Shown: positions 1 through 33,931 of the stretch, piece by piece | Layout of the letters: each line of letters begins with the position of its first letter | Position numbering within the stretch: the stretch's first letter is position 1 | Source of the DNA: a virus | IMG/VR virus record: IMGVR_UViG_3300032006_000039 | Span: 1-33,931 of that record | DNA: 33,931 nucleotides | Direction: 5' to 3' (one strand) | Position numbers and translations under genes: made by a program | The notes under the pieces: generated by a model | Databases searched by the model: none | What the model saw: the letters and a program-made list of their open reading frames with translations, nothing else | Told to the model about the DNA's origin: nothing

Positions 1-726
1 AAAGATGTTGAAGCTCTTTTCGGTGATGAAGAACTCTCTGAGGAATTCAAATCGAAAGCTACAACGATCTTTGAAGCCGCGGTTATTGCTCGTATTAATG
101 AGACAATTGAAAAGCTTGGTGTTACAGCCGAAGCCGACGCTGCTAGTGTCGAAGCTGACATTCATGAAGAAACAACTAAGAAGGTTGATGAATACCTCGA
201 TTATGTTGTATCCGAGTGGATGGAAGATAATAAGCTAGCCGTCGAACATGGGGTACGATCCCAGATGGTTGAAAGCTTTATGACTGGTCTTAAAGGATTG
301 TTTGAAGAACACTATGTAGACATTCCTGAAGACAAAGTTGACGTTGTTGATGAACTCATTTCACGTGTTGACGAACTGGAAACGCAAGTAAATGGACTCA
401 CTGAAGAAAATGTTACTCTTAAGTCAGAAAATAAGGATCGCGAAAAAGCTTCCGTATTTGCTGAATCTTCTAAAGAGATGACTGATTCTCAGAAAGAGGA
501 ATTTGAAAAGCTTGCTGACGGTGTAGAGTTTAAAGATTCCGACGATTATTCCGAGAAATTGGGTATGATCAAAGAAACTTATTTCGCTGAGTCTAGCGAC
601 GATGCGGGTGAAGTTATCAGCGATGATGACGAACAACCTCTGGAAATTGAAAATGATTCTGAGGTTCTACAAACTGGACCAATGGCTAACTATATGAACG
701 CCATTTCTAGAACAGTTAGAAAATAA
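1..726 (+). CDS. 22: Prohead core scaffolding protein gp22 (5'-truncated)
   Basis: The reading frame is open from base 1, so the start lies outside the window and 241 residues plus the stop remain. The protein is highly charged and Glu/Asp/Lys-rich, with long helical stretches and a coiled-coil-like middle (about residues 105-155 of the visible part). It ends in a short basic tail, as in T4 gp22, the main internal scaffold around which gp23 assembles and which the prohead protease gp21 degrades. Its place immediately upstream of gp23 is the T4 order. The ATG at 220 is an internal Met, because the same frame continues upstream with matching composition. Codon use is richer in C-ending codons than most of the window, fitting high late expression. 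Confidence 0.9.
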   Translation, partial: KDVEALFGDEELSEEFKSKATTIFEAAVIARINETIEKLGVTAEADAASVEADIHEETTKKVDEYLDYVVSEWMEDNKLAVEHGVRSQMVESFMTGLKGLFEEHYVDIPEDKVDVVDELISRVDELETQVNGLTEENVTLKSENKDREKASVFAESSKEMTDSQKEEFEKLADGVEFKDSDDYSEKLGMIKETYFAESSDDAGEVISDDDEQPLEIENDSEVLQTGPMANYMNAISRTVRK

Positions 727-732
727 TGCTTA

Positions 733-740
733 TATAAATA
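733..740 (+). promoter_or_regulatory. T4-type late promoter upstream of gp23
   Basis: Exact TATAAATA octamer in the 59-nt gap between gp22 and gp23. It matches the T4 late consensus recognised by gp55-RNAP with the sliding clamp. Initiation would fall near 746-748, giving a short leader carrying GGGAGA before the gp23 ATG. T4 also has a late promoter directly upstream of 23. Confidence 0.85.
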
Positions 741-785
741 AAGTATGATAGGCTGATTACATAGTAACTCTAGGGAGAAACAAAA

Positions 786-2138
786 ATGTACGTCTCTGAA
801 GAACTACAAAAGAAGTGGCAGCCGGTCCTTGAGCATCCTGACCTCGAAGCGATTAAGGATCCTCATCGTCGCGCAGTCACTAGCATTCTTTTAGAGAACC
901 AAGAAAAAGCTGCCCGGGAAGATCAAGTTGGTAGCGGTGGGTATAATGCTCCTGCTCTCTTAGGAGAGGCCGCACCTACTAACGCCACGGGAAGTTCGGT
1001 CGATAATTTCGATCCGGTTCTAATCTCATTGGTAAGGCGCTCTATGCCGAACCTCATTGCTTACGACGTTGCCGGTGTGCAACCGATGACTGGTCCTACG
1101 GGCCTCATCTTTGCCATGCGTCCACGTTATAGCGCCCAAGACGGTGCTGAAGCTCTGTACAACGAAGCTAATACTTCGTTCTCAGCTTCTGCTGCTGCTA
1201 ACACTGCCTCGCTTGGTATTGTTGACGGCTCCGCAGGCGATGCCCAGGTCGGAAACGATCCTACGGCTCGTGCTTCTGGCTCCGGTTATGGTGTCGAACA
1301 AGGTATGACCACCGCTCACGGTGAAGCTCTTGGCGACGACACTTCTGGTAACTCATTCCAAGAAATGGCATTCTCGATCGAGAAGGTTAGCGTTACAGCA
1401 GTATCGCGGGCCCTCAAAGCCGAGTATACCATGGAATTGGCTCAAGACCTCAAAGCTATCCACGGTCTCGATGCTGAAACTGAGTTGGCTAATATCCTTT
1501 CTGCGGAAATCCTGGCTGAAATTAACCGGGAAATCATCCGTACGATTAACTACACTGCTACGGCTGGAGCACAGGATAATGTTGCTTCTGCTGGTACCTT
1601 CAACATGGACGTTGACTCTAACGGTCGTTGGATGGTTGAGCGCTTTAAAGGTCTGATTTTCCAGATCGAGCGTGAAGCTAACCAGATTGCTAAGTCTACT
1701 CGTCGTGGTAAAGGTAACGTCATGATTTGCGGTTCTGATGTAGCTTCCGCTCTTCAAATGGCTGGTGTATTGGATTACACTCCTGCTCTTTCGGCTAACC
1801 TCTCCGTTGATGATACGGGTAATACCTTCGCTGGTGTTCTTAATGGTCGCATTAAAGTTTATGTCGATCCTTACTTCTCCAGTGCTTCTGGTAACCAGTA
1901 CCTCACGGTTGGTTATAAGGGCTCTAGCGCATTCGACGCTGGTCTTTTCTACTGCCCATACGTACCTCTTCAAATGGTTCGTGCGGTTGGTGAGAATACC
2001 TTCCAGCCGAAAATCGGATTCAAAACTCGCTACGGCGTTGTTGCTAATCCGTTCGCTACCACGGCCGCTGATGGTGCGATTGCCTTCGCTAAGAAGAATA
2101 TCTACTATCGCTTGGTTAGCGTTTCCAACCTTATGTAA
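786..2138 (+). CDS. 23: Major capsid protein gp23
   Basis: 450 aa, shorter than T4 gp23 (521 aa) but typical of marine T4-like phages. After a roughly 60-residue N-terminal propeptide comes the conserved run with LVRRSMPNLIAYDVAGVQPM (about residues 85-104), the family signature. The prohead protease prefers (L/I)xE; L59-G60-E61 followed by AAPTN is a likely maturation site near T4's E65. The GGGAGA ribosome site is about 8 nt before the ATG. Codon use is strongly biased to CGT, GGT, CTC and AAC, as expected of the most abundant virion protein. A long antisense ORF under this gene is a by-product of that bias. The unit is bounded by a late promoter and a strong terminator. Confidence 0.97.
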   Translation: MYVSEELQKKWQPVLEHPDLEAIKDPHRRAVTSILLENQEKAAREDQVGSGGYNAPALLGEAAPTNATGSSVDNFDPVLISLVRRSMPNLIAYDVAGVQPMTGPTGLIFAMRPRYSAQDGAEALYNEANTSFSASAAANTASLGIVDGSAGDAQVGNDPTARASGSGYGVEQGMTTAHGEALGDDTSGNSFQEMAFSIEKVSVTAVSRALKAEYTMELAQDLKAIHGLDAETELANILSAEILAEINREIIRTINYTATAGAQDNVASAGTFNMDVDSNGRWMVERFKGLIFQIEREANQIAKSTRRGKGNVMICGSDVASALQMAGVLDYTPALSANLSVDDTGNTFAGVLNGRIKVYVDPYFSSASGNQYLTVGYKGSSAFDAGLFYCPYVPLQMVRAVGENTFQPKIGFKTRYGVVANPFATTAADGAIAFAKKNIYYRLVSVSNLM

Positions 2139-2166
2139 TAATAAGAACAAGTTGGTTATTTCTACT

Positions 2167-2200
2167 AAAGGGAACTCTTCGGAGTTCCCTTTTTTTGTTT
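2167..2200 (+). terminator. Intrinsic terminator after gp23
   Basis: An 11-bp perfect stem (2167-2177 with 2182-2192) is closed by a C(TTCG)G tetraloop and runs into a T tract. It is the strongest terminator in the window and ends the late capsid transcript just before the early promoter of the next gene. Confidence 0.93.
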
Positions 2201-2226
2201 ACTTTCCTTCACTTTTAGTATAGAAT
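2197..2226 (+). promoter_or_regulatory. T4-like early promoter (pyrB)
   Basis: GTTTAC at 2197-2202 and TAGAAT at 2221-2226, separated by 18 nt. The T4 early-promoter hallmark GTTTAC overlaps the T tail of the gp23 terminator. The predicted start site (about 7 nt after the -10) coincides with the A of the pyrB ATG at 2233, and no ribosome-binding site is present. Confidence 0.8.
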
Positions 2227-2232
2227 AGTATA

Positions 2233-3042
2233 ATGAAACATTGCATAAGCATACATGATATTGATGACTTGGGTAATGGAGAATTCTTTAGAACGGTTGA
2301 TATAATACGAAGTAATCAAATTGATTTCATGCAAGAAATGCATAATAGACTATTATGTAATTTGTTTTATGAACCATCCACCAGAACATCATCTTCTTTC
2401 GCCGCTGCCATGTATAAACTTGGTGGCCAAGTCTTATCTATTAATGATGTAAACTATTCTTCTGTTGCGAAAGGTGAGAACTTAGAAGATACTATATTGA
2501 CACTTGGTGAGTATTGTAATATAATAGTATTAAGAAGTAAAAATGCTGGTGATGCAGAGAAAGCATCATCTATTAGTAATGTCCCTATTATTAATGCTGG
2601 GGATGGATCAGGAGAACATCCTACACAGACATTGTTGGATCTGTATACCATTTTCAAACAATTTGGAAGAGTGTATAATCTAAAGGTTGCATTTATTGGT
2701 GATAATAAAAATAGTAGAACAGTTCATTCTTTAAATGATGCATTAGAAAGATGGTGTGAAATATTCTATATTGATGATTATGATTTATCCAAAATTCCAC
2801 AAGCAGATGTCTATTACTTTACGCGTGTACAACGTGAGCGTGGGAGTACTGGCTCATACAAATTAACTAAGGAACATATAGATCTATTACCTGATAACTG
2901 TATAGTCATGCATCCATTTCCAAGGAATGAAGAAATACCTAGATGGTTTGATTCTGATCCAAGGGCAAAATATTTTGAACAAATTAAAAATGGGCTATTT
3001 GTACGGATGGCACTTCTAAAAACTATAAATAGTACGTTATGA
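2233..3042 (+). CDS. pyrB: Aspartate carbamoyltransferase catalytic chain (phage PyrB)
   Basis: It would make N-carbamoyl-aspartate from carbamoyl phosphate and aspartate, the committed step of pyrimidine synthesis. The ATCase active site is nearly complete: carbamoyl-phosphate loop PSTRT (with S where most have R next), lysine loop SSVAKGENLED, HPTQTLLDLYTI, NSRTVHSL, TRVQRER, and HPFPR in place of HPLPR. At 269 aa it is about 40 residues shorter than bacterial PyrB. The main deletion lies between RTVHSL and TRVQ, in the aspartate domain, so this is a compact form. No regulatory chain is nearby. It sits alone behind its own early promoter between capsid and tail genes, which suggests an acquired gene supplying pyrimidines for replication. 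The start is probably leaderless. Confidence 0.9.
   Translation: MKHCISIHDIDDLGNGEFFRTVDIIRSNQIDFMQEMHNRLLCNLFYEPSTRTSSSFAAAMYKLGGQVLSINDVNYSSVAKGENLEDTILTLGEYCNIIVLRSKNAGDAEKASSISNVPIINAGDGSGEHPTQTLLDLYTIFKQFGRVYNLKVAFIGDNKNSRTVHSLNDALERWCEIFYIDDYDLSKIPQADVYYFTRVQRERGSTGSYKLTKEHIDLLPDNCIVMHPFPRNEEIPRWFDSDPRAKYFEQIKNGLFVRMALLKTINSTL
3024..3031 (+). promoter_or_regulatory. Candidate late promoter inside the end of pyrB
   Basis: Exact TATAAATA, 8 nt before the ATG of the next gene. It would give late genes downstream of early pyrB their own start. The octamer alone is expected a few times by chance in AT-rich sequence, so position is the main support. Confidence 0.5.
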
Positions 3043-3278
3043 TCTTATACGATAAGAAGGTCCTGGCAACCGTTGATGTACTATACTGGATGCCTGATTA
3101 TCAGGATATTCTCCAGCAATTTGTATGGCAAACTGCAGATATAAGACCTGAATATCCAAGGATTCATAAGTTTCTTAATTATTGGAAAGATAATATTGAT
3201 GCAGTTATTGCCGAAGTTAAAATTTCTGATAGTGAAATGGCAAGAATACGTAGGGTAGATAAAGAATGGCGATTTTAA
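3039..3278 (+). CDS. Small conserved T4-like hypothetical protein
   Basis: 79 aa with many aromatics (MPDYQDILQQFVWQTADIRP, then HKFLNYWKDNID) and a charged C-terminus. It has no signal peptide or membrane segment. The ATG overlaps the pyrB stop (ATGA), and the 3' end overlaps the next gene by 13 nt, which implies translational coupling to the tail gene. I recognise the type from marine T4-like genomes, where it sits near structural genes, but I know of no assigned function. A structural or assembly role is only suggested by the neighbourhood. Confidence 0.75.
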   Translation: MILYDKKVLATVDVLYWMPDYQDILQQFVWQTADIRPEYPRIHKFLNYWKDNIDAVIAEVKISDSEMARIRRVDKEWRF

Positions 3279-3796
3279 ATGAAACACTAAATAAGAACTA
3301 TCTATCACCACTTGGTTTTAGATTGCTTCTTAATAAATTGCCAACAACTGAATATTTTGTTCAGTCTTGTAGCTTGCCTGCTGTTTCTTCTACACCTATT
3401 GTACATCCTAATCCTTTAACTAACATGGTTCGTTTACCTGGAGATAGGGTTGAATTTGATCAATTCTCTATTAATTTTAGAGTTGATGAGGATATGAAAA
3501 ACTATACAGAAATTTTTGATTGGATCACATCAAATTCAAATGTTGATGACCAAACAAAATTTGAAGCGGCTTCAGGTCGAGATGGTAGAATTAGAGATAC
3601 TGGTGCTTCCATATTTAGTGATGGTACACTAATGGTTCTTAATTCTAATGAAAATGCAACAGTGAGACTTGACTTTAAAGATCTCATGCCAATATCGCTT
3701 AGTACTTTAGAATTCGATGTCCAACAAACTGATATCGAATACTTACAAGGAACTGCTGATTTTGTTTACAGGCAATATACAATTACTCAAATATGA
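3266..3796 (+). CDS. Tail-tube-fold protein, probably gp3-like tail terminator
   Basis: 176 aa, the length of T4 gp3 (tail completion and sheath stabiliser). It opens with LSPLGFRLLLNKLP and YFVQSCSLPAV, continues with LPGDRVEFDQFSINFRVDED, and ends in alternating beta-strand sequence (LSTLEFDVQQTDIEYLQGTA, then FVYRQYTITQI). This pattern is typical of the gp19/gp3 tube-like beta-barrel family in T4-like phages. I favour gp3 because of its length and the gp23-gp3-uvsY-uvsW order I recall from marine T4-like phages. A gp19 tube paralogue is the alternative. It overlaps uvsY by 4 nt. Confidence 0.7.
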   Translation: MAILNETLNKNYLSPLGFRLLLNKLPTTEYFVQSCSLPAVSSTPIVHPNPLTNMVRLPGDRVEFDQFSINFRVDEDMKNYTEIFDWITSNSNVDDQTKFEAASGRDGRIRDTGASIFSDGTLMVLNSNENATVRLDFKDLMPISLSTLEFDVQQTDIEYLQGTADFVYRQYTITQI

Positions 3797-4236
3797 ATAT
3801 TGAAAAAATCATCGAAGAATGGCGTAAAGATAGCGTCCTTGATGATGTAGATTTAGATAATGAAGCCTTGAGAATTCCAAATCTCCATGCCAAATATTTA
3901 AAGATACTATTCGAGGAACGGGTAAAATTGCGTTCTCTTCGTGGCAAACAAAAACAATTAAAGCGAACTCTTCAAGATTATTATAAGGGAGACCTAAATA
4001 ATCCAGAAGATCTTGCTGAGATTAAACGTGAACCTTGGGCTAAACATGTGCTCAAGGGTGATATAAATGATTATGTTGACGGTGATGATGAAATGGTAGA
4101 CCTCAACACGAAAATTGGTTATTATGATGAAGTTGTGAGCGTGTTAGAGGAAATTCTAAAAGCAATTAACAATAGGAATTTCCAGATCAAAAATGCTATT
4201 GATTGGCGAAGGCTCACAAACTTCGGTACCGGATGA
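3793..4236 (+). CDS. uvsY: Recombination mediator UvsY
   Basis: 147 aa (T4 UvsY is 137). The all-helical, charged sequence follows the T4 pattern: N-terminal EEWRKDSVLDDVDLDNEALR, a basic middle (KQKQLKRTLQDYYKGD), then EPWAKHVLKGD and a C-terminal ALKAINNR-type helix ending in IKNAIDWRRL. UvsY loads the UvsX recombinase on gp32-coated single-stranded DNA. It starts on an ATGA overlap with the upstream tail gene and overlaps uvsW by 44 nt if the uvsW ATG is used. Confidence 0.92.
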   Translation: MNIEKIIEEWRKDSVLDDVDLDNEALRIPNLHAKYLKILFEERVKLRSLRGKQKQLKRTLQDYYKGDLNNPEDLAEIKREPWAKHVLKGDINDYVDGDDEMVDLNTKIGYYDEVVSVLEEILKAINNRNFQIKNAIDWRRLTNFGTG

Positions 4237-5677
4237 TACTTTGATCGTTTCTAAATTTAATGATGTGCATGTGAGAATTGATGCCCAACCGGCAATCAAG
4301 AAAGAACTTTCAGATTTCTTTACTTTTACGGTGCCTGGACACGAATTTACTCCCGCATATAGAAATAAATGGTGGGATGGAAAGATTCGCTTATTCGACA
4401 TGCGAGGAGGTAAACTGTATGCTGGTTTAGTTCCATACCTTCAAAACTTTTGTAATGAACGGTCGTATGATTTTCAAATAACTGATGAATATTTACTAAA
4501 GGATTCTTTTTCTCCTGCAGATGGAAATGACTTTCTTAAATCTTTAAACTTACCTCATAAAATTAGAGATTATCAATTAGAATCATTTGTACATTGTGTT
4601 AAAGAAAAGAGGGCTTTAATATTATCACCAACTGCATCTGGCAAATCACTTATAATATATTTGTTAGCTAAATGGTTTGGTGTTAAGACTTTAATTATTG
4701 TACCTACTACATCATTAGTACTTCAAATGACTACTGACTTTGTTAGTTATGGTGAAGATAAAAAGAATATTCATAATATTAAAGCAGGTGCAGATAAAAA
4801 TACTGATTGTCAATTTGTAGTATCTACATGGCAATCTTTGCATAGATTAAATAAGGATTATTTTGATCAATATGACTTAGTAATTGGAGATGAATGTCAT
4901 CTATTTAAAGCAAAATCTCTAACTACTATTATGGAAAAGTTAGTAAATTGTCAATATAGATTTGGATTTACAGGAACATTGGATGGAACTCAAATACATA
5001 AACTAGTATTAGAAGGATTATTTGGCCCTGTAAAACAGTTCGTACGAACCAAAGAATTAATGGATAGTGGAACACTTGCTGAATTAACAGTCAAATGTTT
5101 GGTTCTTAAATATAATAAAGAGGATTGTAAGCTTGTAAGGGGTATGAAATACCAGGATGAAGTAGATTGGATTGTTAGAAATTCAGTAAGAAACAAGTTT
5201 ATTCGTAATTTAGCGTTAGATCTTAAAGGTAATAGTTTAGTTTTATTTCAATTTGTAGAAAAACACGGGAAGGTGCTGTATGATAAGATATCTAAAAAGG
5301 CTGAGAAGGCCCGGCCGGTATTTTTTGTATCGGGTGCCACAAGTGCCGAGGACCGCGAGAAGATCAGGTCTATTACCGAGAAAGAAAATAACGCAATCAT
5401 TGTCGCTTCCCTTGGGACTTTCAGCACTGGCATTAATATTCGTAATTTGCATAATGTCGTCTTTACTTCTCCTACTAAGTCTCGTATTCGTAATTTGCAG
5501 TCCATTGGTCGTGGCCTTCGAAAAACTACTACCAAGAAAGGTGCAACCCTAATTGACATTGCGGATGACTTAAGTTATAATAAATATAATAACTACGCTC
5601 TTAAACACTTCGCAGAGCGACTTAAAATGTATAACACTGAATCATTTGAATATAAAATAATTAATATAAAGGTGTAG
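4193..5677 (+). CDS. uvsW: DNA/RNA helicase UvsW
   Basis: Superfamily 2 helicase of 494 aa (T4: 503). The N-terminal domain (VHVRIDAQ, then WWDGKIRLFD) matches the UvsW double-stranded-DNA-binding domain. The helicase core has Walker A SPTASGKS (about residues 143-150), motif II GDECH, motif III FTGTLDGT and motif VI QSIGRGLRK. UvsW unwinds branched recombination intermediates and origin R-loops. The only upstream ATG (4193) is buried in uvsY without a clear ribosome site. A TTG at 4241, five bases past the uvsY stop, matches the T4 N-terminus better and may be the true start. Bases 5270-5570 are visibly richer in GC than the rest of the gene. Confidence 0.95.
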   Translation: MLLIGEGSQTSVPDDTLIVSKFNDVHVRIDAQPAIKKELSDFFTFTVPGHEFTPAYRNKWWDGKIRLFDMRGGKLYAGLVPYLQNFCNERSYDFQITDEYLLKDSFSPADGNDFLKSLNLPHKIRDYQLESFVHCVKEKRALILSPTASGKSLIIYLLAKWFGVKTLIIVPTTSLVLQMTTDFVSYGEDKKNIHNIKAGADKNTDCQFVVSTWQSLHRLNKDYFDQYDLVIGDECHLFKAKSLTTIMEKLVNCQYRFGFTGTLDGTQIHKLVLEGLFGPVKQFVRTKELMDSGTLAELTVKCLVLKYNKEDCKLVRGMKYQDEVDWIVRNSVRNKFIRNLALDLKGNSLVLFQFVEKHGKVLYDKISKKAEKARPVFFVSGATSAEDREKIRSITEKENNAIIVASLGTFSTGINIRNLHNVVFTSPTKSRIRNLQSIGRGLRKTTTKKGATLIDIADDLSYNKYNNYALKHFAERLKMYNTESFEYKIINIKV

Positions 5678-5681
5678 ATAC

Positions 5682-6062
5682 ATGGAAAATATATGCTTCA
5701 TAAAACTTATAAATGGCGACGATATTATCGCCACAGTAGATTTGGAAGATGAGGAAGATATTTTAATTTATCGCCCTCTTAAAATCTATCATTTCAGACA
5801 ACCGGGATTACCCCAAGGCATGCAACTTGGAGAATGGCTACCATTTTCAGAAGAAGAAATGGTTCCCATTAAAAGGAAACATGTCATACACATGCATGGC
5901 GATCTAGATTGGAGAGTTGCCAAGCACTATCATCAAGTTCTATCTTATTTCAATGACGATCATGATATTGATGAAGAAGAACGTGAATCAATTAAAGAAG
6001 AGGCTAAGCAATTATTAATAGATCAAATTATGATCTCTGCTAATAATGCTACAGTACATTAA
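5682..6062 (+). CDS. Small Lsm/Sm-like conserved protein
   Basis: 126 aa. The N-terminal half (CFIKLINGDDIIATVDLEDE, then IYRPLKIYHF) has the strand pattern and NG-D spacing of Sm/Lsm-type beta-barrels. The C-terminal half is an acidic helical tail (HDIDEEERESIKEEAKQLL). It lies 4 nt after uvsW and abuts the gp55 start, inside a transcription/recombination operon. I recognise the gene as recurrent in marine T4-like phages, without a known function. Nucleic-acid or RNA binding is inferred only from the barrel-like pattern. Confidence 0.75.
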   Translation: MENICFIKLINGDDIIATVDLEDEEDILIYRPLKIYHFRQPGLPQGMQLGEWLPFSEEEMVPIKRKHVIHMHGDLDWRVAKHYHQVLSYFNDDHDIDEEERESIKEEAKQLLIDQIMISANNATVH

Positions 6063-6623
6063 ATGGCTAAAAACGCGAAATCAAAACCACATTATGTAGA
6101 TAATAAATTATTCTTCCAAAGGATGGTAGAATATAAGGATGCAGTTACTGAAGCTGTAAAAGAAGGAAAAGAAAGACCTCCTGTTACTCCATATATTGGC
6201 GATTGTATTATGAAAATAGCTGTTAGGTTATCTCACAAACCAAATTTTATCAATTATACTTTTCGTGAAGAAATGATTGGTGATGGTGTTGAGAATTGCC
6301 TACAATATATTGATAACTTCAATCCAGTTAAATCAAAAAACCCATTTGCTTATTTCACTCAAATTATTTACTATGCGTTCCTTCGACGTATTCAAAAAGA
6401 GAAAAAGCATTTATATACTAAATATAAATTAACTGAAAGAGCAAATATATTTGATATGACTTCAGATAAACAAGGACATGATAAGTTTAATGTTTACGCT
6501 GATGATATTAAATACAACGAATGGTCACAAGAATATGTGAATCGATTTGTTGCTGACTTTGAAGAAAATAAACGACGCAAAGTCAAGAAAAGAAAGCAAA
6601 CCTTGGATCAAGTTATTGATTAA
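6063..6623 (+). CDS. 55: Late-transcription sigma factor gp55
   Basis: 186 aa (T4: 185). It carries the gp55 signature with FREEMIGDGVENCLQYIDNF, then NPFAYFTQIIYYAFLRRIQK and EKKHLY, equivalent to sigma70 region 2, which binds core RNA polymerase and melts TATAAATA promoters. The presence of such octamers in this window (for example at 733) fits. The C-terminus ends in a basic run and TLDQVID. T4 ends in SLDFLYE-type residues that bind the sliding clamp, and a diverged equivalent is plausible. It starts right after the preceding stop and overlaps gp47 by one base. Confidence 0.95.
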   Translation: MAKNAKSKPHYVDNKLFFQRMVEYKDAVTEAVKEGKERPPVTPYIGDCIMKIAVRLSHKPNFINYTFREEMIGDGVENCLQYIDNFNPVKSKNPFAYFTQIIYYAFLRRIQKEKKHLYTKYKLTERANIFDMTSDKQGHDKFNVYADDIKYNEWSQEYVNRFVADFEENKRRKVKKRKQTLDQVID

Positions 6624-7696
6624 TGAAAATAGCTCTAATTACTGATACTCATTGGGGCGTACGAAATGACTCACAAGTTTTCCTTACCTATTTTGAAAAA
6701 TTTTATAGAGAATGTTTCTTTAAATATTTGGATGATCATGACATCAACACCATTATACATCTTGGTGATATTGTTGATCGTCGCAAGTATATTAATTATG
6801 TTACCTTAAGGGCATTCAAAGAAAATTTTGTTAAACCGGTTAAGGATCGTGAGATAGACTTACATGTTATTGTAGGTAATCATGACATTCCGTATCGTTC
6901 TTCTAACGAAATAAATGCTATGCGCGAAATATTTGAGCATGGCAATAATCAATATGTAAAAACATATGATAATCCAACCAATATTAATATGGATGGATGT
7001 GATATCGCTTTAATGCCATGGATTCATCCTGGCAATTTTCAAACATGTGCAACCTTTATTGATAAAACTCCAGCCCAAGTTCTTTTTGGTCATTTAGAAC
7101 TTCAAGGATTTGAAATGTCTCGTGGATTAGTTATGAATGAAGGTTATAGTGCTGAAATGTTTAAACACTTTGATGTAGTGGCTAGTGGACACTATCACCA
7201 TAAATCAACTCGTGGAAATATCAATTATCTTGGTGCGCCATATGAAATGACGTGGCATGATTATGATGATCCTCGAGGGTTTCATATTTTTGATACAGAA
7301 ACTAGAACATTCGAGTTTATTAAAAACCCATATAAGATGTTCTATAAATTATGGTATGACGATGAAGGAAAAGAACTTCAAGACGTAGTTGAACAAGACT
7401 ACTCTGAATATGAAAATACTTACCTTAAAGTTATTGTCACATCAAAGACAAATCCTTATTGGTTTGATCTATTCTTAGATAAACTATATAAGGTAAACCC
7501 CGCAAATCTATCCATTGTAGATGATAATAAAAATCTTGATCAACTCAATGAAGATGAGATTGTGAACGAAGCAGAAGATACCCTTACCATTATGCATAAT
7601 TATGTTAATGCTACAGAAATGGATGTTTCTGCTACTGACTTAAATAAATTGCTTCAATCACTATATTCAGAAGCGCAGTCAATGGAAGTTACATGA
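6623..7696 (+). CDS. 47: Recombination nuclease subunit gp47 (Mre11/SbcD-like)
   Basis: 357 aa (T4: 339). All calcineurin-type phosphoesterase motifs are present in order: DTHWGVRND (residues 8-16), LGDIVDRRKY, VGNHDIPY and SGHYHHKS. With gp46 it resects double-strand ends for recombination-dependent replication and degrades host DNA. It is joined to gp55 (1 nt overlap) and gp46 (ATGA overlap), so all three are likely made together. No motif is missing. Confidence 0.97.
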   Translation: MKIALITDTHWGVRNDSQVFLTYFEKFYRECFFKYLDDHDINTIIHLGDIVDRRKYINYVTLRAFKENFVKPVKDREIDLHVIVGNHDIPYRSSNEINAMREIFEHGNNQYVKTYDNPTNINMDGCDIALMPWIHPGNFQTCATFIDKTPAQVLFGHLELQGFEMSRGLVMNEGYSAEMFKHFDVVASGHYHHKSTRGNINYLGAPYEMTWHDYDDPRGFHIFDTETRTFEFIKNPYKMFYKLWYDDEGKELQDVVEQDYSEYENTYLKVIVTSKTNPYWFDLFLDKLYKVNPANLSIVDDNKNLDQLNEDEIVNEAEDTLTIMHNYVNATEMDVSATDLNKLLQSLYSEAQSMEVT

Positions 7697-9405
7697 TAAC
7701 CTTTACCGCTGTACGATGGAAGAATTTTCTGTCGACCGGTAATACCTTTACAGATATAATTTTAGATAGTAATCCTACAACACTAATTATTGGTGAAAAC
7801 GGTGCTGGGAAATCTACTATACTTGATGCTCTCTGTTTTGGTCTTTTCGGTCGCCCTTTCAGAAATATTAAAAAAGATCAGCTGATTAATTCAGTCAATA
7901 ATAAAAACTGTTTAGTCGAAGTTGAATTTACCATAGGTAAACATAACTATGTTGTTCGCCGTGGTATTCGACCTGGCAAATTTGAAATTGATATTGACGG
8001 AATTACTCAGCCCAGATTAGCATCTGTACGAGATCAACAAAGACAATTAGAAATGAATATTCTAAAATTGTCTTACCAATCATTTACTCAAATTGTAATA
8101 CTTGGGAATGCTTCATTTATTCCATTTATGCAATTAAGAGCTCAAGAACGAAGAGAAATCATTGAAGATCTATTAGATATTACTATATTTACTTCAATGA
8201 ATGAATTATTGAAAAATCGCATAAGCCAAAATAAGGAGGAATTAGCACGAGTAAAGTATGAATTAGATCTTATAGTCGAAAAATTAGATGTCCATGAGAG
8301 TAATTTAGAAAGCCTTAAAAAGAATGCAAAGGTTAGATATGATAAACTCTTAAAGGAAATTGATAAGGCAACTAAATTTATTGAAAAAGCTAATGTGGAA
8401 GTGGAAAAATTAGATGAACGAATCATTCGTTTCGATGAGCAGTCTAAAGAAGAACCCGTACTCAAAAGCAAGCTTGCGAAAATCGATGGGATTGAAGCCC
8501 GACTCGAAGAGAAGAAAAAAGAAAACAAAGCGCAAATATCATTCTATGAAGAAAACACCGCATGTCCCACCTGTGGACAATCTTTAGAAGAAGAGTTTAT
8601 TAACGGAAAAGTTAATGAACATTCCTGCACCATTACTGAGATTGATGATGCTCTTGGTAAATTAAATGAAGAAGTTGATAAGGTTACATTAAAGCTTCAA
8701 GATATGGCTGAGATTATTCAAAAGAAAGATACCTTAGTTACTAAAAAAATTGAAGTAGCGTCTTCTATAACACAACAAAATCAATATATTAATAGGATTA
8801 ATAAAGAAATTGATGACCATAATGAAGACACCGGTAATCTTGATAGTGAAAAATTAATTATTAAAGATCTCAAAAAGGATGTTAAATCTAGTAGAAAATC
8901 TCATGAATCGCTAGCACATCAACGAGCTTTATATGAGGCAGCTTGGAAACTATTACGAGATGGCGGTATCAAAACTGCTATAATAAAACAATATGTTCCA
9001 ATTATTAACCAATTAGTTAATAAATACTTAAGTGCTCTAGAATTTTTTGTGCAGTTTGAGCTTGATGAAAAATTTAATGAAGTTATAAAATCTAGGCACC
9101 GTGATGAATTTACTTATGCCTCATTTAGTGAGGGTGAAAAGATGCGTATTGATTTGGCTCTATTGTTTACATGGAGAGCCATAGCTAGAATGAAGAATTC
9201 TACAAATACAAATCTTTTAATTCTAGATGAAGTATTTGATGCATCACTAGATACTAATGGGTGCGAAGAATTCTTAAAACTTATAAATCAACTTGGAGAG
9301 GATAACAGAGTATTTGTAATTAGTCACAAAGGAGATATTCTACAAGACAAATTTACAAGAACCATCCATTTTGAGAAACATAAAAACTTTAGTAGGGTAG
9401 CATGA
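7693..9405 (+). CDS. 46: Recombination nuclease ATPase gp46 (Rad50/SbcC-like)
   Basis: 570 aa (T4: 560). Walker A is GENGAGKST (about residues 34-42). Long coiled coils (about 160-280 and 310-400) flank a zinc hook CPTCGQ near residue 290. The C-terminal lobe carries signature FSEGEKMRIDLAL and Walker B LLILDEVFDASLD, followed by the switch histidine in ISHKGD. It is the motor/tether partner of gp47. Around 8400-8570 the codon use becomes briefly more GC-rich at the hook, a small mosaic-looking patch. Confidence 0.97.
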   Translation: MITFTAVRWKNFLSTGNTFTDIILDSNPTTLIIGENGAGKSTILDALCFGLFGRPFRNIKKDQLINSVNNKNCLVEVEFTIGKHNYVVRRGIRPGKFEIDIDGITQPRLASVRDQQRQLEMNILKLSYQSFTQIVILGNASFIPFMQLRAQERREIIEDLLDITIFTSMNELLKNRISQNKEELARVKYELDLIVEKLDVHESNLESLKKNAKVRYDKLLKEIDKATKFIEKANVEVEKLDERIIRFDEQSKEEPVLKSKLAKIDGIEARLEEKKKENKAQISFYEENTACPTCGQSLEEEFINGKVNEHSCTITEIDDALGKLNEEVDKVTLKLQDMAEIIQKKDTLVTKKIEVASSITQQNQYINRINKEIDDHNEDTGNLDSEKLIIKDLKKDVKSSRKSHESLAHQRALYEAAWKLLRDGGIKTAIIKQYVPIINQLVNKYLSALEFFVQFELDEKFNEVIKSRHRDEFTYASFSEGEKMRIDLALLFTWRAIARMKNSTNTNLLILDEVFDASLDTNGCEEFLKLINQLGEDNRVFVISHKGDILQDKFTRTIHFEKHKNFSRVA

Positions 9406-9941
9406 TGTTATTTTTGATTGAAGATCCGTTACATCCTCTTTTAAAAGAGCCTGTAGCACCATGGGATTGGGAAAATGTTCCGGAAGATCCTCACGAATTA
9501 ATTGGGGAAATGAAGGAGATTATGTTTAAGCAGAATGGTGTGGGATTATCAGCTAACCAAGTTGGTATTCCATATGCTATGTTTATTATGCGTTGGCAAG
9601 AAGAAGACGAAATAGAAGCGTTCTTTAATCCACGAATTGTTAATTTGACGGGAGATAATATTGTTTTGGAAGAGGGTTGTTTATCCTATCCTGGTATGTT
9701 CCCAAAGATTAAAAGGCCAGACATTTGTCGAGTAAGAGCTGAATTTATAAGTGGAGAAAAAGTAACAACCAATACGTACAATTTCAAAGGCTTCACTTCA
9801 AGAATTGTACAACATGAGATGGACCATTTAGATGGAAAATTATGGTACAGGCGTGCGTCCAGCTTCCATTTGCAGCAAGCAAGAAATGCGAAGAAAAAAC
9901 TGGATCGCCTTAAAAGAAAAGCACGTAAAGAGGCCGCTTAG
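9402..9941 (+). CDS. def: Peptide deformylase
   Basis: 179 aa. The three PDF motifs are intact: GVGLSANQ (46-53), EGCLS (91-95, the metal-ligand Cys) and QHEMDH (137-142, the two metal His and catalytic Glu). It removes formyl groups from nascent proteins; marine cyanophages carry similar enzymes. The length is closer to bacterial PDFs than to the shortest phage forms, with a basic C-terminal tail. It begins inside the gp46 stop overlap; ATG 9402 and ATG 9405 are both possible. A metal-dependent enzyme needing Fe2+ is notable in a phage with several other iron enzymes. Confidence 0.95.
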   Translation: MMLFLIEDPLHPLLKEPVAPWDWENVPEDPHELIGEMKEIMFKQNGVGLSANQVGIPYAMFIMRWQEEDEIEAFFNPRIVNLTGDNIVLEEGCLSYPGMFPKIKRPDICRVRAEFISGEKVTTNTYNFKGFTSRIVQHEMDHLDGKLWYRRASSFHLQQARNAKKKLDRLKRKARKEAA

Positions 9942-9951
9942 GCAATTAAAC

Positions 9952-9981
9952 CTTTACTTTAGTATGAGACTATGGTATATT
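9952..9981 (+). promoter_or_regulatory. Weak candidate early promoter
   Basis: CTTTAC (9952-9957), 18 nt, TATATT (9976-9981): the same spacing as the other early promoters but with C for the first G of the -35. It would fire inside the small 9964 ORF and serve the MazG-like gene and the Rieske region. Not as convincing as the seven intergenic sites. Confidence 0.35.
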
Positions 9982-10167
9982 AAATATAACGTAAAATTTA
10001 ATATATTACCATGGCTAGGTATTCAACCAAAATCTGTGTATACACTTTCACCAGATGATGAGGCAGATTTGCTACATGGTTGTGGAACTTTCAGCTCAAT
10101 TGAAAAGGCTGATCGTATGATATGGGAGCTTCGTAATGAGTCGAGAGTGGGTAAAAGACATATATGA
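9964..10167 (+). CDS. Small hypothetical protein
   Basis: 67 aa from ATG 9964. The N-terminus is aromatic (MRLWYIKYNVKFNILPWLGI), followed by a well-formed soluble segment (SPDDEADLLHGCGTFSSIEK, then ADRMIWELRNE). The same frame stays open upstream to 9832, but that part overlies deformylase and has no protein-like character, so 9964 is preferred. It overlaps the MazG-like gene by 32 nt. It fills what would otherwise be a 194-nt gap. Function unknown. Confidence 0.55.
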   Translation: MRLWYIKYNVKFNILPWLGIQPKSVYTLSPDDEADLLHGCGTFSSIEKADRMIWELRNESRVGKRHI

Positions 10168-10546
10168 AATGCATGATAAGTATGGAGTCCATGGTGTTAT
10201 TGAAAACATGGATAAAGCAAAACTCCATAAATTTCTAGAATTTCGTCTTGGGTGTGTAGCCGAAGAGTTAGATGAATTAAATACTGCAATAAGTGAAGGT
10301 AATGCAGAGGAAACTGTGGATGCCCTCATTGATATTTGTGTGTTTGCTATTGGTACTTTGGATGCCATGGAAGTTGACGCCTTTGATGCTTGGGATAGAG
10401 TCCATAAGGCTAATATGAATAAAGAAGTTGGCATTAAAGCTGAACGACCTAATCCACTTGGATTACCAGATCTAATTAAACCTGAAGGTTGGACAGCACC
10501 TTCACACGAAAATAATCATGGTCTAATCGGAGAAGTCTTCAAATGA
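10136..10546 (+). CDS. MazG/PRA-PH-like nucleotide pyrophosphohydrolase
   Basis: 136 aa all-alpha NTP-pyrophosphatase fold. It shows the EExxE...ExxD metal-binding arrangement: AEELDEL (42-48) and EETVDALID (58-66), followed by a helix with DAWDRVHKANMNKE that resembles the C-terminal substrate helix of MazG/phosphoribosyl-ATP pyrophosphohydrolase-like enzymes. Such phage enzymes hydrolyse (d)NTPs, perhaps non-canonical ones, or alter host alarmones. An unusual Pro/His-rich tail follows (about 100-136). It couples to the next gene by a 4-nt overlap. Confidence 0.8.
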   Translation: MSREWVKDIYEMHDKYGVHGVIENMDKAKLHKFLEFRLGCVAEELDELNTAISEGNAEETVDALIDICVFAIGTLDAMEVDAFDAWDRVHKANMNKEVGIKAERPNPLGLPDLIKPEGWTAPSHENNHGLIGEVFK

Positions 10547-11040
10547 ATATTTTTTATCTACACGAAAATCCAGAAATTTGTGCAGAATACCATTGTGATA
10601 AACACGTAGTGAAAATGATCTTGGAAACTGCGCAAATGTTATCAACTGCTCATCGGATTATTGATGGAGATAAATGGGCTAATGATGTGGGTCTATATAA
10701 AATGGCTCACAAAAATCATCCGTCTACTAAATGGGTACGGGAGAATTCTCAAAATTATCGATGGGCCTATCAATTGTTTGATGAGCTATTACAGCAATAT
10801 ACAATTCGTTATGGTAAACACCATGCAAGTGAACGTCTTTTGCACCCTCTTAAAAAGGTTCCTCATTTTATTAAACAGGCAAACAAAACAACAGAACCCC
10901 CACAATGTATGCCTGATGTATATAAAGGCGAGGATACTGTACTAGCTTATAGAAATTATTATATGTATGAAAAGGGCAGTTTTGCCGTTTGGAAAATACA
11001 AGAACCGGATTGGTGGAAGATAGAAGAATATGCAAGATAA
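10543..11040 (+). CDS. Conserved phage protein of unknown function (His-rich)
   Basis: 165 aa. It opens MNIFYLHENPEICAEYHCDK and continues HVVKMILETAQMLSTAHR. Later it has HKNHPSTKWVRENSQNYRWA, then QCMPDVYKGED and a Trp-rich end. I recognise this as a family recurrent in tailed phages, without an established role. The conserved His/Cys/Asp in HCDKH and the histidines in STAH and HKNHP look like an active site or metal site. It overlaps the upstream MazG-like gene and the downstream Rieske gene, so the three are likely co-translated. Confidence 0.8.
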   Translation: MNIFYLHENPEICAEYHCDKHVVKMILETAQMLSTAHRIIDGDKWANDVGLYKMAHKNHPSTKWVRENSQNYRWAYQLFDELLQQYTIRYGKHHASERLLHPLKKVPHFIKQANKTTEPPQCMPDVYKGEDTVLAYRNYYMYEKGSFAVWKIQEPDWWKIEEYAR

Positions 11041-12256
11041 TGATTACTTATGCCTGATAGAAAATGATGCACCGATGGGTAATGTCTTTCGGAATTTTTG
11101 GTTACCCGCATGCATGGCTGAAGAAGTAGAAGAAGATGGACCTCCAGTACGAACTAAGATGCTAGGAGAAGATCTTGTTGTCTTTAAAGATACAATGGGT
11201 CAAATTGGATGTTTAGCAAATGAATGTCCACATAGAGGGGCGCCATTACACAAAGCAAGAAATGAAGGATGTGGTCTTACCTGCTTATATCACGGTCTTA
11301 AAGTAAATGTAGATGGTGATATTGTGGGTATGAGATCTGATACCAAAAATGGTAGAGGATTTAAGACCATGAAAAACTATCCAGCAAAAGAGCAAGATGG
11401 TTTCATTTGGATTAATATGGGAGACAATCCTAGAAATCTATATCCTGCCAATTGGACTGGCGGTAGTATTGCAATTATTAAAGTTAAAGTTCCGTTCAAT
11501 TGGGCAACTGTTATAGAAGCTTCTATAGATTCTTCTCATAGTTCTACATTGCACCAATCAAATTTAAGAAAAGCTGATAAGAGCGCACAAACTACAAGTG
11601 TTGATCCCTATGATGGAATGTGGATTAGACCTGATGTTGATGGTGCACCAAGGATGAAAGCACTTGAAAAGCCTTATGGTTTAGTTGGAGCAGCTTTTAG
11701 AAATCCTGCTAATGGAGATCCAGATTTAGACTATATTAGAACTAGTATCTATATGATGCCTAATATGGTTAATATATCTCCTAACGATGATTACAATATA
11801 ACCTTTATGGTTATGCCAATTGATAACGAGAATACTATGTTTTATTGGATTGCTTGGCAAGATGATCCAAAGAAAAATGGTATCACCCAAGAACAATGGC
11901 GTCGTTTTACTAATGCAATACCTGGTGAAACACTTAATGAAGAATATGAATTCTATCCAATACATTGGAAACAAGATAGAGAAGCTATGAAGAATGGCGA
12001 TTGGACAGGATATACGGGTATTCCTATGCAAGATTTTGCTGTCTTCCCACCAGGAATTAGAGATAGAACAAGAGATCAGCTTATTGGTAGTGATGTATGG
12101 ATTTCTAAATGGAGACGCCATATGACTCAATTTGCCAAGAAAGCATCTAAAGGATCACTTCCAAGTGATTGTAGCGATTTGTATTCACAGATCCGTGGAC
12201 TAGAAGGTAATGTTCCAAAGGACTTCGACTGGACAGATCCCCTTATTTCTTCTTAG
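11030..12256 (+). CDS. Rieske non-haem iron aromatic-ring-type oxygenase
   Basis: 408 aa and apparently complete. The Rieske [2Fe-2S] domain has CPHRG and CLYH (C66, H68, C85, H88; CxH-x16-CxxH). The catalytic domain has the bridging Asp and iron ligands in EASIDSSHSSTLH (D167, H170, H175), with a carboxylate candidate in MQDFAVFPPG near residue 335. The whole resembles the phthalate-4,5-dioxygenase-like oxygenase alpha subunit. These enzymes hydroxylate or demethylate aromatic or N-methyl substrates and need a reductase, which is not encoded in the window. The host would have to supply it. It overlaps the upstream gene by 11 nt. The substrate cannot be told from sequence. Confidence 0.92.
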   Translation: MQDNDYLCLIENDAPMGNVFRNFWLPACMAEEVEEDGPPVRTKMLGEDLVVFKDTMGQIGCLANECPHRGAPLHKARNEGCGLTCLYHGLKVNVDGDIVGMRSDTKNGRGFKTMKNYPAKEQDGFIWINMGDNPRNLYPANWTGGSIAIIKVKVPFNWATVIEASIDSSHSSTLHQSNLRKADKSAQTTSVDPYDGMWIRPDVDGAPRMKALEKPYGLVGAAFRNPANGDPDLDYIRTSIYMMPNMVNISPNDDYNITFMVMPIDNENTMFYWIAWQDDPKKNGITQEQWRRFTNAIPGETLNEEYEFYPIHWKQDREAMKNGDWTGYTGIPMQDFAVFPPGIRDRTRDQLIGSDVWISKWRRHMTQFAKKASKGSLPSDCSDLYSQIRGLEGNVPKDFDWTDPLISS

Positions 12257-12273
12257 AAGAATACAAATTAGCT

Positions 12274-12303
12274 ATTTACTTTTTCCCTCAACTATGATAG
12301 TAT
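12274..12303 (+). promoter_or_regulatory. T4-like early promoter heading the modification block
   Basis: ATTTAC (12274-12279), 18 nt, TAGTAT (12298-12303). The -10 is exactly 7 nt before the A of ATG 12310, the same geometry as at pyrB, and there is no ribosome site. It lies in the only gap between the Rieske gene and the following long series of overlapping genes. Confidence 0.7.
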
Positions 12304-12309
12304 TATATT

Positions 12310-12807
12310 ATGATAAAATTTAATCGATATGATTTCGACCAAGAATGGCTTATTGACCGTGCTCGAACTGAGTTTCTAAAACGGCAAACAAATAAGTCAG
12401 CAAAAACTGATACTCGTAGTATTGAGCGAATCTTTGCTGATTTTGTTTATGGTCATGTCGCAGAAATATTTCTTATGGAGAAATATGGCTTTCTTGATGA
12501 TAAGCGTAAATATCAAGATGTAAAAACACCCAAGCCTCCACACTATCCAGTTGCAGTTAAAGTTACTGAAAACGAGTATTATATCGAAAAACAAGGAAAG
12601 TATCCTTCATGTTTAAAGCGTTGGGCTACTGAAAAACTTACTATTGACGCTCGTCATGGTGAGGGATCCTGGCCTGAACTTCTTTGTGTATTTACAGCTA
12701 GTAGAAAAACTTTTGACTATGAACATTACGGGAATTACAAATGGGACAAGCAGCGAACACGATTTATTCCAGAATCGAATCTAGACTCGATGTTCTTCAA
12801 CGCTTAA
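12310..12807 (+). CDS. Hypothetical protein, first gene of the modification block
   Basis: 165 aa, soluble. It has a basic N-terminal helix (DRARTEFLKRQTNKSAKTDT), then ERIFADFVYGHVAEIFLMEK, then alternating strands (VAVKVTENEYYIE) and a segment with DARHGEGSWPELLCVFTASR. The strand order and charged residues (E, D, K) loosely recall restriction-endonuclease-fold proteins, but no clear D-(D/E)xK motif is present. The start sits exactly where the early promoter should begin transcription, so the message is probably leaderless. Function not recognised. Confidence 0.75.
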   Translation: MIKFNRYDFDQEWLIDRARTEFLKRQTNKSAKTDTRSIERIFADFVYGHVAEIFLMEKYGFLDDKRKYQDVKTPKPPHYPVAVKVTENEYYIEKQGKYPSCLKRWATEKLTIDARHGEGSWPELLCVFTASRKTFDYEHYGNYKWDKQRTRFIPESNLDSMFFNA

Positions 12808-12956
12808 TGGAAAACCAAATGCATATTAAGAGTGTTGATAGTGTAAACAAGGCTCTTGGCGATCTTGGTAAATATCGTCAATATATGAATGATGAACAGG
12901 CAGATTTTGTAGATTGTGCAAGATTTGCTAAAGATGAACAAATGGAGTGGAAATGA
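12741..12956 (+). CDS. Small helical hypothetical protein
   Basis: 71 aa with two or three charged helices (YSRIESRLDVLQRLMENQ, then DSVNKALGDLGKYRQYMNDE). Two starts compete. ATG 12741 has GGGA about 6 nt upstream but overlaps the previous gene by 67 nt. ATG 12807 overlaps the previous stop (TAATG) but lacks a ribosome site. The amphipathic helix encoded before 12807 looks protein-like, so 12741 is preferred. The stop overlaps the next ATG. Function unknown. Confidence 0.65.
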   Translation: MGQAANTIYSRIESRLDVLQRLMENQMHIKSVDSVNKALGDLGKYRQYMNDEQADFVDCARFAKDEQMEWK

Positions 12957-13297
12957 GTGGTAAAAGCGAAGATAGGCATTCAGTTGATGTCTTAAAAGAA
13001 TGCATTGAATTGCAAATTCGTAAGGGTAGGGATTATCAAAATCCTAAGTCTAGAATTACGCAGTCAATGCACTATCCTCGTGGTTGTGCTACCATTCTGG
13101 ATATTATGCAAGGCAAAATGATTCGTATGTATTCAGTTATGGAAGCCATTGAACACGATCCGGACTATGAGCCTAACTTTGAAAGCATTGAAGATTCAGC
13201 AATGGATCTTATTAACTATGCTAGCTTCTTTGTATCATATGCCCGTGGTAAAATGGACGGCCAAGAAGATTTAGATTGGTTGGGTCGTAAAAAATGA
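12953..13297 (+). CDS. DUF1599 / nucleotide-modification-associated (Nmad1-like) protein
   Basis: 114 aa. After HSVDVLKECIELQIRKGRDY and QNPKSRITQSMHYPRG it continues ILDIMQGKMIRMYSVMEAIE and the acidic helix FESIEDSAMDLINYASFF. This is the layout of DUF1599 proteins, an all-alpha MazG-related family also called nucleotide modification associated domain 1. Its place directly before a ThyA-fold enzyme and dCMP deaminase fits work on (hydroxymethyl)pyrimidine nucleotides. ATG 12953 is chosen over GTG 12947 because GGAG lies 5 nt upstream and the ATG overlaps the previous TGA. The assignment rests on pattern, not alignment. Confidence 0.7.
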   Translation: MSGKSEDRHSVDVLKECIELQIRKGRDYQNPKSRITQSMHYPRGCATILDIMQGKMIRMYSVMEAIEHDPDYEPNFESIEDSAMDLINYASFFVSYARGKMDGQEDLDWLGRKK

Positions 13298-13944
13298 TGA
13301 TGCGAGTTGAAGATATCCGTAATCGGTTTAAAGACCAGCTTCGTAATGAATTATTTGTTGCTGACAAGACCGGTGTAAAAACCATTGAACTTATTGGTGC
13401 TAGCTTTTTAGCTGATGAGCCATTAATCTTTGGTGCAGTTAATGAAGACTATGTCCAAAGAGAATTGGACTGGTATAAAAGCAAAAGTCTTTATGTTAAA
13501 GATATTCCTGGTAAGACTCCTACAATATGGGAACAGGTTGCTGATAAAGACGGTAAGATCAACTCAAATTATGGTTGGGCCATCTGGTCTAAAGAAAATG
13601 GCGAACAATATTTTAAAGTATACCATGAGCTTGCTTATAATCGTGACAGTCGTCGTGCTGTTATGATTTACAATAGGCCATCAATGCATGTAGACTATTG
13701 TGCAAATGGTATGTCCGATTTTATGTGTACTAATGCAGTTCAATATTTGATTAGAGATGATGTATTAGAAGTTGTAGTTCAAATGAGATCCAATGATGTT
13801 GTATTTGGCTATCGTAATGATTTTGCTTGGCAGAATCATGTTGCAGAGTTACTACGTAATTCTCTTCGTTGCCATTCTACAAAAATAATTTGGAATGTTG
13901 GATCACTTCACGTATATGAAAGGCATTTTGATCTTGTCAAGTAA
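13294..13944 (+). CDS. ThyA-fold enzyme, probable dCMP hydroxymethylase (T4 gp42-like)
   Basis: 216 aa. Thymidylate-synthase-superfamily landmarks are all visible: phosphate-binding DSRRAVM (R120, R121), nucleophile in DFMCTNAVQ (C145), MRSNDVVFGYRNDFAWQ (165-181) and the C-terminal HVY (H206, Y208). In E. coli ThyA the pyrimidine-discriminating residue is Asn in FNIASY; aligned here is Asp (D176). Asp at this position is the mark of T4 dCMP hydroxymethylase, so 5-hydroxymethyl-dCMP is the predicted product. The protein is shorter than ThyA (264 aa) and T4 gp42 (246 aa). It overlaps the neighbouring Nmad1-like and dCMP deaminase genes, suggesting a nucleotide-tailoring operon. Confidence 0.85.
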   Translation: MMMRVEDIRNRFKDQLRNELFVADKTGVKTIELIGASFLADEPLIFGAVNEDYVQRELDWYKSKSLYVKDIPGKTPTIWEQVADKDGKINSNYGWAIWSKENGEQYFKVYHELAYNRDSRRAVMIYNRPSMHVDYCANGMSDFMCTNAVQYLIRDDVLEVVVQMRSNDVVFGYRNDFAWQNHVAELLRNSLRCHSTKIIWNVGSLHVYERHFDLVK

Positions 13945-14377
13945 TTGGGATAAGCGTTATCTCGATATAGCAATTCAGATTGCTAGTTGGAGTAAAGATC
14001 CATCAAAACAGTGTGGTGCTGTTTGTGTTGGAGACAATGGACAAATCTTATCTCAAGGATATAATGGGTTTCCTCGTGGTGTACTTGATAGTGAGGAAAG
14101 ACTCAATGATCGGCCTACGAAATATAAATTTATTGTACATGCTGAACAAAATGCAATATACAACGCAACATTAAATGGTTCTTGTCTTAAAGGATCTACA
14201 ATGTATGTTTATGGTTTACCAGTTTGTAATGACTGTTGTAAAGGAATTATCCAGGTTGGAATAAAAAAAGTAGTAATGCCAGCAATTAAACATGAAGTAT
14301 CACCAAAGTGGAATGAAGCCTGGATGATTTCAGAAACTATGTTTAATGAAGCTGGCGTAGAAATTGTTTACGTTTGA
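13916..14377 (+). CDS. cd: Deoxycytidylate (dCMP) deaminase
   Basis: Zinc cytidine/deoxycytidylate deaminase fold, 153 aa from ATG 13916. Ligands and catalytic residues are present in VHAEQNAIYNA (His, Glu) and PVCNDCCKG (PxCxxC). It converts dCMP to dUMP, feeding thymidylate and balancing dCMP use by the adjacent hydroxymethylase. The start is uncertain. ATG 13895 gives seven more residues without protein character, while TTG 13934 would give a typical family N-terminus (SSNWDKRYLDIA). Whichever is used, the gene overlaps the ThyA-fold gene. Confidence 0.93.
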   Translation: MKGILILSSNWDKRYLDIAIQIASWSKDPSKQCGAVCVGDNGQILSQGYNGFPRGVLDSEERLNDRPTKYKFIVHAEQNAIYNATLNGSCLKGSTMYVYGLPVCNDCCKGIIQVGIKKVVMPAIKHEVSPKWNEAWMISETMFNEAGVEIVYV

Positions 14378-14430
14378 GCCTACTCTGCACCCTGCAGCCA
14401 ACGCTCTAAAACTGAAATAAGGAGGGTCTT

Positions 14431-15555
14431 ATGAAGAAGATTCGTGTAGCAATTGTTGGAGCCGGTAATTGTTCCAGCGCCCTAGTTCAGGGTATTAATT
14501 ATTACCGTCATAATAAATCAAATGAAGTTCCTGGTGTTATGTATCCCGTTATTGGTGGCTATGGTGCTACTGATATTGAGGTTGTAGCCGCATTTGATGT
14601 TGACGAACGAAAAGTTGGCAAGCCATTAGGTGAAGCTATCTTTGAACAACCCAACAATACAAGAGTATTCCATACGGATATTGATGATGATGTCACAGTC
14701 CAAATGGGTATGCCCCTTGATGGTGTTGCCAAACATATGAGTGATTATCATGATGAAGTCAATTTTAAGATAAAAGATTGTCCTCATGCTGATGTAACTC
14801 GTATCTTAAAAGATCGTAAGGTTGATTTGGTTATTAACTATCTTCCAGTTGGATCTCAAAAGGCAACTGAATTCTATGTCAATGCAGCTCTTCAAGCAGA
14901 AACTGCATTTCTAAATTGCATTCCAGTATTTATTGCTTCTGATCCTAAATGGGAGAAGCGATTTATTGATGCAGGATTACCTATTGTAGGTGATGATATG
15001 AAGTCCCAATTTGGTGCTTCTATTCTGTCTCAAATTCTTCAAGAGACTCTTTTTAATCGTGGTCATAGTGTGGCTTTCCACCAACAATTGAATGTGGGTG
15101 GTAATACCGATTTTGCAAATATGATGGACCAATCTAGACTGGCATCTAAGAAAGAGTCTAAAGAGAATGTTATTCGTTGTCAGAATGATATTCGTGGTAT
15201 TCCAGTTCCAAAAGATGGAATTTATGCTGGACCCAGTTCCTTTATTCCATATCTTAAAGATAATAAGATTGCCTATATTAAGGTAGAGGCTGAAGGTTTT
15301 GGTGGAGCGCCAGTTGAAATTGATTGTAAACTATCTGTCCAAGATAGTCCGAATTCAGCAGGTGTTGTAATTGATGCTATCCGATTCTTGAAGGTAGCTC
15401 GTGAAATGGGAGTTGTTGGTTCTCTTCGTGGTCCTTCAGCTTGGACTCAAAAGACTCCTCCCGAACAAATGACAATTGAAGATGCAAAGGCGGAATGTGA
15501 TGCCCTCTCGGAAAGACAACTTACTGAATACACCTCAGCCCAGCTCGGTAGCTAA
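14431..15555 (+). CDS. ino1: Inositol-3-phosphate synthase (actinobacterial/archaeal type)
   Basis: 374 aa, like mycobacterial Ino1 (367 aa). It converts glucose-6-phosphate to inositol-1(3)-phosphate with NAD+. Visible motifs are the nucleotide-binding VAIVGAGNCSSALVQG (6-21), LPVGSQKATEFY, VFIASDPKW, the active-site lysine region IVGDDMKSQFGAS (about 188-200), QLNVGGNTDF and DSPNSAGVVIDAIR. A strong ribosome site (AGGAGGG) lies 6 nt before the ATG after a 53-nt gap, unusual in this tightly overlapping region and pointing to high or independent expression. The next gene, a HAD phosphatase, overlaps its 3' end. A complete enzyme of this family in a T4-like phage is unusual. Confidence 0.95.
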   Translation: MKKIRVAIVGAGNCSSALVQGINYYRHNKSNEVPGVMYPVIGGYGATDIEVVAAFDVDERKVGKPLGEAIFEQPNNTRVFHTDIDDDVTVQMGMPLDGVAKHMSDYHDEVNFKIKDCPHADVTRILKDRKVDLVINYLPVGSQKATEFYVNAALQAETAFLNCIPVFIASDPKWEKRFIDAGLPIVGDDMKSQFGASILSQILQETLFNRGHSVAFHQQLNVGGNTDFANMMDQSRLASKKESKENVIRCQNDIRGIPVPKDGIYAGPSSFIPYLKDNKIAYIKVEAEGFGGAPVEIDCKLSVQDSPNSAGVVIDAIRFLKVAREMGVVGSLRGPSAWTQKTPPEQMTIEDAKAECDALSERQLTEYTSAQLGS

Positions 15556-15985
15556 TGTGATTAATATTCCTCTTGCCCATGATATTGATTTTCATGATGG
15601 TGATGATGGTGATGAAAAACCCCTCATAAATACTTTTGATATTGATGGGGTTATCTGGATGGGTGATGATTTTACTGGTGTTTGGCCAGGTCCAGAAGAC
15701 ATCATTATTACTGGAAGATCTATAACACAAGCCGAAGAAACTTTAGGTATGCTACATTCGCGTGGTATATTTAATCAAGTCTTCTTTAATCCACTTCGCA
15801 GATCAGATCCTACATATTCTAGAGAAGCAAGTGGTAAACACAAAGTTAATATTTTGAAAATGCTATTGACTTGTTATGATATTGGTGTTCATTTTGAAGA
15901 TGATCCAGTTCAAATTAATGAGCTCAAGAATGCAAATTTAGATATTAACATTGTCCATCTTCAACATACGTTAACTGTCAAATGA
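15500..15985 (+). CDS. HAD-superfamily phosphatase-like protein
   Basis: 161 aa. HAD motifs appear in order: FDIDGV (D47, D49), TGRS (motif II, about residue 71), SGKHK (Lys of motif III) and HFEDDP (motif IV acids). There is no large cap domain. Being coupled to inositol-phosphate synthase it could dephosphorylate inositol phosphate, but phage HADs also act as nucleotide or polynucleotide phosphatases. ATG 15500 has AAGGCGGA just upstream and is preferred over ATG 15476. GTG 15557, right after the ino1 stop, is another option, because the first 20 residues look unstructured. Confidence 0.8.
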   Translation: MPSRKDNLLNTPQPSSVANVINIPLAHDIDFHDGDDGDEKPLINTFDIDGVIWMGDDFTGVWPGPEDIIITGRSITQAEETLGMLHSRGIFNQVFFNPLRRSDPTYSREASGKHKVNILKMLLTCYDIGVHFEDDPVQINELKNANLDINIVHLQHTLTVK

Positions 15986-16128
15986 AAATCGATTGGAAGA
16001 AAGCCTTATCGGAAGGCTGGAAAGAGTCTAAGAAATATGGCAATATAGAAGGTCCAGAAAAATGGGCCCTCTATGTTGTTCTATTCTTTGTGATCTTTTT
16101 TAGCGTTGGTTACTGGTATGACAATTAA
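15982..16128 (+). CDS. Micro-membrane protein (48 aa)
   Basis: The ATG overlaps the HAD stop (ATGA), and the reading frame ends 11 nt inside the next gene. The sequence is a basic amphipathic N-terminus (MKIDWKKALSEGWKESKKYG) then one hydrophobic segment (WALYVVLFFVIFFSVGYWY, about residues 28-46) and a DN end. Positive charges before the membrane segment suggest an N-in orientation. The tight overlaps on both sides argue that it is translated. It could anchor the enzymes of this block at the inner membrane or alter the envelope; neither can be shown from sequence. Confidence 0.7.
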   Translation: MKIDWKKALSEGWKESKKYGNIEGPEKWALYVVLFFVIFFSVGYWYDN

Positions 16129-17179
16129 ATATAATTACGACTGGTGGTTATACGATAAAGAGATAATGCAAGACTTTAATTGGTTTCTATATAAAATCAA
16201 TCAAAGAGCTTGTATTAATCTCGGTTACCTAGATGAGACCTATGATGAAGTTAATCGCTTCGGGGAGGTGGATTATGGTCTAGGGAGGGATGTTGAATAC
16301 TTTCATCCAACTATTACATTGGATGATAGAATGAGATATATCGGCCAGGTTATTGCCCAAGCTGATATGTCTCTATTCAACATTCTAGGTAACACTATCA
16401 TTTCGCATTTTTATGGAGCACGTGGTGTACACCAAACAGTTACAGGGTCTAATGATCCTACTAACTGTTGGGTGGACTTTGATCGTGTTGAAAGAAATGA
16501 TCAAGAATATATTCAATGGTTAAGAGAAACTGTTGAACACGAAACTAAAGTAAATAAGAAACCAGTATGGGGAACTACCGAACTTCACACAGCCATTCAA
16601 GGAAGTTCTAGAAATTTTTGTAGAGAAAAATACGAAGATCCTGAAAGGCCTTTCCATACAACAGATGTTATTGAGTGGGTTGCTAGTTTTAAAACTATTG
16701 GTTTAGCTGATAAACTATTACATAAAGCTATTCATATCAAACACGCATATAATGAACTTACCAAGTTAAAAGGAATTGGTGAATATTATGGTTTCCATTG
16801 TGGTGCAAGTACAAGTGTATTACCACAAACGAGATATCACCATGACCAAAGATTTGTAGCACCTGGGCCTGGAGCAAGATATACCATTAAACTTATGTGG
16901 CCTGATGCTCCTGCTAAATATTATGATGAAGCCATTTATTTCCTAAGAGAAAATGGAGATGAAATTGGTCTTACTGATAATGTGCATTTTCATCCTAAAG
17001 CTTATAATATTGATAATATATTTCAATTTCCGCAAGATGGATTAAAATATTATGGCACTGAAGTTGTATCATGTCAGTTTGGTATATACCTTCAAATTCG
17101 TGAAGATAAAAAAGCATGTGAACGACGAAAAGTTTCAAGAATTGAAACAGCACCATCAACATTAGAGGCATTCCTATGA
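16118..17179 (+). CDS. HhH-type protein resembling alpha-glutamyl/putrescinyl-thymine pyrophosphorylase clade
   Basis: 353 aa. The central-to-C-terminal part has a helix-hairpin-helix-like LKGIGEYYGFHCGAS (217-231), a conserved Asp (D243 in YHHDQRF) and VAPGPGARYT (247-256), followed by a long helical tail with SCQFGIYLQIRE. This order resembles the DNA-glycosylase-related pyrophosphorylases that attach putrescine or glutamate to activated 5-hydroxymethyl-pyrimidines in phage DNA (phiW-14/SP10 type). The N-terminal half is not recognised. Placement in a block with a hydroxymethylase and glycosyltransferase supports base hypermodification. Similarity is by motif only and could reflect a generic HhH glycosylase fold. 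ATG 16118 is preferred over TTG 16106. Confidence 0.6.
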   Translation: MTIKYNYDWWLYDKEIMQDFNWFLYKINQRACINLGYLDETYDEVNRFGEVDYGLGRDVEYFHPTITLDDRMRYIGQVIAQADMSLFNILGNTIISHFYGARGVHQTVTGSNDPTNCWVDFDRVERNDQEYIQWLRETVEHETKVNKKPVWGTTELHTAIQGSSRNFCREKYEDPERPFHTTDVIEWVASFKTIGLADKLLHKAIHIKHAYNELTKLKGIGEYYGFHCGASTSVLPQTRYHHDQRFVAPGPGARYTIKLMWPDAPAKYYDEAIYFLRENGDEIGLTDNVHFHPKAYNIDNIFQFPQDGLKYYGTEVVSCQFGIYLQIREDKKACERRKVSRIETAPSTLEAFL

Positions 17180-18228
17180 CAGGTGTAGTAGCGGCTCCAT
17201 TTATTCCTATTTCAAAACAAATGCATTCTCATAGAGCAGCACAGGGTGCAATCTATGGAGATCTATTAAGACATATGCATAAAGACATATATGTTATGAT
17301 GTCTTTAGATCGTCTTAGAGATTATAATGACTATGATGAATTATATGTTTATCATGGAAATGACTGGGGTGGAGATTTAAACTTATTTGGTGGAGTTGCT
17401 AATTTCCCTCATGCATATAATTTCAGAAACTTCTCACAATTCAAAGGAAAGGTATATTCACTTGTTATTGATATGCCTGATTATCATGCTCAAGTATCTA
17501 GCAAGATTAAATCATCTGATGATAAAGATAAACCAGTTCAAGAAGAATGGCGAGAAGTTGATTGGGATAATCTTAAAAGGATGCAAGATACGTCGGAAAC
17601 AATTAACCCAGAACCAAATTGGCATAGACTATGTGCTGGCGATTCCCATGCTATTTGCATGTATAGGAATGGTTGGTTAGTTAATTCAGTACCATTCAAA
17701 ACTCTATATGGTGCTTTAGACATGGGTTTAGAACACTTTCTTCAGGGACGAAGTAAACTAACTGATGTTGAATTTTATTTTGGTAATATAGATATTAGGC
17801 ATCATATTTGTAGGCAGGAAAATCCTGAAGAATCCCTACTTTCGCTATGTGATAAATATATTAGTCAGGTTCGAGATTTAAAGATCAAGAACAAGGCTAT
17901 CTACGAACTCCTTCCAATTGAAAATCCATCTAGAACTATACCTAAATCTGGGTGGTTTCAAAACGAGCCATTTTATGGATCGTGGGATGAGCGTAATAAG
18001 ATGCGGCTTTTATTTAAGTCGTATATGAAAGATAATTGCCAGAAGAATGGAATAGTTTTCAAAGAGTGGATACCACCTGAATTTTATAATCAAGATGGTG
18101 AGCTTACTTTTGATGTAATGGAGAAACCTAAATCCGTACATCTATCCCGTGAATATTATCCGTATTGGCAAGGTAAAGAATGGAATGGCATCGAAGAAGA
18201 TGCCACGTTGGAAGGTTTTTGGGCATGA
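17176..18228 (+). CDS. SGNH-hydrolase-like protein with extra N-terminal domain
   Basis: 350 aa. From about residue 150 it shows SGNH blocks: LCAGDSHAICMY (nucleophile Ser in GDSH, 155-158), FGNIDIRHH (block III, Asn in GN, 202-210) and a late KPKSVHLS (block V His, about residue 326). The first 150 residues form a separate domain (DELYVYHGNDWGGDLNLFGG and following). SGNH proteins are esterases or acyl/acetyl transferases. Here one might trim or acylate a sugar- or base-linked group, but that is inference from its neighbours. It is coupled by ATGA overlaps to the genes on both sides. The usual block V Asp (DxxH) is replaced. Confidence 0.7.
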   Translation: MTGVVAAPFIPISKQMHSHRAAQGAIYGDLLRHMHKDIYVMMSLDRLRDYNDYDELYVYHGNDWGGDLNLFGGVANFPHAYNFRNFSQFKGKVYSLVIDMPDYHAQVSSKIKSSDDKDKPVQEEWREVDWDNLKRMQDTSETINPEPNWHRLCAGDSHAICMYRNGWLVNSVPFKTLYGALDMGLEHFLQGRSKLTDVEFYFGNIDIRHHICRQENPEESLLSLCDKYISQVRDLKIKNKAIYELLPIENPSRTIPKSGWFQNEPFYGSWDERNKMRLLFKSYMKDNCQKNGIVFKEWIPPEFYNQDGELTFDVMEKPKSVHLSREYYPYWQGKEWNGIEEDATLEGFWA

Positions 18229-19433
18229 AACACGCGACAATAATTCCGCTTATTGGCGGAGAAACCATAGCTTCCGAAAACGTCTTTGGATCCAGACCCG
18301 AATATATTTTATCATACAGCGCATTTAAAGATAATGAAAAACATTTAATTAATTATTACGATAACGAAATTCCATACCATATTTTAGATGAGGTCGATCA
18401 TCCTTTTCAGTTACCACCCATTGATGTTATGTCATCGGTTTGTCCATGTGCTGGACTTAGTCAGTATCATTCCAAACCAGGTGAAGGAAACCCAAACAAT
18501 GAATGGATGCTGAAAACTGCACATTATGTACTAGAAGAAGTTAAGCCAACGGTATTTTGGGGAGAGAATGCTCCTGGCCTTGCTGGTAAGATTGGAAAAT
18601 TTATACGAGACGAATTAAGAGAAATAAGTAAAGCTGCCGGATATACTATGAGTATATATCGAACCGGTTCTTTATTACACGGTGTTCCGCAAACTAGACA
18701 ACGTTCTTTCTATTTTTTCTGGAAAGGAAATAAAACTCCATTGCTGAATTATTACGATCGGCCATGGACAAAAATAGAGGACGTAATCTCGAATGTACAA
18801 TCCAATTTTCAAATGGAACCAATCAATACAAAAACACCGTCGAAAGATGACCCCTACTACCGGTACTTACTTGAAGTTGTGCATAATGGCATTAGTCATT
18901 CCGATTTTCAGGACCGATTAAAACAAAAAAATGCAAGAACCAATGATTGCCAATCCTTTACCGAGAGAGCTGGTCATACCTATGATAAGATCGGTGAATG
19001 GATGGGAGCCAATGGTTATGAGGGCGAAGTAGAAAAGTGTAAACGTAAACACCACAAATTAACTGTCCTCAAAGGTAATATTATGAGACGTGGAACAATT
19101 GTTCCAAAGGATTATATTGGAGCCTTTGTTGGTCACTATCCTACGAGCTTAACACACCCATATGAAGATAGATATATCACTTATCGTGAAGCTTTAACTA
19201 TTATGGGTATGCCATCTGACTATGAATTACTAGATCCAAAGAAATCAGTAAACCATATATGCCAAAATGTTCCAGTACAAACGGCAGAAGATATGGCAAC
19301 TGAAGTGAAGGAAGCTTTGGAAGGTAATAGGAACTGGTTAGATAGCACTTACATATTCCAAAATAATAACAATAATTCCTATGAACTATGGGATGAATCA
19401 ACGGGTGAAACGTTAGAAAGGTTTTTTGAATGA
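18225..19433 (+). CDS. Divergent C5-cytosine methyltransferase
   Basis: 402 aa. Dcm-type motifs: VCPCAGLS (motif IV, catalytic Cys about residue 75), GENAPGL (motif VI), HGVPQTRQRSF (motif VIII), ITYREALTIMGMP (motif IX) and ICQNVPVQTA in place of the motif X GNAVP-type sequence. The N-terminal SAM site is atypical: PLIGGETIASENVFG replaces the FxGxGG form, and the usual acidic motif II is unclear. ATG 18225 overlaps the SGNH stop and has GAAGG upstream; the longer ATG 18180 version is unlikely. It may methylate phage DNA, or make 5mC as a substrate for oxidation and further decoration. DNA already carrying C5-hydroxymethyl groups would not be a substrate. Confidence 0.85.
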   Translation: MKHATIIPLIGGETIASENVFGSRPEYILSYSAFKDNEKHLINYYDNEIPYHILDEVDHPFQLPPIDVMSSVCPCAGLSQYHSKPGEGNPNNEWMLKTAHYVLEEVKPTVFWGENAPGLAGKIGKFIRDELREISKAAGYTMSIYRTGSLLHGVPQTRQRSFYFFWKGNKTPLLNYYDRPWTKIEDVISNVQSNFQMEPINTKTPSKDDPYYRYLLEVVHNGISHSDFQDRLKQKNARTNDCQSFTERAGHTYDKIGEWMGANGYEGEVEKCKRKHHKLTVLKGNIMRRGTIVPKDYIGAFVGHYPTSLTHPYEDRYITYREALTIMGMPSDYELLDPKKSVNHICQNVPVQTAEDMATEVKEALEGNRNWLDSTYIFQNNNNNSYELWDESTGETLERFFE

Positions 19434-19999
19434 GCTCACCAAATTATATGTATGGAAAAATTCCAGCTGAAGCCCCTGATGCCGAATGGGTACGCCGGGA
19501 TTATAAATTCAATGAGGAAAATCTGATTAATGAGATTAAGCGTTATATTGATCAGACTTATGAAGGCCATTATTCAAAAAATCAATTTCAGTCATCTGAA
19601 TTTATTATGGATTGCGGCCATGGTATGGGTTTCTTTCTTGGTAATGTATTAAAATATGCTCAGCGATATGGAAAGAAAGATGGCAATAATAGAGCTGATA
19701 TCTTAAAGATTGTCCATTATGGATTGCTAGCATTAAATTGCCATGATGAGCAAGAAAAAAAAACAAATCAGGAATTAGATGAACTGGGTGTTGAACCCAT
19801 GCATGATCCTGAAACGGAATATTATTATGCAATGGGTGAAAGGCAAGTACTTAAAGACGGACAATATGTTCCATCATTTGAAGTTACCGAAGATAGTAAT
19901 CCCAGATTTCATCTTGCAACTGGAGCAGGATATGAAGAATTTCATCCAAAACTTAAAGCTGAAAAACAAGCCGCAATGTCGAAAGGGCGTAATTCGTAA
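19430..19999 (+). CDS. DUF3310-domain protein (T7 gp1.7-like)
   Basis: 189 aa. The core (about 46-105) reads HYSKNQFQSSEF, then GNVLKYAQRYGKKDG and ADILKIVHYGLLAL, the standard DUF3310/SaV-like pattern. T7 gp1.7, a member, is reported as a nucleotide kinase for dGMP/dTMP. An N-terminal extension (1-45) and a C-terminal tail of about 85 residues, rich in Glu/Lys, are extra. Nucleotide phosphorylation would suit the modified-nucleotide theme of the block, but family function is poorly settled. It overlaps its neighbours by 4 and 1 nt. Confidence 0.8.
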   Translation: MSSPNYMYGKIPAEAPDAEWVRRDYKFNEENLINEIKRYIDQTYEGHYSKNQFQSSEFIMDCGHGMGFFLGNVLKYAQRYGKKDGNNRADILKIVHYGLLALNCHDEQEKKTNQELDELGVEPMHDPETEYYYAMGERQVLKDGQYVPSFEVTEDSNPRFHLATGAGYEEFHPKLKAEKQAAMSKGRNS

Positions 20000-20844
20000 T
20001 GGAAGTAGAAATTGATGTAAAAGAGCTACAGACTCGTAAGATCTTTGTAGCCACTCCTATGTATGGAGGAATGTGTGGCGGACAATATACTAAATCGTCC
20101 GTAGATCTTGCAATGGCTGCTACTCGATATGGATTAGATATTCGTTTTCATTATATTTTCAATGAGTCTCTTATTACTCGAGCTCGAAATTATTTGGTTG
20201 ATGAATTCCTAAGAAGTCATTATACTCATATGATGTTTATTGATGCTGATATTGGATTTGATCCAAATGATGTATTGGCATTAGCGGCAATGTCTAGTGA
20301 TGAAAGTGAATATGATATTATTTGTGGTCCTTATCCCAAGAAAACTATTGCATGGGAAAAGATTAAAGCTGCAGTTGATAAAGGATTTGCTGATCAAGAT
20401 CCTGAAGTATTAAATAATTTTGTAGGGGATTATGTTTTTAATCCAGTTGAAGGCGTTACTGAAATGAGGTTAGATACACCTCAACAAGTTTTGGAAGGCG
20501 GCACTGGATTTATGATGATTCATAGGCGAACATTTGAACGCTATCAAGCAGCATATCCTGAATTTATGTATAAACCTGATCATGTACGTACAAAGTCTTT
20601 TGATGGAAGTCGAGAAATTTGTGCGTTCTTTGATTGTGTTATTGACCCGGAATCCAAACGATATCTATCAGAAGATTATATGTTCTGTCAGTGGGCTATT
20701 AAAGCTGGATTGAAGATTTGGATGTGTCCGTGGATGAGACTTTCTCATATGGGTTCCTATGTTTTCGGAGGATCTCTAGTTGATCTAGCTCAGATTGGCG
20801 CAAGTGCTACTGTTGATGAGAAAAAACTTGGAAGCAAAAAATAA
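19999..20844 (+). CDS. GT-A-fold glycosyltransferase
   Basis: 281 aa. GT2-like features: N-terminal IFVATPMYGGMCG, RARNYLVDEF, the DxD metal/nucleotide-sugar motif in MFIDADIGFDP (D82, D84), EGGTGFMMIHRRTFE and the acceptor-side SEDYMFCQWAIKAG (about 224-237). No membrane segments, so it is cytoplasmic. Similar genes occur in marine T4-like phages. As last gene of a block with a predicted dCMP hydroxymethylase it is a candidate for glycosylating hydroxymethyl-cytosine in phage DNA, as T4 does with unrelated enzymes. Surface-sugar modification is the alternative. It is followed by the gp45 promoter. Confidence 0.88.
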   Translation: MEVEIDVKELQTRKIFVATPMYGGMCGGQYTKSSVDLAMAATRYGLDIRFHYIFNESLITRARNYLVDEFLRSHYTHMMFIDADIGFDPNDVLALAAMSSDESEYDIICGPYPKKTIAWEKIKAAVDKGFADQDPEVLNNFVGDYVFNPVEGVTEMRLDTPQQVLEGGTGFMMIHRRTFERYQAAYPEFMYKPDHVRTKSFDGSREICAFFDCVIDPESKRYLSEDYMFCQWAIKAGLKIWMCPWMRLSHMGSYVFGGSLVDLAQIGASATVDEKKLGSKK

Positions 20845-20845
20845 C

Positions 20846-20875
20846 GTTTACTTTCAAGGGATTGTAGTATATAAT
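20846..20875 (+). promoter_or_regulatory. T4-like early promoter (gp45)
   Basis: GTTTAC (20846-20851), 18 nt, perfect TATAAT (20870-20875). This is the best match in the window. Seven nt after the -10 is an ATG (20882) that opens an 8-codon leader ORF ending on the gp45 start. Confidence 0.9.
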
Positions 20876-20881
20876 TATATT

Positions 20882-20908
20882 ATGAAACAAGTGAGGATTA
20901 CACTATGA
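20882..20908 (+). CDS. Putative 8-codon leader peptide upstream of gp45
   Basis: ATG at the predicted +1 reads MKQVRITL then TGA, which overlaps the gp45 ATG (ATGA). The GTGAGGA inside it is the gp45 ribosome site. A leaderless ribosome translating this mini-ORF would end exactly on the gp45 start. It may be fortuitous; the exact geometry and overlap are what suggest translation. Confidence 0.4.
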   Translation: MKQVRITL

Positions 20909-21564
20909 AACTTTCTACCGAAACACTTGGGGTACTCAAGAACTTTAGTACCATTAATCCTTCCATCTATTTTCAAGAAGGCAATGTTCTAAAGACTCTG
21001 TCGCCACAAAAGACTATTATGGCGCAAGTTGAAGTTGATGATACATTTGATAACTCTTTTGCTATCTATGATCTTAATCAATTTTTGGCTACTTTGAGTC
21101 TTTTTGATAATCCAGAATTGGAATTGGATGAAGGATTTATCAAAGTATCAGATGCAAAAAACTCAACCCGATATTTTGTAACTGATCCTGATATGGTGGT
21201 ATCTCCTCCAGATAAAAATATCAATCTACCAGATAGTCCTGTAGAATTTGATATGTCTGAGGACGATCTTAAATCTACCATGTCTGCAGCAAATGTATTG
21301 CAATTACCAGATTGGTGTGTTGTTGGTAATGGTAAGACTATTAGTCTAACTGCTACTGATACCAAAAACGAAACTAGTAATACCTTTGAACGTGAAGTTG
21401 GCGTTACTGATAAAAACTTCCGTATGGTATTCAAAACAGAAAACCTAAGGCTTCTTCCTGGTGATTATGAGGTTAAAATCTCATCCCAAAGGATTTCGCA
21501 TTTTTCTGGATCTAATGGTAGAGTTCAATATTTTGTTGCAACTGAGACGAATTCTGAGGTATAA
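20905..21564 (+). CDS. 45: DNA polymerase sliding clamp gp45
   Basis: 219 aa (T4: 228). It starts MKLSTETLGVLKNFSTINPS like T4 gp45 and keeps AIYDLNQFLATLSLFD, the Asp/Pro-rich interdomain linker and the C-terminal LLPGDYEVKISS strand. It is the trimeric clamp for gp43 and, with gp55, the activator of late transcription. GAGGA lies about 7 nt before the ATG. It is headed by its own strong early promoter and leads the 45-44 operon. Confidence 0.97.
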   Translation: MKLSTETLGVLKNFSTINPSIYFQEGNVLKTLSPQKTIMAQVEVDDTFDNSFAIYDLNQFLATLSLFDNPELELDEGFIKVSDAKNSTRYFVTDPDMVVSPPDKNINLPDSPVEFDMSEDDLKSTMSAANVLQLPDWCVVGNGKTISLTATDTKNETSNTFEREVGVTDKNFRMVFKTENLRLLPGDYEVKISSQRISHFSGSNGRVQYFVATETNSEV

Positions 21565-21567
21565 TAT

Positions 21568-22494
21568 ATGTTATGGGTTGAAGACTATCGACCTAAGACT
21601 ATCGATGAAACAATACTACCGGAAAATCTCAAAGTTACATTTCAAACCTTTGTGGACAAAGGTGAAGTTCCTAATCTTTTGCTTACTGGTGGTCCTGGCA
21701 TTGGCAAAACCACTGTGGCTAGGGCTCTTCTTGAACAATGTGGCTTTGATTATTATGTCATTAATGGTAGTCTTGACGGGAATATCGATACTCTTAGACG
21801 TGATATTAAAAACTTTGCGTCGACTGTCTCGTTAACGGGTTCTCGTAAATTCGTTATCCTTGACGAAGCCGACTATCTAAATCCACAGTCTACTCAACCT
21901 GCTCTTCGTAATTTCATGGAAGAGTACTCAGGTAATTGTGGGTTTGTTCTGACCTGTAACTACAAAAATAAAATTATTGCACCCCTTCATTCTAGGTGTT
22001 CTGTTGTTGATTTTGTAATCCCAGTTGAGGAAAGGGCAAAACTAGCTTCATCATTCATGAAGCGCATTACCAAAATTCTAGATGAAAATAATATTGAATA
22101 TGAGCCAAAGGCTATTGCTGAACTCATTAACAATTATTTTCCAGATTGGCGTCGTATTCTTAATGAATTACAGCGTTATTCTGTAACTGGTAAGATCGAT
22201 CTTGGTATATTATCCAATGTCACAGATACTGTAATAAAAGAATTGATCGTATTCTTAAAAGAACGTAACTTTAAAGAAATGCGAAAATGGGTTGGTCAAA
22301 ATTCTGATGTTGAAGTATCTGTAATTCTTAGAGCGTTATATGATAAATCAAGTGAAGTTATGGATGATAAATCTATTCCACAATTGGTTGTTATCTTGGC
22401 AGATTATCAATATAAAGCAGCTTTTGTAGCAGATGGCGAACTTAATTTGGTTGCTTGTTTGACAGAGGTTATGAGTGAATGTCAGTTCCAGTAG
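21568..22494 (+). CDS. 44: Clamp-loader ATPase gp44
   Basis: 308 aa (T4: 319), AAA+ clamp-loader large subunit. Walker A GGPGIGKTT (about 41-49), Walker B FVILDEAD (about 94-101), sensor region FVLTCNYKNKI and the SRC arginine-finger motif in LHSRCSVVDF. The C-terminal collar domain is helical. It starts 3 nt after gp45. In T4 it is directly coupled to gp62; here two oxygenase genes intervene, the first overlapping the gp44 stop by 16 nt. Confidence 0.97.
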   Translation: MLWVEDYRPKTIDETILPENLKVTFQTFVDKGEVPNLLLTGGPGIGKTTVARALLEQCGFDYYVINGSLDGNIDTLRRDIKNFASTVSLTGSRKFVILDEADYLNPQSTQPALRNFMEEYSGNCGFVLTCNYKNKIIAPLHSRCSVVDFVIPVEERAKLASSFMKRITKILDENNIEYEPKAIAELINNYFPDWRRILNELQRYSVTGKIDLGILSNVTDTVIKELIVFLKERNFKEMRKWVGQNSDVEVSVILRALYDKSSEVMDDKSIPQLVVILADYQYKAAFVADGELNLVACLTEVMSECQFQ

Positions 22495-23072
22495 AAATTA
22501 AACCAGACAAAGATAGGACTTTTATTGAAGTATATGATAATGTGCTTTCTTCTGAATACTGTGCTGAATTAATTCAACGAATTGATAAGGATCCAAGACT
22601 CAAACGAGTTACGGATAATAAGACCTATGACTTACAACAGCTTATTTTATGGCAGTTGCATGATTGGGATGAAACCAATCAATTTTTAAGTCGTAAGTTT
22701 GCTGAACTGTCTCAAATGTATTATGATAAGTACATGCCATTATGGCCAGGTGATTTTCAATATGAGTCTATTAAGTTTAAAAAATATGACCATACAAAAG
22801 ATGAGCATTTTAAAGAACATGTAGATGTTGATGATGTTCGTTCATGTGTTAGATTTTTAACATCATTATGGTTTCTTAATGATATTGAATATGGTGGAGA
22901 AACTGTATTTACAGAACAAGGACTTCAAGTTCAACCAAGAGCTGGTAGGGTTATTTTATTCCCTCCTCTTTGGACTCATCCTCATTATTCAAATAAGGCG
23001 CCAAAAGAAGATAAGTTTATTTTTACACAGTATCTTCACTATTCAATTCAAAGTATGGATCCGCTAGTATGA
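22479..23072 (+). CDS. 2OG-Fe(II) oxygenase, prolyl-4-hydroxylase-like
   Basis: 197 aa double-stranded beta-helix dioxygenase. Iron ligands HVD (H114, D116), a distal His in WTHPHYS (H167 or H169) and the 2-oxoglutarate-binding basic residue K179 in KFIFTQYL. GGETVF and AGRVILFPP are typical of the P4H-type family common in marine phages. It hydroxylates an unknown protein, nucleotide or base. It is embedded in the clamp-loader operon with AGAGG 9 nt before the ATG, so it is made at early times with the replisome. Not TET/JBP-like by sequence appearance. Confidence 0.9.
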   Translation: MSVPVEIKPDKDRTFIEVYDNVLSSEYCAELIQRIDKDPRLKRVTDNKTYDLQQLILWQLHDWDETNQFLSRKFAELSQMYYDKYMPLWPGDFQYESIKFKKYDHTKDEHFKEHVDVDDVRSCVRFLTSLWFLNDIEYGGETVFTEQGLQVQPRAGRVILFPPLWTHPHYSNKAPKEDKFIFTQYLHYSIQSMDPLV

Positions 23073-24088
23073 CTATTGAAAATGAAGTTATTGATGGGTT
23101 ATTTGACTCACAAATGTTAACTTATGTGAGAAAGAAATATACAAACCAGATGACCTATAGTTGGAAAGCAAATGGGTATTCGGAATATGATCAAGGACAT
23201 TGGAATACTCAGGTCATACATAAACCAAGATTTCTGAATAATGTAAATCTAGCAGATACTCCCACATATAATGATCTACCAGAGATTCAATATATGTGGA
23301 ATAATTTATTAGGAGCATTCGGTCAGCCAAGAGGTCTATTGAGATGTTATTGTAATGGATACACTTTCGGGACTGATGGGTATATACATATAGATGAGAG
23401 GTCAGACCACCAAGGTGTTGCCTATGAAACTGTTGTTGTTTACCTGAATGAAGGTAAGTGGGAGATGGATTGGGCTGGTGAAACTATTATCTATAATTCT
23501 GCAGAAGAACCAGAATTTGTTTGTAAACCAGCTCATGGAAGAACTTTAATTTTCAACTCTCAAAAATGGCATAGAGCTTTGCCAGTGTCTAGAGTTTATG
23601 GTGGTTTAAGAACCATTATAACTTTTAAAACATGCGATCCAAATATAAAGGATGAGCGATTTTATTTTATTAAAGAACAGACAGAAGGTATTCCACATAG
23701 TGGTCGGGATTTCTTTACACATTCATGGAATGTGTCTATGATTTTACAGGAACAATTACAAGCCAGTAAAACAACATGTCTTGCTGGATTATATCATGCT
23801 GGTGTGTATGGTACTGTCTTCTTTGATAATATTAAAGAACGATTAAGCAGGGATAAAGTTAAAGAAATTATCGGAGAAGAAGCCGAAAATATAGTTTGTG
23901 CATATTCACTATTAGGAGAAAATAGGACCCAAGATCTCATACAGCGAAATGGAGAATGGACTGACAGAGAGTGGGGTAGACTTCTTCAAATTGAAGTAGC
24001 TAATACAATAGATCAAAAAGGTATTAACGGTCCCGTAAATCAAATGATGGACCTGATTGCTGAGATCAAAACGAAAGATGAACTATGA
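23069..24088 (+). CDS. 2OG-Fe(II) oxygenase fused to a DUF6817/HD-like domain
   Basis: 339 aa with two domains. Residues 1-190: beta-helix dioxygenase with HID (H107, D109), distal His in KWHRALPVS (H168) and 2OG-binding Arg in GLRTIITF (R181). Residues 210-330: FTHSWNVSMILQEQ, LAGLYHAGVYGT and KVKEIIGEEAENIVCAYSLL, the pattern of DUF6817, an HD-like helical domain with conserved His. The pairing suggests oxidation coupled to hydrolysis or binding of a product, a combination whose chemistry I cannot assign. It overlaps both neighbours by 4 nt. It probably did not arise by recent duplication of the 22479 gene, since outside the iron ligands the two look unlike. Confidence 0.85.
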   Translation: MTIENEVIDGLFDSQMLTYVRKKYTNQMTYSWKANGYSEYDQGHWNTQVIHKPRFLNNVNLADTPTYNDLPEIQYMWNNLLGAFGQPRGLLRCYCNGYTFGTDGYIHIDERSDHQGVAYETVVVYLNEGKWEMDWAGETIIYNSAEEPEFVCKPAHGRTLIFNSQKWHRALPVSRVYGGLRTIITFKTCDPNIKDERFYFIKEQTEGIPHSGRDFFTHSWNVSMILQEQLQASKTTCLAGLYHAGVYGTVFFDNIKERLSRDKVKEIIGEEAENIVCAYSLLGENRTQDLIQRNGEWTDREWGRLLQIEVANTIDQKGINGPVNQMMDLIAEIKTKDEL

Positions 24089-24465
24089 ACCCATTTGATT
24101 ATCTAAATTCAATCAATTCTACTAAAAAGAATTTGATGGTAGATGAGGAGACTGAAAAGGAATATAATCCTTTTCTAATCAATAGGGGATTGAGCAATTT
24201 TATAGATACAGTGTTTGTAGCCAATGAGATGAACCAACGTCATTATTTAGACAAAAGGCTACAATATGATTTCCTTAGAAATATAGTTCGGACACGTAAA
24301 CGATTTTCTAAATGGGCAAAGCCTATCAAATCTGATGATTTTGATGCGGTTAAGGAATATTTTTCATATAATAATGAAAAAACTAGAGAAGCTTTAAAAG
24401 TACTCACCAAAGACGACTTAGCCGAAATTCACCGAAAGATAAATACCATAAGGAATAACCGATGA
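24085..24465 (+). CDS. 62: Clamp-loader small subunit gp62
   Basis: 126 aa (T4: 187), the short form seen in marine T4-like phages. N-terminal MNPFDYLNSINSTKKNLM, then EYNPFLINRGLSNFIDTVF, HYLDKRLQYDFLRN and KRFSKWAK. It is the non-ATPase subunit that completes the gp44 pentamer. The start overlaps the fused oxygenase stop, so translation remains coupled despite the inserted genes. Confidence 0.92.
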   Translation: MNPFDYLNSINSTKKNLMVDEETEKEYNPFLINRGLSNFIDTVFVANEMNQRHYLDKRLQYDFLRNIVRTRKRFSKWAKPIKSDDFDAVKEYFSYNNEKTREALKVLTKDDLAEIHRKINTIRNNR

Positions 24466-24495
24466 TTTTGCTATTAAATCTTTGGAGATTAAATT

Positions 24496-24903
24496 ATGGC
24501 GTTCGATATAAACGATCTTGTAGAGGTCGTTCTGAAAGAAGATGATAACTTTTTGAAAGTGAGAGAAACGCTGACTCGAATCGGTGTAGCTTCAAAAAAA
24601 GATAATACTCTCTATCAGAGCTGCCATATTCTACACAAACAAGCTAAATACTACATCGTGCATTTCAAAGAGCTTTTCGCACTCGATGGAAAGCCGTCAA
24701 ATTTCACAGAAAATGATATCGCAAGACGCAATACTGTAACCAATCTTTTAAAAGAATGGAACCTTATTGATATTGTAGATACCGAAAAAACATCAAATCC
24801 AATTGCCCCTATCTCCCAGATAAAAGTTATATCTTATGGAGATAAGAAGAATTGGAAATTAGTACCGAAATATAATATCGGTAAAAAGAAGAAGGTCGAT
24901 TAG
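24496..24903 (+). CDS. regA: Translational repressor RegA
   Basis: 135 aa (T4: 122). It matches T4 RegA throughout: VVLKEDDNFLKVRETLTRIG, YQSCHILHKQAKYYIVHFKE, RRNTVTNLLKEWNLIDIV and the C-terminal NWKLVPKYNIGKK. RegA binds start regions of early mRNAs, including those for gp45, gp44 and itself, to shut them off. TTGGAG lies about 9 nt before the ATG. The gene ends tail-to-tail with the minus-strand island genes. Confidence 0.96.
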   Translation: MAFDINDLVEVVLKEDDNFLKVRETLTRIGVASKKDNTLYQSCHILHKQAKYYIVHFKELFALDGKPSNFTENDIARRNTVTNLLKEWNLIDIVDTEKTSNPIAPISQIKVISYGDKKNWKLVPKYNIGKKKKVD

Positions 24904-25154
24904 ACCCCTTTCTTATATTGCTCGTACCAATAGTGTGAGCTATTACGTAGAGTGTTATTAGCTTCTCTAATATACTCTAACGCTTCAACTGCCAAGTTGT
25001 TTTGCTGGTCTCGGATTCGTTCCGGGGCCAGTGAATCTTGGTCACTTAGCTGACCCAATACACTAATCACAAAATCAATGTATGGACATGTGTCGCCAGG
25101 AACTCCTGGAGCACTGGCTTTTGCTTTTGCGATTTTGTCTTGTTTAGCAGTCAT
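24900..25154 (-). CDS. Small phage hypothetical protein
   Basis: 84 aa, last of four minus-strand genes. A Lys/Ala-rich start leads to GDTCPYIDFVISVLGQL, then RIRDQQNNLAVEALEYIREA and NNTLRNSSHYWYEQYKK. Small proteins with a C-P-x-I-D segment followed by an Arg/Asn helix ending in WYEQY are frequent in tailed phages, without known role. It overlaps the upstream metalloprotease by 11 nt and converges on regA. Confidence 0.7.
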   Translation of the reverse strand: MTAKQDKIAKAKASAPGVPGDTCPYIDFVISVLGQLSDQDSLAPERIRDQQNNLAVEALEYIREANNTLRNSSHYWYEQYKKGV

Positions 25155-25767
25155 TCTGACTTCCTTTTGCTATTGGAGATTTGGTTCGGGCTGCAGCCAA
25201 TCGGGTACAAACTTCTTCATATTGTTCCCGACTCATTGGAGCCCGTTTCTTTGCGTAAACTAACTTGCGCTTACGCATTTCAGCTTTAAGGATCTTGGCG
25301 GCTTCTCCACCCATGAACCTATCAACTAACTGGATTAACACTCGACGGAACATTCTCTTATGGTCCATATTACCAATAGAGTGTGCCATCTCATGAAGTA
25401 GGGTATATTTGTTCAAGCCGTATGTTGGGCATAGAACGATGCGATTGTACCAGGCGGTACCAGCAGTTCTAGAACGATAACCCATATCTTTCTTCAGAAC
25501 CAGCTCGATTTCTTTTTTGACATGGTTCTTATTCATGAAATCCGGATCTGTACAAAGCTTCCGCCATTTGGAAGATTTTAGAACCTTGTTCATGAATTTA
25601 CGAGCTTCTTCAATATCAGCAAATTTTGTATTTGCATTATAGAAACGCCCATCACGCTGAGCAGCCCACTCGGCTCGATAGAGTTTACCTTTACGAGAGT
25701 CCTGCCAGGTGGAGGACCGCTTTTGTGACACCTTGTACATGTCATATTTATCGTTAATGTTAATCAT
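25144..25767 (-). CDS. SprT/TIGR04338-like zinc metalloprotease
   Basis: 207 aa from ATG 25767. The zinc site TLLHEMAHSIGNMDHKRMF (about 122-140) supplies HExxH and a downstream Asp-His, followed by a helix ending in GGEAAKILKAEMR. This arrangement is like small putative metallohydrolases of the SprT/wss1-like or TIGR04338 kind. The N-terminal half is basic. The C-terminus is Arg/Lys-rich and may bind nucleic acid. ATG 25767 overlaps the upstream stop (TAATG). A GTG at 25803 with AAGGG upstream would add 12 residues. The substrate is unknown. Confidence 0.8.
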   Translation of the reverse strand: MININDKYDMYKVSQKRSSTWQDSRKGKLYRAEWAAQRDGRFYNANTKFADIEEARKFMNKVLKSSKWRKLCTDPDFMNKNHVKKEIELVLKKDMGYRSRTAGTAWYNRIVLCPTYGLNKYTLLHEMAHSIGNMDHKRMFRRVLIQLVDRFMGGEAAKILKAEMRKRKLVYAKKRAPMSREQYEEVCTRLAAARTKSPIAKGSQNDC

Positions 25768-26033
25768 TAAGCGAACCGAATGCCAAAGGTTTCTTCGGTC
25801 CACTCACGACCCTTATCCAGCTCGAGAGCGACAGCGATGTCTTCCATCGGAGCCGTATCCAAACCAGTGAAGCGTTTTACAGCTTCGGCGATCTTACCCT
25901 TAGTGATATCAGACATGATAGCAAAGGCATCAACTGCATCCTGGATTGCCATTTCCTGCATTTCTTTGTCGTCGGCCCAAACGGTTTGAGCGGACTCCAT
26001 GTGACGGTTGATAACTGATTGAAGATTTTTCAT
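25767..26033 (-). CDS. Small helical hypothetical protein
   Basis: 88 aa, acidic and helical (DDKEMQEMAIQDAVDAFAIM, then GKIAEAVKRFTGLDTAPMED), without membrane segment or known motif. It sits between the 26033 and metalloprotease genes with one-base and small overlaps, so it belongs to the same minus-strand transcript. Visibly higher GC than the replication genes. Function unknown. Confidence 0.7.
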   Translation of the reverse strand: MKNLQSVINRHMESAQTVWADDKEMQEMAIQDAVDAFAIMSDITKGKIAEAVKRFTGLDTAPMEDIAVALELDKGREWTEETFGIRFA

Positions 26034-26299
26034 TAGCTTGCGAGCTCCTGGTTGTAGTCAATCCAAATATCGATGCAATCATCGATGAGATCTTGAAATT
26101 GGTTGAGGAGATCCTCAGACCATGTTTCTTTTTTTATAACGTCGATCCAAACGTCAGCCGATACGAAACCCCAACGGTAGGTACCATCTTGGTTAAGATT
26201 TTCTTGGTTATCCAGAGCGTCTATGAAGGCGTTTTGGATATGAGAAGTGAACCGAGTAAAGACCGGGTCCTCTTTTGATATGTTTGTTTTTATCATCAT
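26033..26299 (-). CDS. Small acidic hypothetical protein, first minus-strand gene
   Basis: 88 aa, rich in Asp, Asn and Trp (YRWGFVSADVWIDVIKKETW, then FQDLIDDCIDIWIDYNQE). The ATG begins exactly 7 nt from the minus-strand early promoter -10 and has no ribosome site, so the mRNA is probably leaderless. A second in-frame ATG follows immediately (26296). Small acidic early proteins of phages often bind host enzymes; that is only a possibility here. Confidence 0.75.
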   Translation of the reverse strand: MMIKTNISKEDPVFTRFTSHIQNAFIDALDNQENLNQDGTYRWGFVSADVWIDVIKKETWSEDLLNQFQDLIDDCIDIWIDYNQELAS

Positions 26300-26305
26300 A
26301 AGTAT

Positions 26306-26335
26306 ATTCTACCATACTTTTTATATAATGTAAAC
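26306..26335 (-). promoter_or_regulatory. T4-like early promoter, minus strand
   Basis: On the minus strand GTTTAC (26335-26330), 18 nt, TAGAAT (26311-26306). The predicted start is at the ATG of the 26299 gene. It is the mirror image of the plus-strand promoter at 26450, and their -35 boxes lie in the arms of an inverted repeat. Confidence 0.88.
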
Positions 26336-26458
26336 GATTAATTCACTCAAAAAGTCTAATGAAATCAATGGCTTGTGATTTTTTTTCTAAGCCATTGAAA
26401 ACAAAGGGAAAAAAAAGTGAATTTTTTTCACTCCGAGGTGAAATTAATCGTTTACATT
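26327..26458. repeat. Long inverted repeat with internal hairpins between divergent promoters
   Basis: Arms 26327-26346 and 26438-26458 are a 20-bp inverted repeat with one extra A in the right arm; each contains a GTTTAC -35 box. Inside are a perfect 10-bp stem TCAATGGCTT/AAGCCATTGA (26365-26374, 26389-26398) around a T-rich loop, and AGTGAA/TTCACT (26416-26421, 26427-26432) around five Ts. GTGAA/TTCAC occurs four times. It could be an operator, attenuator pair or replication origin. Confidence 0.75.
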
Positions 26459-26479
26459 TACCTGGTTTTGTGGTAGAAT
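26450..26479 (+). promoter_or_regulatory. T4-like early promoter (26512 gene)
   Basis: GTTTAC (26450-26455), 18 nt, TAGAAT (26474-26479). It drives the plus-strand half of the island. The leader is about 26 nt and contains an AAGGA-type ribosome site, unlike the leaderless minus-strand partner. Confidence 0.88.
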
Positions 26480-26511
26480 AGCTATATAATGATTAATAAG
26501 GAAATAGACTG

Positions 26512-26886
26512 ATGAGCACTAATTGGGAATTCGTATCCGGTCCTTTTGAAGGTGAGGCTTTTGCCCATCGTAGCAACGGCTTTCTTACCTTGGAATTCAC
26601 TGAGGAAGAGTCTAAAATGGTAGACCTCGACTCAGAGTTGGTTGCCGACAATGGCTGGACCGGGACTGTCGAAGAGCTTCTTTTAGAGATGGAAGAAGAT
26701 GGCACTACGGTTCTTTTTGATACTGCGGCTAATCGGAATGCCACAGCTCGAGCTTTAGAGAACCACAGGTTCGTTAATGATCCTGAGGTGGGTCCGATGC
26801 TTCGAGCCAAAGCTGCGGAAATGCGGATGTTGGCGAAAGCGGCAGTTAGAGATGAGTTGAAGGTTGTATCATGCAATTCAGACTAA
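26512..26886 (+). CDS. Hypothetical acidic protein
   Basis: 124 aa. The N-terminal part (NWEFVSGPFEGEAFAHRSNG, then LTLEFTEEESKM) is strand-rich. Residues 40-70 are very acidic, and the C-terminal half is Ala/Arg/Glu helical (MLRAKAAEMRMLAKAAVRDE). No known motif. It is the first plus-strand gene of the divergent pair and overlaps the next by 16 nt. Likely an early gene by promoter; function unknown. Confidence 0.7.
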   Translation: MSTNWEFVSGPFEGEAFAHRSNGFLTLEFTEEESKMVDLDSELVADNGWTGTVEELLLEMEEDGTTVLFDTAANRNATARALENHRFVNDPEVGPMLRAKAAEMRMLAKAAVRDELKVVSCNSD

Positions 26887-27077
26887 AGGGTCTTACCGGC
26901 CACGGCAAAAATCGCATTCGCGAGCATGGTGAACTTTGGGAAGTCTTAGGAATGCCAAGATGCGTTTTGGATATGGATCCTAAGCCTGTTCATCCATTCA
27001 TAGAGTCAGTAGAAACTGGCGAAGGACGTTGGTTTGATCCAGTGAACTTTGAAATTGTGGAGGAGATCAATGAGTGA
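26871..27077 (+). CDS. Small phage hypothetical with GKNRIREHG motif
   Basis: 68 aa. LTGHGKNRIREHGELWEVLG is a motif I recognise from short early proteins of many tailed phages, with no known function. A Pro/Phe-rich middle and an acidic end follow. It overlaps the upstream gene by 16 nt, and its last codons hold the GGAGGAG ribosome site of the next gene. The conserved basic loop suggests nucleic-acid contact, unproven. Confidence 0.7.
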   Translation: MQFRLKGLTGHGKNRIREHGELWEVLGMPRCVLDMDPKPVHPFIESVETGEGRWFDPVNFEIVEEINE

Positions 27078-27285
27078 ATATGTAGTAAAAAGAGTTCTTG
27101 GTGGGAAGGTGAGTGTCGAGTATACGACTGACTCTGCCAATGATGCCTGGAATTGGGTTATGACTTCTCAGTCTCCAACTCAATTGGTAGTAACAAACGG
27201 TAGTACCACCATTCGACCACCTAAGTGGTTTTTGAACAATGTGACTGATTATGGAAGGCCTGGTCGGGTTAATGTTGCCACCTGA
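27070..27285 (+). CDS. Small hypothetical protein
   Basis: 71 aa. Strand-rich (EYVVKRVLGGKVSVEYTTDS), then NDAWNWVMTSQSPTQLVV and a Pro/Asn tail. ATG 27070 is chosen over 27049 because GGAGGAG sits 4 nt upstream and the ATG overlaps the preceding stop region. Its own stop codon falls in the first stem of the tRNA-like RNA described next. Function unknown. Confidence 0.65.
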   Translation: MSEYVVKRVLGGKVSVEYTTDSANDAWNWVMTSQSPTQLVVTNGSTTIRPPKWFLNNVTDYGRPGRVNVAT

Positions 27286-27345
27286 CATAATGCAACAGCG
27301 ATAATGTCAGTATCGTAGCGGGGGGTTCAATTCCCCCCACTTCCT
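27282..27345 (+). ncRNA. tRNA-like structured RNA (3' half only)
   Basis: Bases 27299-27315 form a 5-bp stem CGATA/TATCG around the 7-nt loop ATGTCAG (U33 present, GTC in the anticodon position, Asp-like). A 5-nt spacer leads to a perfect T arm GGGGG-TTCAATT-CCCCC (27321-27337), then CACTTCC like an acceptor 3' strand. No matching 5' acceptor strand (GGAAGTG) or GG-containing D loop precedes it. An alternative 7-bp stem CTGACAT/ATGTCAG (27282-27288, 27304-27310) competes. It may be a decayed tRNA, a tRNA mimic or a double hairpin. Confidence 0.35.
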
Positions 27346-27391
27346 TTATTAATCTTTTGTTAAATTTCGAATTTGTAAAATAAATATTTGG

Positions 27392-27417
27392 AGCACAATA
27401 GTGTGCTTTTTATTTTT
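27392..27417 (+). terminator. Intrinsic terminator before the Na/Pi gene
   Basis: Stem AGCACA/TGTGCT (27392-27397, 27402-27407), loop ATAG, then a T-rich tail. It ends the plus-strand island transcript. The next gene starts 18 nt later with no promoter in the gap, so it depends on read-through or on a start within the upstream AT-rich stretch (27346-27391). Confidence 0.8.
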
Positions 27418-27434
27418 GTACAAGGAGCTCAAAC

Positions 27435-27905
27435 GTGGGCGACAAACTTATTAAAAAGGTTAAGAAAATGGATCTTGGTAATCCCGTAATCACCGCCCTC
27501 GTTGGATTGGTGGTTTTTTATATTGGACTAAAGATGTTTTCCGGCGGTATGAAATCAATGGGAAACTTAGATCACCTATCATATTTCATTCATAATCCAT
27601 ATTGGATGTTCCTAGGTGGTATTATTATGACTCTTCTATGGCAATCTTCATCTCTATCAACGACTGCCATAATTGCTCTTGTGGCATCAGGAGCAGTCCC
27701 GCTACCGGCAGCAGTTGCAGCCGTTTTAGGGGCAAACATAGGTACCACCGGCACCATTTGGTTAGCCGGATTTTTTGTATCTGATGGTATGCCAAAAGGT
27801 GATACGTTACGAATAGCTATGGCTCATACTGGTATGAACTTATTGATGGCTGTATCGTTACTACCATTCGTTCATCATATTGGACGATTCCTTGCAAGAT
27901 TTTAG
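27435..27905 (+). CDS. Half-length Na+/phosphate symporter-family membrane protein
   Basis: 156 aa integral membrane protein with about three to four hydrophobic segments. It holds one PF02690-type (NptA/YjbB-like) repeat: LWQSSSLSTTAII (QSSS at 70-73) and VLGANIGTTGT (99-105), the residues that form the Na+/Pi site. Full transporters have two such repeats in inverted orientation; here only one is encoded, so it might work as a dimer or alter the host transporter. Start GTG with AAGGAG 8 nt upstream. It is framed by terminators and promoters as an independent cassette. Phosphate supply is a common theme of marine phage metabolic genes; this family is unusual among them. Confidence 0.88.
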   Translation: MGDKLIKKVKKMDLGNPVITALVGLVVFYIGLKMFSGGMKSMGNLDHLSYFIHNPYWMFLGGIIMTLLWQSSSLSTTAIIALVASGAVPLPAAVAAVLGANIGTTGTIWLAGFFVSDGMPKGDTLRIAMAHTGMNLLMAVSLLPFVHHIGRFLARF

Positions 27906-27931
27906 CTTATTGATAGAAAGTGAGTCGGGTC

Positions 27932-27968
27932 GTTTACATTAACTCCCAGATAGTATACTATATAAATA
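27932..27968 (+). promoter_or_regulatory. Combined early and late promoter (hsp20)
   Basis: Early elements GTTTAC (27932-27937), 18 nt, TACTAT (27956-27961). Overlapping it at 27961-27968 is an exact late octamer TATAAATA. Both would transcribe hsp20. An ATG at 27969 opens a 5-codon mini-ORF (MMDAA) near the early start site. Confidence 0.78.
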
Positions 27969-28028
27969 ATGATGGATGCTGCATGAAGCGGGTCCGCATT
28001 TTAACCTTGCTAAAATAGGAGGTGTGTT

Positions 28029-28487
28029 ATGGTTACACATTTTAATTTCCACCAATTTAACCCTTTCTTCGTAGGTTTCGACCGGATGTGGAACGAGTTA
28101 GAAACTCTCCACAATCGTCCTGCCTCAAAGAATTATCCCCCATACAATATAGTCAAAAGCGACAACGACAATCAGTATCTGATCGAAATGGCTGTCGCTG
28201 GATTCTCGGAAGACGATCTCGAAGTGACGCTCAAAGAAAATGAGTTGTCAATTATAGGACGTAAAGAGGCTCCTGACCATGATGAAACTGGTGTTCTTCA
28301 TAGCGGTCTTGCTAAACGTAACTTCAAAACGCGTTTTACTATTGATAGACAGATTGAAGTTACTAGTGTCGATTTGACAAATGGTATGTTGGTTATTAAA
28401 CTTGAGAGGGTAATACCTGAAGAGGAAAAACCACGCACACTTAAGATCAATGGGCCAATTGAAAACCCACAGGTCTTGAATGGTTAA
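28029..28487 (+). CDS. hsp20: Small heat-shock protein Hsp20
   Basis: 152 aa alpha-crystallin domain protein. It has a short N-terminal arm (FNPFFVGFDRMWNELE), then YNIVKSDNDNQYLIEMAVAG, FSEDDLEVTLKENELSIIGR and the conserved LAKRNFKTRF strand. It ends with NGMLVIKLERVIPEEEKPRT, containing the I-x-I/V-type tail region. It is an ATP-independent holdase, widespread in marine T4-like phages, thought to aid capsid assembly or protect host proteins. A perfect AGGAGGTG ribosome site and a dual early/late promoter indicate strong expression through the cycle. A terminator follows. Confidence 0.95.
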   Translation: MVTHFNFHQFNPFFVGFDRMWNELETLHNRPASKNYPPYNIVKSDNDNQYLIEMAVAGFSEDDLEVTLKENELSIIGRKEAPDHDETGVLHSGLAKRNFKTRFTIDRQIEVTSVDLTNGMLVIKLERVIPEEEKPRTLKINGPIENPQVLNG

Positions 28488-28496
28488 CTTTATTGG

Positions 28497-28524
28497 TGGA
28501 GGGGCTTAGGCCCCTCTACTTTTC
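28497..28524 (+). terminator. Terminator after hsp20
   Basis: Stem GAGGGGC/GCCCCTC (28499-28505, 28510-28516) extended by a G-T and a T-A pair, loop TTAG, followed by a short CTTTTC tail. The T run is weak, so partial read-through into the gp43 cluster is likely. Confidence 0.75.
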
Positions 28525-28527
28525 GGA

Positions 28528-28830
28528 ATGGATGCCGTGAAAGAAGAGAAAGAATTGAAAGAGCACGAACACGCTTCGAAGACTCTTACCCCAAAAAAAG
28601 AACATCATCCTTTTAGTTGGTGGTTGAAATGGGCATCATCAATTGTCTTGATTTTTGCAATGATCTTGACAACCCATAACCTATGGCCTTGGAATATGTT
28701 TCTTCAATTTGTTGGAGTAGCTGGATGGCTTTGGGTATCTATTATTTGGAATGATAGAGCACTTATCGTGGTAAATGCAGTTGCAGCAAGTATCTTTATG
28801 AACGGGATTGTTGGATATATAATTAAATGA
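28528..28830 (+). CDS. Small membrane protein upstream of gp43 (DUF6552-like)
   Basis: 100 aa. The charged N-terminus (VKEEKELKEHEHASKTLTPK) is followed by about three hydrophobic segments (33-50, 54-72, 78-98) with WNDRALIVVNAVAASIF. I recognise a similar WNDRALIVVNA protein next to gp43 in marine T4-like phages; no function is known to me. It overlaps gp43 by 4 nt. No ribosome site is evident before ATG 28528; ATG 28532 is out of frame. Confidence 0.75.
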   Translation: MDAVKEEKELKEHEHASKTLTPKKEHHPFSWWLKWASSIVLIFAMILTTHNLWPWNMFLQFVGVAGWLWVSIIWNDRALIVVNAVAASIFMNGIVGYIIK

Positions 28831-31331
28831 CTGAATTCTTTACCAATGTCGAACGTTACAAAAATGATATTCTCTATATTGGATACAAGAATGGTAAGCG
28901 GGTTCAGCAGAGAATTCCATTTCGACCAACATTGTATTTGCCAACTAAAAACTCAACCAATCTAGCTGGTTTAGATGGCCGGCCTATTGCACCTCGTGAT
29001 TTTAGATCAATGGGTGATTGTAATGCGTTTATTAAACAGAATGGTGAGATCTCTAATTTCTTAATGTATGGTCTTTCCAATTTTCCAGAGCAATATATAG
29101 CTCAGAGATTTCCTGATGGTTGTGAAGATACCTTTGATCGAGATGTGCTTAATGTAACATTTATTGATATTGAGGTAGAATCTGATGATGGATTTCCTCA
29201 ACCAGAACTTGCAGAAAAAGCAGTTACAGCAATTTGTGTTAAGAATAACATTGATAACATATATCATGTTTTTGGTTGTGGAAATTATACTGAGCATCGA
29301 GATGATGTAAAATACCATAAAGCTGACGGTGAAAAGAATTTACTTAAAGAGTTTCTAACATTTTGGGTATCCAATCCTCCGGATATTTTGAGTGGCTGGA
29401 ATAGTCACTATTTCGATATACCATATTTGGTTAATAGAATTTCAAAGGTTCTAGGATATGAATGGAATGAGCATTTAAGTCCATGGGGATTACCTCCAGA
29501 TCAGAGGTCCTTTGGAAATAATGATATGAATTTCGAAATACCCGGCATTCAGTCATTAGATTATTTACCACTATTTAAGAAACTTGGTTATACCTATGGA
29601 ACCCAAGAGTCTTATAAGCTTGATAATATTGCCAATGTAGTCCTTGGCGAAAAGAAAATGGATTACTCTGAATATGGAAGTCTATTTTCTTTGTATAAAG
29701 AGGACTTTCAAAAGTTTATTGAATATAATGTTAAGGATGTTGAATTAGTCCAAAGAATGGAAGACAAACTTCAGCTCTTAACTCTTTGTCTTACACTAGG
29801 ATATAAGGCAAATGTATGTGCTGGAACCTCTATGGGTTCAGTGAAAATCTGGGATTGTTATATATACAATGTACTGAAACGTATCAATATAATTATTCCA
29901 TTTGTTCCTAGACGTGATAGTGATCGAAGTATTGAAGGAGCCTATGTTAAAGAACCAATCGTGGGTATGCATGATTGGGTTGTGTCATTTGATCTAAATT
30001 CTCTATACCCATCAATCATTCGACAATATAATATGTCACCAGAAACTATTATTGATGGAGTCATCGACAATGTTAGCGTTAACACTGTGGTCGCCAATGA
30101 ACCCTTCACCGTACCAGATGGACAAATCTTATGTGCCACCGGTCAGACTTTCAACGCAAATCAAAAGGGTATTTTCCCTGCTATTGTTGAAAAGCTGTAT
30201 AACGAACGGGTAAAAATCAAACAAAAGACTTTGGCATTAAAATCAGAAGCACAAAAGGTTAAGGGAGTTGAACGAGCAAAAATAATGCATGAAGTAGCCA
30301 GTTTGGATAATAATCAAATGGCTATTAAAATTATGCTAAACTCTCTTTATGGAGCCATGAGTAATAAATGGTTTCGATATTATGATAATAGAATTGCAGA
30401 AGGCATTACCATTACAGGTCAAGCCACTATTCGGTGGGGTGAAAACGCAATCAACAATTATTTAAATAAAGTACTCAAAACGGAGAACAAAGATTATGTT
30501 ATCGCCATTGACACCGATTCCCTTTACGTTAATTTTGGTGGTCTTGTGGACCATGTATACGACGGCTTGGCCGACCATACAGTAATTACTGACTTTTTGG
30601 ATAAGGTTTCAAAGGAGAAAATTGAACCCCTGTTGGAGAATGCGTATATAGATCTCCAAAAGAAAATGAATTGCCCAACCAATATTATGGAAATGGCTAG
30701 AGAATGTATTGCCTCTCGAGCAGTATGGACTGGTAAAAAACGATATGTCATGAATGTATATGACAATGAGGGAGTTAGATATACAGAGCCTCAAATTAAA
30801 GTTACAGGGCTAGAATCAGTTAGATCTTCTACTCCACAAGTTTGTAGAAAAATGATTGAGGAAACTATGTCCTTGATCCTACGAGAAAATGAAAAAGCAG
30901 TTCAAGATTTTATTTTATCTGCTCGTAATGAGTTCCAAACATTACCAGCAGAAGATGTAGCATTTCCAAGAGGTGTTAATAACGTTAAGCAATATAGCAG
31001 TCGAAATGAGATCTATAAAAAGTCTACACCAATGCATGTTAGGGCTGCAATTCTTTATAATAAAATGATCCAAGATAGGAAATTAACCAAGAAATATGAA
31101 CTTATTGGAGATGGTGATAAGATGAAATTCATCTATATGAAGAAGCCTAATCCCAATCAAGAAAATGTTTTGGCTTTTCCTGATATTCTACCCCCAGAAT
31201 TTGAATTTGAAAAATATGTCGACTATGAAACTCAGTTCCTGAAAGCGTATTTAGAACCTATAAATAGTATACTTGACGCAGTTGGGTGGAGTTCTGAAGA
31301 ACGATCTACCCTGGAGGATTTCTTTTCATGA
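28827..31331 (+). CDS. 43: Family B DNA polymerase gp43
   Basis: 834 aa (T4: 898). Exonuclease motifs: FIDIEVES (D114, E116), GWNSHYFDIPYL and YNVKDVELV. Polymerase motifs: A FDLNSLYPSII (about 388-398), B IMLNSLYGAMSNKW, C IDTDSLY (about 561-567), and the KKRYVMNV lysine region. All catalytic acids are present. The end (LEDFFS) resembles a C-terminal clamp-binding tail. In T4 it follows regA directly; here a 3.9-kb island separates them. Bases 30050-30140 and 30480-30580 are more GC-rich than surrounding codons. Confidence 0.98.
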   Translation: MTEFFTNVERYKNDILYIGYKNGKRVQQRIPFRPTLYLPTKNSTNLAGLDGRPIAPRDFRSMGDCNAFIKQNGEISNFLMYGLSNFPEQYIAQRFPDGCEDTFDRDVLNVTFIDIEVESDDGFPQPELAEKAVTAICVKNNIDNIYHVFGCGNYTEHRDDVKYHKADGEKNLLKEFLTFWVSNPPDILSGWNSHYFDIPYLVNRISKVLGYEWNEHLSPWGLPPDQRSFGNNDMNFEIPGIQSLDYLPLFKKLGYTYGTQESYKLDNIANVVLGEKKMDYSEYGSLFSLYKEDFQKFIEYNVKDVELVQRMEDKLQLLTLCLTLGYKANVCAGTSMGSVKIWDCYIYNVLKRINIIIPFVPRRDSDRSIEGAYVKEPIVGMHDWVVSFDLNSLYPSIIRQYNMSPETIIDGVIDNVSVNTVVANEPFTVPDGQILCATGQTFNANQKGIFPAIVEKLYNERVKIKQKTLALKSEAQKVKGVERAKIMHEVASLDNNQMAIKIMLNSLYGAMSNKWFRYYDNRIAEGITITGQATIRWGENAINNYLNKVLKTENKDYVIAIDTDSLYVNFGGLVDHVYDGLADHTVITDFLDKVSKEKIEPLLENAYIDLQKKMNCPTNIMEMARECIASRAVWTGKKRYVMNVYDNEGVRYTEPQIKVTGLESVRSSTPQVCRKMIEETMSLILRENEKAVQDFILSARNEFQTLPAEDVAFPRGVNNVKQYSSRNEIYKKSTPMHVRAAILYNKMIQDRKLTKKYELIGDGDKMKFIYMKKPNPNQENVLAFPDILPPEFEFEKYVDYETQFLKAYLEPINSILDAVGWSSEERSTLEDFFS
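31259..31266 (+). promoter_or_regulatory. Possible internal late promoter at the end of gp43
   Basis: Exact TATAAATA, 62 nt before the 31328 gene. It could add late expression of the coiled-coil/membrane gene pair. About three such octamers are expected by chance on one strand here, so support is weak. Confidence 0.25.
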
Positions 31332-31732
31332 GCGACTACAAAATTCCTGAGGAGTATTCTAAAGCAGACTTTGGATTTTCTGCAATTGACGAGGCTACAT
31401 ATAAAGCCCAGCAAGCAGTTAATGAGGTAACACCTCCATCCATTGATGAGAACGATGTTAATCGAGCTATATTAAATGCTTTGAGTCCCTTAGAAGATAA
31501 AATAGATTTGCTATTAAAACAAAAACGAGCTAGTGACGACGAAAATGTTCAGATGGCCATTACTGGTGCTAATGAAGATGCAGCTGGAAAAGTCTCACAG
31601 CTTGAAGAAATTATCATGCCGTTGTTAGTTAATTTACTAAAAACAGCAGATAAAGAATATATCCATTGGCCTAATCGTGAAAATGCAATTAATGAGCAAA
31701 TTAAGAAAGTTCTAAAAATCACGAGGGGTTAA
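31328..31732 (+). CDS. Conserved hypothetical between gp43 and uvsX
   Basis: 134 aa. Acidic N-terminus, a helical middle (AILNALSPLEDKIDLLLKQK), then a well-conserved-looking end (LLKTADKEYIHWPNRENAIN, followed by EQIKKVLKITRG). A protein ending in YIxWPNR...KILKITR is familiar to me from marine T4-like phages beside gp43/uvsX, but without function. The coiled-coil-like middle and PNR motif suggest a virion or replication accessory role. ATGA overlap with gp43; its stop overlaps the next ATG (TAATG). Confidence 0.8.
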   Translation: MSDYKIPEEYSKADFGFSAIDEATYKAQQAVNEVTPPSIDENDVNRAILNALSPLEDKIDLLLKQKRASDDENVQMAITGANEDAAGKVSQLEEIIMPLLVNLLKTADKEYIHWPNRENAINEQIKKVLKITRG

Positions 31733-32649
31733 TGGGATTTCTTACTCTTTTTATAGCAATTGCGATATCAGCAGTTGCAGCGTGGTATTCTATTGTCGGG
31801 CTTATGGCAATATTTTCTGCTGCAGCAATCCCTATTGCAATTATGGGCGGTGTACTTGAGGTTGGAAAACTAGTCACTGCCAGTTGGCTATATCAAAATT
31901 GGAAGAAAATACCTAAAACACTGAAAGTTTATTTAACTTCAGCTGTTATCATTTTGATGTTTATCACATCAATGGGTATTTTTGGATTTCTGTCTAAAGC
32001 CCACATTGACCAAACAGTCGTTAGTGGGGATAACAGTCTACAGATAACACAACTTGATAAACAAATTGAACGTGAACAAAGGACTATAAATGATGCAGAA
32101 AAAGTTATCGTACAACTCGATGCTCAAGTCGCAACTCTTATCGAATACGATCGCATCCGCGGACCTAGTGGATCGATTGCAGTTCGGCGAAGTCAGCAAG
32201 CAGAACGACGAGATCTTAACCAGGTTATCGGTGAGGGCTCAACTAGAATTGCTAAAATCCAAGAAAAAAGAGCAGGCCTTGAAAAAGAACAGCTAAAATT
32301 AGAAGCTGAAGTAGGACCAATTAGATATGTTGCCGAATTATTTTATGGAGAAAAAGCAGATCGGGAAATGCTTGAGGCTGCTGTTAGGTGGGTTATTATT
32401 GTTATCATTTTCGTTTTTGACCCTTTGGCTGTCTTACTACTCATTGCAGCTAATATGGACTTAAGAAAAAGATATGAATCCAAGAAACGAACACGTAAAC
32501 GCAGGCAGCAAAAATCTAATTCCGTTAAAGTTGTTAATACCCCATTGGAACAAGTATGGGAAGCAGAAGAAGAAGTTATTGCAACTGTTGCAGATACAGA
32601 AATCAAATCAAAAACTGAAATCAGGCCGGGTTATCTAACCAATAGTTGA
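31732..32649 (+). CDS. Coiled-coil membrane protein
   Basis: 305 aa. Three hydrophobic segments at the N-terminus (about 2-22, 25-45, 68-90), with GGVLEVGKLVTASWLYQNW between the second and third. A charged coiled coil follows (about 103-205, rich in Gln/Glu/Lys/Arg), then a fourth segment (217-240) and a basic cytoplasmic tail (KRTRKRRQQK). I recognise the topology from marine T4-like phages where it is an unassigned membrane protein next to uvsX. It may sense or seal the host membrane or position replication, but there is no direct evidence. Confidence 0.8.
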   Translation: MGFLTLFIAIAISAVAAWYSIVGLMAIFSAAAIPIAIMGGVLEVGKLVTASWLYQNWKKIPKTLKVYLTSAVIILMFITSMGIFGFLSKAHIDQTVVSGDNSLQITQLDKQIEREQRTINDAEKVIVQLDAQVATLIEYDRIRGPSGSIAVRRSQQAERRDLNQVIGEGSTRIAKIQEKRAGLEKEQLKLEAEVGPIRYVAELFYGEKADREMLEAAVRWVIIVIIFVFDPLAVLLLIAANMDLRKRYESKKRTRKRRQQKSNSVKVVNTPLEQVWEAEEEVIATVADTEIKSKTEIRPGYLTNS

Positions 32650-32659
32650 AGCCTTTAAC

Positions 32660-32689
32660 GTTTACAAACCATTGATCTTGATATACAAT
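32660..32689 (+). promoter_or_regulatory. T4-like early promoter (uvsX)
   Basis: GTTTAC (32660-32665), 18 nt, TACAAT (32684-32689). It lies in the 63-nt gap before uvsX, leaving a leader of about 17 nt with GGAG before the ATG. Confidence 0.87.
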
Positions 32690-32712
32690 AATATATTAGA
32701 TGGAGTTATACT

Positions 32713-33762
32713 ATGACTAATTTTATGCGTGATCTTGTTAAACAGATCAATGATGAGAATACTCATATGGTAGAAGACGAAGTGTCTTCATCCGAGTTCT
32801 CAGGTACTATTGATACCGGAAGTTATATTCTTAATGCTGCATTTTCCGGTAGCATTTTTGGCGGCATTCCAAACAATAAAATTACAGCATTTGCTGGAGA
32901 AACATCAACAGGGAAAACCTTTTTTGCCCTTGGTGTTATTAAACAGTTTCTGGATAAAAATCCAGATGGTGGGGTTCTATATTATGATACAGAAGCCGCT
33001 GTTACAAAGGCCATTATGGAACAACGGGGAATCGATTCAAGTCGAGTAGCCGTTGTTGAACCCACCACTATTCAAGAGTTTAGGAAACATGCATTAGATG
33101 TTCTAGATGCAGTTGGTAAAGATCATCCACCTATGGTTATGATCCTAGACTCTCTTGGTCAGCTATCTACAACAAAAGAAATTGAAGATACTGCTGAAGG
33201 TAAAGAAACAAGGGATATGACTAAGGCCCAAGTTATTAAAGCCACATTTAGAGTGTTGAGTTTAAAACTAGCCAAAGCCAAAATTCCAATGCTTATAACT
33301 AATCATGTCTATGATGTGATTGGATCTTATTTCCCTATGAAGGAAATGTCCGGTGGATCAGGCCTAAAATATTCTGCATCTCAAATTGCTTTCCTTTCTA
33401 AGCGTAAAGAAAAAGATGGAACGGATGTAATTGGTAACCTAATCAAGGTACGAATGGTTAAATCCCGTTTCACTAAGGAAAATAAAGAGATTGAAGTCAA
33501 ATTGACCTATGATAAAGGTCTTGATCGATATTATGGTTTATTGGATCTTGCTGAATCTGCTGGAATCTTTAAGAAAGTATCTACTCGTTATGAATTAGAA
33601 AATGGCACTAAAGTATTTGGTAAAGCCATTATGAATGATCCAGAGAAATATTTTACTGAAGATGTTCTACAAAAATTGGAAGAACATGCCGGTTCCGTAT
33701 TCATGTATGGTGCTGAGGAAGATGAGGTAGAAGATGAAGATAATCCCGTCGAAGGAACATGA
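32713..33762 (+). CDS. uvsX: RecA-like recombinase UvsX
   Basis: 349 aa (T4: 391). Walker A GETSTGKT (about 63-70), the catalytic Glu region YYDTEAAV, Walker B MVMILDSLGQL, the L2-like SGGSGLKYSASQ and an acidic C-terminal tail (EDEVEDEDNP). It performs strand exchange with UvsY and gp32 and starts recombination-dependent replication; UvsY and UvsW are encoded near the other end of this window. Own early promoter and GGAG ribosome site. Confidence 0.97.
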   Translation: MTNFMRDLVKQINDENTHMVEDEVSSSEFSGTIDTGSYILNAAFSGSIFGGIPNNKITAFAGETSTGKTFFALGVIKQFLDKNPDGGVLYYDTEAAVTKAIMEQRGIDSSRVAVVEPTTIQEFRKHALDVLDAVGKDHPPMVMILDSLGQLSTTKEIEDTAEGKETRDMTKAQVIKATFRVLSLKLAKAKIPMLITNHVYDVIGSYFPMKEMSGGSGLKYSASQIAFLSKRKEKDGTDVIGNLIKVRMVKSRFTKENKEIEVKLTYDKGLDRYYGLLDLAESAGIFKKVSTRYELENGTKVFGKAIMNDPEKYFTEDVLQKLEEHAGSVFMYGAEEDEVEDEDNPVEGT

Positions 33763-33931
33763 AACAGAATTAAGTGCCTTCAATAAACCTGCAAGAACAC
33801 TTAGGTATATTAGGGTTGATGAACACAATTCTGAAGCCAACACAGCAATATTAGAAATTACTAATTATCCAAAGTTTAATGGAATTAAGTATTTCTATAC
33901 TGATGTTGGATTTGAAGATGGAGATGGTGAA
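33734..33931 (+). CDS. Hypothetical protein (3' end outside window)
   Basis: Open frame from ATG 33734 to the last base, 66 codons, overlapping the uvsX end by 29 nt. The visible sequence (PARTLRYIRVDEHNSEANTA, then ILEITNYPKFNGIKYFYTDV) is strand-rich and protein-like. In T4, helicase/primase genes follow uvsX; this does not look like the gp41 start, so it is probably a small intervening gene. The ATG at 33759 opens only four codons. Confidence 0.5.
   Translation, partial: MKIIPSKEHETELSAFNKPARTLRYIRVDEHNSEANTAILEITNYPKFNGIKYFYTDVGFEDGDGE

Follow-up and report, generated by a model that had tools for sequence, protein, structure and literature searches.

Transporters built of inverted repeats are thought to derive from single repeats that were active as antiparallel dimers before their fusion and, to our knowledge, the unfused form survives in few families. 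The NptA-type and animal SLC34 cotransporters share QSSS and GAN.GTT.T-type motifs with the phage protein described here, but they carry two repeats in chains of about 370–650 aa, whereas the phage protein, which can be aligned to either of their repeats, has a single repeat in 156 aa and differs in residues W69, G106 and W109. The PhoU-type transporters (the class of Escherichia coli YjbB) belong to the same Pfam family and have two QSSS-type repeats, the phage protein being similar to either one; however, their longer members add a C-terminal region and their repeats form clades apart from the phage clade. The small single-repeat membrane proteins SMR (EmrE) and Fluc dimerise to work and are seen as models of how inverted-repeat transporters arose (PMC9574504, PMC3755343); they are unrelated to the phage protein, and their singletons have a near-zero charge bias, in contrast to the value of +4 obtained here.

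In marine phages, the Pfam family Na_Pi_cotrans (PF02690), which is also that of the present gene, has been described from eight subgroup I genomes of HMO-2011-type phages and proposed as an auxiliary gene for phosphate uptake, in a paper whose section on metabolic genes mentions neither a single-repeat architecture nor T4-like phages (PMC9038755). That gene and the one described here very likely represent the same family, since group C of the phage proteins that we compared includes HMO-2011-type phages. No other virus paper naming PF02690 and no report of the single-repeat form was found in the open, non-subscription literature. The single-repeat architecture, its constancy, its occurrence in two types of phage, residues W69, G106 and W109, and the charge evidence are new.

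The window, i.e. the whole stretch of DNA analysed, comes from a virus record, measures 33.9 kb and bears T4-like genes. The DNA polymerase that it encodes shares 45% identity with its counterpart in Phage C48C1 and about 44% with those of cyanomyoviruses; by our own reading of the matches, the window also has capsid-, clamp-, UvsX- and gp46/47-like ORFs. The single-repeat Na/Pi cotransporter homolog (27435–27905, plus strand; 156 aa) was delimited by its ORF, its PF02690 match, its relatives and an AlphaFold2 model. It starts with GTG, preceded at 7 nt by AAGGAG (27422–27427, plus strand), a likely ribosome-binding site. The protein gave one match to PF02690, over residues 28–154 (E 2.5e-16; 60.4 bits, above the gathering cut-off of 29.1), and remained below the curated cut-offs of NCBIfam TIGR00704 (48.9 bits; cut-off 210.1), NF037997 (48.2 bits; cut-off 50) and TIGR01013 (31.1 bits; cut-off 306.15). 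According to the alignment of phage proteins, the motifs QSSS (residues 70–73, codons 27642–27653, plus strand), at the tip of a predicted re-entrant hairpin, and GANIGTT (residues 99–105, codons 27729–27749, plus strand) are intact, and W69 (27639–27641), G106 (27750–27752) and W109 (27759–27761) are constant in the phage proteins compared. Both the intact motifs and the presence of a single repeat agree with the first-pass annotation of this DNA.

The search for a second half gave negative results throughout. PF02690 matched once in the whole window and once in each of nine relatives of 38–154 kb, and the family profile, searched to E 10, found one copy in each of seven large records (including those of 154 kb and 123 kb), all of these being virus records of unproven completeness. 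A frameshifted second half, which had been named beforehand as an observation that would count against a single-repeat gene, was likewise not found. Neither the window protein nor its phage relatives carry two inverted repeats in one chain; among the loci read, two-repeat chains occurred only in a contig of a gut bacterial genome (L088) and in a contig of the viral collection with recombinase-like and response-regulator-like ORFs (L297). The phage gene is thus a real, widespread single-repeat variant of the Na/Pi cotransporter family. The name Na/Pi symporter is withheld from its product because two repeats in one chain, a defining feature of the transporters of the family, are absent, although a symporter-like action may be possible.

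Relatives are encoded in at least 596 IMG/VR stretches, and all 164 distinct phage proteins compared are single repeats, with a constant length of 140–165 aa in hundreds of genomes. The gene is carried by T4-like myoviruses and by podoviruses of the HMO-2011 type. T4-like genes lie alongside it in groups A and B wherever the type of phage could be told; group C includes HMO-2011-type podoviruses, with one locus (L173) matching Roseobacter phage CRP-7 and HMO-2011, and T4-like genes are present at some of its loci. No homolog of the window protein was detected at E 0.01 among 50,697 phage records, the same records gave nothing meaningful for the single-repeat protein of contig L087, and a tblastn search of the window protein against plasmids gave no match.

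Residues S71, S72, S73, G99, A100, N101, G103, T104, T105 and T107 are invariant in the 164 distinct phage proteins, and Q70 is present in 163 of them, so the motif residues, whose lack of conservation the first-pass annotation would have taken as contrary evidence, are essentially fixed. Two-repeat transporters use these residues in both halves for Na+ and phosphate; in the NptA-type transporters, nearly every one of these positions is occupied identically in both repeats, and one chain could therefore play both roles. Q70, S71, S72, T104 and T107 align, by a correspondence that we set from the spacing to QSSS, with Q417, S418, S419, T451 and T454, which are assigned to the Na3 site in a model of human NaPi-IIa (PMC6325988). 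On the other hand, W69, G106 and W109 are phage-specific, being absent or nearly so in the sampled cellular repeats, and they adjoin the site motifs; the substrate could therefore differ, and these residues may mark an altered substrate or assembly. The ORF was kept in all 80 first-round relatives, and among these 80 close relatives the median dN/dS over the measurable pairs was 0.083, with saturated synonymous sites. Because of this retention, this saturation and a dN/dS of about 0.08, a chance ORF or a decaying gene is excluded for 27435–27905; the gene is long-lived and under strong purifying selection.

The immediate surroundings of the gene were compared with those of a related locus (L002). 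A tRNA-like cloverleaf (27253–27344, plus strand; fold z −2.9) shares 73% identity with a region of L002 in which ARAGORN called a tRNA-Tyr whose anticodon is the unusual ATA; in the window itself, neither ARAGORN nor Rfam (curated cut-offs) called the cloverleaf. Immediately 5' of the gene, a terminator-like hairpin followed by a U-run (27390–27420, plus strand) was recognised by folding and is 96% conserved in L002 over 85 bases. It ends about 15 nt 5' of the start codon, so that transcription either reads through it or begins unusually close to the gene; it is possibly an attenuator or a processing site.

The first-pass annotation had placed the gene as an isolated cassette between a terminator and the promoter of hsp20. 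As to the terminator, the hairpin and U-run at 27390–27420 fit this description, but the G-rich hairpin at 27320–27338 does not, being the T-arm of the cloverleaf. A T4-type late-promoter-like site, TATAAATA, does precede hsp20 (27961–27968, plus strand), but sites of this kind occur in the window no more often than expected by chance. Isolation is borne out by the lack of conserved neighbours, but the interval from the hairpin to the gene yielded no separate promoter. Clustering of the neighbouring genes over 206 loci gave 223 clusters, the largest comprising 21 genes; the gene therefore has no obligate neighbouring partner and travels alone. A DUF6552 membrane protein (PF20189) is encoded at 28528–28830 of the window, between hsp20 and the DNA polymerase, and in nine group A loci a PF20189 gene is likewise found at varying distances, up to about 5 kb, from the transporter gene.

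Other genes of the window were also recorded. Those at 2233–3042, 11030–12256, 14431–15555 and 22479–24088 are possibly host-derived, with matches to aspartate/ornithine carbamoyltransferase, a Rieske oxygenase with a LigXa-like C-terminus, myo-inositol-1-phosphate synthase and two 2OG-Fe(II) oxygenases. A 5-hmdU DNA kinase-like helical domain and a C5 cytosine methyltransferase (16106–17179 and 18180–19433) hint at modified phage DNA. A relative of 154 kb (G001), whose transporter copy is 97% identical, carries a permuted tmRNA of alphaproteobacterial type (L082, 17559–17960, minus strand; Rfam alpha_tmRNA, 110 bits; tag ANDNFASEEFALAA), which hints at an alphaproteobacterial host.

Cellular homologues were surveyed in genomes of Bacteroidota, Bacillota and Chloroflexota. 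PF02690 was present in 117 of 296, 32 of 41 and 30 of 151 genomes, respectively, and its matches were mostly paired, in ORFs of at least about 300 aa. Several weakly matching Chloroflexota genomes showed one match, but in ORFs of 386–506 aa, where the second repeat may be sub-threshold. Among the matches listed, the single-copy exceptions were L086, L087, G338, G077 and G342. The last three correspond to a gene cut by the contig end, an internal stop and a probable frameshift, respectively. L086 and L087, contigs binned into MAGs, are probably phage contigs; L087 is short, and a phage origin is suggested for it mainly by its kinship with viral copies. In this contig (85–2888; Flavobacteriales MAG), the single-repeat gene follows, as judged by eye, apparent genes for an ammonium transporter and a BMP-family lipoprotein, possibly a nutrient-uptake cluster. 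Pseudomonadota were represented by E. coli YjbB and by two gammaproteobacterial copies found among the plasmids, each with two repeats. In the three phyla sampled, both repeats are joined in one chain.

The tree of repeats, built on 97 columns, resolved five groups with bootstrap values of 98–100: NptA-type RU1 and RU2, PhoU-type RU1 and RU2, and the phage repeats. The phage clade is deep, with a long branch, and is nested in no sampled half of the two-repeat transporters, to which the phage repeats are 26–28% identical in the alignment. Its placements with RU1 or RU2 were all statistically allowed (AU p 0.45–0.52 where a test was needed), and the dating of the clade relative to the duplication of the repeat, as "ancestral", was therefore dropped.

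An AlphaFold2 model obtained with 80 diverse sequences (pLDDT 89, pTM 0.77) showed a basic N-terminal helix (residues 2–11) and, with the membrane assignment of the helices being our own reading, a transmembrane helix (17–41), a hairpin (55–69/72–84) with QSSS at its tip, and two further transmembrane helices (90–115 and 123–154). A model with 24 close relatives (pLDDT 55) was set aside. The predicted repeat unit is therefore composed of three membrane crossings and one re-entrant hairpin with QSSS. With three crossings, the two termini would face different sides of the membrane, a layout expected if tandem fusion is to turn such a unit into an inverted repeat. Fold comparison with the first of these models gave weak matches, the best being 9x2m (Z 7.0), with fly INDY at Z 5.3, in the warning range of the tool. 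Zebrafish SLC34A2a (9z60), the nearest solved relative, was absent from these matches; both of its repeats match by sequence, with 35.0 and 34.2 bits.

The K+R bias, counted for an N-in orientation, was +4 for the window protein, and the group medians were +4 (A), +5 (B) and −1 (C). The count recovered the inverted halves of two-repeat transporters, both PhoU-type (RU1 −3.8, RU2 +2.6) and NptA-type (RU1 +3.2, RU2 −4.2). For SMR proteins, the published values go beyond ±2 in only 3% of singletons and are centred on ±4 in fixed pairs (PMC9574504); the comparison is approximate because the published formula adds the N-terminal amino group and the start codons were here set by rule. A bias within about ±2, as expected of dual topology, was found for the median of group C; the window protein and the medians of groups A and B lie outside this range. 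The charge pattern of the myovirus copies thus predicts one fixed orientation. A homodimer rebuilding the substrate site, as proposed in the first-pass annotation, needs an antiparallel (dual-topology) pair; with +4 to +5 in the window and most myovirus copies and a median of −1 in the podovirus copies, this proposal suits the podovirus group better than the group of the window.

The gene adjoins phage genes (T4-like DNA polymerase, hsp20 and others) and is kin to a cellular metabolic family, as is characteristic of auxiliary metabolic genes. The reading that we prefer, tentatively and with somewhat less than even confidence, is a phage auxiliary metabolic gene whose product, a full single repeat unit of the Na+/Pi cotransporter family, self-assembles into an importer. 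During infection, the protein would insert into the host inner membrane, its copies would associate with each other so that two hairpins rebuild the two-fold site, this site would move phosphate or a similar anion with Na+, and the imported phosphate would feed the synthesis of virion DNA. An antiparallel dimer would match the arrangement in two-repeat transporters, but mixed insertion is disfavoured by the charges of the myovirus copies. A broader proposal, that the free-standing repeat of hundreds of marine phages works alone as an oligomer and represents a pre-duplication stage of this transporter fold, either surviving or re-created, with versions of fixed orientation in myoviruses and neutral ones in podoviruses, is considered rather doubtful.

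It is unlikely that the protein, rather than transporting alone, docks onto a two-repeat Na/Pi transporter of the host, or replaces one of its repeats, and changes its activity during infection. The bias of groups A and B (+4 and +5) does resemble that of one member of a fixed pair, and the phage records searched show no partner gene, but the almost complete conservation of ligand residues in 164 proteins exceeds the needs of a pure modulator, the identity to two-repeat proteins is only 26–28%, and the same gene in very different phages would require a partner in many hosts. A parallel oligomer of fixed orientation, acting as a channel or as a carrier of another anion or solute rather than as a Na+/phosphate symporter, would agree with the strong N-in bias of groups A and B, with W69, G106 and W109 beside the site motifs and with the separate deep clade of the phage repeats; this is improbable, since the protein keeps the residues that a model of NaPi-IIa places in the Na3 site (PMC6325988) and a parallel arrangement appears to be without precedent in the family. 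An unlinked and unrecognised second subunit of opposite orientation, encoded by phage or host, is quite improbable: records up to 154 kb show no second PF02690-like gene at E 10 and the neighbouring genes are not conserved, even though in charge bias the protein is similar to one member of a fixed antiparallel pair (PMC9574504). Finally, a truncated or decaying, functionless remnant of a full-length host transporter, suggested by the presence of only half of the cellular gene, was rejected on the dN/dS of about 0.08 with saturated synonymous sites and is scarcely credible with a length of 140–165 aa in hundreds of genomes and invariant site residues.

The phage family carries every site residue in one repeat, in a transporter family that is fused in the bacterial phyla sampled, and it offers a small protein for asking whether half of a Na+/phosphate symporter can transport. 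These data also advise caution, as an auxiliary gene annotated as "Na/Pi cotransporter" may encode less than a whole transporter, and they bear on the acquisition of phosphate by marine phages. If the single repeat works alone, the step from dual to fixed topology would be testable with the myovirus and podovirus versions.
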